In this document: positions 1-64,000 of the stretch, piece by piece | How positions within the stretch are numbered: the stretch's first letter is position 1 | How the letters are laid out: the number at the start of each line of letters is the position of its first letter | Assembly: GCA_002102555.1 (NCBI GenBank) | Contig: MCFL01000005.1 | Coordinates: forward strand, 124,001-188,000 | DNA length: 64,000 nucleotides | Direction: 5' to 3' | DNA from: Catenaria anguillulae PL171 | Taxonomy: Eukaryota > Blastocladiomycota > Blastocladiomycetes > Blastocladiales > Catenariaceae | The notes under the pieces: model-generated | Told to the model about the DNA's origin: nothing | The model's database searches: none | Seen by the model: only the letters and a program-made list of their open reading frames with translations | Made by a program: the position numbers and the translations under genes

Positions 1-1577
1 ATTCAACTTGCCTTGACATGTGCTGGTAGAGATCCCGGAGGTCAAGCGTCTCAAGGATTACAGTGGCTCGAAACCTCATTCCAAACTCGAATCACGTCGG
101 CCTACTCATATATTTACTTGCTTCTCGCAGCCACACAGTTGTCATTCTTGCAAGTCATGGGCCTCGGACTTTTCTTGCTCACATTTTTGGCCGTATGCAT
201 CATGACCGTGGTTCCATCGACCACGTCGCTTCTCTGGCTGTTTTTGGCAAGTCTAGTTCAGGATGTCTGCAAGGCCGCTATTGCATCGTATCAGAGGGAT
301 TTACTCGCCCGAGCTTGCTTTTTACTCGTCTCAACATATCAGTTGGACGGTGACCAAGTAAAAGACAAACTCGTCGTTCCTCCCGTGTTGCAACAACCCC
401 TTCCGCAATCGTCACCGGGATTGAGGCAACCCATCGAAGCCAACATTCCCGGCGAAACTTTTGCCACACGGACAACCGAGCCGTCTCCTAGCGTGTTGTC
501 ACGGGTACAATCGAACGAGTCAGCCCTGTTGCTAATGACCCAAGCTAAAATCCGTTCGCGTATCTTAGGCTGAAACGTCAGGAGCCTCAGGAACAGCGGC
601 GAGCAAGCCAAGCTCTCTCCTCGAGGAAGGCTCTGAACTCGCAACATCCTTTACCCCCAGTATGCCAACAAACAGCGTGCTCTGGTGGCCAAGGCACAAT
701 TTCAAGAAAATCCTTGCGTGGTTCAAGTCGAAATGGATCGCGATCATCTATCGGTTCCCCCAACCAGAAGACGAGGCCGCATACGTCGTGTATTACCGGA
801 AAAAGCTTGTCATGCGCTTTCGGGTGATGATGATTCTCAACGTGGTCAGCTCCATCATATCCATGCTCCTCATCTTTGCCGTCTATCAGTTCCTGGAGCC
901 CCTTGGCGATGGTGGCTGGTTGGATAATTGGGTCCTGACTGATGGTGTGGACGTTGGGGTTTGCTTGCTGCTCTTCTCTATCTTCAGAATCATTCGCCTC
1001 GACGTGGCGACAAGGATTGTCGAGGTGTCGGCGACTCTGTATGCGGCGGTGGCGATTATTCTTGCCTTTGCCAACAGCATGCGGCGAGGGGTCTTTCAGC
1101 ACGAGAATCGCGCAGCGACATTGGCACGATCCATCAGGTCTCTTGCAACAATTCGCAACGGTCTAACCAAATGACGTTCTTTTGCTGTAGATTGGGAATC
1201 ATCGCTGTCTTTTGACCATCTTCACACTCACCGCAATCCGGCTCCGACCTCGCATGCACTTTTCATTGCTGTGCCTCTTCATCTTCATGCTGGTCGTTGA
1301 GACGGTCACGTTTTACAAGCCAAGCCCCTACTTCACACTGGAGCTTCAAGGGATCGTTGACATGGGCACGCTCTTTGGGTCAGGATCGCTGTGCTTGCTC
1401 TTTGAAGCAGCTCAGCGCAAATACTTCTTGGCACGGAATCAGTACGCAATCGATGCGGCAAAGGCTGCTGCTGTGCGAATGGCGGACATGTCAAGTTCTG
1501 ATGACAGCGGGGCGATTCCGTACAAGGGCGTTGGAATGGACATGAAGAAGTTGTCCGCATCTATTGCCATTTTGTAA
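1..1577 (+). CDS. Multi-span membrane protein, unrecognised family, copy 1 (5' end cut by window edge)
   Basis: The frame is open from base 1 (IQLALTCAG...), so the start lies outside the window. Three blocks in different frames (1-573, about 582-1140, about 1191-1577) align in order with copy 2 at 3178-6536. Shared landmarks are LLLAATQ versus LLIAATS, TTSLLWLFLASL versus NSSLLWLLLGSL, GNHR...TAIRLRPRMH versus TNHR...TTLRLRPKVH, and the last span GSLCLLFEAAQRKYF versus VTLCLLFEISSRKYF. At least five or six hydrophobic spans are visible, with a basic linker before the second half. The frame changes near 560-590 and 1140-1190 could be short introns or one-base breaks; the second has no canonical donor that restores the frame, so the copy could be damaged. 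I do not recognise the family and assign no function; a sensory or transport role would be a guess. Confidence 0.6.
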
Positions 1578-1793
1578 AGATTGGTGAAAACATTTGGCTT
1601 TGTGTATACTCCATCCATGAGAGTCGCATTGCATTATTCCGGGCAACGACAGATTCCCGACCACTGCGAGCGAGGGGTACACATCATCAGCAATGGGAGC
1701 ATAAATCAGAAGGCTGTGGATTGAATACAGCGTGGGAGACGAATGGCGAGGAAAAAGAACAGACGAGCTCCAAAACAAATATAAACGGAACAT

Positions 1794-2095
1794 TTACGGA
1801 ATGCCGAATTGGGCGTACACGACCTCGGGTTTCGCGTATCCAAGACCGTACACTAACGCTTGACCCAGACTGTTGGGCGCAAGGACGGTAAGTTGTCGCT
1901 CGACCATCTGTGGAACGAAAGGCGCAGGTCGGCTGGCAGTGATGGGCGCCTCGTGAAAGGCCAACCGTTTGGCGTTTTCCCGCTCGGTGGAATCTCGTAG
2001 GCGCATCATGCCATGAATGTTGAAGCGTGGGAACACGACAGACCAAGCAGTTTCGCCAATGAACTCGATGATCTTGCAGTGGTCAACTATGTAAG
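1794..2095 (-). other. Open minus-strand frame, possible 3' coding remnant interrupted by a MITE
   Basis: On the minus strand the sequence stays open down to a stop at 1794, with a protein-like composition (IVDHCKIIEFIGETAW..., then MVERQLTVLAPN...). The frame is cut by the inverted-repeat element at 2096-2469. Removing that element together with one copy of its TA target joins the frame to about 60 further open bases at 2470-2530. No family is recognised and no upstream exons are evident. It may be the tail of a gene killed by the insertion, or a chance open frame. Confidence 0.25.
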
Positions 2096-2469
2096 TACAG
2101 TCGACTCTCGCCATAACCCCGGTCCACTTCCCCGGGGTTATGGCAAATCCGGGTTATGGAAAAAAGGATCGGCTATGCACGTGATCAAAATCGGCGTTCC
2201 TTAAGCTCGAGAGACACACCCGCGAGCACCGTGGGTGGCGGTGGAGAGCTGTTCAGGCCTGCTTGTTGGAACGATCCACAATCGACGGCCCACAATCGGG
2301 GTTATGGCCAATGGCCATTTGTTCAAGAAGTGTGTGCTTTTGAACGCAAACCCCAAACGGGGGTATGGCGAGTGGCGAAACGGTCGAAAATGCACGTTGT
2401 TTGCCCCAAATCGGAAGCCGATCAGGGTTATGGCAAAACCCAGCGTGGTTATGGCGAGAGTCGACTGTA
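2096..2469. mobile_element. MITE with pogo/Tigger-type terminal inverted repeats and TA target duplication
   Basis: The left end at 2096 reads TA then CAGTCGACTCTCGCCATAAC. The right end at about 2448-2469 is the exact reverse complement followed by TA. The element is 374 bp with the two TA dinucleotides and has no transposase frame. A TIR starting CAGT and an ACTCTCGC-type core flanked by TA is typical of pogo/Tigger (Tc1-mariner superfamily) elements. Inside, the word GGGTTATGGC or near versions recur at about 2134, 2151, 2297, 2359, 2425 and 2447, extending the TIR theme. A degraded pogo-type transposase lies at 53.4-54.3 kb, so mobilisation in trans is plausible. Confidence 0.8.
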
Positions 2470-2524
2470 TGTAGATCAGGCATCATCGGTGATGCTCCTC
2501 CGATCCAACTCAACGATCTCACCT

Positions 2525-2762
2525 CTCGAATAATACATAAGTGCCCCTGCTCACTGCATGGACACTCTCTTGCGCTTCTTTCTCTCCAGAATCATTCGCT
2601 TGGGCGTGGCGACATGGATACTCGAAGCGATAGAAACCTTGTCTGCCGCAGTGGCGATTGCTCTTGCACGTTTTCAACCAGCCGCATGCGACTAGCCCGA
2701 GGGCTCGAAGAAGACTCATTCAGCACACGAACCGTGCCTGCCACCATGAATCCCATGAAATG
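2525..2762 (+). pseudogene. Decayed fragment of the multi-span membrane family
   Basis: In one frame this reads RIIRLGVATWILEAIETLSAA followed by VAIALA, which matches RIIRLDVATRIVEVSATLYAA followed by VAIILA at 985-1075 of copy 1. Similarity continues at the DNA level through the words around 2685-2725 (the CATGCG and CAGCACACGA region against CATGCGGCG and CAGCACGAGA). In-frame stops follow, so this is a broken partial copy lying between two longer copies of the same family. It records at least one further duplication at this locus. From 2763 to 3177 I see no other gene. Confidence 0.6.
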
Positions 2763-3177
2763 ACTCCCACGTTTTCTGGACTGGAAAAAATGCCCAATTG
2801 TGCGTTTAATCGGTTGAAACTTGAAGGTACACCCGTGGGCGCTAGCCGGGAGGAATCCTTGACTCCATCAACACAGTCGGCGACAAAGTCAGGTGTCGAG
2901 TTTTGGCGACAGCGGAGCCATGTTGGAAATGGTATTGGAATGGGCATTTATCGCCATTTAGAAAAGTTTGGTGAGGACTTGCGATTTTCGTATATTGAAA
3001 TAAAAAACGACCTTATTTCCACTGTCCCTGCCGCAGTGGTGCGAGCCGTTTAAGTACATACCCATGTGTCAAATCATGTTGGAACATGTTTGCATGTTGG
3101 AGAACTCGAAATCGAACGGGTTCCCAGATGTCGACGCCGCAGACACATGAAATCGGAAAAGGAGTTGCATCTGTTAC

Positions 3178-6100
3178 ATGACTCCGCCAGTTTGCACTTC
3201 GATGCACAGCGAACAAAAGACCGCGGTCATTAGACTTTCCTCTTCACAGAATACATGTACAGCACTCCACTTACTCGTCGGAACATTCACCATCATGCAC
3301 ACAATTGGCCAAGCCACCGAGATTTTCCTTCAAGCAGACCAAGGAGCTCCTCATCTCATACAGGCAATTCGCAATACACCGATCAATGTTGTTGTCTTTG
3401 ATTCAGAACCGACCATAACTGAGACTCCCCTCAATCTGCCGCAACGTGCTGCCAACGAAGGAATCGCAGTCAGCCTGAAGCCCCCCTCCATCCCTGTTCC
3501 CGCTCGTAATGAGGATCATGGCGATGGTAGCAGCCTGCCTTTGCTCGATCATGGTCACATTCAACCAGCGTTCAGAGAGAGGGCCAGTTCGCACCATGCC
3601 GGAACTTCGATGACCGCAAAACCTGGCCCTAGCAGCTCTCTCAATAGGGCACCACCAGTCCGTCACGTTGTATTCTCTTCGAATTCAACGGAAATCGTTG
3701 ACCGCCACGTCACATTTTCCCTGTCTGTGACGGAAAGAACTGTTGAAGCTGCGCAAGCACGAAATGAAAGCTCACTTCCAGTGAAACCGGGGGGGCAAAT
3801 TTCATCTCCGCCCAGTTCCGTCCCGGTCGCATTAACGGCGCAATCAACCAGTACCCACGTTCTGGACTTGTGCAATAATCGTGAGAGCCTATCATCTTCA
3901 CTATTTGCGACGCCAGCTCAATCGCTTCACAGCCTTGAGTCATCCACTTCTGGCCAAGCGAGCAGTGGATCGACACATGTACCACCGCCGGTTCAAGTAC
4001 ATCCCATAGGCGCTTCCGAGACAGTGCCGAGTCATGACGATCCCCTCCACGTGCCACACAGTGACAATGGACAAGCACAAGATGCCGCCGAGCTCGATGA
4101 TTGCGAACCGCCGCGGCCATCAGTTTCGCCTGAGCAAGAGCCCAATCCGTTTCGTCGCGGCGTCACCCAGCTTTTTGGCTCCCTGGCTGGCCTTGGTGCT
4201 ATACCCGAAGCCAGCATGTCACCCGTCACGTTAAAGTTTCGAGATGCCGTCCTTGAAGAACGCTTTATGCTCTTCAGCGCTCGATTATCAGAATACCCGA
4301 TGTTCCTCTTCTCGTGGGCCATTTCGGTACCAGTGGTTGCGCAAATGCTCATGATATCGCGCTCCCTATCGGCCTATAGTACCATCATGCAAGGCTGCCC
4401 CACGATTCGTGGAACTTGCTACGAGTGCCAGCATGTCATCTTTTACTGGGTAGCGCTTCTGACGGCCACCTTGTTTCTTCTGCTGTTCACATCGCGAAAG
4501 CGCCGCTCATGGGAACGCCAGCGGCGCCATGTGCTTTATTCTTTCATCTTTGCCGGGTTTGTCGCCAGTCATCTTGGCGGCACCGTGTGCGGCGGTCTGT
4601 GCAGAATCGGCCAAGACCCGGGTGCTAAAGTGCTGGTCGACTCGACTTTGGATCTTTCGCTGGCCTGTGGAACCGAAGTCCCTCTCCAGGTCCTCGAATC
4701 GCTTAAATGGCTCGAGGCGAGCTTGGAAACGCGTACAACGGCTGCATCCGCGTACATGTTCTTGCTCATTGCTGCAACGAGCCTACCCATGCACAGTGCG
4801 GTACTGATGGGCGTGTCACTTCTGGTCCTTCTGACACTGTGTTACGCTATACTAGTTCCGTCCAACTCGTCGCTGTTGTGGCTGCTGCTCGGCTCGCTCA
4901 TTCACGATACCATCAAGGCGGCGTTTGCATTGTACCAACGAGAGGCCCTCATTCGCGTCTCATTTCTGCTGGCAGCGCAAGAGTCGCCGTTTCTGCGGGT
5001 CACTGAAAAACAGTCCCAGTATGGCGGGACCTTACCCAATGGGATTTCGAACGTAGCCGTGAGTCTCGCTTTCTTGCTGCAGCCATTACCGACATTGCAG
5101 AGGCGAGGCATGTGGGGCGGCAAGTCGACCATGCGTGTGGGAATGCGCTCGCGGAAGGCATCCACATTCTCTGTTCCAGGTGGGTTGCGGCTTCAGCCGC
5201 CAGCAGCTTCTGGCTCAACTCCCCGCGAGCGTTTGTTCCTTACGCCCAAATCGGCCGCTGATAGCAGCCGTTTTCTGGCAGCAGGAAGCGGTGACGACGA
5301 GATGGCGGCATCCCCGAAGTTTTCGAGAAGCCGGTTCCAATCTTTGCACGGTTCGGCTCTCCACTTTGCTTGCTTGAAACCGAGTCCTGTCAGACGTTTG
5401 CGAATTTCTGACGTTTGTGTAACGCAGCTACACCGGTTGCCTCAACATCATTGTTTCGCACCATTGCGACAGGCGCCGGGACCAGCAACGCCAAATCAGA
5501 TGCCCTATTGGCGACTTCCTCCTTGGCTTTCCCTCCTTTGCCCAAGACACTTGATAGAGAAGTAGCACCGAGCACACACATGCCGCTCCCACGTCCGTCC
5601 GTTTCTGATCCTGTTCCCGTCACCGTGACCCAATTCTCGGACCTGCTCGCTCAAATCCCAACCAATATCATCGACCCGGCATCACTCGACCCGTCCGACG
5701 TACCCATTGAACCGGCCAAGGCCCGCATTTCAAAGAAATTGCGCAACATTGCAAACAGCATCTACTTGTTTGTCTTGTCGCAACTGGCCCTCGTTTCGTA
5801 CCAATTCCCGACGGCCGAACAAGAGCTCGCATATCACGCCTTTTACCTGCGTAATCTGCTCGGGCGGATCCGGGTCACCCTCGCGCTCAGCGTCATTTCG
5901 TCGGGTCTGTCGTTCAGCTTGCTTGCCGTCATTCGCACGAGCATGTCCGGGTTTTCAACCAGCACGGCTTCGTGGTGGCTCAACCAATGGATAGCCGGGT
6001 CCGACGGCCGCGACACACTCGTTTCGGTGGGCGTACTGCTTGTCGTGCTCGCTGTGCCGCAATTACCCTGGACACGCACGTTGCCGTCGTCGCGGCGGCG

Positions 6101-6536
6101 CTGGATCGAACTTGTTGCCGTCCTGTACGCAATAGCCATCATGTCGCTCGCAAAGACGTCCGACATTGTGGTGCATCAGGCACGGTCCGCCACGGCTGAT
6201 CGCGCAGGCATTCAAATCACAAACCATCGTGTTGTGCATTCCCTCTTTACGCTCACCACGCTTCGGCTACGGCCAAAGGTGCACCTGTCGATTCTCGCGG
6301 GCGCGTTTATTGCGGCCGTGATTGAGCTGGGCGTGTTTTGGAACTCACCGGTCTTGGGCGAGCGTGCACGCGTTCACTCGATTGTGGCCATTGGGACAAT
6401 TATGGGGTCGGTGACGCTGTGCTTGTTGTTTGAGATTAGCAGCCGCAAGTACTTTTGGCTGAAGGAGGTTGTGGGACAGGGTAACGGGACGTTGGATACG
6501 AGTCACCGTGCGCCTATCGATGTGGAAAATGAATAA
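3178..6536 (+). CDS. Multi-span membrane protein, unrecognised family, copy 2
   Basis: The first frame runs from ATG 3178 to about 5400; the second continues to the stop at 6536. The first about 350 residues are Ser/Pro-rich and probably disordered. Hydrophobic spans follow at about 4290-4360, 4440-4490, 4540-4610, 4755-4860 and 4870-4930, then a second disordered linker, then spans at about 5870-5940, 6020-6070, 6110-6160, 6290-6345 and 6380-6440. The C-terminus ends shortly after SSRKYFWLKE. The halves sit in different frames and must join near 5290-5430 by a short intron or a one-base break. Paired cysteines in GCPTIRGTCYECQH and CGGLCRIG suggest a disulphide-bonded loop. Two more copies lie upstream. 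The family is not recognised; an N-terminal membrane module of a signalling enzyme was considered, but no enzyme domain follows. Confidence 0.65.
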
Positions 6537-6641
6537 ACAAATCTGCACGGGTTTGGGATACCAAAATACTGTAGTGGATCCTCTGCTCCAATACATTGCG
6601 GTAGTCCATCACAAGTCACACATCATTGTTGAGTGGACGGG

Positions 6642-7412
6642 TTACAGGACGCGCTTGACTTCAAAGAAGTGCTTGAGGTAGTACACTTGGAACATGCACA
6701 CGCCAACGAGGACGGCGGTTTGGAACAGGCCCCAGGTGGTGACACGGCCATTGACGGCTTCAGCGGCTAGATAAATATAATAAGTGTTCATCAGACACAG
6801 GCATTCGTCAAAGTGAAAAAAAAAGAGGAGAAACCAAGAAAATGGCGAGCGGATGTATGTACCATCACGATGCTGGCGCTCGCGAATGACAACAAATTGC
6901 TGCTCCTCCTTGATGGCGTGAATGTCCCTGGCGAGCTCGTTGACAACGTCCATGACAGGATCCACGATCGCTACCAAACACACAAAGTTGAGTCCTTGCA
7001 GAGGGACCTGGCAGGTATAGGGCGCAAGCATACCCTTTGGATCTGACGGAGGCTTATCGGCGCCAAACACGGCAAACTGGACCGTCTTTTCATGTTGCGA
7101 ACTCATCTGGTTGGAAAAGCAGTACGTGTACTTGCCCTCGGTCTTTGGCTGGAACGTGTAAGTGCCCGTCGATTCCTTGTTGATGATATGCAGGATCCCC
7201 TGCGACGGGTCAGACACCCAAAAGTCAATGTCGAGGTTGCCGCCATCGCCCACTTGGTACGTGATGGTGACGGATTGGCCCACGACAAGGTCTTCGAAAA
7301 AGCATTGGTTCTCGTAGGGCGGAACGCGGATGGTCAGGCAGGATGCCAGGTAAGGAACCAGGGTCACGAGGAGAAGAATTGCGGAGGCTAGTGTGGATCG
7401 GCTGAGAATCAT
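6642..7412 (-). CDS. EMP24: p24 family cargo receptor, Emp24/TMED2 (beta) type
   Basis: This is a type I membrane protein of COPII/COPI vesicles that sorts cargo between ER and Golgi. Two introns are inferred: 6971-7033 (GTATGC...TAG) and about 6767-6862 (GTACAT...TAG). Splicing gives about 203 residues, the normal size. An N-terminal signal (MILSRSTLASAILLLV) precedes a GOLD domain with the paired cysteines NQCFFED and YTYCFSNQM. A coiled stretch (VMDVVNELARDIHAIKEEQQF, then RERQHRD) comes next, then a C-terminal span and the cytosolic tail YYLKHFFEVKRVL, which fits the beta (Emp24) tail with its aromatic and basic sorting residues. The ATG at 7412 is chosen because the signal peptide begins there. 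It is divergent from the LYR-protein gene at 7872. Confidence 0.9.
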   Translation of the reverse strand: MILSRSTLASAILLLVTLVPYLASCLTIRVPPYENQCFFEDLVVGQSVTITYQVGDGGNLDIDFWVSDPSQGILHIINKESTGTYTFQPKTEGKYTYCFSNQMSSQHEKTVQFAVFGADKPPSDPKGMLAPYTCQVPLQGLNFVCLVAIVDPVMDVVNELARDIHAIKEEQQFVVIRERQHRDGTYIRSPFSWFLLFFFHFDECLCLMNTYYIYLAAEAVNGRVTTWGLFQTAVLVGVCMFQVYYLKHFFEVKRVL

Positions 7413-7871
7413 GGTGACTTGTGTGCGTCTGTATTGCATGGCTGTCGAGTTGTGAGCGCAGCCTTGGGTTGGATTGATGGGAGCGGGGCGCGTGCGACTG
7501 CTACCACCAGACGGCATGCGGCGGCGTGGCCCCAATCCGGACATGAAGGGTGACGGTATGGTACATTTCAGAGTGTGCAGTAACCCATTTCAAGCATGTG
7601 TGACATTGCATTCGATAACTTTGACTGTTCTCTGGCCAATCCGGCGCCCATTCTCGTTTCGCCGCGACAGGGTGATCGCCACCGGCCGTCGATTCGACGT
7701 TCAACTTGTGCCGATGCCACGTGTCTGTCATCTCACAATTGTCCGCACCTTTGCCTCTCCAGTCTTCCCCTTCTCTCTTTGCATGTCAGATCAATTGCAT
7801 GTCCATGTAATCCCTAATCTACGCATTCCTCAACACCATCCACTCGGTCTCGCTTCCGCATACACACAACC
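7413..7871. promoter_or_regulatory. Shared upstream region of EMP24 and SDHAF1-like gene
   Basis: This is a 459-bp gap between two divergent start codons. It is pyrimidine-rich just before the plus-strand start (CTCTCCAGTCTTCCCCTTCTCTC near 7755, in two blocks). No tRNA or repeat is seen. It is assigned as a promoter region from gene layout only. Confidence 0.4.
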
Positions 7872-8117
7872 ATGGCCACCCGTCACTCTGGTCTGCAACT
7901 CCAAGTCATCAAGCTGTACCGGCAAAGCCTGGTCGCGGCAAAGGCCAAGCCGCCCCAGTACCGCGACAACTGGATCCGGTTTGTCCGCTCGGAATTCGCA
8001 AAGAACCGCAGCGTTAGCCCAAAGGACTTTAACACGATCGAGTACCTTGTGCGGTGGGGCAACAGCCGGTTGAACACGCTCAAAAATCCGTCGATTCAAA
8101 ACATTTCATCCATGTGA
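7872..8117 (+). CDS. LYR-motif succinate dehydrogenase assembly factor, SDHAF1/Sdh6-like
   Basis: This is an 81-residue protein without introns. It begins MATRHSGLQLQVIKLYRQSL, with the LYR tripeptide at residues 15-17, and ends with the conserved block IEYLVRWGNSRLNTLKN. That layout (RHSGLQ...LYR...F...IEYL.R.G...L..L) is characteristic of SDHAF1, the mitochondrial matrix chaperone that helps insert Fe-S clusters into the iron-sulphur subunit of complex II. Size and both motifs match the family. The N-terminus is basic and amphipathic, compatible with mitochondrial import. Other short LYR proteins are the alternative, but the IEYLVRWG block favours SDHAF1. Confidence 0.88.
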   Translation: MATRHSGLQLQVIKLYRQSLVAAKAKPPQYRDNWIRFVRSEFAKNRSVSPKDFNTIEYLVRWGNSRLNTLKNPSIQNISSM

Positions 8118-9281
8118 GCCGTCTTCCGCCCGGTTGGGCTCGTCAATCGGGTGGGTTGGGTCCAAGGTGGCGGTCGGCAGATTGTGGATACCTCCCGGAG
8201 TTGTTGGGAGACGTGGTTCAGGTGTAAGACGAGGAGACGCCGGTGAGCGCTTGGGTGGCTGATTTTGTCTGTTGTCGTTCGGTGGTGGGAGCTCGGTGAT
8301 GTGGGCTTCGATGTGGGCTTCAGGAGGAGGACCCACGTTGGCAGGCCGCTTCCTCGTGAGACTTGAATGCCAAGCCAGAGTGAAGCCTCAGGGTTATGGC
8401 CTTTGCTATCCTGACTTTTCATACAACGTGACCAAATTGGTTGGATCAGTTGCTTTTCGAATGCACCCCGGCGTAGGTAGCCTTAAGTCATGCCAAAGTC
8501 ATGCTACCGATTATTTGTATATGTCTTGATTGCCGTCAACCTTGGAGCTGGAAACAACTCGAAAGAACAGAAGAGTCGCCGTGGAAGCCTTCTAGAATGG
8601 CCGCTGGTCACGTGCAGAGATAGTGATAGGAGCAAACACGGATGCATGGCGATCGGATCATCAGATGAGATGGGCGAGCTGTGGAGTGGGTGATGTCGAT
8701 GGGCCGCCGATAAGTCGGCAACGGCGGTGACGGCCAACATGTGTATTGACACTGAACCAAACGATTTGGCCCTCTTTGCCACCCCACGACGTATACGCTG
8801 TCGCCCGACCGGATACCGTACCGTGACCGTACTGACCCTTGGACCGCCTTTCTCCTCTGGTGCGATCTCACCCGCCAACCCAACCAGAACATGTACATGC
8901 AAGGGCATGCGCCCAGCAACTCTTCACATCTGTGAGGGCCGATCGGGATGCCGACGGGATGGCGAGATTGCCAACCAACATGCCACAGACCAATGCGGCC
9001 CGCCTGGACTGCCGCCATGCGGCCGAATGCGCCTCGTGCTGGGCCTTTGGTGTTGGTTGCAATTCTCTCCCGATCCGGCAAGTTGATGCCGGGCGACCAT
9101 GCGATCCAATGCATTTGTCCAACCTCCCCACTGGGACCCGAGTGACTCCTCCAACGACGACTGACCTCGTGTGCTCCTTCCTGCTGTCTTTTGCCTGTGT
9201 ATTCATGTTCATTCGGTTCCTTCATCGACACTCGACAACCCTCGTCATCGGTTGCGACATTTCCAGTTCCCATCCATCACC
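8118..9281. other. Intergenic region without recognisable gene
   Basis: This is 1.16 kb between the LYR gene and IDH1. Several long open frames on both strands show no recognisable domain or family motif. One GGGTTATGGC word occurs at about 8393, the same word that is repeated inside the MITE at 2.1-2.5 kb. The last about 150 bp before 9282 are pyrimidine-rich and presumably hold the IDH1 promoter and leader. Confidence 0.4.
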
Positions 9282-10436
9282 ATGCTCGCCGCGCTCTCCA
9301 CCAAGGCCGCTTCCCGCGTCGCCACTGCCTCGTCGTCCCGTGCGTTCGGCTCGCTTGGCTCAAAGTTTGCCCTTTCTGATGCCGCCGAGTACGAGCCCAA
9401 GCTCACAAAGTACGCCGGCACGTACACGGTGACCTTGATCCCCGGTGATGGTGTTGGTACCGAAATGGCCAACTCTGTCAAGTCTGTGTTTGCCGCTGCC
9501 CAAGCGCCCGTCGAGTTTGACCAGTACAATGTGACTGGCGAGACGGGCAAGACGGACCCGACGCTACTCAAGGCGGCCGTCGACTCGCTCAAGCGCAACC
9601 GCGTGGGGCTCAAGGGCATTCTTTACACGCCCGTGTCCATGTACGGCGTGCCCTCGCTCAACGTGTCGATGCGCAAGGACCTCGACATTTACGCCTCGGT
9701 GTCGCTCGTGCGTAAAGTGCCCGGCTTCCACCCGCCCCACACCCCGGTCCACAAGGGCAACGTTGACTTTGTGATTATTCGTGAAAACACCGAGGGCGAG
9801 TACGCTGGTCTCGAGCACCAATCTTACCCGGGCGTGGTCGAATCGCTCAAAGTGGTGACGCGCGCAAAGTCGGAGCGCATTGCCCGGTTTGCCTTTGATT
9901 TCGCTGTGCGCAACGGCCGCAAGAAGGTCACGTGCGTGCACAAGGCCAACATCATGAAGCTCGGCGATGGTTTGTTCCTCAACACGTGCAAGGCCGTGGC
10001 CAAGGAGTACGAGGCCAAGGGCATCCAGTTCCAGGACATGATTGTCGACAACACAGCCATGCAGCTTGTTGCCAAGCCCCAGCAGTTTGACGTGATGGTC
10101 ATGGGTAACTTGTACGGTAACATTGCCTCCAACATTGGTGCCGCGCTTGTCGGCGGACCGGGCATTGTGCCCGGCGCCAACATTGGCCGCGACTATGCCA
10201 TCTTTGAGCCCGGATGCCGTCACGTCGGCAAGGACATTGAGGGCCGCAACGTGGCCAACCCGTCGGCCTTGCTCTTGTCGTCCGTCTTGTTGTTGCGTCA
10301 CTTGCACTTGGACGAGCACGCCGATCGCATTTCGCATGCCGTCTACAAGGCCTTGCAGGATGGTGTCCGGACCCCCGATATGGGCGGCACCGCCTCCACC
10401 ACCGACTTCACGGCCGCCGTCATCAAGAACTTGTAA
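9282..10436 (+). CDS. IDH1: NAD-dependent isocitrate dehydrogenase, subunit 1 (regulatory), mitochondrial
   Basis: This 384-residue, intron-free protein is a subunit of the mitochondrial enzyme that oxidises isocitrate to 2-oxoglutarate in the TCA cycle. The first about 35 residues (Ala/Ser/Arg-rich, MLAALSTKAASRVATASSSR) form a matrix-targeting presequence. Family motifs in order are TLIPGDGVGTEM, LNVSMRKDLDIYA, IRENTEGEYAGLEH, GVVESLKV, AVRNGRKKVTCVHKANIMKL, IVDNTAMQ, NIGAALVGGPG and FEPGCRHVGKDIEG. The loop pattern (DNTAMQLVAKPQQFD, SMRKDLDIYA) resembles the regulatory Idh1 subunit more than catalytic Idh2. The ATG at 9282 is chosen because the presequence starts there; the frame is open further upstream, but that part is unlikely to be translated. 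No catalytic-subunit partner is in this window. Confidence 0.95.
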   Translation: MLAALSTKAASRVATASSSRAFGSLGSKFALSDAAEYEPKLTKYAGTYTVTLIPGDGVGTEMANSVKSVFAAAQAPVEFDQYNVTGETGKTDPTLLKAAVDSLKRNRVGLKGILYTPVSMYGVPSLNVSMRKDLDIYASVSLVRKVPGFHPPHTPVHKGNVDFVIIRENTEGEYAGLEHQSYPGVVESLKVVTRAKSERIARFAFDFAVRNGRKKVTCVHKANIMKLGDGLFLNTCKAVAKEYEAKGIQFQDMIVDNTAMQLVAKPQQFDVMVMGNLYGNIASNIGAALVGGPGIVPGANIGRDYAIFEPGCRHVGKDIEGRNVANPSALLLSSVLLLRHLHLDEHADRISHAVYKALQDGVRTPDMGGTASTTDFTAAVIKNL

Positions 10437-10904
10437 GGCCATTGAGAGTCGGGTTTGATGCTTGTTGTCATGTTCTGATTGTTTGTGCTCTTCTTGTCCA
10501 CTTGTTTTCATTCTTCTCTCCATTCGTACTTGTAGTAGCCCTATTGATTCATTGTGAAATACAGACCATTTTCTTCAGTCCTTTACAATCGCATCATGCA
10601 TGAGCAATGGACCCTGCCTTGGTCAATCTCAACACGTAAACGGATCCGAATCAGACCAAAAATGTTGTATTTAAAACAATGACATTCTTTCCAATACCAG
10701 AAACTTTATATGTATGTACACAAACGGATCAACCGCCCAACATGATAAACTATGGGCTGTAGCGAAACGAGAAATCGTACGCGGGCACAAACAAACATAC
10801 ACACAAGAACGCCAAAATCCAAGAATCTGTCAGTGTTATCCACCGGGCTGCACTGACTAAGGCCCCAATTGTCCACACGGTGTTTCCTAACCGTTCGCCT
10901 TCAC
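10437..10904. other. 3' flanks of convergent IDH1 and HERP-like gene
   Basis: This is 468 bp between two convergent stop codons. It is AT-richer than its neighbours, with AAATACAG and TTTAAAACAAT stretches that could serve polyadenylation. I see no gene or repeat in it. Confidence 0.4.
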
Positions 10905-12698
10905 TTACCTCGCTGGCGCTGCTGCCCCGGCCTCCTGCTCCTCAAACGCATCCATGGCCCGTAAATGCTCGGCCGCCGTGGTGGCTGGATCCAACGGATG
11001 CGATCCGGGCACCATGGACACGAAAAACGACGCAATGACGGCGGCCGCGCCGGACCTTCGGACGCCGGGCGTTTCGGGTGCTTGCTGCCCTGCTTGTCCT
11101 TGCTCCTGTTCTCCTTGCTCAACAGGCACGGCCCGGGGTGCATCCGGCGCCGGGACAGCGGCCGCGGAACTGCTCACGAGCCAGGCGGCCGCGCGCCGCC
11201 ACATGCCCGCTACGTCCACAATGCCCGCGGATGCGAGCATGCCGAGGACCATGAGCATGTCGACATAGGGCTGCAGGGCCGGGGTGGCCGACCGGCCAAA
11301 CAGTTGCCGCACAAATGTCCATTTCATGATGGCCAAGATCACGTTGCGTGTCACGTGGCGCGCGTGCACGAGCGGGTCGAGGGGAGCCGCGTTGGGGCGG
11401 CCTGGGGCGGGTGGAGGTGGGGGTACAAGCGAGTGGGTGGCAAGGATAAACAGGCGGGCAAGGAGCGAGCGTTGCGGTTGGATATCTTGGGGTGCGTTTA
11501 CGGTTGGAGTAACGATGGGAGCGTCACCGGGAGCTGCGCGGTGGCGCAGCGTCGCCTCTTGGTTAGCAGTTGCGGGATGGGCTGAAGCGCTGGTGGAGGC
11601 GGCGATGTCGACAGCTTCGCGAGCAGCAAGGATGGCTTGGAGCTGCGTGGTATAGTATTGGCGGTAGTAGTCGTTATAATACTCGTGCCATTGAGCAATC
11701 ATCGGGTTTGTGTATGGTGACTCGACTGCAGTGGACTCTGCAGTGGAGACGGCGGATGGGACGGCAGTTTGGTTTGCAGAAGCGGTATCGAAAGTCGGTT
11801 GTGGTGGCGCCTGTGCAGCGGTTGGCTGCTGCCGTGGCGAAAGCGGAACTTCACCTGGGGAACGAGCTGCTGATGGAAGAAAGACGGCAGGGATGGACGC
11901 ATTTGTAGCTGGCCCGGCTGATGCAGCCAATGAGGATGCGCCCAAGGATGCCGGGGTCGACGTAAACCGTGGGCGAGGCAGCGCCGCCGACGTGCCAGCC
12001 GGCGCAACAGACGAAAAGGAAGCGGACGACGACGATGGAGCGCCTGTGGGCGATCCGCTAGCAGAACCACTGTTTGATAGCCAACTTGACGACGATGGTA
12101 CAGATGACGAAACGGCCACGTTCGAACCAGGTTGAGGTGCAAAAAGGACCGTGTTTGTCGCAAATGCGTCGGACAAGCGCGACGAAAACGACATGGATGA
12201 TGAAGACGCTGTGGACGATGACGATCGCAGCGAGCTCGAGGGTGTCGCGGGACGAATCAACGCATGCACAGTCAAGACAATTGGTTCATCTTGGTCAATT
12301 TCGGTCGTTGAAAACTCGGAAATGTCGGGGAGAAACCTTGCAAATGCCTCACCCAGTGGCTCATCGTCGGTGAGCACGCGGCCCGAGAAGACGAGAGAGA
12401 CGGAATCCGGGTTTGACGGGACCAGAGAGCGCGAACATGCTTGGTCGACGCGCGCAGCAATGGCGCGCTTGAGATGGGCGACGGTTGCATAAGGGTGCAC
12501 GCGATACATTGGCTTGCCGGTCGGAGACGCGAGTGGAGACAGAACTGAGAGTGAAGCTGCCAGATGGACCGAGCCGTTGGTGGCGGCTTGGGTCGGGCTG
12601 GAACTGGCATTGTCGACGATTATGGGCGACGAGAATGATGGCGACAAGACCCGGATGCAGAGGTTGGGCGCATTGGGATTGGCTGTAAGGGAGGCCAT
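10905..12698 (-). CDS. HERP/Usa1-like ubiquitin-like ER membrane protein (ERAD)
   Basis: This is a protein of 597 residues with no intron evident. An N-terminal ubiquitin-like domain spans about residues 60-135 (VHPYATVAHLKRAIAARV..., then VSLVFSGRVLTDDEPLGEAF). A long Ser/Ala/Pro-rich disordered stretch follows. A Tyr-rich block (WHEYYNDYYRQYYTTQLQA) resembles the QYY motif of HERPUD proteins. The C-terminal third has two or three hydrophobic segments (LMVLGMLASAGIVDVAGMW; AAAVIASFFVSMV). HERP and yeast Usa1 scaffold the Hrd1 ubiquitin ligase in ER-associated degradation, and the ubiquitin-like-plus-membrane layout fits that role. It is longer than animal HERP (about 390 residues) because of the disordered linker. 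The ATG at 12698 is preferred over an upstream in-frame ATG at 12755 because the Ala/Asn N-terminus precedes the folded domain directly. Confidence 0.72.
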   Translation of the reverse strand: MASLTANPNAPNLCIRVLSPSFSSPIIVDNASSSPTQAATNGSVHLAASLSVLSPLASPTGKPMYRVHPYATVAHLKRAIAARVDQACSRSLVPSNPDSVSLVFSGRVLTDDEPLGEAFARFLPDISEFSTTEIDQDEPIVLTVHALIRPATPSSSLRSSSSTASSSSMSFSSRLSDAFATNTVLFAPQPGSNVAVSSSVPSSSSWLSNSGSASGSPTGAPSSSSASFSSVAPAGTSAALPRPRFTSTPASLGASSLAASAGPATNASIPAVFLPSAARSPGEVPLSPRQQPTAAQAPPQPTFDTASANQTAVPSAVSTAESTAVESPYTNPMIAQWHEYYNDYYRQYYTTQLQAILAAREAVDIAASTSASAHPATANQEATLRHRAAPGDAPIVTPTVNAPQDIQPQRSLLARLFILATHSLVPPPPPAPGRPNAAPLDPLVHARHVTRNVILAIMKWTFVRQLFGRSATPALQPYVDMLMVLGMLASAGIVDVAGMWRRAAAWLVSSSAAAVPAPDAPRAVPVEQGEQEQGQAGQQAPETPGVRRSGAAAVIASFFVSMVPGSHPLDPATTAAEHLRAMDAFEEQEAGAAAPAR

Positions 12699-13111
12699 GA
12701 TTTGAACAGTGTTGGGGGTACAGCGTCGGTGTGGCTGAGCGTTGAGGACGGACAACTTGGACGAGAAAATGATATACGCTTGTCTGCGTCAAGTGCATCG
12801 AGTTGCTTATGCTTTTGCGTTGAGTGGGAGCAACATATAGTCGAGGATTGTACTATGTACACAATTTTGTATAGTTCCGGGTCATTCACTCCAAGTGCCA
12901 CGTGCCATGTCATGCCACGCTGTCACTCGACCTGGTCACGGGACTCAAACCATTCGCGTCACGTCACGTCAATGCGGACAAACGTCAACGGTGAGGGAAG
13001 AGAGGATCATCGCACGGCCAAAGCCGGTCAGCAGGAAAGCTGCCTTGTATTTCTACCCACGGTAACACATGCATTGCATTCATTCTAATGTCGTATCTGC
13101 CACATCCTCCA
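12699..13111. other. Intergenic: HERP-like promoter and receptor 3' flank
   Basis: This is 413 bp between two minus-strand genes. Nothing gene-like is visible; the half next to 12699 should hold the HERP-like promoter. Confidence 0.35.
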
Positions 13112-16100
13112 TCATTTTGGCATCGTATCTCCCAAGTCATCCGGCGACGATGCCGTCTTGATCACGCGCACAGGAGGATACATGGCCGACGACCCCATCG
13201 CTACACTTGGTCGTTTGGACCCCATGGACGGTCCTTGTGTACTGTTGGCCCCGTTAAATGACTTGAGCGTCAGCGGGGCGGTAGTCGAGGATGCTCCGAA
13301 TGTTGCCACTGCGCTGCCGCCGCCAACAACGGATTGCTTGCAGTACTTGCAGCGAATCATGGCTGAGCTCGCGCCGGATGACCCTTCGCTATTGCCGCTG
13401 CTGTTGGAAACGTTGGAGACAATCACCGTCTCAATCGTGGATTTCGATTTGCCAAAAAACACGGCCTGCATCTTGGGCACGAAAAACGTGAGTTGAACGG
13501 CCAAGGTTGTTAGCGACGTCAAGGTGGCCGCAATGATGAACTGCACGAGCGGCTGTTGCAGCAACAACACCACGGTTCCCACAATCAGGAGCGTCAGGGC
13601 AATCATGTACGTGACGATTGCAATGTAAAATCCTTCGTTGAACTCGACTTGAACAGCGCGGGTCTAAGGAGGCAAGAACACTCATCAGTGAAATTGGACT
13701 ATGAAGAATAACGTGAGCAACGAACCTTGTAAGCGAGATACAGCCCAAACAGCGTCAATGCAACAACCGGCATGGAGCACAGGACTACCCAGTTTGCATT
13801 CATGGCGCTCAAAATCCACACCGTTCCCGCAATGCTGACCGAAAGTGTCGGCGTAGAGTCAAACACAAACCACAAGCCGCTCAGTAGCATTTGCGTAGCA
13901 AAAACGAGAGCGACAAAGACGTAATACTTGACCATCTTCCGAGTCATGATCTTGCGTGCCTTGAAGATGGAATGCACAATGTAAATTTTCGCCACAAGGG
14001 CTGAAAACATGAGCGAGTATCCGCCACCCAGCAGGAATGCCGTCTGCATGATGGCACTGCGCTGTCCTGAATCCCACATGCTGCCGATCAGGCCAACATG
14101 CGCCAGGAGCGCACCAAAGATGATGACAAGGCAAAATGGTGGGTTTGCAGCCTTGATCGCACGGTGTGCTCGGAACTTGACGACGAAAACAAGCAGCGAG
14201 ATTGCGGCTACAATACCGACAATGTTGATGACGGCAATTGGCCATTTGGCTCCCGCGTCAATCTGCCCCAGGGGCGGCGGTGGCGGATCCGGGTTGGCAA
14301 AGGAAACAAGAAGGCCACTTCCCGCACGTGTCGCGATTCCGCTCACAGCAATGACAGCTGTGAAAGGCGGTGGGTTGCATCGTTTCCAAACGCTTGCACC
14401 TACTCGATACTCGCAAGCTCCAGGTGTCGCGGATTGATTAAAAGCAACAAGCGCGTGCGAATGCAATCCACCAGGAAGAGGCCCGTATGCGGCATTATCC
14501 CACCGCATCTCATCCAAGCGCCAAACCCACGTCGAATTGAGAACACCTTCAGCCGAAAGCCCTCCCGTAAAGAGGACACGCCTATCGTCAACCGAAACAG
14601 CAGCCATACGCTCAGCCGCAGGCGGCGGACCAGACACGAGTGTGCTTGGCCGTTCTAGGCGCCAAGTATCGGTTGGAATGTCGTAAAGGTACAGGTTGTT
14701 GGTGTACTCAGAGGACGCCAATACACCTCCATACAAGGCGAGAACTGTGGAATTGACTGCCACTAGGGTTGCATGCTGGAGTGCCGGGGGAGGAGATGAC
14801 ACTCGCCCCGAATTGGAGTTTGCTGACAGTTGGGTCCATTTCTGTGTAGCAAAATCGAGTCGCCAGAAATCATTTTGAACGACCGCTGTGCCGGTAATTC
14901 CCCCGAAAATGTACAACGCCCGACCAACGGCTACGCGGGCCATATTTGTACGTGCAGCGGGTTGTGCATCGGTTGACGCAAACACGACTTGAATCCATTG
15001 CATCGAGTCCATCGAATAGGTCCAGACGTCTCGCAGGACAGACGCTGACAATGTGTTGCTTCCTCCCGTGCTCAAAGAACTTGGCGGTTCGGTTTGACCA
15101 CCAAACATAAAGATGCGGTTCGTCTCGTTATCAAATCCCATGGCATGAAACATTCGCCCAAGCGGCCGCGAGGAGGACGTGTCGGGGACTCGGGACCAAG
15201 AGTAACGATCGAAATCAAGGATCATGACATGCTGTGGAAACTCTCCGAGTTGGTTTTGGCCACCCCATGCCAAAATGCGGTTGTTTCCAATCGGGGCAGC
15301 GGCAAGGCCTTGAACATTGGGAGGCGCAGAAAGCCGCTGACCAAACGGAGGCAAGTCATACCAGGTCTTGTTGGCGGGTGCCGCGAGCGGCTGAAGGTCA
15401 CCAGTACTGGAGAACACACCCGTGGATATGGTTCGCCTTTGCAAGGACGAGCGGATCAGATTGACAATGCTTGCACGGGAAGCATAGGTCGTCGTCCCAC
15501 AAGTATCTGCCCCATTTTGCCGCAGGGAAACAGTGACGAGAGCACTGAAGTTCTTTTGCGGAGTGGAAACGAGATCAGCCAATCCAACCCCACCCAAAGA
15601 CACGTCGAGGTTGAGATTGAATCCTCCACGCTCGCCTCGCTTGATGTTATCAATGGCAATCCTGACGGCTGTATCGGCACGTTTCATGGCTGAGGATAAC
15701 AGCCGGTCCACTTCGCTGCGGTTGCGAAAGGTGGTTTGTGATTCGTCCGAATCGACCCCAATGGCCCATGCTCCTTGTCCAGCCGCGTGCAAGATGGTTC
15801 CACTGCCCAGGCCGCCGGCTGCTCCAAAAACAACATCAACGCCTGCTGCAAGCATGGGAGTCACGGTTTGGACCCCCAATGTGACATTACTGAAGCTTGG
15901 GACAAACTCGGCAAACGTTTCGCAGGTTGGACACACGGCAACAAGACCCGAATGGTAGCCGTTTACGAAGCGCTTGACTGGGGGCGAGGGGGTCCCCGCG
16001 ATGACCGCGACTCGACGAGACGTGGTGAAGATGCCTGCCAGCACTCCAGCAAGAAATCCCGACTGATCTTCGGCAAAGACAATGCCGATTGTGTTTTTGC

Positions 16101-16651
16101 TCGAGTTTGGCACGACTGTAGCGTCAATGACGACGAAGGACTTTGTCGGGTATTTGGGACTCAATGCCGTTACAGGTCCTGCAGCGGAAAAGAAACCGCC
16201 TATGTATACATCGTCGTCGGCTGAACCAAAACGTGTGAAAATATGTAGCTCGGAAAAGGCGAGTGAAGCAAGAAAATGGATGTACTGGTTCCAATGACTG
16301 AATCCCACGCAGCGATAGCATTTGAAGCGTTGGCAAATGGCAAGATAATGGTGTTCTGGCAGCGAACCAATCCTTGGGCTTCTAGTTCTGTACAGCCGCG
16401 CCAGGCCAGTCCTGCAAACGGACTAACATTGGCTGTGAAGAAAGTGCAAACATGATGAGTGCATCGAGAATGGGACCTCAGTGATCAAAGACAATCAAGA
16501 ATGTGGATAACGGACGGTCTGCGTTAGTGATGACGTTGACCTTGAGCTGTTGCCCATGGGATTCTATGGCAACGTTGAGGCAAACGAGAGCGGCAAGGGC
16601 AGCAGCAACAACCGCCCGCCTGATCAACGGTTTGGCACGGCCCTGAATCAT
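13112..16651 (-). CDS. Class C (GABA-B-like) receptor with BMP-type ligand domain and Kelch repeats
   Basis: Exons are 16516-16651, 16286-16432, 13726-16220 and 13112-13663, giving about 1109 residues. Introns are GTCCGT...CAG, GTACAT...CAG and GTTCGT...TAG, and all joins are in frame. After a signal peptide (RRAVVAAALAALVCLNVA) comes a periplasmic-binding-protein fold of the bacterial Med/BMP type, about residues 36-330 (WDSVIGTTDDDVYIGGFF, SFVVIDATVVPNSSKNTIGI, FLAGVLAG, GVDVVFGAAGG, AIGVDSD). Kelch repeats follow at about residues 390-665 (RILAWGGQN, RIFMFGGQT, ALYIFGGIT, LALYGGV, RVLFTGGLS). Seven membrane spans follow at about 725-1010 (GALLAHVGLIGSMW, MVKYYVFVALVF, NANWVVLCSM) with the class C hallmark FNEGFYIA before the last span. 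A Ser/Gly-rich cytosolic tail ends the protein. It is probably a plasma-membrane sensor for a small ligand coupled to a G protein; the ligand is unknown. Confidence 0.85.
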
Positions 16652-17234
16652 GTCGCTTGCCTCACTTGGCGAAGTCTGGTTCTAAACGCACAAAAACCTG
16701 TCAATTGCCGCAAGTGTTAGGTTGATGGTGGCTGCCACTTTGGTGATACTTTCTTTCCTGATGCGAATCGAGCACATGGCCGTAGACGAACAGGGAAACT
16801 GCAAGCAATTTGCTTTCAGATGCATGCACATGTTTAACTGCGGACATTTCCCTGCTGGAACGGGGGTCCAACACTGCGACCGTCCAAGGGTGCTCGCGCA
16901 CGTGTTCCACGGCAATTCGCTTGTCAGCTGCAGACCTCTTGGCCCAAGAGACGACGAGGAACAGGTCCGAATCCACACTCACTGGACGACAGGAGCTAAA
17001 GTGCAAACCTCTGTCCACCGACCGAAACGTTCCCCCACAGGTGAAATGCGACAAAGTCGAACCAGGATTTCAGCGTGCATAAAAGTTCTGCATTCCAAGT
17101 CGTGCAAAAACAGTAAACAGTGAAAATGGGGACTATGACACAATTGAAAGCGATGAAGTATGTACAACAAACAGAGTGCTCGACCAGCCGGGCATACTGC
17201 CTTGGCCTACCCTGTCTGCATCAACAGAAAGTCC
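16652..17234. other. Intergenic: receptor upstream region and NTE1 3' flank
   Basis: This is 583 bp without a supported gene. Short open frames on both strands lack any family feature. The part near 16652 must contain the receptor promoter. Confidence 0.35.
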
Positions 17235-20200
17235 CTAAATGGAGTTTCGCCTTGCCCTCGTTACCACCCCGCCGCTCGGCCCCGCATTCTTGTTGACAAA
17301 CAATTGGAGCACGCCCGACTTTTCCCATTCCCGGACAATCTGCTTGCCATACTCGTACCCAACACGGTAAATCTGCTCAAAGTTGCCAAACTCGAAGCTT
17401 CCATAATGCGCAACGGGCGGGCGAAGATAAAAGCAGCCCGGCAATTGCTTAGCTTCTTCAAGTTGGCGGATGCACGAGACATAGGCGAGCTTGGATTGGA
17501 TGTCGGCAAGCGTCGGGATGGCCTTGCCTTTGCGGAATGGGTTCCAGCGGTTGAGCATGACGGCAAAACCCGAGAGACTGTCGTCAATGTGAACCTTGGA
17601 CGTGTCGTCGTCGGAGGCAACTGTTCAAACCAACTCTGATTGTCAGCCGTGACCTGTAATCGGTCGAAACAAAACCACGGAGCGTACCGTCCACCATGAT
17701 GACCAAGTCGGCGCCCAAACCCTTCATGATGTCACCGGGCAGGTTGTTGAGATACCCACCATCAACAAGCAGAATGCCATTGTCCGACAGCGGCGGCAGG
17801 AACCCCGACAATGACATGGACGCGCGCACGTATCGCCACAGGTATCCCGTTTGGTGTACCTCCATGCGTGAGTCGACAATGTTGGTCGTAATGGCAAAGT
17901 AGCTGAGCCAAAGGTCTTCGATCTGGATGTCGCCAAATGCTTTCCACACGCCGCGGTTGCTACACGTGGTTCATGAACCGTCAGCAAATCGGCCCAGATA
18001 GCCGACGTTGGAGTTTGTGAGATGAGAAACCAAACATACAATTGGTGCCCAGTCAAGTACGACGTGACCGGATACGTCAAATCCAAAACGGTTCGCCACA
18101 CCGAGGCCATCCTCCCCGAAAACGCTTTGAGCCGGCCCAGCACACTGACATGGTCCACATCCCTCGCATACAGCCCGCCTACCATGGACCCAATCGACGT
18201 CCCGCCGACCATGTCAATCGGCACGCCCGCTTCTTCCAGCGCGCGAATGACGCCCAAGTGAGAAATGCCTCGTGCGCCACCTCCACCAAGCACTAGCCCA
18301 ATGGACCGACCGCACAGCCTCCGCGCCAAGCGCGCGAAATCCGACCGCGGGCCAATAATGCCACCCAAGTGATGCGCATCGCCCGAATGAGCGCCGTGCC
18401 GGCCACGACGTAGCTTGATGAGCAGCGGCGTCGTGTACTGCGAATAGTAGTGCCTAAGTGTGCCCTTCAGATGATCCAGCGCACCAGACAGGGTCAGGTC
18501 CTCGACCATAGGCCCGCCACCATAAGTGCCCTTGCGCGTTCGAGACGGGACAAGCTTGGCGCTGCTCGTCATGGACCGGTTGGGTCCAGGCTTGGTTGAA
18601 GACATGGAAGAGGACCACGAGGACGCAGAGGCAGCCTCACCGCCGAGCATGGCCGTCGATGACAAGTCCATGGGCATGGCGACATGATGGTGCCCGTGGA
18701 TCCACAGCCGGTTGCTCAACCACTTGCGGGTCAATCCATGTTCACACGAACGTGTAGGGTGCAACAACACAAGTTCCTTGCGTGCCGTCGTCTTGACGCC
18801 CAACATGTAGCGCTCGTACTCACCAACAACGGGATCCTGGTTTGCGACCGCAACAAGCAAAATACAGTCGGCCTGCCGGATGCACCGCTGCGTCCATGGA
18901 CTCGTGACACCTCCGTCGGCGACATAGAGCACAATCCGATGACGCGTCTCCTGCTCCGCCAACCACGACATGAGCTTGAGCTTGCCCATCCTCGTAAATG
19001 CGTGCTTGCCAAGGACCGACAAGACGGATGCCTGCGTGAGCAACAAGGCCGACTCGCCAAGCGTGTGTACGAGCGCGGCGTGCAGCTTGTCGGCAAACTC
19101 GACCACAGGGACAGCGGCATGTACAGGCAGCACCGCCACGGTCCGCAGGTTTGCATTGTTCTTGCCCAAATCGGCCGCACTTGCCCCACCTGCGCTTCCG
19201 TTCCCGCCACCCATTGGCAAACCAGGCACACGTGCCGCCACGCCAGCTCCTAGGGTCTGCTTCTGCGACCGACCCGCAATGATCCTCGCCATGGCCAATG
19301 TGATCTCGGGATGGCGCAACGCGAGCGCCTCAAACAAGGTGTGTGGCATTTGAGCTAGCTCCGTATCGCGAATCGCGTGCGTCGTGTGCGGCCTTGGCGT
19401 GCCCATGAGCACGTCTTGCTCGCCAACCGATTCGCCTTGGCCGTGCTCCGAAACCACATCAAAGGTGCCATTGGCTTGTTCTTGAATGGCACGGAGGCGG
19501 CCGTTTAGGACCATGTAGATGGAGTCGGACGGATCTTTTTGCCGGTACAGAACATGGCCGGCGTTTACCTGCATCCATTCAAGCGCGAAATCGATGCTGT
19601 CGAGCACGAACGCAACAGTGAGATACATGCCCATAGGTAAATGATAACGGAAACACACGTACTGCAGGACGAGAGGACTCAGCACACTCACCAACCGATG
19701 CGCCAACGTCAAGATCACTGCTGGTTGTCGATCCACCAAACGATCAATAGCATGCTTGGGCATGAATCCCACACACAGGTCTGTCCTGGCTTCGAGTTTC
19801 AAAAACGACGCATGTCCCGTCAATGCAGGCATGTAGCCGGCCAATCCACCGGGACGCACAAAGTACTGATGCGCAGGTGCAGGGGCTCTTGTCGACGACG
19901 GCATGGCCGCGATGGGCTCCTGCCCGTGCATGTGTGGGGAATGTTGGTGCTGCTGCTGCTGTTGATGTTGTTGTTGTTGTTGTTGTTGCGCCGCAGCCAG
20001 CATCGGGCCAGGCGCGCCGCCCCTAGCGCTTGCACCTGCTCCGCCTGCAGTGGCGTTGGCAGGCGGCGTCGAAATCGCCAGCAGGCCATCAATCACGTAA
20101 AACAACCCATCCACAGGCTGACCTGGCTTGACGAGCGGCGTGCCTTTGCGATAAAAGCGGATTTCAACATCGTTGGTATCCACCTCGGACACTGCAGACG

Positions 20201-23074
20201 TGGCAGATGCCGATGACGAAATGCTTGGGTGGGAGCCAACGGGACTCGCACCATACGATGACGCCATACTCATGAGCGGCCATCCCGACGTGGCTCGCGA
20301 CCTGAGTGCCGGTGACATTGCCGATGTTGGCGGAATGGCATGCGGAACGTGCGCAGAAATGCTTGCTGTTCCGCTCTCATCCAGCTCCGCACACAACACG
20401 GCAGCGGCCGCATCCCTCAACCCAATCGCGTGCAAGATGCTTGCAAACACGGACCTGCGCAGATGCAGCTCCTCGTCCGGATCGTCAAATGCTCGCGTGT
20501 CCCCACCCATGTTGACGGCGCCCACGCCACCCGCAGTTGAGATATGCCCATGGCCGCTCTCTGTCGATGAAGCTATCAGCCCGCTGCTCGCCAAAGGTGA
20601 ACCGCTGCCACTGATCTTGGCCATGACCGACATGCGACTGACGCCCGTCGGAATCCCTGTCAACGCGCGTGTCTTGCGCACCAATGGCGTGGTTGCTGCC
20701 GCAACCGCGGCCGCACGTGCAGCAGCTGAGGACGATGATGGGGCCGATGAGGCGAATGACGGACCCGCGATCACCGCCAGCGAAGCCGTGGGGGTGCCTG
20801 GCGGTCCCGTGTTTGGCGCCGACGAGGAAGACGCCATCTGGTCAGAGATGATTGGCAGGTCTGCAACACTTGCGCGGCGAGACGCCGCGGCGCCACCTCC
20901 GACAATGCCAAGCCCTAATGCCCCGGCGCCGGCGGGCGTCGGCAGTCCAGGCTCCTTTCCGCCACCTACCCCACCGCCTTGCTCGCCGCCGCCGTCTGCG
21001 CCACCGGTCCCACTTCGGACATGCCCACGGTACACGGAATGCCCCATGTGAAACCTTCTCCTCAACCGCTCAAGCCCGCCCGGCCGAAACCCGTCTGCGC
21101 CAGCGCCCGCTGCCCCACCTCCCAAGCCGCCCGCCGCCGTCGCATATTCGTGCAACTGCTGATCAATTGCCAACACGGCCGCGGGCATGCCCAAATACTG
21201 CGCGAGCGCCGCACATGTGACGCGCTGGAACCGCGTCAGGATCACTTGCGCAATGTGTGCTGCGGCGTGCGGGTACTTGTCGAGCAGCTTGAGAAAGGCT
21301 TCGGCAGGCAGGACAAGCAGGGTCGTGTCGCGCGACGCGCGCGCTGTCATGCCCGTGTCGAGGATCGACGGCAACGACGGGTCTGAAGGGGACGGGTGCG
21401 TCGGTAGGCGAGAGTGTGTGGAGCGCGCGTGCGAGTGGAACGAGCCGTTCGGAATGGATGATGATGACGAGGATAAGTGCGGCGGCGTGGCACCGAACGT
21501 CGAGTGGAATGAGGCAGAGGGATCGGCCGTCGATTGGCGCGAGCCAAGTGTGGGTCGATGGGCAGTGGAGGGGCGGCTGCCTCTTGACGGGCGCGGGCTG
21601 CCTGTGGCATTGTCAATGTGCGGAAACACGTGGCCATTGTCGCCCGATGAGCCAGACGCCGAAGATGGCGGTGACGAGTTGTTGTCTGGGACCACCATGT
21701 CACCACTGCCAGCGTGGACGAGGTCAAATGTCGGATCAGAGGATTCGGTCATGACGGAATCTTCAGCCGAGTGGGCGTGTGGGGTTGGAGGCGGGTAATA
21801 CGTGTGTGCAAGGGGATGCGGTCTCGAGGTGGCGTCGTGTGTCAGTGGCGAGTTTTCGACCGTGGTCGATCTGGATCGGTACATGGCTGGCTCTTGGTGC
21901 TGTGGGTGTTGGTGATGGCCCCCGGCGGCTGAAAATGAGGAGGATGAGGGCCATGGCGATGCGTCATCCGCTTGAGGTGGAAGGGGTGCGGCAACGACCT
22001 CGGGCTGCACATCATTTCCCAGTGTATGCGAAAACAGGGACAAAATGGAAAACAAACTCGACACGGTCCCGCCCGCATGGACCTCGTTGAGCAATGTGTG
22101 GCCCGGTAAAGGCTCGTCCGGGTCGAGCGGCGGCGCATACATGGATGACGACATGGGCGTTCCGATGCCACCACCAGGTGGTGCAAGGTGAGGTGGGTAG
22201 GATGCAGCCGAATTGGCCGATGCGCCCATCGAGTTGGTAAAGATGCATGAATCGAGTGGGTGGTGCGACGAGTGGTCCGTGCCTGAATTGCGCACGTATA
22301 CTTGGACACATCCGTCGACGACAATGTAAAAGTTGTTTTCTCCCGGGGAGTCGGCTGTGAAGAGCATGTCGCCAGCTGGTAGTTTACGAGTCTGCAATGT
22401 GACAAATGGCCATGGTGAGCGACACACAAGAGCAGGCATCACTGAAAAGCATCCACAATGCGTCGTACCTGCAACCGCCTGGCCAACTCGTGAAACACGG
22501 GCGGCTCCATGAACCCAAACACGCGAATCGACTGCAAGAATGACCCCAAGAAATCCTCGGCGTAATTAAACCCGCTGGGTCCCCTCGTACCGGGTCCCTG
22601 ATGATGGTCGTCTGCAACACCCGTCGCGTCCGGATGCAAGTCATAGCTGGCGCCCTGCGCCTTAAGCGGCGGTGCCGGTTGTGGCAAACGAGAGTATTTC
22701 GTGAGGTACACCCGATGTACAATTGCGTAGGTGAGCGCGGATCCGAGAATGAGCATGAGGACGACGCCACGGTAATCAAAAGTCAGGACGAGCGACCAGG
22801 AGAGGGCGCGCGACACGAGTGCAAGGGCGGTGGCCGGGACAGTCACGAGGAGAAACGAAACAACGTGGCCGACGACCGAGGATACGAGCGATTCGGCGGC
22901 GGCAATCGGATCAAAGTCCATGGTTGGAGCTTGGGCGGCAGCGGTTGTGTGAGCAGCGGTTGCGGCAGATTCCAAAAGGAATGCATCCGAGGAATCAAGG
23001 CTTGACGCCGCAGCACTTACAGTGTGAGCCAGCGCTAGACTCAAGAACGTCGATATGCTTGTCGTCCGACCCAT
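17235..23074 (-). CDS. NTE1: Lysophospholipase NTE1 (neuropathy target esterase homologue)
   Basis: Exons are 22469-23074, 19663-22391, 18040-19596, 17688-17959 and 17235-17620, giving about 1849 residues with every join in frame. The enzyme is an ER-membrane serine esterase that deacylates lysophosphatidylcholine and phosphatidylcholine. An N-terminal signal or anchor and a second span ([22 protein letters not shown]) come first. Cyclic-nucleotide-binding-like domains follow ([60 protein letters not shown]). The patatin domain carries the oxyanion motif [12 protein letters not shown], the nucleophile GTSIG and the catalytic Asp in DGGYLNNLP; the tail LNRWNPF...[12 protein letters not shown] is typical. 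Long Ser/His/Gly-rich inserts separate the regulatory domains, including a polyglutamine-type stretch coded near 19950-19990. All key catalytic residues are present. Confidence 0.95.
19945..19992. repeat. CTG/TTG (polyglutamine-coding) trinucleotide repeat inside NTE1
   Basis: The plus strand reads as runs of CTG then TTG with one GATG interruption. On the coding strand this is CAA/CAG and gives a Gln-His stretch in the NTE1 linker. It lies in a low-complexity region between regulatory domains, so length changes should be tolerated. Confidence 0.7.
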
Positions 23075-24081
23075 GGTGATTTGACGATGGTTAGCAAGCG
23101 GCGCGGTGCAATGGGCAACGAGGGAGCGCGAGAGCCGAGTAGTGGTAGCAAAGTCAATAAGCAGCGATGTGGATCTTGCGAGCGTGCGAATACGATTGCC
23201 CAGGGTGGTGGGCTTTTCTGTCATACAAATTGTTTCATGGACGGCGTGAGCATATTTCTTGCGAATATTGTTGGGTTACGACGCGTCGACACGTTCGAGT
23301 GAGTGGTGCGGTTGTCTTGCTGCCAAGAGGCGCGAGATCGCCGCCGATGGACGGAGGGCGAATGGAGTCGCTGAGCATGCGTGAGGCTGCTCGCTATAGC
23401 TTGGCAAGTTTGTCCGGAACGGCCAGGTGTGCCAGGGGTAGGATGGCGATGTGCGGCGTTACATACATACAAGCTTGCGAGCACATACGAGCCGATACTT
23501 GACCTGTCTGGGACGACGGTTGTCAGTCTTTATCGTCTTCGGAATCTTCCTGCGGTCAACCAGAGTGGGGTCGTTGGACGCATTTGTACAGTTCTATGTA
23601 TCGTGGCGCCCACCGTTCAAGAGCCATGGAGGATCTCCTGAGGACGTGCCATTACCATTCCCGAGTGCTCTGGATGCGTGAATGAAACGGTATCGTCGTG
23701 ATGTCATTTTGATGCAACCTGATGTCACAGGCGGCGCCCATGCTCGCGCGTGTGGGCCTTGAGGTTCGTAAAAATGCTACGTCCACATCGCATATACAGT
23801 AAATATAACATGGGCAAAAGTGCATGCGGTAAAAAAAAATGCGGTCGTTGCGTTTGTGGATTCGTCCCGAGGGCACCAGCCCAGCCTCCAGCGGATTGCG
23901 ACTGCTGGCACCACCACGAGACCATACTTCTTGGCTTTCGCCGTATTGAACATGGACAAGGCACAAAATGTCGGTGTATTGGGGCGATTGCAAAAATGCG
24001 ATATTAATATGTTGCGGACGACGGAGACACATGGACGGAACACAACACCGAGAAAAGAGGTGGTCGGAACAGTACAAGCGC
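23075..24081. other. Intergenic region upstream of NTE1
   Basis: This is 1.0 kb between two minus-strand genes. It has mixed composition with a short poly-A run near 23832. No conserved frame, tRNA or repeat copy was recognised. The proximal part is the NTE1 promoter. Confidence 0.35.
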
Positions 24082-25564
24082 TCAAAGCAGCAACATGGCG
24101 TTCATGTCAAGCGGATGACCACTCGACAGTTGCGGAATCTGCGAATACTGCGCGCGCAATAAGTCCCTGGTGCTCTGCAACACTTGCGTGTAGCTCTGCC
24201 CCGGGTTGGCCCGCAAACTCTTGAGCAGGGCCCACGACATGGCACCTGTGGCACTGCCCTGAATGTGGGCATCCGCACTCGTCTGCGAATCTTTGCACCC
24301 AGAAAACATGATGACTTGCGCCTTACTCATCTTGTCCTGCTCCACTTGTGCGGCCTTCTTGTCGTCTTGGCCCGTCGCCAAGTTTTTCGCCAAGTTGAAG
24401 GCGCCCATGAGCGCGCCGGCCTTGTTCTTTTTGAGGAACAGGTCCTTGCCAATGTTCAGGGCATCCTTCTTGACACGATCGGCCTTTGTCTTGCGCTGCT
24501 TGACGGATCCGTCAGGCATGTACACGATTGGCAAATCCAAGGCGGTGCCCGAGTGGCAAGAGTCGAAAATGCAAGTCAGTCGCACGCCCTCGGGCAGGTT
24601 CTTGGTCAGCACGGCGTGCAATTCATCGTCCGTGATCTGGCCGGCGCGCTCAAAGTCGAGCGGCAGGATTGTCTCGTCGTATCCGTCGTCTTCGTCGCCG
24701 TCCGTGTCTTTTTGTTGGCCACCTGTGTCCATGTCAACATTGAAACGAGTCAGTCGACCGTCTTGGAGCATAGCACAAGTGGAAAACAAGGAAAATGGCA
24801 AACATCCCATGGCCTGAGAAATGTACAAAGAGGGAATCCCCAGGCTTGGCGCCTTGCACGAGCCAGTTCATGGCCGCCAAAATGTTCTTGCGCGTCGGCG
24901 ACAGGTACTGGTGGTTGCGCAAATGCGGTTCATCTGTCAACGTGACCATGGTCTGCGGCGTCTCCTGGAACCCGTAGCACTCCATGAGAAACTTTTTCAC
25001 GTTGTTGACGTCGGCATGGCACCCACGAAGCTCGCCACGCTGGCCCACATAGTTGATGCCAATCAAGAGCGCCTTCTTGGTTCCACCTTGGATGCGCGGA
25101 AAGCCGTTGACCCAGGCGACGTTGGTTGGAATCGAGGGCACGTTGGCCGTGGGCGGCATCATGTGCGTTTGGTGTTGCAGAGGTGCCGGGTAGGGCGTTG
25201 TGTTGGGCGTGTAGGGCGCGGGCGTGGATTGCGGACCGTACGCGCCGGGCTGCTGGGGTGGCTGCCCGTACATGCCGCCCTGAGGCTGGCCGTAGGGCGA
25301 CGCCGACTGGTACGGCTGCTGGGGCTGCTGGTACCCGCCATATTGCTGCTGTTGTTGCGGGTACGGCTGTTGCTGGTATCCGCCGTTAGCGCCAGGCATG
25401 GGCATGCTACCGGGAGGCGCAGGCGCGCCGCCGTAGGGCTGCGGGGCGGACGGGTAGTAGTTCTGCTGCTGGGGCTGGCCGTACGGCTGCTGAGGCTGCT
25501 GGTACGGACCCGCCGGGGCGGGCTGTTGCTGCTGTTGCGGGCGATAGTTTCCGGGGAATGACAT
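24082..25564 (-). CDS. MCA1: Metacaspase, copy 1
   Basis: This is a type I metacaspase, a cysteine protease cutting after Arg or Lys. The first about 150 residues are Gln/Pro/Tyr/Gly-rich (MSFPGNYRPQQQQQ...), the usual fungal prodomain. The p20 region starts at KKALLIGINYVG, with the catalytic His in HFSGHG and the catalytic Cys in FDSCHSGTALD. The p10 part ends in MSWALLKSL...LSSGHPLDMNAMLLL. One intron near 24723-24807 separates SGHG from the Asp-rich loop GQQKDTDGDEDDGYDE. Splicing at the GT at 24803 gives the wrong phase. The frame closes only if the intron starts four bases earlier, giving 465 residues. Copy 2 at 49718 shows the same mismatch. All residues needed for activity are present. 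Confidence 0.9.
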
Positions 25565-26052
25565 TGCGAGAACACTTGTGACGATTCCTCAGTTGCATGA
25601 ATTGCACATAGTCAACAGAAAGACAGAGAAGACAGGGCTGGGAGCAGCTCGCGAGCAAGCTTGGTTTAAATTTTCATTGGCGTCGTCTCCGGCGCCACGT
25701 GTTTCTGCAGTGGCAGTGAGTCAACATCACTCGTGTCCAGAAACAACATGGCCACGGCAATGACACTTCTGAGAGACTCTGAGTCTGCGTGAGACAGGAG
25801 ACAAAGGCACACATACACGGACTAACAATGTCCCTTGAGACGGCCGACCCGGTCAAGAACAGACTCATCCTCCTCGCAAGCAACCACCCGCTGTCTCCGC
25901 TTGTCCTGCGCATCGACCAACGACGCTGCGCTCAACGTGACGCTGTCGTCTCTTGGCTGTTCCTTGGACGAGTGGTCCGAATCTGGTCCGGAGCCATGCA
26001 CGGGCTGCACTTCCGAGCCAGAGCTGGGATTGACCGTGGGCCGCAGAGTGAA

Positions 26053-26303
26053 GAGTCGAACGCGAATGAAGCAAAGTATGAGAGAGCGGTCAGCCATTCC
26101 AAGCACAGGAGCAACATGGGCCATCGAGCGAAGGGGGAAATGCGGAGTGAATGAGAGATCGCGGTCCGAGGGCGAGCTTGCTTGTGGAAATCAGATTGAG
26201 TGACACGGAGACGGACGAGCGGATTATCAGCTTAGGGTAGTTTGGCCTTTGCCGTGCGTTACATGTGTCGTATGTATGTCGTGGGAACCGAGTTGGCCGT
26301 TGG
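26053..26303. repeat. Direct repeat copy A at the edge of the Helitron-like region
   Basis: Two blocks match copy B at 29162-29482 in the same order and orientation. One is GAGTCGA.CGCGAAT...CCAAGCACAGGAGCAACA. The other is TTATCAGC.TAGGG...CTTGGC or TTTGGC leading to GTCGTGGGAACCG.GTTGG. Spacing between blocks differs (about 104 versus 172 bp) and identity is patchy, so the copies are old. The two copies bracket the Helitron-like open frames. Confidence 0.55.
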
Positions 26304-26639
26304 TCGGCCTCCATGACGGCGCGCAAACCAGCAGCGGGATCTGGTAGATTGGGACTGGGAATCGGATTGGCTGGGTCCTAAATTTGTCCAGGTACACGGA
26401 GCTTTTGGAAGTAAAACGGGGTATAGGGAACTGACGCAAGATCCAGCCCGGGACGCTGACCAAGGGACAAGTATGGGCCAACCAGACGCTCAATAGCTGC
26501 TTCTGTCTCCGTGCGCAAATGTGACCTTGATTCCTGAACGAGTGGATTGACAAGATGCACGTACGAGCGGAGAAATTCGACGACAATTTGGCAAGAGGTG
26601 GATTGGCTCAAAACCTGGTCTTTATTTATCGAGCAGGTC

Positions 26640-29100
26640 TACCCGTGGTGATCGGTGTTTGCGTCAAGCGTCCGGCCAGCCTTCACAGGGATTAGTGCTC
26701 TTACGTTGCTGAGTTGTGCGAGTAAAGCTGGATAGCAGGAGTGTGCAAGCAGATGGTTTTCAATATCATGAAGGTCCGCACGTTGATCAAGATGTGGGAA
26801 GAATGCAGCAAAGCTAAAGGGTAAATGTATTGCACCGAGTATTCCCGCCCAGTCTCCAAGAGCAGTAAGTAGATTGATGAGGCATGGTCGAATGTCTGGC
26901 AATTTCGGGAACACGAGACATATTCAAACACCTCGGACGTTGCCAAGTAGTCGAATGCTGTGAGTCGAAAAGTTGAATTCCGAGCAGAGCGACCATGAGC
27001 CAGCTGCGGGTAGTGTTTGAGCAGTTCGCGTCGCGAGTACCGATTCTCGCGCTGCTCAGGTAAACCACCACGCCCAAATGGTAAGAGATGCGGGTATAGC
27101 TTTTCCAGGAAGCTCTTGTCTCTTTTCTCGAGGAACACTGGCGAGCGCCGAAGGACCACAGTGGACTCGCCGTCTGTTCCCGAGCGTGACGCCGAAAAGG
27201 CTGGATGTGCGAGAGACGCAGCAGGCGCAGTTGTGGCATTGTTGTCTTTGTCGTGACGCTCGTTGTCTGTATCGAATGCCTGGCCCAAGTCAAGGTCGTC
27301 TTCCATCTCCAACTCTGATGTACTGTCAGGTAGGAAATCACGCAACAATTAGGAATCGGTGACGTACGCGGCTGGCTTGGTGCTGCATCTGTATCGTTTT
27401 CGGCACGACCGAGCGCCCCAACACCGTCTTCCAACACCTCAATGTCGTTGGCATAAGGACGAGTCATGACCACGCGCGTGTCGACCTCCTGGATGCATTA
27501 TTCGTCAATGACAGACTGCCCCGCGTCGTTTTCCTCCACACCCTCCCTTGTAACATGAACCGTGCTGGCGCGAGCTCGGTCAATTAGATCCACGTCGTTC
27601 ACCCTGGTAGTGATTTGGAGAGCGACAGCATCATTCGCTTGACTCATCAAAGCCTGCAGCAGGACGTTGTTCACGGGCACTTTGGCATAGAGCGGGTTGT
27701 TGCTTTTGAGGAAATCGATGAGCGTAATAATCTGTTGGCTGCTGACAGAGTATCGCTTCTTGAGGGCGATTTCCTGGGCTGATGTGAATGGCCCAGCAAG
27801 AATGACATGAAACGAGCCAAGCTGGGCAATGCCAACCGGGACTGCCGAAATGGCTGTCCCTTCAGAATTGTCCCAGTGGAGGTTGTGGCTGCGAATGACC
27901 GAGCCAGCACCGCCATAGTTGACGTCGATTTTGCCACGCAGCTGAGCCAATGCTAACCAGGTCGCATTGGTGAACACATCCGCCTCCCCAATGCCAAACC
28001 CATCAGCAATCGCAAACATGGGCGGTTTCACGAGAGCCTTGGGGTTCTTTGCAAGTTCTGTTGATCGAGCGCATGGGTTGAGAAATGAATCACAAGAATC
28101 GTTGCATTCTCACGCAACGGACCCACCCCTCATGCTCGTGGAGAGAGCAACAGACCAGCGAAACGCGGATCAACCGTGGACAGGTCGTAGCACCGCTTGA
28201 GAGCCTTGTTTGTGACGGACGATGGCGCTCGCAACACCTTTCGAATCGCTACCCATGGGAAAACTGGCGAGTCGAGTGAAAGACTCGTGATTTCGGATCC
28301 CGAAAAGTCGCAATCGGTCACGACACAAGTCCGACGTCCGCCTGAATCAGCTTGAAATTTGTTGACGGCAGCAGGTACAATGGTGTCGACCTCTTGAGGG
28401 GACGGAAGTGCAAGCGAGTACGTCGTTTGAATCCGAGCTGCATCTTGTTCAGACAAGAGATGAGCTTCATCAACAGCAGATTTCCGTGCACGCTCCCCTG
28501 CCGCCCGTTCCTGTCGCTCGGAGTCTGTTCGTGCAGCTGCTCGACTAGTCTCACGCCGTTTCTGCTCGTCCAGAAGATGCTCCTCTTCAACCACGGTCTT
28601 TTCCTCGCGAGACTTTTGATGAGCAGCAGCATCCTTTTGCAAGTGAGTAGACGGATGCTCTTGCGACTGGGCCACGCGGAAATATAAGGTGGGCCAGCGC
28701 ATCTTGCTCCAACCGCGCTTGCTGTTCCTCGTTCGACTCTGATGCTCGGGCAAGTTGATGGGAGTGGGTATCTTTCTGCAAGCGCCTAAGTCTGGCTTCT
28801 TCTGACTGCGCCATGCGAGCGATGCGGTGGGCAAGTAATGCTCAAAGCTAAACGCCAGAACGCAACAGAGTGTTAGATATATGGCGACTTGAATGAACAA
28901 ACTGCAAGCTAGCGCACCTTTGTCAAGCTCAGACGGCAGCCTGTCATCGGCACCAAAGAAAGTGACCACCGCAAGGACATCGGGGTGGTGGAGAAACGCC
29001 TCATTGCCAACATCCTGCGCAAGATTCCGTGTTAAATAATCAACGAGATCCCTTGTCGAAACAAGCACGTCTCCACGTCGAGTCGGTCGGCAAGAGAGGC
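26640..29100 (-). mobile_element. Degenerate Helitron-like N-terminal region
   Basis: Reading down the minus strand, several open blocks in changing frames match the N-terminal part of fungal Helitron Rep/helicase proteins. First is a charged repeat block (AQSEEARLRRLQKD..., then AQSQEH...LQKDAAAHQKSREE) at about 28.4-28.8 kb. Next is CDFSG...LSLD...FAGLLLSPRA at about 28.1-28.3 kb. Then comes KPPMFAIADGFGIGEADVFT... with GPFTSAQEIALKKRYSVSS and FLKSNNPLYAKVPVN at 27.5-28.0 kb. Last is FLEKLYPHLLPFGRGGL and the following residues at about 27.0-27.2 kb. The order agrees with the family. No Rep HUH motif or helicase domain follows, so only the front of the element remains. Frame changes between blocks could be introns or breaks. 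Parts of 25565-26640 may be further remnants, without recognisable domains. Confidence 0.55.
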
Positions 29101-29161
29101 CGCAGGACCAAGTGATCCAAGCATGGGCAAATCGCGGGACTGCCTGCGAGCGAATAGTGAT

Positions 29162-29482
29162 GAGTCGACCGCGAATATCCCCGGCTGAGCCAGGTACGAG
29201 AGAGGGGATTGCGCCGTTCCAAGCACAGGAGCAACACATTCCATTGAGCGCGAGAGGAATGGTGGTGTGGATGAGCATTGTAGTCGTGCTCGAGCTGCTT
29301 TGGCGCTACTTTTGCGAGGAGGAGATCGCGCCGCAAGTTTGTGTAGGGGAGAGGGGGGAAGTGGGCCAACTAGGCGGGGTATTCCGAGCGCCTGGAAGAC
29401 GGGTGTGCTGTTTATCAGCGTAGGGAAGCTTGGCCCTCGCTGTGCGCTGCGTCTGGCGTCGTGGGAACCGGGTTGGGCCATG
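29162..29482. repeat. Direct repeat copy B at the edge of the Helitron-like region
   Basis: This is the partner of copy A at 26053-26303, in the same orientation and with two matching blocks. On the minus strand both copies contain a short frame with the shared peptide VAPVLG. The stretch from 29483 to 29828 holds nothing else recognisable. Confidence 0.55.
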
Positions 29483-29828
29483 ATCAGTGGTGCGTCGATC
29501 AACCGCCATCAGGGCAAACGTGGTCGTGACGTGACGGCGGAAGGCAGGGGAACGGTCGAACGGAATGCGGATTTCGGATGGCCAAGATGGCCATGAGAGC
29601 AAATGCTTAAAGTGCAGAGGGCTCGTGGACCTCCGTGCGGCACCGTCTACGAACGAGGTCCTCTATATGCAGCAGAGCAGCGGTGATCGGGCGTGTGATG
29701 GGCAGTGTGTCACCACAGCCCACCTCCAAGAATCTTGAGATAAAGACTGATGTAAATAAGCTGGCATCCAACAACCACACATCAAATGACAATACAACTG
29801 GAGCATTACTCACCCTTACATGCATTAC

Positions 29829-32800
29829 CTACCGCCTGGCCTTCTTCCTCGACGTCCCCCTGTCATCGTCATCCGAATCATACCCCCTCTTCTTCTCCTT
29901 GCGCATCAACTTCTCCTCCATCTCATCCCAATCCTCGCCCGATTCGTCTTCGGACCCGCCGCCCGATCCAGACCCAGACCCGGAATCGTCCTCGTCAAAG
30001 TCGGACCCGTCGCTGCCAGAGTACGCTGACGACTCGTCGTCATCGTCGCTCATATCCATGTCGGACCCGCTGGCTTCAAACTCCGACGCAGACTCTGAGC
30101 TGCCGCCGTCCTCGTCGTCCGACCCGGCTTGTAGGAACGACCAGCCAGTTTCTTCAAAGAAGGCCGCGGGGTCGTCGTTGATGGTTTTCATGATGGCGGC
30201 CCAGTTGAGGTTGACGGGACCCTCGGAAAAGAGAATGTCGTTGGTGCTGTAAGCAAATGCGGCGATTTTGTCAGTAAATATGAATGCAAACCTGAGAAGA
30301 AACGGAAAATGACAAGTCAACATACTCGAGCCATTCGCGCACCAACTCCAACTCGTTTGCGGGAATCGAATTGATGTGCACGGGTGCCTTGGAATACTCC
30401 TTGAACACAAACACCATATCAAAGTTCTTGAGTCCAAACTGAATGCGCTCCAAGTGCACCACCTCAATGTCGGCGAGCGTGATGACGGTGAAGGGCGGGT
30501 CCGTCAAGTGCACCAGGCAATCCTGCGTCGGCTGCAACAAGACATTGGCGCGGTGCGGCACACCCGTGAATGCGAGCTCGCGGAACGGAATGTCGAGAGC
30601 GATGCCATTCTTTGCGGCCTCGGGCTGGTCAGAGATCTTTTCGGCAAAGTCCTTGAACTCCTTGTTGAGCTTGACGCGGCGGCGGCGCTCCTCTTGCTCC
30701 TGCTGCAGCTCATCCTCGTCGCCATACGTCTGCCTGCGCCGGCGGTTGCCCGTCTCGTCAAACGCAGCGTCCGAGACCTCCTTGTAAAACTGGACATCTC
30801 TTGTCTTCTTCTTGCCAACCATGATTGGGTTCTTGAGATGCACGTGCAGGATGACAATGAGCTCGTGGTCGCACGGCTGGAAAAACAAGTGCTGGATGTT
30901 GTTGAAGAGAATGTCGATACGGTTTTCGGCCTTGATACGCGACCGATACCGCAGACCGTTGGCGTGAATCTCGAGGTCACCCGGCAAGCGCTTGCCGTCG
31001 AGCGTCGGGCGCGCGTACACGTCGTACAGGGCGACGGGCTTGAACTTGGACACCTCGACCAACCGGTCTTGTTCTACCATATCGGCCTTGTCCTTGCGCT
31101 CAGCCTCGGCCTTTGTGGCTTCCTTTTTCAGGTCGAGGATGGCTTGCGCGAGATCGCTCATGTGCTTGACGTCCTTTGACCGGAAACTGAGTGTCTTGAT
31201 AAAGGTGGCGTCCGGGTTCTCAAAGGGCGTTTCTTCCTTGCGGCCAATGGTCTGGCCGGGGACCACAAAGTTGAAGCGCAAGTGCACAAACTCGCCCTCG
31301 TCGTTCTTTGTGACATTCTTGATGGTGTTGATGTGGAAGGGGACGGAAATGCCATAGAGGGGCAAGCACACGGACGACTGGCGCCGGTCGACCCAGATGT
31401 TGAGCCCAGCCTCCTTTGGCATCATGGCAAAGTTCTTGTACGACTCGAACCGCTTGAACGTAGCCTTGTCCTTGTTGCTGCTCTTGCCATTACCCGCCGC
31501 AAACCGCTCCATGCCCTCGTCCTGCTTGCGCCGTGCAAGCTCGCGCTGGTGGTCGCGCCGCTTGGCCACGGCCGATTCCTCCACGGCCGACGCTTGCTTG
31601 CGCGTCTTGTCCTTGAGCACCGCAGATGCGCCGCGCGTGCGCGCGAGCGGCTCGGACTTGACGCGGCCGGCAGCACCACCACTTGCTGACCCGTTGGATG
31701 CGATCGACCTGGCGGCATCGGCGCGTTGCTTGGCTGAGGCAGAAGACGCAGATTTCGCGGCGGCTGGCTCGTCGTCTTCGAAAAAGAGGCACACTTCGGC
31801 TGCGTCGCGCGTGCAGTCGCCCGTCAGCATGAGTGACTTGTCGGCCATGACGAGCGCCGTGTCGGCCAAGTGCAGGGCATACACCTTGTTTTTTGGGTCG
31901 GCGGCGGCATCGTTGGTCAGGTTTTGGAACCCAATCGACAGGTTGAACACGGCATTGGTGGGGATTTCGGCCTCGTTCTTGGCGTTGAGGACGTATTGCA
32001 GTTCGCGAAACTCGATGCCGGTGCCGAATCCGAGCGATTTGACAAGGAAAGGTTCGAGGTCTGGCCGCTTGGAGCGCACGTACGCTTGCGCCTCAGAGTA
32101 CACGTCCTTGCACTTGATGCCGGGACGCAGAATGGTCAAAACATAGTTGGCCAATTCAATGAGAAACTCGTAGTTGCGCTCCTGCTGCTTTGTCGGGTTG
32201 ATGAGCAGCGTGCGCCCGACATTTGTGCAGTACGACTTGTACCGGACCCCGAGTGAGCACAGAATGGTGCCTGCGTGCAGCTGCTCGCCGTCCGACATGG
32301 CCGACGGGCGCAAGTCGTACTTGCCACCCGACTGCACCACGGGGAAGTAGCACCATTCGAGCACGCCCAAGTCCGTGTCTGCAGGGAACTTGAGCCGCTT
32401 TGCAAATTTGGGCATTTGTTCGCCAAGAACGCTGTCGACGTTGCCTGCGAGCTGCTCGTGCGTGACTTGTTTGCCGTCGTCAATGATGGACATGATTTCT
32501 TCGAGCACATAGTTTTTCATGATGGCGGCCGAGATTTTCGAGCCCGTGTGCACGAGCTTGACTTCGGAAGAGTCTTTGGTGGCGAGGACGAGGGCAGCGC
32601 CGGGCGTGGCGTCCACTGTGGTCAGGCCAGAGGCCGACAGGGCTGCCGACCATTCGGTGGCGAACTTGCCCGACATTTTGTCGCGCGAAAAGGTGCCAAT
32701 GGTTTTCTGGAAAATCAATGGAGTGAGTCGATCGCTCAATGCCGGCCAAATCATGAACAGAGGAAGGAGCGTACGCCTTGGCCAGACGCCTTGCACAGGT

Positions 32801-33149
32801 CAAACAGCTCAGGCAGCTTTGAATCGTCCTTGGTCCGATGCATGAGGGTCATCTTGATTCCACCGGCAACGGCCGTCAAGGGCTCCAAGTAGGTGGCCTT
32901 CTTTGCAGACGTGAGGATGAGCAGCGATCCGTCGCGCAGAAGGGCAAAGACCGTGTCGGTAAACTCGTAACCGAGCAGCCACAGCTGGAGGGCGGGGGCC
33001 TTTTGGTACGGGTTCTCCTCGTCCGAAGCGCCGACGGCAATGATGAGCGTGTCGGCATTGCCAAAGAGGTGCGGCAGGTCGCGGAAGGCCTGCGCCAGGG
33101 CGAGTGCCCGGGCGTGGAAGGCGCGGGTGTCGATTTCTACGCCGCTCAT
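29829..33149 (-). CDS. SPT16: FACT complex subunit Spt16
   Basis: Exons are 32775-33149, 30326-32706 and 29829-30246, giving 1057 residues, the usual Spt16 size. It is the large subunit of the FACT histone chaperone, which loosens and restores nucleosomes during transcription and replication. The N-terminal aminopeptidase-like domain has no visible protease metal ligands ([28 protein letters not shown]). The dimerisation and middle PH-like domains include [70 protein letters not shown] and [15 protein letters not shown]. The last exon carries [19 protein letters not shown] and the acidic Asp/Glu/Ser tail ending in basic residues. Introns are GTACGC...CAG and GTATGT...CAG. Confidence 0.96.
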
Positions 33150-33704
33150 GGTGGATGCTGGGGATGAATTGAGTGAGTCACTTGCGGCGGTGGAATGACA
33201 CACTTGATGGCATGAGCATGGCAACAGCTTGACCCAAAGAGCAAGAACGAAATCGAAACTTCCTCCCAAGTCGAGAGACACTCATCACTCACCTCGCTGA
33301 TCGAGCGAGGCAGCGCGTGCGACTGACCACCAACGGGCACGTGACCAGCGCAATCATTGATCAATCTCTGATCACCATCGCATTCATGTCGCGGCCGAAA
33401 AAGTCGAAAGAGGTCGAGACGAGACGCGATGAGCACCGATGAATGACTGAGTGAAATGGCCGCCCCAAAGCGCTCCAAATGATCCGATATCGCCGCCTCC
33501 AAACTCACACCAGGAGCCCGAGCGTCTCGCCTCTCCTCTGCCCTTTGCCCTCTGCCTCTCGTCCGTCAGACCCTTGCTCCATGGATGACGTGACGCTCTC
33601 GTTTATGTACATGAATTCCACACCATCCACACTCCTCTCCTCAATCCTCGCCAACACATTGCCCCACCGTGCCGCTCAACGTCTGATCCCGCCGCCCTCA
33701 AACC
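33150..33704. promoter_or_regulatory. Shared upstream region of SPT16 and cytochrome b5 reductase
   Basis: This is a 555-bp gap between divergent start codons. It contains a palindromic TGATCAATCTCTGATCA-like stretch near 33357. Regulatory assignment rests on layout only. Confidence 0.35.
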
Positions 33705-34645
33705 ATGTCTGCCACCTCCCCAACATCCCTCGCACTTGCCGGCCTCGCGGGCCTCGCCGGCGCCTTTGCCCTCGTGTCTCCGCAGCATACCAACATCGCC
33801 CTGGGCGTCTCAGCCACGTTGATCGGCTCGTGGGCCGTGTACTTGTTTGCCGGCCAGGGATCGGGTGCCTCGGGCTCGCGCTCGGCCTCGGAGCGGTTGC
33901 CCTGCACCCAGACGAGTGGCGCCAGTTCCCGCTCATTTCCAAGGAACACATTTCGCCTAACACGGCCATCTACCGCTTCAAGTTGCCGTCACCCACCATG
34001 CGCCTGGGCCTGCCCATTGGTCAGCACGTGAGTGTCAAGGCGCGCATTGGCGACAAGGACGTGCAGCGGTCGTACACGCCCGTGTCGTCGGACGACGACT
34101 TGGGCTTTGTCGACTTGCTCATCAAGACGTACCCGCAGGGCAACATTTCAAAGGTGGTGGCAGACATGCAACTCGGTGATAAGATCACGCTCAAGGGACC
34201 CAAGGGCCAGTTCAAGTATGCACCCAACATGGTGCGCGAGCTGGGCATGATTGCCGGCGGTACGGGCATCACGCCCATGTTGCAAGTCATCAAGGCTGTG
34301 CTCAAGAACCCCGAGGACAAGACAAAGGTCAAGATGATCTTTGCCAATGTCAATGCCGAAGACATTTTGCTCAAGGACCAGCTTGACGAGCTCGTTGCAA
34401 AGCACACGGACCGGTTCTCGGTCTACTATGTGCTCAACAACCCACCGACTGGATGGACCGGCGGCGTTGGTTTTGTCACAAAGGACATGATTGCCGCGCA
34501 CGTGCCCAAGCCGGCAAAGGACGTCAAGGTCTTGTTGTGCGGCCCGCCGCCCATGGTCAAGGCCATGGTCCAGGCCACCGAAGAGCTCGGGTTTGACAAG
34601 GCGCAGACCATTTCCAAGGCTGGCGATCAAGTGTTCAAGTTTTGA
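33705..34645 (+). CDS. NADH-cytochrome b5 reductase (Cbr1/Mcr1 type)
   Basis: This is an FAD enzyme that passes electrons from NADH to cytochrome b5, used in sterol and fatty-acid metabolism. The N-terminus ([20 protein letters not shown]) and a hydrophobic stretch up to FAGQGSG form the membrane anchor. The catalytic core starts at [20 protein letters not shown]. The FAD motif is RSYTPVSS, followed by [11 protein letters not shown]. The NAD motifs are [12 protein letters not shown] and [12 protein letters not shown], with the terminal ...VFKF. The anchor frame and the core frame differ by one base between about 33850 and 33920, and no GT-AG intron of reasonable size repairs this, so a missing base is likely. 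Restored length is about 313 residues, normal for the family. Outer-mitochondrial versus ER location cannot be decided. Confidence 0.9.
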
Positions 34646-34943
34646 AACGATTGGTAAATATCTCGCACATCATTGTGGTCAGTTGGTTCTGTGTTTGCCG
34701 CAGTTGGATTATTTCCCTCTTCGATTTACATCATTCCCGATATACATGCACAAATTATCTTACTCCATACATATGTTGGTAAATAATTTCGGATTATCTG
34801 TGCAAGTGCTGCATCATTGGAGGGTTTCGAGGACGGCAGACAGTTCATACTGTATTGGCCACATATTATAATACATTGGTTCATTTTTCCATGATCCGAC
34901 AATGTCTATTGGCACTGTAAATTCAACATATCAACATGAATGA

Positions 34944-35954
34944 ATGCCACTGACTCAAGAGCGAGTGCTCCAAACTCTTCGCATTTGCAAATTCAACAAC
35001 AACCATGCCCGGCTTCTCGCTGCTCTCACACCTGCGCCTGTCGACACACCGCCATGTTGCGATTGTCCACGAATCACCACCTCCGACTTTTCCTTCCTGT
35101 TCCCGCTCCTCGCACACGCGAGCATCAGCGTAACTGCCGACTTGCCTGCTGTCCCGCCACGCCTCGTCCTCGTCTCGACTTCGCAACTCTTCTTGCACTA
35201 CAACCTGACGTGCCGCAAACTCGGGACCACTGCCGGCGCATCCTTGGCGGCCATGGGGCCGGACCGCATGCTATTTGTGGATGCCGTATCGCACATGTAT
35301 ACGGGTGCCAAGGAGGAGCAGGAGGAGTCTGGGCGGGCCGGATGGCAAGTGGATCCGGCACGGCCCTCGGGAGCAGTCAAGATGTTGCGATTCGGCCACA
35401 AGGACGTGCTTGCGTTCTTGTTGAATGGGATCGCCAAGCATATCGAGGAGCATTTCATGGGCCAGCCGAGCTTGATTCTGGTCGATGACTTGATGCCGTT
35501 TGTGTATGCGGGTGTACATGAGGCGGATGTGGTCGAGTTTGTGAGGCGATTGGTCAGGCTTGCTGAATCGGTACGCTGGTCACTCGTCTTCATCCCATTG
35601 ATACTCTAATCGAATATTTAACTTAACGGGGTTTCTAATCCTTAGACAAACTCGACACTTGTAACGCAATCCGCAACCGACCTTGGGCTTCCCGCCGCCG
35701 ACATGCTTGTCCAATCGCTGCCGCTCATGGCCGACGTGGTGCTTGTGTGCAAGGGCCTGCCGTCCGGGTATTCTCGTGACGTCCACGGCCAGATTTCCGT
35801 GGTACATGGCCGCAGGGCCGTGATTCGCATGCTGGGAAGCGAGGCGGGCAAGGAATTGCAAGCAGGCGTGCCAGTACCAGTGCAGGTGCAGTTTAAGGTT
35901 GTGGATAAAGGGGTCGAGTTTTTCGGAAGCGGGTTGAGTGGGGCGGTGGTTTGA
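34944..35954 (+). CDS. ELP6: Elongator complex subunit Elp6
   Basis: Exons are 34944-35570 and 35646-35954, with intron GTACGC...TTAG, giving 311 residues. Elp6 forms the RecA-like Elp4-5-6 ring of Elongator, which modifies wobble uridines in tRNA. Signature stretches are LVLVSTSQLFLHYNLTCRKLG, RMLFVDAVSHMY, SLILVDDLMPFVYAG, DVVLVCKGLPSGYSRDVHGQI and VQFKVVDKGVEFFGSGLSGAVV, in the order found in ELP6. As in other ELP6 proteins no Walker A is seen. The ATG at 34944 gives a typical N-terminus. The stretch 34646-34943 upstream is an AT-rich gap without a gene. Confidence 0.9.
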
Positions 35955-36189
35955 CCCTGTTCTCAGGCGTGATCCTCACTTGAATCGGTCTGTACTTGCA
36001 CTGACTGTCGCCCGACACATGCATGCCAGACTTTTCTCCAAAGCTCATTCAATCGGCTGGAGAGGTTCATCCAACCCCAGCTCGGTCCATCAAACGATCA
36101 GCATACATCAAGTGAGGAGAACAGACTAACGAAATGACCACAAGGCAAAAATGAACCAAACAACGGAATGCCAAAACTGAAAAGGTGAA

Positions 36190-39100
36190 TCAATCGTCCA
36201 ATGACAATAATCCTGCCGTTCCTCGCAACACCCAATGCTTTTCCGCAACTAGACTCGGCAACCTGAGTGCCATCACGAAATTGGTCGAGTGACCTGTTGT
36301 CGACAGAATACCCCGCCGGGCAGATGTCTTGTACAACGGACACCGGTACACTTCGAGCGTCTGCTCCTTGCCATCGGGTCCGACGCGGGTGATTTTCGGT
36401 GGAATGGCCACAGATTTGGTGGGCCGGAGCCAGATCTGTTAAAGTTCGCAGCAGCGATACGTCAGCACTTTTGAATACAACAGACCGGTGCACAGCGCGA
36501 AAGGAACGTACAATGGGAACCGAGCTAAAGAGTACTTTTGGCAACGATTCGGCCAAGACACCTGTCTCTGGATCCACTCGCGCACCCTCGATGAAGACGC
36601 CATTGACATACACACCGTCATCCGGTCGCTGCTGGCACTTTGTCGGATCGAGCACAAGTTCAAAGTCCACGGCAAGCTCGTCAATCGCCACTTGGTACTT
36701 GCGGGCATAGTTTTGAAGAGTGGCTATGCATCACGTCTCCGCGTCAGTCGGCCAGGGCATCACGCAGAAGAATGGGAACGACCTGGCACGATCGTACCAG
36801 TGATAAACGACTGGGTGAAAAAGAACCCACTCAACCAAAACACGACAGGTGCTCCCTCCTCGTACCACGTCTGCAACCCACGCAACCTAGCCACCAAATC
36901 ATTCACGTACGCACCGAGCGGCTTGAGCGACGGGTACGACTTGCCCGCCCAGCTCGTCGGAACTTTTGAAATCAACATGCACTTGACAGCGTCCTCGAGC
37001 TCGGGCGACATAACAACCAACCCGCGAATCGCCTTTTGCACATTCGTCATGGACCCATGCACGATGGCCAGCAACCGGTTGTACCGGATGCACTCCTGCA
37101 CCAGAACCATATTCATGCTTTCCTTATAGCTCACTGGGTACTTTTCGAGAATGGTGTCGATGGGGAACAGCGCCGGAACCTTTTTGAGAACGTCCGAGGC
37201 AACTTCAAGTACCACGTCGTCGGTCGTCTTTGCGGCGCCTCCGTTCGATCCAACAGCCTTTTCTTGCGTCTTGAGAATCGAATCAAAGAAGACACGTGTC
37301 TCGGAAAGCTGGCGGGTAATGTCCCCATTCTCGTGGATGCCGAATACTTGCGGTGATTGGAGCAGCGGCAGATCCTTGATATAGTCAATGATGCTGGTGT
37401 GACCGTTGGTTGCTGGAATAAAGTACTCGGGGCAGCTGCTGAAATGATACTTGTCCTCGGTGACGGCTTGTGACGTGTAGAATTGCAAGAGCAAGTTGCG
37501 AAGCGTGCGGCGGTCCCAATCATCTGTGACACGGCCACCATAGTAACACTCGGCCTGGATTCACACAAGAGTCAGTCCCCATCAATGATGGCATGGCAGG
37601 AGCGATGGAGCGAGCACGTACTGTCATGTAATTGATGGCCTCAAACGGCACCACCTCGTACTCGTTCAGGAACATGTGCAATTGGCGCACACTGATTCGG
37701 AGATCCGACTCGTTAAACTCGTATGGAATGTTCCAACCCAGAGGGCCAAAGTTCCGCCTCTCTTGCACCAGCGCGTGGAAGAAACACAGAGCGAACAGCA
37801 GCTTTTCCCATGCGGGCGACTTGCACGACGAGTAAAACTGGTCATCCGAGATTGGGTCGCTCACGTACGACTTGTACAGGTTGGCCTTGAGTCCCTTTGG
37901 CGCCTCGTTGGTCATCTTGACACCGTTTTGCAAAATGGCGGCGGGAAACTTGTTGGACGGGTACGACGTGAGCCAGAGCCGGAAGTCGTTGTGCAGCGTT
38001 GCCGTGGTCATGTCGTCTGCAATCTTTTCCAGGACGGACATCCATGACACGGCCAAGTGGCAGTTTTGCAGCACAACCCAGCCACCCGTCTTTTGAGCAT
38101 CCTTGATCATTTTTGCAGCGATAGGACCTTGGCCCTGGCCCAGCGAAATGGACATGAGCTTGTCGCCCGAAATGCCGCGAGCGTCACCAAATTTGAGCAA
38201 TCTGTTCCATTTCCTTGTCATTATCGGTAACTCTGTAAGGCAAAAGCCAGAACCAAACAACGTACGCTGCCATCGGGTCCACACCTGGCGACAAGATGAA
38301 AATCAGCGGCGTGTAATTGTTGGAATCCTCATAACTGCCCGGCAAATCAAACGTGGGAGGCTCGATAAACTTTTGACCCATCTTGTTCTTGACAAACTCC
38401 TGGATGCAAGGCACGACGCGCTCTGGCCGCAGACAGCGAATGATACACAGCTTGGAAACCTCGGGAAGCGATTCCCACCGTTTTGAGAATTGATACTCTT
38501 GTGGCGCAGGATGGTCGTTGAGCGACTTCCATTCTTCGGATGAAAACTCGGAGGCCAAGCCAGTGAAATTGGGCAGCTGCGCCAGCCGGCAAATCTCGTT
38601 CCAGCTCCTATCGGATAACCATCCTGCACAGTCGGACGGTTTGGGCGTCGAGTTTTCAAGCGAAATGCCGCCAGTGAACAAGAACGAGAGCTCTTGCGGG
38701 TCGACCTCGTTGCGAGACAGCATGATGGATGTGCACAGCAAGAAAGAGAAAAGCAACTTGTCCTTTTCAAACAGCGACCGGCACACGTTGACAAACAGTG
38801 CGTACGTAAAGTGTGCCTCCAAGCTCTTGAGGCGCTTCTTGATGACGGTTGATTTGGCGCTTTGTGTAATCGATGCAACGTAGAGTCCGAGGTACCAAGT
38901 AAGCGAGTACTGGTACATGGGATCAATGTTGACCAGCTCGGCAATGCAAAAGAACATTGTTGCCGAGTGGTAAGCAATCGGGCGGTAGCTGTCGCGTGTC
39001 TCGTCAATCTTCTTTTCCGTCTCGTCCGCAATCTTTTGCTTTTCAGTAATCTCGTTGGACAAGACCTTGGACGACGAAAGAACCTCAATGGCCGTCGAAT

Positions 39101-42100
39101 TTTCGAGAATGTTGCCCTCGGACGCAGACAAGATCTCCAAGATGCGATCCTCAATCTCCTTGAGCCGGCGCCGATTCTCGGCAGATTGCAAAATGAGCTG
39201 ATTCTTTTCCTCTTCCAACTCTGGTCGTTCCTTGGTGACGACAATTCCAAGCAGCTGATCCTCGAGCCCTTCGGGAGTGATCATAAAGTTGAGCAAGGAG
39301 ACTTTGGTTTGCAACTCGGGCAAGTAGTGGGGGTTCCGAAGCTTGGTCGTAATGTACAGCTTGAAGTTGGGCGAGTACTCGATTGTTGAATCACCCAGCC
39401 GAATGCAAATGGACCCTCCAGACTTGAACGTCTGCTTTTGCAACAGCGGCTCGAGGATTGGGTCGAGCTCCTCCTTGACGTTTTCGAGCAAGACTGGTGC
39501 GCCAAACTGAATCGCATTTTCCAGTGTCCGCAAGTAGTCCGAGTCTGTCAGCTTGATGACTTGCAAATTGTTTTCCTTTTCCATGTTCTTGATCCACTTG
39601 TTGGCTTGGCCTTGTGGATCAATCATGAGCGGCCAGCGACGAGCGTTTTGCACAATGACACCATTGTCGACCGAAAGCCATCAGACGGCAACCGGCAATG
39701 TTCCAGCTGCGAATCAAGATTGGGTCGCCCAAAGTCTTGCCGAGCGAAAACGTGTTGGAGCACGGGATGGCGAGTTCCTTGGCTCGTTTGATCCAGTCGT
39801 TGGTAATGTCGTTGCGGTACGATTGGTAAATGCCCCCAAGTACGCAAGCACACCCGACGAAATGAGCACGTCGCCCGTCAACGCAGTGTAAGTAATGTTG
39901 AGCTGAGCAACCACCTCGGTCCAACGCGTCCGCTCGCCGCCCAATCCATCAAGCAACTTTTTCGCACGATCCAATTGCTTCTCGCAATTATCCGCCTGTT
40001 GCTCGAGGGCTTGCTTCTTTGCTTGCAATGCTGCTAAGTTGTCCTCGAGCGCCTGCAACCGCTGCAACACCTCGTTGAGCATGGCGCGCTTCTCGTTCAA
40101 GGCCTGCATTTGAACCTCGAGCTCGCTTTCGGCCAGCTTGAGCGCCTCTTGCTTGGGAGCAACAACCTTGATGACCCGATCGTAGGCTTCCATGGCAATG
40201 ACCCACGAGCACAATCCCTCGGCAGCCGATGACGCATTGCGCACCTTTTCGGGGCGGAACTCGGGGTTGGGAATGTACGTTGCGCGAATCTTCTTCATGA
40301 TGTGCGGTGGAATGGCATCCTTGTCAAATAGCTTGAGTGACTCGAGGAAGCGTGCATCGCCAATCATCTTGAGCGAGGTGCGCCAGTAGTCAATCAACAT
40401 CTTGCCGGTACCTGCCGGGTCGGGAATCTTGTCAGGCTTGATATCTTTCATGACACACACGGCCTCCATGACAAGCTTGACACCGTCGGGCGGGTTCTTC
40501 ATGGATTTGACGAGATCGATATCCGACTTTTTCAGCGTGTCGAGGGCAGCGAGGGCAGCATTGAGCAATGGCAACGCTTCAGCGAGATCGGCCTCGCACT
40601 CATTCTTCATGGCAGACGACTCTGCCGCCTTGGCTGCGGCAACGGCTTCATCCTTTGCCACCACATCCTTGGTCGCTTGTACATCTTTAGACTCGGACGC
40701 AATCTTGATCAACATTGCTGACGTCTCTTCGGATGTTTTCACAAGCTGCGGCTGCAAGTCGGCCAGCTCCTTTTGCATGACAGCCACGGCCTCGGCGGCG
40801 AGTCGCAACTTTTCCAAACCCGCCTCGTACCGACTACGGACAGTGGTCACCTCCTCGCGCTTTTTGCCGAGCAATGTCTTGTACGCCAGCAACAGCTCGA
40901 GATACGATGTCGGTGTCACGTAATTGTAACGACCCAGGGCGGCCCTGAACTTGTCCGAGTATGTGGCCGTCGATTGGTGAAAGAGCTGGCACATTTCAAT
41001 GACGCTCTTGCGGACCTTGGGCTCGAGCTCCACCGAAGCAAACGAGTTTTGAGCCACAGCAACAAGTGCCTCGGATGGCCACGAGTGGAACCAATCGATG
41101 GTGCAGCAGTTGACAATGGACGAGAATTGGCGGAGCCGGTTGCGGAATGCGTCTCCAATAGGAGACATGCACAAACAACGTGCAGATTCTTCTTGACTCG
41201 ACTGATAAAGAACGAGTAAATGGCAGCAGGTGTCGGATCGGCAATGCCTGCGTCACTTGCCTCGCCAACCAGGCGGTCGACGATGGCCTGGCGCTCGTCG
41301 TTGGGGAAGATGTTGGGAATGTCGCCGGAATTGAGCAAGTTGGAAATGTCCTCAATAAAGGATTCGTCCTTGACCTGCGTGTCGCTAAACAGGAAGACGG
41401 TAGGTCTGTTGTCGAGCCCAGAGCCGCGAAGCAGCTTTTTCAAATCCTCGCGCCATTCCGTCTTGGAGTAACTCTTTGAGATTTCAATAGAGAAGCAGGC
41501 CGTGTTGCACATGAAGGCAGCGAGACGGGTAAGCGACTGGCGACCACTTCCGCCGACACCGACCAGCAGCGCGTTCCCGCCAGGCAGCTTGAGGATACGG
41601 CAAATGCGTGCAATATGCTCAACAGCGAAACGGAACAGGACCAGATTCATCTTGTTCTTGTTCATATTGTTGTAATCGTTGAGCTTGGACAGTAGCTTTT
41701 CGTTGAGGTCAGGCGTAAACTCGATTTCCGTGTACGTGTCCTTGGCTCCAAAGTCGCCAAAGATGACCGAGCCCATCCTGCCACCGGGGAACATGGCCTC
41801 CGGCTCGGACACGTTGAGATCCGTCGCAAGCGTGCGGGTGAGCTGCGTAATCAGCATTTCTTGATCCGCCGTGGTGACCAGCCGGTCGCAGAAAACGCGC
41901 AGCACCTCGTGCGTCCACAACTTGAGCATGTCGCGCTGCTCTGGGTACGCGTCTGCCTTGGACAGGGTGAGACCGTGAATGACCTTTGAGAAATCGCGCA
42001 AATTGAAAGTGTAGTGCGATTTGGCGGGTGTAGGGAGCAAATGCTGCACGGCCCAAGAGTAAATGGCCAACGTTGCATTGACGATTGGGCTGGTCAACTG

Positions 42101-45100
42101 AGCCACATCGGCCGAGAATTCGCGAGCCGAAAAGTGCCACGACAGAATCTCCACAAAGATTTGCTTGAGGGTTGGGTTGTCAAACGAGTTGATGCCGATT
42201 TGTTGAAAGTGGCGAGCAAAGCGAGACGTGATTTGGTTGCGGCCGCCGCCGGGTGGACCCATGGCGGCAACAAACTGAATCTCAATTAGCTCGAGCTTGC
42301 TCGTGTCCTTGCGATCATACCAATTTCCATGGTCGAACCATTGGCGAAGCAGCTCAATCGGCGGTTGCGCGCCATACACTTCGACCTCGGGCACATTGAC
42401 ATCGTCGACAAAGATGATTAATCTCTTGCCCAGCGGTGGACCAAAAACACCCTTGCGGCGCTTGTCCAGCTTGGCCATGATGATGTCTTGTGTTTGTGTT
42501 GCACTGGTCCGAGCGGAAAAGTTGACAAAGATGGGCGTAAAGGACTTTGGCATACCCGACAGCAACTTTTTGGAAATGTACTTTGATTTGCCTGTGCCTG
42601 TTGGACCAACGAGCAATACGGGCTTGTGATGGCGCATGAGCACGTCGAGCAAAAAATTGTAGCGGACAGTGTCCTTGGTGGGAACAATGATTTCGCTGTA
42701 CTCGGCATTGGGCGGAATGATAGCCTTTTCGTTGAACCGCTGCATCCACGGTACCCAACCGTCCATGCTCTCAGTGTAAATGTAGTCATAGACGGTTTTG
42801 CCTTCGGGAAACACATGCAGCAGCTGCCGCAAATGGGCGTCAAACTTGACTTGACTTGGCGTATCGAGTAACCCGCCAATGGACCAAACCAGTGCAAGCG
42901 AATACATGCACTCGAGCGCCTTCTTGCGATCCGTCAGTGGATTTGTCGACGCGGCAGCTGAAGCAGGTCTGTTTTCGTCGGGACGGAACGGATCCAGCTG
43001 GGCATCGATAAACTGAACCAATGAATTGACCAGGGCAATGTCTTGGGACGGCGCCAGCTCCTTGCACTCCTTGCGCACAAAGCGAAGAGCTGGCGGGACA
43101 TGGGTCATGATCAAGTCCTTGAGATACTCGACCTCGTCCTCGTGCAAATAGCTGAGCGTGTTGAGCCACGAATCCACCGTCGGCTGCCAGCCCAAGCGCT
43201 CTGGCTCCAAAAACACCATTCCACAACGACTGACTGTTGCGGGTGACGCCACGGCCAAGTCACGAACTTCAAATTGCAGCGACATGGTGTTGGACAACTG
43301 AATGATCTCACCACTCATGAGGCAAAGCTTCTTGTTGTCATCGAGCACCGTATTCATGTTCTCGATCCAAACAGCTCGACAGGGCCATCAAATACGACCC
43401 ATTTCCGGTCTGGACTAATCGAGCTGGCAAAACTCCGGAAAGTGGTTGCAAGCACACCATCGGTCCACTCGTGACTCACGGGGTCAAACTGGCCGTAGAG
43501 GTTGCCCATGGGGACGGCCTTTGGGTTGATGACCTTGTATTGCACCTTAAGATACTCGTTGCTGCCTTCTGTGTTGAGAAGTGACATGGCGTCTGCCAGG
43601 ACGCGGTAGCAACTCGTCTTGCCGGAGCTTGTCTCGCCAACCAGCATGTACCCGTGGCGGACGAGCATCATCTCGTACAGTTGGATAATCTTTTCCATGA
43701 ATGATGGGATCAGTTGCAGATTTCGCTGCTTGCATACACGAGCGACGGCCGACTCTAGCGCCGTATAGTCCATCTTGGGAAGCGTGACGCCTGGGAACAA
43801 GTCGGACACAATGCCTCGGAACAAGCCCACGTCTTGCGACAAGAACTTGGGCAAGTTGACGTCGATAATCGACCGCAATACCAACACATTCTCGTCCTCC
43901 TTGGGAAACTTCATTTTGAGATTGCCTGCAGCTACCAGGACTGATTTCACGGCACGCATACCGTAATCGTAGTGGTCTTGCGATGACAATTGTTCCGAGC
44001 ACAATCGGTACGTTGCGGCAATCTTGCGGGCAAGTAAGCGAGCTTCGAGAAATCCGTACGAGTAGAGCGTGATTTCGGCAATCAGAGCATAGTCGGCACC
44101 ATCATGGCCACACTCGGAACAGTGCCTTGAGATTGTCGGGGAGCTCGGAACGGCCAGCATAACCGGGGTTCATGGTGATGAACACAGCGCAGCCAGTGTT
44201 GAGCGTGAGTGTCGAGCCCTCAAAGAGCAACGTCTTGGCCTTGAGTGCGATTGCACGCTGAATGGTCAGAATCTGCTGGGCAACAACCGACAAGACTTCC
44301 AAATCGATCCGATTGAACTCGTCAAAACAGGCCCAAGCACCCGACGAGGCGAGACCCTTGAAGAATTTACCCATGGCAATGTAGTCGAGACCGTCCGAGC
44401 AGTTGAACACGACACACTGCTTTGCGAGCGCCTTTGCCAAATCCTTGGTTGTTTCCGTTTTTCCGGTACCGGCGGGACCTTCGGGTGCACCGCCCAAGTT
44501 GAGATGCAGGGCACCAATCAAGGTCCGGTAACAACGATCAGTTAGGGGCGTAATGACCAGCCGGCCCGTGTTGCCGAGATACTCGTAACCATAGTTTCGG
44601 CGAGCGTTGATCATCTACATGAATGTTCAATGCGAACACGAATGTTAGCCCCATCATCCATTGATTCCCTACCTCTGCGAAGCAAGAGAAAAAGCCCATG
44701 ATGGCACAGTACCTTGACGACAACATGGTCATCCTCCCAATAGTACCTCAACTGACTCAACCATGAAAAGTCATTGGTATCGCTCAACTTGTCCAGTGCC
44801 AACTGCGCCACCACATCCCTTGCATGCACATTGATGACGACCAAGGCACCGAGCGTCATGAGCGCCATCTTGGACAGCTGGCCAAACTCGCCACGGATAA
44901 GTTTGATGACCAAGTTCAACTCATCCGTGCACTGCGCGGCATACTTTGCCAAATCGCCGGCCTGCCCCTTGGTCACCGCCAATTCAATCGACCTTGTCCA
45001 GTCAATGCTCGACACGCAAATGACGGCTTGACCGGGCCAATCCAGCACCCACTTTTCAAGCGGCTTGGACTCGTAATCGACGAGCGCATTCTTAACAGTT

Positions 45101-48100
45101 GCATGCACGGCCTTGACCATGCCCTCCTCGACTTGCACCAACCACTTTTCCACAGATCCTTTGGCCTCTGTGGTTGAAATCTTGGCAATCAGCGGCAGCA
45201 CCTCGCCCTCGCCCGAAATCAGCGCTGAAATGTCCAAATTGTCCTCAAACGTCAACGACGATACTCCCTCAAAACACTTTTTCAAATGCGGCTGCACGCG
45301 CGTTGGGTCTTTGGTCTCGGACAAGATCTCGAGCATTTCGTCATTGGACAAGAAAAAGAAGCGCGGAAAGTACAAGCGCTTGAGCTCGAGGTAATTGTTG
45401 AGCCCCTTGAGGATCTGCTCGAGCAGGTCATTGTCCGACTTGAGCTCGTCCAACATGCCCTCGTGCGCCGTGACGACCATTATGCCTTGCTCGGCCACGG
45501 TCCGTGTCATGATTTTGCGCCACGACGCATCGACCGCCTTGAATTTTTTGCCCTCTTCGGGCATCTGCGACATGATATCCTCGGAGCTAAAGATGGGCTC
45601 GAGGTACAACCAGGTTGCCTGGACCTTGAGCCACTCGTCGATAATTTCCTGGCACGTGACGAGCCGGTGCTCCCAATCCTTGATTTCGGCTTCAAATGGC
45701 TTGATGTAGGGCGAGCTGCGCATGGACTGAGTCTTGACAATGTGGTCATCGAGCAGCTGCTGGACCTCGTCGAGCGACGACAAGATGTACGTGCCCGTTT
45801 CGCGATACGACAGCGTGTTGAACACGAGCGGTTCCCACTCCTTGATCATCTTTTGAATGGCCTTTTCCAGTGAGTATTCCTTGGATGCAGACTCAGAAAT
45901 CTCTTGAAATTTGGCGAAATGCTCGTCGAGCCCCATCTTGAGAATCTTGCGCAGCGACGTGGTTGCATCAGGCTTGAGCTGGATGCCCGCAATCGCGCTC
46001 ATCTCCTTCCAATGCCGGTCGCGCAGGCCGGGGTTGCACAGGATCCGAATCACGGGCATGTTTTCCAAAAACTCGTCCACCTTCTCCTTGATGTGCACGA
46101 CAATCTTTTGCGGGGCAGGCACATTGGCAACTAGGGCAGCGACGCGGAACGTTTCGCGCCGCAATCCGTCGATTTCTGCCTCCACCACCTCTGCCTCCAA
46201 ATCCAACAAGGGTCCGTCCATAAACTTGCGATACAACTTTTGAAAGCTTGTCCCGCATGCGTACAATGCCTGGTACGGCTCGAGGGCGTCCAAGATCTGC
46301 TTGCGCCGCGGATATGTCGTCACTTCCAACTTGAACAGTTCCTCCTCCTTGTTGAATGCCGAAATTGTCTCGACCGCGGCCATGAGCTGCTTGTGAATGC
46401 CTTGAACCTTTTTGACATAAAACGGCATCTCGTCAACATCGCCCACGTCTGCGAGCTCGGCCACTTGCTTTGCCAAATCGTCCAGCTCGGCATTGAATCT
46501 GGTCCGCCGCTCAAACAGGTTGTCCATGTTCTTGCGTTTCGCCTCGGCCATGATCTCGTCGTGCTTTGCCAGTGCGGCTTGCAACCGACTAGGCCAGTGG
46601 AACGTGATATTGTTGAGGTCAATGTTTTCCGGGGTCAACGCGCAGTAGTCGACCAGGTACATGAGGCGCCGGCTGGCTTCCTCGACACCATGCAGCAGGT
46701 TGGGCACGTCCGTGTCTTTGGCGCGGGACATGTAGCGCAGCAGCTCTTCCATTTCGTTAAAGTTTTCAGGAACGCACAATGCGCGCTCTTCGACAGTGAA
46801 AAAGTCAGAGTTGAGTCTGCAAAGGCGAAAGAATGTGAGCACCGGTGAGTATCGTCGACCACAGGAACGAGTCGGGTAGGAGGGCCAGGCGTACTTTGTC
46901 TGATTCACAATGGAAATACGCGACAGTTGACTCAAGTACAGGTTGGCCAAATGTACTGCCCTTGCCGAAAGTGTGCGATGCAGCTGGTCGAGGTTGAGCG
47001 TGATCATGGGAAACTCCTTGGAGACTGGTTTCGCCAGCATGGCCTTGGAAATGGCATAGTACTTTTCCACTTGCTGTGTGTCGTGTGACGCAGTTTGTCA
47101 GCCCCCCAACCTGATTCACAGCGAAACCGGGTGATCGTGTGGCCGTACCTGAGTGTAGTCGTCAAAGCTGTGCTCTTCGGCAAAGAATGCCCCAACTTCT
47201 TCCTCATGCCTGTCGCCCATGATATCCAACACAGCATCATACTCATTCTTGAGATATTCGTCCACCTTGACCTTGGCCGCCGAAAACAACCCTTTCAACT
47301 TGTTTGCCGCCAAAGTTATGACCTCCTCCTGAACCTTGACCCGCATCTGCTCAAACACAGCCCCCAGCCTGGGCTTTTTGTGCAGCGACGGATCCGCCAG
47401 GGCCTTGTCAAGCTCATGAAACAGCTGCCCGGCTGCACTCGAGTACACGACCGCTTGAATCATGGGAATGGCCTCCATTGGGCGTGTGATGTGCGTGAGC
47501 CCCTCAATGATACCATCTTGGACTTCACCCAGGCTAGGCTCAAACACAACCAACGATGTCACATGGGCTGGTGGCGCAGGCCGTGCATGGTGCGCACCGC
47601 CGCGATCCGAGCTTGTTGGGCGCGATGGACCTGTTGACGAAGTCCCACTAGTTGCGCTGGACAGTGTCACTGCCGCGGATGTCGACTTTGCGGGTTCGTG
47701 CAATGCAACACGGACATGAAACGCGGGTGCAATGAGTGCAGAAAACAAGTCGCTCTCTGTATCAAAGAGGGCCAAGTAATCGCCAATACTCGACAATGCC
47801 GCCGCAATGATCTGGTTCTTGACAAGCGTGTTTGCGCAATCAAACAAGCCCACGTCCTGCTCCTTGCGCTTCCACGGTGGACGGCCTTGTGCCGGCTGGC
47901 CGCCGCGTTTGACTCATCCACGATTTCGCCCGGGCGGCCAAGCATGTCCCAAAAGAACCGGACGACGCCCAAGTACCACCCATTGACGATGCGTTCGCGC
48001 GACCGTTCGGCTTGCACAATGAGAATGGACTTGAAGACGCCCGCACGGTACGGACCAGGTGTCAGCTTGAAGTCCTTTGGCGAAAAGAGCCGCGTCACGT

Positions 48101-49329
48101 CGAGCATGGTCCAGGTTTCGACAATGTGGCGCACGGCCGGGTGCGTGATCCACAGATCGCGCTCGAGGCGGCGGCGTGCGTCGAGAAAGGACGGACGCCA
48201 GGGGGAAGGTAAAGGCGGTGGGATCGTGGCAAAGTAGATGGTGTTTGCTTGTGCAGCTGTACTGGGTTTGGCGTTGGCCACCGCCTGTGATTCGTCGTCC
48301 GCGGCAGATTCGGCTGCGGCCGACGGCATCCGAGACGTATTGGTGGCAACCAAGGATCCCAAGCTCGCCTCGGATTCGAAGCCCATTCCACCAGGTGCAG
48401 TTCTTACCCGCTTGGGCTTGGGCAAAGCGCTCACGTGCAAAATGGCCCGCAGCGACGCATCGTGGTTGGACTCGTTCCAGTTTTGCTCCACAGCCGACAG
48501 CATTTCCTTGACTTTTGCCGCATATGTGAACCGGATGTGTCGAGGAATTCGAGCTTCAATTCGAGCAAGCATGATGGGTTCCATGGGGAACGGCTCTTGT
48601 GACTGGATGGACCGGCGCAGCACGCTAATGAGGTGGTCGATCCGGTCGTCTTCTGACGCGTAGTGCGATGCGTCAGATTGGTTTTGAATCATTGTACGCA
48701 CGGCGTGGAGGGTGGTTTCGTCAAAGGACCGGCGTTTTTCTTGCTCTCTGTTTTGTGGTGTCGAGAGCGCATATTGAGCTCGTCGTCGATGATTGATTCC
48801 TCGGAAAGCGTGTGGCAAGAAAATAAACGTACGCAACAAGTTGTACAACTAAATCTCTCAACGGCCTCCTCTGCCCTTTTCCCATCCTCTGATCCACCCG
48901 CACAGGCGGTGCTGCTCTTGCCGTTTTGAACGCGTAATCCATTGCAGATTGCTGTCCCTTTGCCTGCCCTCCTTGCAATGACGACGACGGAGCAGACGCC
49001 GTGGCAGCTGCCAAGATGGATGTCATGGCCGGCTGTGGCAACGGCGCGCCATATTTGTTGAGTGCGTGCGTGGGTCGATCATATGGATGATGGCGCGGAT
49101 CGGCCAGTGGGTGCGGGATGAGTTGGCGGCGCGAAGGACCGGGAGGGTGCGGGCGGTGCTGGTAAAGTGGGTTGGATGGGTCTGCGCGCGCTTGGCGTGA
49201 GAGAGCGACGAGTTCCGAAAGAGGCGTTGTGCGGTCTCTGAGTTTGGCGTTGAGGTTGAGCGTGGCACTTGGAACTGCCGTGGCATTCGCCGCCGATGTC
49301 GAAGAGCCAAGGTTGGCGGGTGACGCCAT
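36190..49329 (-). CDS. Axonemal inner-arm dynein heavy chain (DNAH3/7/12-like)
   Basis: This is the motor of a flagellar inner dynein arm, about 4,170 residues. Exons inferred from conserved joins are 48833-49329, 47149-48747, 46895-47073, 44713-46816, 38266-44614, 37622-38201, 36798-37553, 36512-36723 and 36190-36435. The first about 165 residues are Ser/Pro-rich. AAA1 P-loop [14 protein letters not shown] is near 44470, AAA2 [10 protein letters not shown] near 43620, AAA3 [10 protein letters not shown] near 42595 and AAA4 [10 protein letters not shown] near 41550. The coiled stalk and microtubule-binding tip lie at about 40.0-40.9 kb. The C-terminus has [20 protein letters not shown]. One-base frame breaks are seen near 47900, 44130, 43377, 41178, 39850 and 39680, all inside highly conserved segments; they look like assembly errors. 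Inner-arm class is inferred from motif wording and length. Confidence 0.95.
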
Positions 49330-49717
49330 TGTGACTTTACTTTCGGAAGGAAGCAGCTATTGCATTCAGTACGGTTGCATTGCCTCAAGTCTTTCTTTCC
49401 CATCCTTTTCGGCGAAAACCGCGTGCATGGCCTCATCCCCATGCAGCGTTGGTTGGATGGGAATGGGACCGATCATTACCAGGATGACGCCAAGGGAATC
49501 CTTCCACGGGTCTTCTAGTTACGTGTCGCCCTTCAGAGGATGCCTTCTTTCGGATTCCACATCTTCCAAGCCGCTTCCAAAGATAGCCATCGCGACCCAG
49601 GACAGGATGCAGCAACCGCAATGACAATGCTCGAGACTGCTTCCTTTCCTTTCTCTCTCACACTCTCACCAAACGCATCCTTTCTCCATGTTGAATACCC
49701 ATGCAATTACTGCCAAC
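49330..49717. promoter_or_regulatory. Shared upstream region of dynein heavy chain and metacaspase 2
   Basis: This is a 388-bp gap between divergent start codons, with a strongly pyrimidine-rich run (CTTCCTTTCCTTTCTCTCTC) at about 49640 just before the metacaspase start. No other feature is seen. Confidence 0.4.
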
Positions 49718-51084
49718 ATGTCAAAGTTCCCCGGAAACTACAACTACACCCCGCGCCAGCAGCCCGCTGCGCCCCCGCTCCCCCCACGTCCAGCTCCGAC
49801 CTCTGGTAACCCGTACATTCAGTCTGCCAACCCTTATGGTCCGCCCCAGGGTGGCTCAAACCCATACCTCAACCGAAACTACCACCAAGCACCTCCGCAG
49901 CCTCAATCGCAAGTGCATCCGCCAGCCTACGGTCCGCAATCCACGCCCGCGCCCTACACGCCAAACACAACACCGTATCCGCAACCCTTGCACCACCAAA
50001 CACACGTTGTCCAGGCTTCCGCCAACGTTCCCTCGATTCCAGCCAACGTTGCCTGGGTCAACGGCTTCCCGCGCCTCCAAGGCGGCCGCAAAAAGCCCTG
50101 CTCATGGGATCAACTACGTGGGCCAATCGGGTGAGCTTCGCGGGTGCCACGCCGACGTCAACAATGTGAAAAAGTTTCTCAAGGAGGCATACGGGTTCGA
50201 GGACACGCCCCAGACCATGGTCACGTTGACGGACGAACCGCATTTGCGCAACCACCAGTACCTGTCGCCGACGCGTAAGAACATTGAGGCAGCCATGAAC
50301 TGGCTTGTACAAGGCGCACAGCCCGGGGATTCCCTGTTCCTACATTACAGTGGACATGGCCAGTATCTCATTTTCCTTATTTTCCACGTGTGCTATGCTC
50401 CAAGACGGTCGACTGACTCGTTTCAATGTTGACATGGACACAGGCGGCCAGCAGGAGGACGAAGACGGCGACGAAGACGACGGATACGACGAAACAATCC
50501 TGCCGCTCGACTTCAAGTCGGCAGGTCAGATTACTGACGACGAAATGCACGCCGTTCTTGTCAAGCCATTACCCGAAGGCGTCCGCCTGACGTGCATCTT
50601 TGACTCTTGCCACTCGGGGACGGCCCTCGACCTGCCAATCATCTACATGCCCGATGGATCCGTCAAGCGCCGCAAAACCAAAGCCGAGCGCGCCAAATCC
50701 GATGCACTGGGTGTTGGCATGCAGGTGCTTACGGGCAACAAGATTGGTGCGCTCATGGGCGCGTTCAAAATGGCGAAAAATTTGGCGTCGGCAAAGGGCG
50801 ATGAGCGGCACATGCAGCGTGTTGAGCAGGAAAAGACGAGCAGGGCGCAAGTCATCATGTTTTCCGGATGCAAGGATTCCCAGACGAGTGCGGATGCGCA
50901 CATTGATGGCAGCGCAACGGGCGCCATGTCGTGGGCGTTGCTCAAGAGTTTGCGGGCAAACCCAGGGCAGAGCTACACGCAAGTGTTGCAGAGCACCAGG
51001 GATTTGTTGCGGGCAAAGTATTCGCAGATTCCGCAGTTGTCAAGCGGCCACATGTTGGACATGAATGCCATGCTGCTTCTTTGA
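49718..51084 (+). CDS. Metacaspase, copy 2
   Basis: This paralogue of the 24-25 kb metacaspase has a shorter Pro/Gln/Tyr prodomain (MSKFPGNYNYTPRQQ...). The His dyad sits in HYSGHG and the Cys dyad in FDSCHSGTALD; the p10 end is ...SSGHMLDMNAMLLL. Two single bases are missing, near 50095 (after GGRKK) and near 50107 (GINYVG strand). They take the reading from one frame to another over a few codons inside the first beta strand, and could be assembly errors or real damage. The intron at about 50359-50443 shows the same phase problem as copy 1. Restored length would be about 427 residues. The two copies share nearly the whole catalytic domain and an almost unchanged intron, so the duplication is fairly recent or has been homogenised. 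Confidence 0.82.
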
Positions 51085-51424
51085 TTCATGGTTCATTCGT
51101 TCTGGTCAATCCTCATTTGTAAACATGCATTCCTCACTTGCTTCTCTTGCTGTAAGCCACATGTAAATATCATTTTTTGTGATCACTGTCTCACTGCCGT
51201 TTCGCTCGCGAGATTAACGTCTGTGCCATGTTTCCGCCATCAGAGTGAGAGACAGAGACAGGAGGAAGTCCGATTAGACCTGGATGGACCTCGTGTGCAA
51301 GTATGGCCGCCGCTCTATTGCCATTCTCTCGGCCAGAGCCCTGTGCATTCGATCCGGCCTTGTCCACCAATAGTAAATATACGCCAAAACGTGCTGCTCG
51401 AGCAGCACCTCAGGCGGCACCTCT
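51085..51424. other. Intergenic, metacaspase 2 downstream flank
   Basis: This is 340 bp with no recognisable gene, repeat copy or RNA. Confidence 0.3.
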
Positions 51425-51469
51425 TTGCCTCGAGATTTTCTCTCCCGACAGTGCGAGGAGTTGCCCATG

Positions 51470-52009
51470 CATGTTGCACAACCGACCAGCCCGCAATACC
51501 CTGGGGCAATGACCACGGTACGCACAAAAACTTACAGCCTACATTTTCCTGCTCTCACGTTCGCTGCCGTCGATCCGCGCTCCCCCACCATTCTGCGCTT
51601 CGTTCAAGGTGCCTGCAACAACCACGGCCCGTTCCGCATTGGTGGCCTTGGCCTCGGTAGCTGTGGTCAGACTTGCCTGGCGGCCAATAGCCGCTGCAAA
51701 AAGACGACACGGACGCTGCGAACCAAGCACAAGACGCTGTTCAGCAAGAAGTTTTGGACGGCAGCTCAAGTGCGGTCGTTAATTCCGGCATCTTTGCTCA
51801 CGACGGCTGGCGAGGATAGCGCGACCGAGGGCGACACATCGGATTCCGAGGCGGACTGCAACGATGGACACGCTACCTGCCACTCGACCGCCACCAAGCC
51901 CCACGATGCCTACCGTGACGTGACGAAACCGGCGTCTACCACGACGACGCCGCCTCCGTCGACCGCCATTCCGACGTCCACCTCGACGGTGAGGCCGACC
52001 CGGCCCTAA
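51470..52009 (+). CDS. Hypothetical protein, possibly element-derived
   Basis: This open frame of about 180 codons starts at or near the ATG at 51470. It contains FVQGACNNHGPFRIGGLGLG followed by SCGQTCLAANSRC, a basic stretch KKTTRTLRTKHKTLFSKK, and a Ser/Thr/Pro-rich end. The four cysteines and basic run could be a small metal-binding or nucleic-acid-binding module, but no family is recognised. It sits next to a Gag-like frame and a transposase remnant, so an origin in a mobile element is the most economical guess. The chance of a spurious frame is real. Confidence 0.25.
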   Translation, partial: HVAQPTSPQYPGAMTTVRTKTYSLHFPALTFAAVDPRSPTILRFVQGACNNHGPFRIGGLGLGSCGQTCLAANSRCKKTTRTLRTKHKTLFSKKFWTAAQVRSLIPASLLTTAGEDSATEGDTSDSEADCNDGHATCHSTATKPHDAYRDVTKPASTTTTPPPSTAIPTSTSTVRPTRP

Positions 52010-52027
52010 AAGCAGTCGCCACCTCGC

Positions 52028-52703
52028 ATGCTTGGTCTGTTGCCCGCGGGTCCTCGAGTGGTGCTGTGGCCGGTGTTCTCCGCCTTGCGCGAGATTCCGT
52101 CTCAGCGCCGGCGGATTTTGCCCTCACCGGCCACAGCCTCCGTGCCTTGGAGGAGCAAGGCCCCGCGTTTTGCGAACCTGCAGGTGCCCCGCCTAAACCC
52201 GCATCTGGCCTTCAAGCTCGACCCTCGCACCTGGGTCAACCACCGCGGCACCGATCAGGCGCTCTACAATGCGTCGGCGCCACATGCCCGCACACTGGCG
52301 AACACAGCGGCCGCCTACAATGCCTTGTCGCGGGGCGCAGTAGTTCACCGGCGTGGACCTTGACGTCGCCAAGCGTTCGTTTCGCCATGCCCTCGCGTAC
52401 TCCGCGCACTTTCTCGGCGAGCTCACGCGCACGCTCCGTGACGCCGTGGCCAGGGCGATCAACTGCCCGGCCGACATCATGCGCCTAGTGCATTGCGCCA
52501 TGGCCGACGATGGGCATCTCGACCTGATCGACGTCGCCCAGATCCTGCCCATCTCGCGCAAGACCCAGGCTTTCACCGACGTCGTCACGGCCGTTGCGGC
52601 AACCCGCCCGGCGGCGAAGCGCAAACCCGACTCCGGACGTGCTGAAAAGGACAAATCGTACAAGAAGGCTCGCGCTAAGGAACCGCGAGCAAGCAGGCCT
52701 TGA
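52028..52703 (+). pseudogene. Gag-like or unknown coding remnant
   Basis: Two open blocks join with a one-base shift at about 52340. The first has LNPHLAFKLDPRTWVNHRGT and DQALYNASAPHARTLANTAAA. The second has GVDLDVAKRSFRHALAYSAHF, LGELTRTLRDAVARAI and a Lys/Arg-rich tail (KRKPDSGRAEKDKSYKKARAK). Codon use looks coding and the helical, basic-tailed character resembles Gag-type proteins of retroelements. No reverse transcriptase or recombinase was found beside it, so the class of element is not determined. Confidence 0.35.
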
Positions 52704-53429
52704 TGCCCCAGAAGTACAAGATCAAGGCGAAGCCACGTAAAGACGGTCAAGGTATGTAGTTGACTCGGTGGTGATTACGCACATTGCGCTTACCTTAAGA
52801 CGTCACAAACTTTGACCAAGGAATGAGGTGTCCTTTGTTCGCGTTGCTGCAGAAATGGCTCGCAGACAGGGAAGGGTTGCCCGTATTCACCTCCCTCAAT
52901 TGCCGACTTTCGCCAGTGCGATATCCGTAGCCCACCGCCCGTCTCCGGCTGCCCGGATCATCCAGACTCATCCCCCAGCCCCTCACATCCATCTACCGGC
53001 CAATCTGCGACGACTTGTCATGCCTTTGCAACGAAACCCGCGGATTCCGGGTTGCCCTTCAAGTCTCCATCGGCCGCTACTCGACCAACAAGGCCAGGCG
53101 CTTCAGCATGTACGAAGTCGCTGCCAACCGCCTTGGATATCTGCCAAGGACAAAGCTTCTCGAGTGCGTTGAAACTCTCATCAAGAATCATTCATACTGG
53201 CTTCATTCCGAGTAATTGCTTTATGTTTCGTCCTCGTCGCTACTTGGAACAGCAATGGAACCACAGTCATTTGGCCCACACCACTCTCTGCAATCTACAC
53301 TTCGAGTGTTTACGCGATTGCGGCGCGAGTCGGCCAAGGCTCGGTCCGATTGCGAACCAAGGAGTGCAGGACGATCCACGGACGGGCGGCAGATCAAGCG
53401 GTTGGAGCACTGGGTCAGCATTCAAGACC

Positions 53430-54258
53430 AACGCACTTGACCCCCCCACCTCAGTTTTGCTCTTTCTGCCTGTTTCCGTCCAGTCTTCGACCAAGTACTC
53501 ACCCTTGAGCACTCATTGGCCGCAGACGCAACGGTGACATTAGGTTGATCCACCGAGCAGACCACACATCGCCACACCACCCGCACTCTGGGCTCCAAGA
53601 TGTCAGCCGGCGGCAAAGCAAACAAGGATCGGTACACGACTATGGTTTGCTCAAACGGGACCGGCACCGAAAAGTTTCCGTTGCTCGTCATTGGCACTGC
53701 ACAAAATCCAAGGGTTGGTGCCAAGGCTCAGGTGTGGAAGGATTTGGACCAGTCTCGCCATTATCAAGCCAACGCGAGTGCCTGGATGACCAGCCCGTTC
53801 TGGGAGCAGTGGGTTATTACCTTCGCCGAGACGAGTGCCGAGACCAACCGCAGGACGACCGGAAACGTTGGCAAAACGCTTCTCCTCATTGACAATGCAC
53901 CGGTGCACACTCTACCAGAACACCTCAAGTCCAAGCTTGCCGAACTCGGCGTGCGTGTCCATTTCCTCCCCCCGAACATGACGTCTGCCGTGCAACCCAT
54001 GGATCAAGGCATCAACCGCGGCCTCAAGTGCAAACATCGCGCGCGCATGCTCCCACACATTTTGTCCATCAAAAACCGTCCTCGTCTTCCCGGCTTGACT
54101 GACGCCGAGTCAAGGACCACAATAACCCATTCCTTCAGACCAACTTCGGTTTTGTCGATGTTTGTGAGTTTCTGGTGCAGGCATGGGATGAGGTCGAGGC
54201 TGCCGCGATCCAGCGGTGTTGGCGCAAGGCGGGCATCTTATCACCTGCCTGATCGAGG
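53430..54258 (+). pseudogene. pogo/Tigger-type DDE transposase remnant
   Basis: The open block 53600-54123 reads SAGGKANKDRYTTMVCSNGT, GTEKFPLLVIGTAQNPR, KTLLLIDNAPVHTLPEHL and VRVHFLPPNMTSAVQPMDQGI. The second DDE Asp lies in LLIDNAP, and the NMTSAVQPMDQG block is diagnostic of pogo/Tigger elements. After one frame shift near 54120 the terminal block FVDVCEFLVQAWDEVEAAAI continues as QRCWRKAGIL and stops at about 54256. Upstream at about 53440-53600 another frame holds the expected TRTLGSKM lead-in with an in-frame stop. No clear DNA-binding N-terminus and no matching TIRs were found, so it is a truncated or decayed copy. Confidence 0.75.
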
Positions 54259-55097
54259 AGTGTGTTATGTTCACGCATGTCTCCCGTCACGTCTCCATCC
54301 CTCCCTGATCGACCCTGCTCAAGATTGTGTGCTCAAGATATATTCGTGTCGGTCCCGCACATTGCTGCGGATGATTGCTGTGATTGAGTTTCCCTTTCTT
54401 GTTTCTTCCCTCCGCTCTTGTGTGCTCCCCGACGCCTCACTCCGTTTCCCGCTCGCTCCCAAAGTGTATCTCGCGAGTTGTCCCCACATGTTAAATTCGG
54501 GTCGCAACCCCGCTTCCCAAATACAGTTCTATATGGTTGTTCGCAGCATTGTCTTCCACTGTTCGTATATCAGACCCCTTCTACACTATGCCCAAGTCGC
54601 AAGTCTTGAATACGCACACCGTCCGCCACGTGCCTCCCGTCAAGGACAAGATTAGGCAGCAGTTGGTGCTGGCCTGGTTGCGCAGGCAAAAGCTGCTGCA
54701 GGCGTCGAGGAGATAGACCGTCATTTGATTCAGGGATTCCGTGAGGTGATTTCGCAGTCAAGCGGGGCCAGGAGGGTGAGAAGCTCTTTTCGGACGAGAT
54801 GCTGGCCGAGGAGGTGATTCCGTGGTTGCGCGAGGGGCACACGGATGTCGATATGGGTTTGCGGAGAACCTGCTGGGCGTTTGCAGACAATTCAATTTTC
54901 TCCTCTTCCCTGACAGAGTCATTTCCCAGTTTTCGTGTTGTATGATCTCGATGTATCGCTGTGCCCAGCCACAGGATGAATTTCAAGGGATGCATCGCGG
55001 TATGTATGAAGCAAATCAATCCAAACATTATACACTTTGTGGAGAGACAGTGCACTCGGGCAACGAGGGATGAGACGCTACATACTGACTAAACTAG

Positions 55098-55713
55098 ATG
55101 AGAGCGTCATCGTCCTCATTGTCGGCAGCGAGCTCATCGTCCGACTTCGTGACCAGAGTCAACTTGATGCGGGCTTGGCCATTCATTCGGCCGGTTCTGG
55201 TTGATGGCTTGCACCACGCCAACAGTCTTTCCCCAATCGACGAGGCGGCGAAAGTTGGCCAACTTGATGTATCGGCGGGCGACGTATCCGATCTTGCATT
55301 CGCCTTGCAAACCGCAATCGATACGCGAAAACAGGATCATAACTTGGGTGGCTGGCGTTGGGGTTCAGGTTGAGCAACATACTCCAGTTGCCACGCCAGG
55401 AAGACAGGATGTTGTCGACGGCAATGTGCTTACCGCAGCCGCTGCCATGCTGTCCACAAGTGCGGCCATAGTCCGGGTGGTTGATGCCTATAATCGATTT
55501 CACGTGGATGAGCGGCAAGGGGCGTGGAGGCCGTCGCGTTGCCAGTCGGAGCGGGCGAGGTTGAGCTGTTGGACGACGCGATGTCGGCCACAGCCATAAT
55601 GGCGCTACAGCGAGCTGGCGAATAGCATCGTGCGTACCTATGACGAAAGTTGTATACATGAGTGCTTCAAAAGAGTATACTGAGAAGCAGGCTGAAGCGG
55701 GCGAGTCAGCCAT
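55098..55713 (-). CDS. Unrecognised open frame with Cys/His cluster
   Basis: On the minus strand about 55.1-55.7 kb reads as coding with one shift near 55185. Notable stretches are INHPDYGRTCGQHGSGCGKH, SSWRGNWSMLLNLNPNASHP, RIDCGLQGECKIGYVARRYI, and an acidic end DDELAADNEDDDALI before a stop near 55098. Cysteine spacing in the first and third stretches could bind metal. The family is not recognised. It lies at the far edge of the repeat-rich stretch, so it may be element-derived. The start is not determined. Confidence 0.3.
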
Positions 55714-56151
55714 TCGTCCTGCTCTAGTGGCGGCGGCGCGCCTCAGATCGGAAGTTCATCGGCGGCCTGTGAGAATGAGTCGCGCCAGCCAGACAAGAAC
55801 GAGATGGACGGAATGACTGCGGCGCAGCTCCAAAAAAGATGGAAAGGAAGCAGTAGGATGTATTCATCCGTGCAAAGGCACACCCACCCAGCGACGGCAA
55901 CAAGGACAGTCGAGTGCGAGTGAGGGAGAGAGGAGAAGCGGCGACAGGTACTAACAGGACATGGCAAGCGAATTGAAGCCGACAGCAATAGCAAAAGGCA
56001 GGACAAGGGGGGTAATAAGGAAGCCAAAGGAAACACAAAACTCACTCAGAGCACACAAGAAAACTGAAATCCAAAATCAGTGTCAGATGGGGATGAATAC
56101 ATAGAAAGAAAGCGAACATCAACGCAACCCAACCTAATCGTCCCAAAAAAC
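55714..56151. other. Intergenic
   Basis: This is 438 bp; open frames in it have no recognisable feature. It holds the 3' flank of the choline/ethanolamine kinase gene. Confidence 0.3.
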
Positions 56152-57961
56152 CTACAAAGCCAACACCCGCTCCAACTCCCGCCAAACCGTCTCAATGCGC
56201 GCGGCACCATACCACCAATAATCGAAATCAATCTCCCTGCGGCCCAACATGTCGGCCTCGCGCACAATGCCCCACAAGCCCCAGAACAAGTGGCTCACGA
56301 GCGTGCACGTCATGACCTCGCGCTCGAGCGCGTGCGCTACCCGCTCACGGTCCTCGGCCGACGCGGCGGTCGTTGGCGGGACGGATCCGGTGGCGGCGGT
56401 GGCAGCCGTTGTTGTCGGGAACGGGAATTCGTTCGGTGCAGCGGCAGGTGCGGCGGGTGCGGTCGCGCGGCCAACAGGCGGAAGTGTGCCGAATTGTAAT
56501 TCGTGTGCACGGATGTAGGCGTGGAAAAAGTGCATGCGCTGGTCGCGGGTAGGGAACTGGGCCGAGTCCAAGAGGTGTGGCGCTGGGCCATGGTAGTCGG
56601 CCATCCATTCGCAAAAGTGGTTGGCAATGTCGAAGCCACGGTAGTTGAAAGATGAGTATTCTGAACAGAAAAAAAAAAGAGCAAGTGTAAGTGCAAGTGG
56701 ATATGTGAGCGAAGGAAAACAGGAATCAGCCAAGTAGCGAACCGTAATCGACAATGACAATTTCGTTGGTGATGGAATGTTGCAGCAAGTTGCCGTATTG
56801 CAGCTACATTATGGACGGATACAGAGTCAGGTCGCTGCGATTCGCACTCGAGCGAAAAGAAAGCAGACCGTACGTCATTGTGCGCAAAGACGATCGGGCT
56901 TCCAACTTGCTCAACCTTGTTACGAATCCTCTTGACCACTTCCTCCAACTCGTCCACTTTCAATGCCTCTGCCCTTGCTGCGCGATCGGGATACGTCTCT
57001 ACAATGGCAGGCAATCCGTCTCTGGCCATGGCCAAGTACTTGCTCAAACTCTTCCAAATCTCTGGCTCGCCCGCGCGCTCGGCGGCGATCCCTGGCGACA
57101 TGGGGAACTGGTCGGCCAAGTTGTGCAAGTGGCACACCTTTTCGGCGATCCGTTGCGATGTGGTTGGGTCGCGCAAGTGTGTTTTGGACAGGGTCAAAGA
57201 GTCGAGGTACTCTTCAAAGCGGCCATTGGCAAAGGTGGCCAGCAAGCGGGCGCCATAGCCGGTTTCCGAGAGTTTGCGCAGCCAGTAGAGTTCTCGGTCA
57301 CGTTGAATGTACTGCGATTAAGGAACATTTATGTGTGTCAGTGAAAACAAACAAAAAAAAGGTGCCACAAGCAAATACGGTTCGAAACTCGGCGCACATA
57401 CATTTTCCATTCCAATGCCATACACGCGCAAAAGCACTCGGCGTGGCACGACGCCCTCGGATTTGGGCAACGGGTAGGATGATTTGGTTGCCAAAGACAG
57501 ATTGCTTGGCTTTGACGGGGAAAGCTTCTTTGCGGGCGATCCAGATGCCGAGTCGGGCAAGGCCAAGGTCGGCATGTGTGCTTCGGCGTCGGAATCGAGC
57601 GAGAAGTCGGGCAGCGAATCGGAGCTGACGCCATTTCCAACCCTTGAACTAGGGCCCATGGCATTGGCGGCGTATCGGGAACGCGGCGAGGCGGGCCATG
57701 GACAATGTAAATGCAGTTTGTCATTGCGCCTGAGATGCGCTCAAGGCGGATAGCGTTTGGGTCGGTGACTTGGGCCCAGTCCTCCCATTGCGGGAGGCGG
57801 GCATGGATGAGGCGCAGGACGTGGGCGCGCAGGGCAAACTCGTCCTCGGTGACAATGTCGAGGACGTCGGAGCTGACGCGCGGCGACTTTGGCAGTCGGG
57901 ACTTGAGGAGTTTCTTTTCGCGGTCGGCGCGAGCCTTGTCGGCCTTGTCGGTGCCAGTCAT
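56152..57961 (-). CDS. Choline/ethanolamine kinase
   Basis: This is the first enzyme of the Kennedy pathway, phosphorylating choline or ethanolamine with ATP. Introns are inferred at 57312-57401 (GTATGT), 56804-56873 (GTACGG) and 56661-56742 (GTTCGC). One base appears missing near 57660, where the frame changes inside an otherwise continuous region. Domain landmarks in order are ERISGAMTNCIYIV (nucleotide-binding loop), RRVLLRVYGIGMEN, FANGRFEEYLDSLTL, FAHNDLQYGNLL (Brenner motif with the catalytic Asp), IVIVDYEYSSFNYRGFDIANH followed by FCEW (metal-binding Asp), and a C-terminal helix with HLFWGLWGIVREA. An Ala/Thr-rich insert interrupts the C-terminal lobe at about 56350-56480. Choline versus ethanolamine preference cannot be told from these motifs. 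Confidence 0.92.
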
Positions 57962-58362
57962 GATGTGGGTACCAGTGGTGTCCAAGAAGGTGAGTGTGTG
58001 GTGTGGTCAGGTACTTGTTATTGCATGGGACTGGCTGGGAGGGAGCCAGGCTGCCTGTTTTCCATATGCATTCCCATGTTTTCAAGTTTTTCAAGTGGAG
58101 GGCGTTGGCCCGTTGGCGGTGGTGGTGGTGGTGCACGTGGCGAAGCGAACATTGAACATTCATCATCGTGTGCCACACGTCCGATCGGTTTGCCGACACG
58201 AGGGCCTCCGATCCGTCATTGGAATTGCCTGCAACGCCAAACCCACTCACGACAACAACATCACAACATCAACACAAAAAAGTGAGAGACACGCACCACC
58301 ACCGGTTCTTTACTTGACATCCAAACGAACGCACACGCTCAGGCACACGCACACTTGACACA
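57962..58362. promoter_or_regulatory. Shared upstream region of choline/ethanolamine kinase and NAC alpha
   Basis: This is a 401-bp gap between divergent starts. It contains a GGTGGT repeat near 58110 and CA-rich sequence before the NAC start. No other features were identified. Confidence 0.35.
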
Positions 58363-59414
58363 ATGCCCTCAAAGTCCGCCAAGAAGAACAAGCAGCAGAC
58401 CACCGCTGCCGCCCCGGCCGCCACCGCCGCCCCGGTCAAGGCCGTCCCCGCCCCCGAGGCTTCGATCGAGGACGAGCCCGAGTCGGAGCTTGTCACCGAG
58501 GACGCTGGTCCGTTCTGAATCGCCTTTCGACCCACCCTCATTCTCCTCACGCCTTTGTCACTCACTTGCCCGCCTTGCCACTCGCTCACATCTCGCACAC
58601 CCGTCTGTCTCCATGCTTGCTCGCTTGCCCACTCGATCACCCTGATCCTCATCCTCATCCCCATCCTCATCCTGTGATCCATCAACAACGATATCAACAC
58701 CAACTCGTCGACGATACGACGCAAACCGCACCATAAGACGAATCCGCCATTGTCGCCGACGAGGCCGCCGCCAAGGCCCGCCAGCTCCAAAAGGAAGCGC
58801 AAGCCCGCCAAGCCGAATCCCTTGCCGCCGCCTCGCGCGGTGAGCGCAAGGCCAAGAAGGCCTTTGAGGGTCTTGGCCTGACCCCCATCTCGGGCATCAA
58901 CCGTGTCGTGTTCAAGCGCCCGCGCAACGAGCTCATTGTCATCCAGGACCCCGAAGTGTACAAGTCGTCCACGGCCGACGTGTACATTGTGTACGGCCAG
59001 GCCACCATGGCAAAGAACCAGCTGCCCGGCCTCAACCCGTCCATGTTCCGCGGCAACAATGCCCAGAACCAGGCCGCTCAGTTGATGCAGCGTGCTGGTC
59101 TCAACAACCCGGCTGCCGCCCAGGCCGCGCTCGCCAACTTGTCGAGCTTGGCTGCTGGTGCTGGTGCCGCCAAGCCCGGCGCGCATGTCCATGATGCCAA
59201 CTGCAAGCACGACGAGGACGATCCCGCCGATGCCTTGCCCGAGTTGATTGAGGATATGGATGTCTCTGACGATGCGGCGGCCCCCGAGGGTATCTCGGAG
59301 AAGGAAATTGACATGGTCATCAAGCAGTCGGGCGCGTCCCGTGGCCAGGCCATTTCGGCCATTCGGTCCAACGGCGGTGACGTTGCGGCGGCCATCATGC
59401 AGTTGACCGAGTAA
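58363..59414 (+). CDS. EGD2: Nascent polypeptide-associated complex subunit alpha
   Basis: Exons are 58363-58507 and 58738-59414, giving 273 residues. The 230-nt intron (GTCCGT...AAG) is the longest placed here. NAC binds nascent chains at the ribosome exit. The N-terminus is Lys/Ala/Glu-rich and disordered. The NAC domain covers KKAFEGLGLTPISGINRVVF, KRPRNELIVIQDPEVYKSST and ADVYIVYGQA. The C-terminal UBA domain ISEKEIDMVIKQSGASRGQA...GDVAAAIMQLTE is complete, which separates alpha from beta subunits. Between NAC and UBA lies an unusually long Gln/Asn/Ala-rich linker with HVHDANCKHDEDD, making the protein larger than typical fungal Egd2 (about 170-205 residues). Confidence 0.93.
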
Positions 59415-61562
59415 CAAGAGCGCGGTTGAATTTGGTTTTGTGTCTTGTCTTGTCTTGTTTTGTTTCAAGCGAGGCTGCGTGTATTGTTTGTAGAATTTGT
59501 TGTCTTGTGTCGGTCCTCACCAGCTGTGTATGACAAATGTAATTCATGCATGCAATACGAATACGATTCAAGAACGAAAGCGCATTGCCAGCTGATGTTT
59601 GGCGACAAAAACTGTCCGCCGATCGATGCTGGATCGCCAAGTTGCCCGTCCGTCAATACGCGACTGGCCCTGCGCCAGCCGCTTCATCTCTTCCTTCAGC
59701 TCTCCCCGCTGGCCCTCTCGTTCGCCGGCCATCTATGTACGTCGCACCCGTGCATGGTATGTACGTGTCCTCATTCTGTTTTGCCTTACAATCAGCTGAT
59801 TCATTTCTGGCTCGCAATGCACGTCCAGACTATCTGCCTGCGAGTCAGCCGTGCACCTCGAAGTTCTCGGCCTTCAAGTCGTCAACAAGGCCCCCATGCC
59901 CCAACCGCAAACTGGCTGCTTTGCCCTCGGGCATCCACCCGACGTCCAATCAAGTGGCGTTCCCGGACGGTGAAGGGGACGAACCGACTTCAGTTGTCGT
60001 CTTCGCCGTCAATCACGTCCAATCACGGTCATGGACGACTCTGCACCCGAGCTCACCTGGTCCCTCGGCGACAACAGCTTCATTGCACATAACCCGACCA
60101 TATATGATCAACCCAACGCAACAGCCCACACCGTCCCAACGTCAGGAGGACCTCCTCTTGCGCGGCAGTCGGCTCCCCTCCGTCCGGCCTCTCCTGCGCC
60201 GTCTGTGCCGCGTGCATCGCCCGCTTCTTTGCCACCTCCCGCTCGCCCTCTTGCTGGTCCCTCGCGCCCACGACGTTGGCATTCTCGTGCAGTTTCGGTT
60301 GCAAAACGACGCGGCGCATTCTTCTTCAATCCGCGCTTCATGACCCGCTTCGACATCAATCCGCCTCGTGCCTGCGATCTGTTTATGTTTTCTTTGGCTG
60401 CGACTGTATTTACAAGATTTCGAAACAGAACCCATCTGGGCGTCACACGATGCCTCATATACTTGGGTCCATATATTTACACGTGACAAACATATTTCCC
60501 ACTCCCCGAAGAACAGAAATAGCCAATTGCTGCCGAGTTTTTCCCGTGCTGGGTGCTGGGTCATCAACGAGGCGGTCACCCAATGTCGGCAACCTACAAA
60601 CCAGGCCCTCTGTCAACGCCACAATTGATGTCTCACAGAGCACGTTCTGGAACGGTGTGCTTCTTTCTCTGAGTGGAGCAGCTGGGCCGACAGAGGTTCC
60701 AGCATTTCGCTGATAGCCAAGAAAGAGCCTATCACTCGATAGTAACGAGCATCGAAGAATTTAAACTTGCCTCAGGAAATGGGCTCGTGGTCATTACAAG
60801 TCCTGCGAGTTGCTCCAACCCGCTCACTTGCCCTCTCCCCGCATCTCAATACATTCTCTGTTGCATTTCATTAGCGTTAATTCCGGAAAGGCTGCGGATT
60901 CCCGCCTCGCCAACTTGGTAACCGTGATCAATCGCACGGCCATAAGCGAGACGAGGGGTGAGACATCTGAACGCGTCGTGAATCCAAGAACCGCAGCACA
61001 GCATTTGTACAAGCCTCGTCCATTCAGTGTTGAACCTGCGTCTGTCTCGAAAGCCGCTCGGTTTCTCAAACACTTCATGGCCTAGAATGATTGCATGCAG
61101 CCGTAGCGTTGTGGCAGGATCAGCTCTGGTCATCAGTCTGTCTGATTCAAAACCGCCTTTAGTTTGATGCGAAACGGTCCAAGAATTGAATCCAACTTCA
61201 AATCAACAAACTGGGTAACGGCCAGCTGCGGCATATCTGAGGAAGCTAACAAATGAGCCCAAGTCACGGAAACACTTGCGCGTGCTTTAACGACATTGGA
61301 TTGTGACCGAACCTTGAAAAGAGCAGCACCGACTCCCGCGACTTGCCCGGCGGCATTTCGTCACCCCATTCCACCTTGCCCAGTCCCAGCTGCCTCCAAG
61401 TTCTCACATCTGCTGCGCCTTTTGCTTGACGCGGGCCGCCCAGTTCCCACACAGAAGCTTATACACTGATTGCACACTTGTACATTTCCTATACACGCCT
61501 GACCTTCCCCCCCCCCCACCTTCATACTGTACATACACACAATCCACTACCACATTCCCAAA
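59415..61562. other. Long gap without recognisable gene
   Basis: This is 2.15 kb. Open frames of up to about 260 codons occur on both strands but overlap each other, lack motifs and show no conserved block. A run of about 13 C lies at about 61509, and CT-rich sequence precedes the start at 61563. I found no tRNA-like cloverleaf or repeat copy here. Confidence 0.35.
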
Positions 61563-62511
61563 ATGAAGTTCACTCTCGCTCTCTCGCTTCTCGCCGTTCT
61601 TGCGCCGATTCAGCATCTTGCTGCCTTGCCCGTTGCTGATGCCACTGCAATTGTTGCCACCGGCACGACCAATCGTAACGGCGCCGCAATCTCGGTATGT
61701 TTATGCCCGTTCAATTCGTTCATTGCAACTACTACATCCACTCAACTCGACTCGACTCGATTGATCCGTCGCGACTGACTTGTTCCTCTTTCGATGTACA
61801 AAGGCGGTCAACCCGATTCGTGATACTGCTGCATTCATTGCGAATCCCGCGGGTGCCATTGACGTGCCGTCTACCCAAGCTGAACTTGCCCAAGATGAAG
61901 ATGACCAAGATGTCGAAAACGAGGATCAAGACAGTGTGCTGGTCAAACGCACACCGACCCGCCGCCCGCACAAAAATCGCGGCAAGCCCAACAGGAACAG
62001 GAACAAGAACAAGGGCCATCGTCCGCCTGCTCAAAACAAGCGCAAGAACCGCAAGAACAACAAGAATCAACGCCCGCCACACCCGCCCCCGCCGCCGCCA
62101 CCCCACAAGACACGGCTTCAACCTCCTCCTCCTCCCCCGCCTCAACGGACCAGCACCACCACCCATGCTCCGCCGCCGCCGGCCAAAACAACGCAGCCGC
62201 CCGTGCATCCGCCGCCTCCCACAAGGACCACCACAGTGTCGACGCGTCAAGTGCATCCAACTCAACCGCCTCAACGGACCTATGCCCCGCATCCGCCACC
62301 GCCGCAGAGAACGACGCAACCGCCTCATCCACCCAGGCAAACCACCTCGGTCCAGCCGCATCCACCGGCAAGGCAGACGACAATGGCTCAGCCGCACCCG
62401 CCGCCGCAGCGACAGACACATCCACCTGCCAGGCAAACGATCACGACGCAGCAGCAACAGCAGCATCCGAGGCCGACGCAACCACCGAGAGGGGGCCGTG
62501 GGTATTACTGA
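61563..62511 (+). CDS. Secreted Pro/Gln/His-rich protein with Lys/Arg/Asn-rich segment
   Basis: Exons are 61563-61694 and 61804-62511, with intron GTATGT...AAG, giving 280 residues before the stop. A clear signal peptide (MKFTLALSLLAVLAPIQHLAA) is followed by an acidic propeptide-like part (AELAQDEDDQDVENEDQD). A KR dibasic site in SVLVKRTPTRRP could be cut by a Kex2-type protease. Then comes a strongly basic Lys/Arg/Asn stretch, and then Pro-rich repeats (HPPPP, PPRQTT, PPARQTT, QPHPP). It ends PPRGGRGYY. It is probably exported, perhaps wall- or matrix-associated. No family is recognised. It is convergent with a compositionally similar gene at 63102. Confidence 0.7.
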
Positions 62512-63101
62512 GTGTGAAGTCGCGCATCGTGGTGGATCGCTTGCGCATATACGTGTACACTTTCAAGGTGAACTGTCTCGTTGTAATGTAAGATTGGCCA
62601 TCGGACATGAAACTCAATGTACATATGCGGACATGATCATCGTCGGACACAAGCCAAACGATTTTTACGCAATTCCGCTCATTCACAACACTCTAGGGAG
62701 CAGAAATGGGCAACAGGCTTAAACTGTCAAATCACGTCGGTTTGTGTATTGTAGCACATTGAACGAAGATTGGGCAGGCAAAAGAACAACAAGGGAGCGG
62801 GGATGGAGACGTGCAATAAAGAATGAGATGCGGGGAATGAGATGGTTGTGGGATGTGCGGGTTCAAAAACATGTGCAATGGAATCACAAACTAGATTGGG
62901 GAATGAGAACGCATCAACGCCGGTCTACAGCGTGACTAAATATTTGATGTGTAGCAAGGACGTTTTATTCGAATGGAGCTCTAGCGAGCTGGACCAATCC
63001 ATCGGCAGGTATCTTGATCGAGAAAAAAAAAACCGAGCATGTGACGGGGATCTACGACTTGGGATCTGAGGGCAGTCGCTCTAGGAGCTGCAGCGCTTGG
63101 T
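62512..63101. other. Gap between two convergent Pro-rich protein genes
   Basis: This is 590 bp with no gene seen. An AATAAA occurs at about 62816, with others nearby, compatible with polyadenylation of the upstream gene. Confidence 0.35.
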
Positions 63102-63956
63102 TTAGTACGAGTTGCGAGGTGGTTGTTGGACCGGGTGCGTGACAGCGGGTGGTTGTTGCCGAGCTGGATGTGTCACCACGGGCGGTTGCTGCTGAGGTGG
63201 GTTCGTCACAGCCGGCGGCTGTTGGGTTTGCTGCGGAGGATGTGTCACGACTGGTGCCATACTCGAGCTTGTGGACGCAGAAGTCGCTGTCGTCGTCGAT
63301 GTCGAACTCGTCGTGGACGTGACGCCATGTGCGGGCGGCATTTGCTTTGCCGGAGGTGGAGTCTGCTTTGCCGGAGGTGCACTCGAGCTCGTTGTTGTAC
63401 TCGCCGTCGTCGTGGTGCTTGACGTCGTTGTAGTTGACGATGTAGTCACGGCTGGTGGAGCCTGCGGCGGCTGGAGCTTGTTGGGGGGCTTCTGTGTCTG
63501 CTTGGGCGGCGGTGGTGGCGCGACTGGATACGTCTTTTGAGGCGGCGGCGGAGGCGGCCGGCCCTTGTTCTTGTCGTTCCCACGGCCACGGTTCTTGGAG
63601 TTGTCGCGACCTCGGTTCTTGGAGTGATCACGGCCTCGGTTCTTGGAGTGATCACGACCGCGGTTCTTTGAGTTACCACGGCCCTTGGAGTTGCCCCGTC
63701 CGCGATCCATGCGATTACCACGCCCACGGTTCTTCGAGTTGCCACGACCACGACCATGGCCCTTCGAATCGCCACGTCCGCGGGACCGGCTGCGATTGTT
63801 TCGATCTCCGCCACGCGAGCGAGAGCGACTGCGTCCGCGGTCGTTGTCATCGCCGTCCGGATTCTTGACAATGATGATGCGCACTTTGTTCTTGTTGACG
63901 TTGTTGTTATTGTTGTTGTTGTTGTTCACGTCATTGTCGTCGCCGCCGCCCCCGTT

Positions 63957-64000
<44 letters not shown>
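63102..64000 (-). CDS. Asn-, Arg/Gly- and Pro-rich repeat protein, 5' end beyond window
   Basis: The frame is open from the stop at 63102 to the window edge. From the N-terminal side it has a poly-Asn run (AAC/AAT codons to base 64000), then GGGGDD and a second Asn run, then VRIIIVKNPDGDDND. Next is an Arg/Ser/Gly block with tandem repeats of about seven residues (SKNRGRD and SKNRGRG variants). Then come poly-Pro, Thr/Ser-rich and Pro/Gln repeats (VTHPPQQ, VTNPPQQ, VTHPARQ), ending PPRNSY. Composition parallels the convergent gene at 61563: basic Asn/Arg segment, poly-Pro, Pro/Gln/Thr repeats, short aromatic end. They are probably related. Function is unknown. Confidence 0.6.
63560..63760. 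repeat. Tandem 21-24 bp repeats coding SKNRGRD-type units
   Basis: The unit TTCTTGGAGTGATCACG plus GCCTCGG or near versions is repeated about six to eight times with drift. The most alike neighbours are at about 63615-63665. It codes the basic heptad repeats of the partial gene. Confidence 0.7.
63890..64000. repeat. TTG/TTA trinucleotide runs (poly-Asn coding)
   Basis: Two runs of GTT/TTG flank a short GC-rich interruption at about 63928-63955. The second run reaches the window end, so its length is not known. Confidence 0.8.

Follow-up and report, generated by a model that had tools for sequence, protein, structure and literature searches.

Receptors that join a BMP domain to a class C seven-span domain have been described in Dictyostelium and in Allomyces. 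According to the accessible text of PMC1885808, the BMP domain occurs in 12 (its list of exceptions) or 13 (its text) of the 17 Dictyostelium Grl receptors, and the available part of PMC3251606 likewise gives 13 of 17. GrlJ, as described in the accessible text of PMC1885808, has a signal peptide, a BMP flytrap, and a GABA-B-like seven-span domain; at 783 aa it leaves little room for a 350-aa propeller, and the Grl type described for it has no domain between the BMP and 7TM parts. In the available part of PMC3251606, AMAG_08984 and AMAG_12053 of Allomyces macrogynus are given as Glutamate-family receptors with a BMP domain. Class C receptors are also covered, in the parts available, by an amoebal survey of 2023 (PMC10445921) and a fungal survey of 2025 (PMC12842992). 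The word "Kelch" has 0 occurrences in the main texts of these four papers, and five receptor and chemotaxis terms have 0 occurrences in PMC8887899.

The gene described here lies at positions 13112..16651 (minus strand) of the window, by which we mean the whole stretch of 64,000 nucleotides analysed (C403:124001-188000 in the contig labels of this analysis, from the 41.07 Mb genome of Catenaria anguillulae PL171). The predicted protein resembles GrlJ in its signal-like N-terminus, BMP flytrap, and GABA-B-like seven-span domain, and differs from the Grl type in having a Kelch region between the last two. As far as the accessible description in PMC3251606 allows a comparison, the two Allomyces receptors come from the same phylum and perhaps belong to the same family; BMP, Kelch, and 7tm_3 are all present in the homologue from Allomyces arbusculus (P0005). 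The preliminary description of this DNA had called the build unusual. To judge from the partly available Grl and Allomyces accounts, the combination of a BMP domain and a class C 7TM had been described before; what is new is the intervening Kelch propeller, no report of Kelch with fungal or class C receptors being found in the literature searched (most subscription journals and the supplements lying outside it). This gene is evidence that a 350-residue propeller can stand between the flytrap and the membrane domain of a class C receptor, and such a placement matters for how the closing of the lobes is conveyed to the membrane.

Domain composition of the receptor

Three domains were recognised in the protein, each by a Pfam profile over its cut-off and by structure matches. 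The BMP/PnrA-type binding domain (aa 36-331; 15511..16546, minus strand, with two introns inside) scores 102.1 bits with Pfam Bmp over aa 112-314 (cut-off 24.1), and its PDB matches are Lbp, PnrA, TmpC, BmpD, and BmpA. The Kelch beta-propeller (approximately aa 376-722; 14338..15378, minus strand) scores 148.9 bits with Kelch_KLHDC2 (cut-off 50), and both this profile and the propeller fold assign it to the Kelch domains. It has its fold in common with LZTR1/KLHDC2 and Attractin-type propellers; the Kelch structures matched include degradation adaptors and plant specifier proteins, with no GPCR among the rows listed for this region. The class C seven-span domain (aa 751-990; 13472..14253, minus strand, with intron 3 inside) scores 100.1 bits with 7tm_3 (cut-off 33.5). 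Its best PDB match is GABA-B receptor subunit 2 (E 1.4e-12), followed by R1 and mGlu, and every one of the 42 distinct PDB sequences at E<=0.001 is GABA-B or mGlu. The layout drawn in the preliminary description (signal peptide, BMP fold, Kelch propeller, GABA-B-like region) is thus borne out for the domains; the N-terminus is a signal-like hydrophobic stretch judged by eye.

The seven-span domain is shared with metazoan GABA-B and metabotropic glutamate receptors, in which the flytrap is of the LIVBP/ANF type, with a cysteine-rich stalk in mGlu; we know of no Kelch domain in these receptors. For the Catenaria protein, Pfam found no LIVBP/ANF family at E<=0.001, and 0 of the 72 ANF_receptor matches in the genome fall at the gene, which rules out a LIVBP/ANF flytrap and upholds the earlier assignment of the N-terminal fold to BMP. 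Within the seven-span part, ALVAKIYIVHSIFKARK aligns with AMFAKTWRVHAIFKNVK of GABA-B R2. FNEGFYIA, which had been singled out as a hallmark of the GABA-B-like region, aligns with GABA-B LNDSKYIG, and FVPK with FVPK. We take the FNEGFYIA position to be the boundary of the third inner loop and TM6, and these aligned stretches presumably include residues of the class C ionic lock.

Judged by its domains, the protein is a class C GPCR with a BMP flytrap, and G-protein coupling is predicted; G-alpha genes are present in the same genome. The domain order would place the flytrap outside the cell. After TM7, the tail carries the motif RCKYCKQ (aa 1030-1036; 13334..13354, minus strand), which is also found on C63, C3, and C112:953k. 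It is exact in four of eight Blastocladiomycota rows and present as a close variant in three more; in the alignment P0002 ends before it. A degenerate DNA pattern for the motif has six exact matches in the genome, four of them in the receptor family, and the reversed pattern has 0. The motif could be metal-binding or lipid-modified.

The BMP pocket and its putative ligand

The pocket of BmpA and its structural relatives is given in the accessible part of PMC13325309 as F27, F151, F176, V224, D225, and K242, with D98 also placed to engage ribose; in the same part, F27A or F176A leaves no detectable thymidine binding. The corresponding residues of the window protein are F51, D127 (for D98), F179, F204, V250, D251, and K274, identical at 7 of 7 positions in a map made through alignments to Lbp and PnrA and residue spacing, rather than a direct BmpA alignment or a co-structure. 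The bacterial PnrA/BmpA/BmpD/Lbp lipoproteins share the BMP fold and all seven of these residues with the window protein; they differ from it in being transporter-type binding proteins, not receptors, and in the loop at the pocket entry around F51.

How far this identity points to a ligand depends on how common it is. Among 106 bacterial BMP rows, gathered partly by similarity, all seven residues are found in 75, which makes this the commonest pattern, and V-D-K at the last three positions in 93. The remaining 13 (two of them fragments and one with R for K) show that the pocket can change within the BMP family; six have A/T-E-G, with N or H at the D98 position. Since most rows of this bacterial set have all seven residues, the receptor has kept the usual BMP pocket and not an exceptional one, and the comparison of these sequences indicates that the seven residues by themselves do not pick out a ligand.

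The pocket is mostly retained in the receptor family. In ten fungal rows, V224, D225, and K242 are found in all ten and D98 in nine (T in P0006), while position F176 has F in eight rows and W in the other two. At the F151 position, six rows have F, three Y, and one L; at F27, each of the eight rows with a letter there has F, the P0008 stretch being doubtful. Similarly, at ten further genome places, read from six-frame matches that may run across introns, F176, V224, D225, and K242 are kept in 10/10. Here six places have F at the F27 position and two have Y, the remaining two being unaligned; D98 is retained in eight and replaced by R in L063 and by M in L064, and F151 is retained in eight, with L in L061 and an unclear reading in L064.

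On balance, we lean towards a class C GPCR whose PnrA/BMP flytrap would bind nucleosides and whose Kelch domain would form a stalk to the membrane domain. A nucleoside would enter the BMP cleft, where F51 and F204 would hold its base from either side and D127, D251, and K274 its ribose, and the two lobes would close round it. This closure would be relayed through the propeller, acting as a stalk or as a dimer contact, and the GABA-B-like seven-span domain would then rearrange and activate a G protein. The receptor is real and conserved, and most likely a nucleoside sensor; it may act as a dimer and serve in zoospore chemotaxis. The nucleoside-like ligand of the preliminary description gains from the complete identity of the pocket, but the pattern is too common to settle it. 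The pocket comparison is what the present analysis adds, and through the two aromatic residues the family offers a concrete ligand test. The accessible parts of the literature looked at, which was not a survey, name no ligand for any class C receptor of fungi.

A receptor of the same build could have a BMP pocket that has drifted to some other small flat ligand, such as a pterin, a B6 vitamer, or another heterocycle, which we regard as possible but clearly the less probable case. Members of the BMP family do differ in specificity, BmpA preferring thymidine and BmpD adenosine (PMC7093131 and PMC13325309, in the parts available), and in the receptor the entry loop near F51 differs from that of bacteria while the seven shared residues, being a common pattern, may not fix the ligand. 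Such drift is opposed by the base- and ribose-holding residues, which remain identical. The only NCBIfam BMP model to match, ABC_BMP_B6 (NF047927), describes a putative B6 binder and would favour a changed ligand; it reached 38.6-62.6 bits on the three proteins scanned (P0001, P0003, and P0054), far under its cut-off of 400, and it also matches, again far below the cut-off, all 10 bacterial BMPs tried, two of which have a different pocket. Being far under its cut-off and non-discriminating, the B6 label was rejected as evidence for a ligand.

The Kelch propeller and the membrane domain

The Kelch region should be extracellular, to judge from the protein sequences: it lies between the signal-like N-terminus with the flytrap on one side and TM1 on the other, and it has one N-x-T sequon kept in 11/11 rows together with two invariant cysteines. 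An excess of sequons is unconvincing as proof of this topology. The Kelch part has 5, compared with 2.8 for shuffled sequences (13% of which reach 5), the BMP part 6 against 3.0 (reached by 5.7%), and the cytoplasmic tail 3 against 1.4 (reached by 12%), so that the counts are weakly above the shuffles and the excess in the tail is similar. Among the sequon evidence, only the sequon kept in all eleven rows is informative.

Structure prediction, which the preliminary description had proposed, was applied to the paralogue P0001, whose model has a mean pLDDT of 64.5 and a pTM of 0.42, with Kelch as its best-modelled domain. A fold search with the model returned a GABA-B row with E 5.7e-16, at an rmsd of 28.3 over 1024 columns, so the placement of the domains is unmatched. 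The search with the whole model was dominated by Kelch matches, and the BMP assignment rests on sequence.

Several of the matched Kelch structures hold peptides, degrons, or small molecules. Together with the good modelling of this domain, this would suit a receptor in which the propeller does most of the sensing, its target being a surface sugar or protein of prey or substrate, while the BMP domain serves only to shape or dimerise the receptor. We consider this improbable; the BMP pocket is mostly kept although the BMP domains of the four family members compared are only 37-63% identical to that of the window protein, and the flytrap is the usual ligand site of class C receptors.

The closeness of the seven-span domain to GABA-B subunit 2, which does not bind agonist, raises the further idea of an orphan partner, comparable to one GABA-B subunit, that would couple to the G protein within a heterodimer and take no ligand of its own. 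The approximately nine such genes in the genome (see below) could pair in this way. The pocket is complete, which makes an orphan subunit very unlikely.

Gene model, copies, and distribution of the family

The gene starts with ATG at 16651 and stops at 13112 (minus strand); its four exons, joined by GT-AG splicing, give 1109 aa, which confirms both the coordinates and the joined frames put forward earlier. Exon 1 (16516..16651) encodes the hydrophobic N-terminus (aa 1-33) and the first BMP strand. It is followed by intron 1 (16433..16515, 83 bases), exon 2 (16286..16432), which continues the BMP domain and contains F51, the first pocket aromatic, and intron 2 (16221..16285, 65 bases). Exon 3 (13726..16220) is 831 complete codons without a stop and holds the BMP domain from aa 96, the entire Kelch region, and TM1-TM5. 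After intron 3 (13664..13725, 62 bases), exon 4 (13112..13663) encodes FNEGFYIA, TM6, TM7 with FVPK, and the cytoplasmic tail. All of these lie on the minus strand. Because most of the BMP domain, all of Kelch, and TM1-TM5 share exon 3, the fusion is not a splicing artefact, and the Kelch and seven-span parts belong to a single gene.

A copy on C63 is 96.9% identical to the window gene over 4776 bases including flanks and is probably its other allele. Divergence between the two is 1.1-3.4% across the four exons and 10.7% over 206 aligned intron bases, and the exons differ in length only by three bases, inserted in frame into exon 3 on C63. Low divergence by itself is no proof of coding, since the 1081 bases upstream also differ by just 2.6%; the coding support comes from the reading frame and from the approximate pN/pS of exon 3, 0.116 over 831 codons with 14 amino-acid differences. 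A mis-joining of neighbouring genes can be ruled out for practical purposes, given the single exon 3 with this pN/pS and the same domain order at other genome places and in the gene models of five other species.

The best match to the window gene among the public proteins, within the length limits and among the matches listed, is P0001 at 62% identity. The window gene may be missing or poorly modelled in the public annotation, although the database does include proteins from this assembly. Elsewhere in the window, reading by eye suggests a patatin-type phospholipase, of the kind seen in neuropathy target esterase (GGGGARG, GTSIG), in the long frames at 17235-22565 (minus strand), and a likeness to an isocitrate dehydrogenase subunit in a 423 aa frame at 9165-10436 (plus strand).

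In each of ten genome stretches picked by match to P0001, pieces of BMP, Kelch, and 7TM follow one another in this order along one strand. With the window gene this gives 11 places. If C63 and C206 hold the alleles of the window gene and of C112:489k, respectively, these amount to approximately nine genes, the rest being probable allelic copies; the second pairing is made from similar match patterns only. All 13 BMP matches in the genome fall inside these 11 places; 7tm_3 matches number at least 150, counted exon-wise. Of the public proteins, P0001 lies on C112 (99% over residues 280-914), P0002 on C409, P0006 on C113, and P0007 on C3. Two further loci, L065 and L066, were picked for Kelch near 7tm_3 and gave no match to the window protein. 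At both (L065:985-5662 and L066:1069-6110), a Kelch frame is followed, along its own strand, by a frame with a stretch resembling bacterial solute-binding proteins (SBP_bac_8, below cut-off) and by a 7tm_3 frame.

The survey of zoosporic fungi suggested in the preliminary description found the same domain order in two fungal phyla. Besides the four Catenaria proteins (P0001, P0002, P0006, and P0007), the family includes P0003 and P0004 of Blastocladiella emersonii, P0005 of Allomyces arbusculus, and, in three Chytridiomycota, P0008 of Siphonaria sp., P0053 of Obelidium mucronatum, and P0054 of Phlyctochytrium planicorne. This distribution is a minimum, as the protein searches scored approximately 8000 candidates sharing most words within length limits. 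Pfam recognised Bmp in 9/10 of these proteins, and Kelch and 7tm_3 in 10/10 each (in P0053, whose model is cut within the 7TM, the latter at 31.5 bits, just below the cut-off), with the BMP-Kelch-7TM order in 9/10. P0007 lacks Bmp because its 622-residue model begins inside Kelch; Bmp is found upstream on the contig. The Siphonaria model P0008 starts with a phosphoesterase piece (PF04185, residues 55-200), probably a mis-joined neighbour gene.

In a FastTree phylogeny of 87 sequences, all ten fungal BMPs form one clade (SH-like 0.997) among bacterial BMPs. The family 7TMs also group, nine rows together with L025, a family member, with a support of 0.68; the tree had 28 sequences, members with a short 7TM and 12 of the 30 7TM loci of the genome being omitted from it. 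The simplest reading is a single fusion passed down in both phyla. The node joining the fungal BMPs to the nearest bacterial group has a support of 0.17, and we therefore name no bacterial donor; P0011 (47% identity) and P0031 (45%) are not sisters of the fungal BMPs in the tree. More tentatively, and with considerable doubt as to the whole, the receptor could have been rebuilt before the split of Blastocladiomycota and Chytridiomycota from three modules with no kinship to one another, a transferred bacterial nucleoside binder, an extracellular Kelch domain, and a GABA-B-like domain, as a dedicated nucleoside receptor class with the propeller as a second, independent recognition surface. If so, a spore would answer dissolved nucleosides and a surface cue together.

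Eight bacterial relatives (P0032-P0038 and P0040) have the BMP domain fused to a BPD_transp_2 permease domain, which presumably fits a nucleoside or sugar importer. By precomputed Pfam, other bacterial BMP domains occur joined to a protein kinase domain in P0047 and to transcription activators of the SARP/BTAD type in P0048-P0052, and these domain combinations suggest that bacterial BMPs may act as sensors outside transport too.
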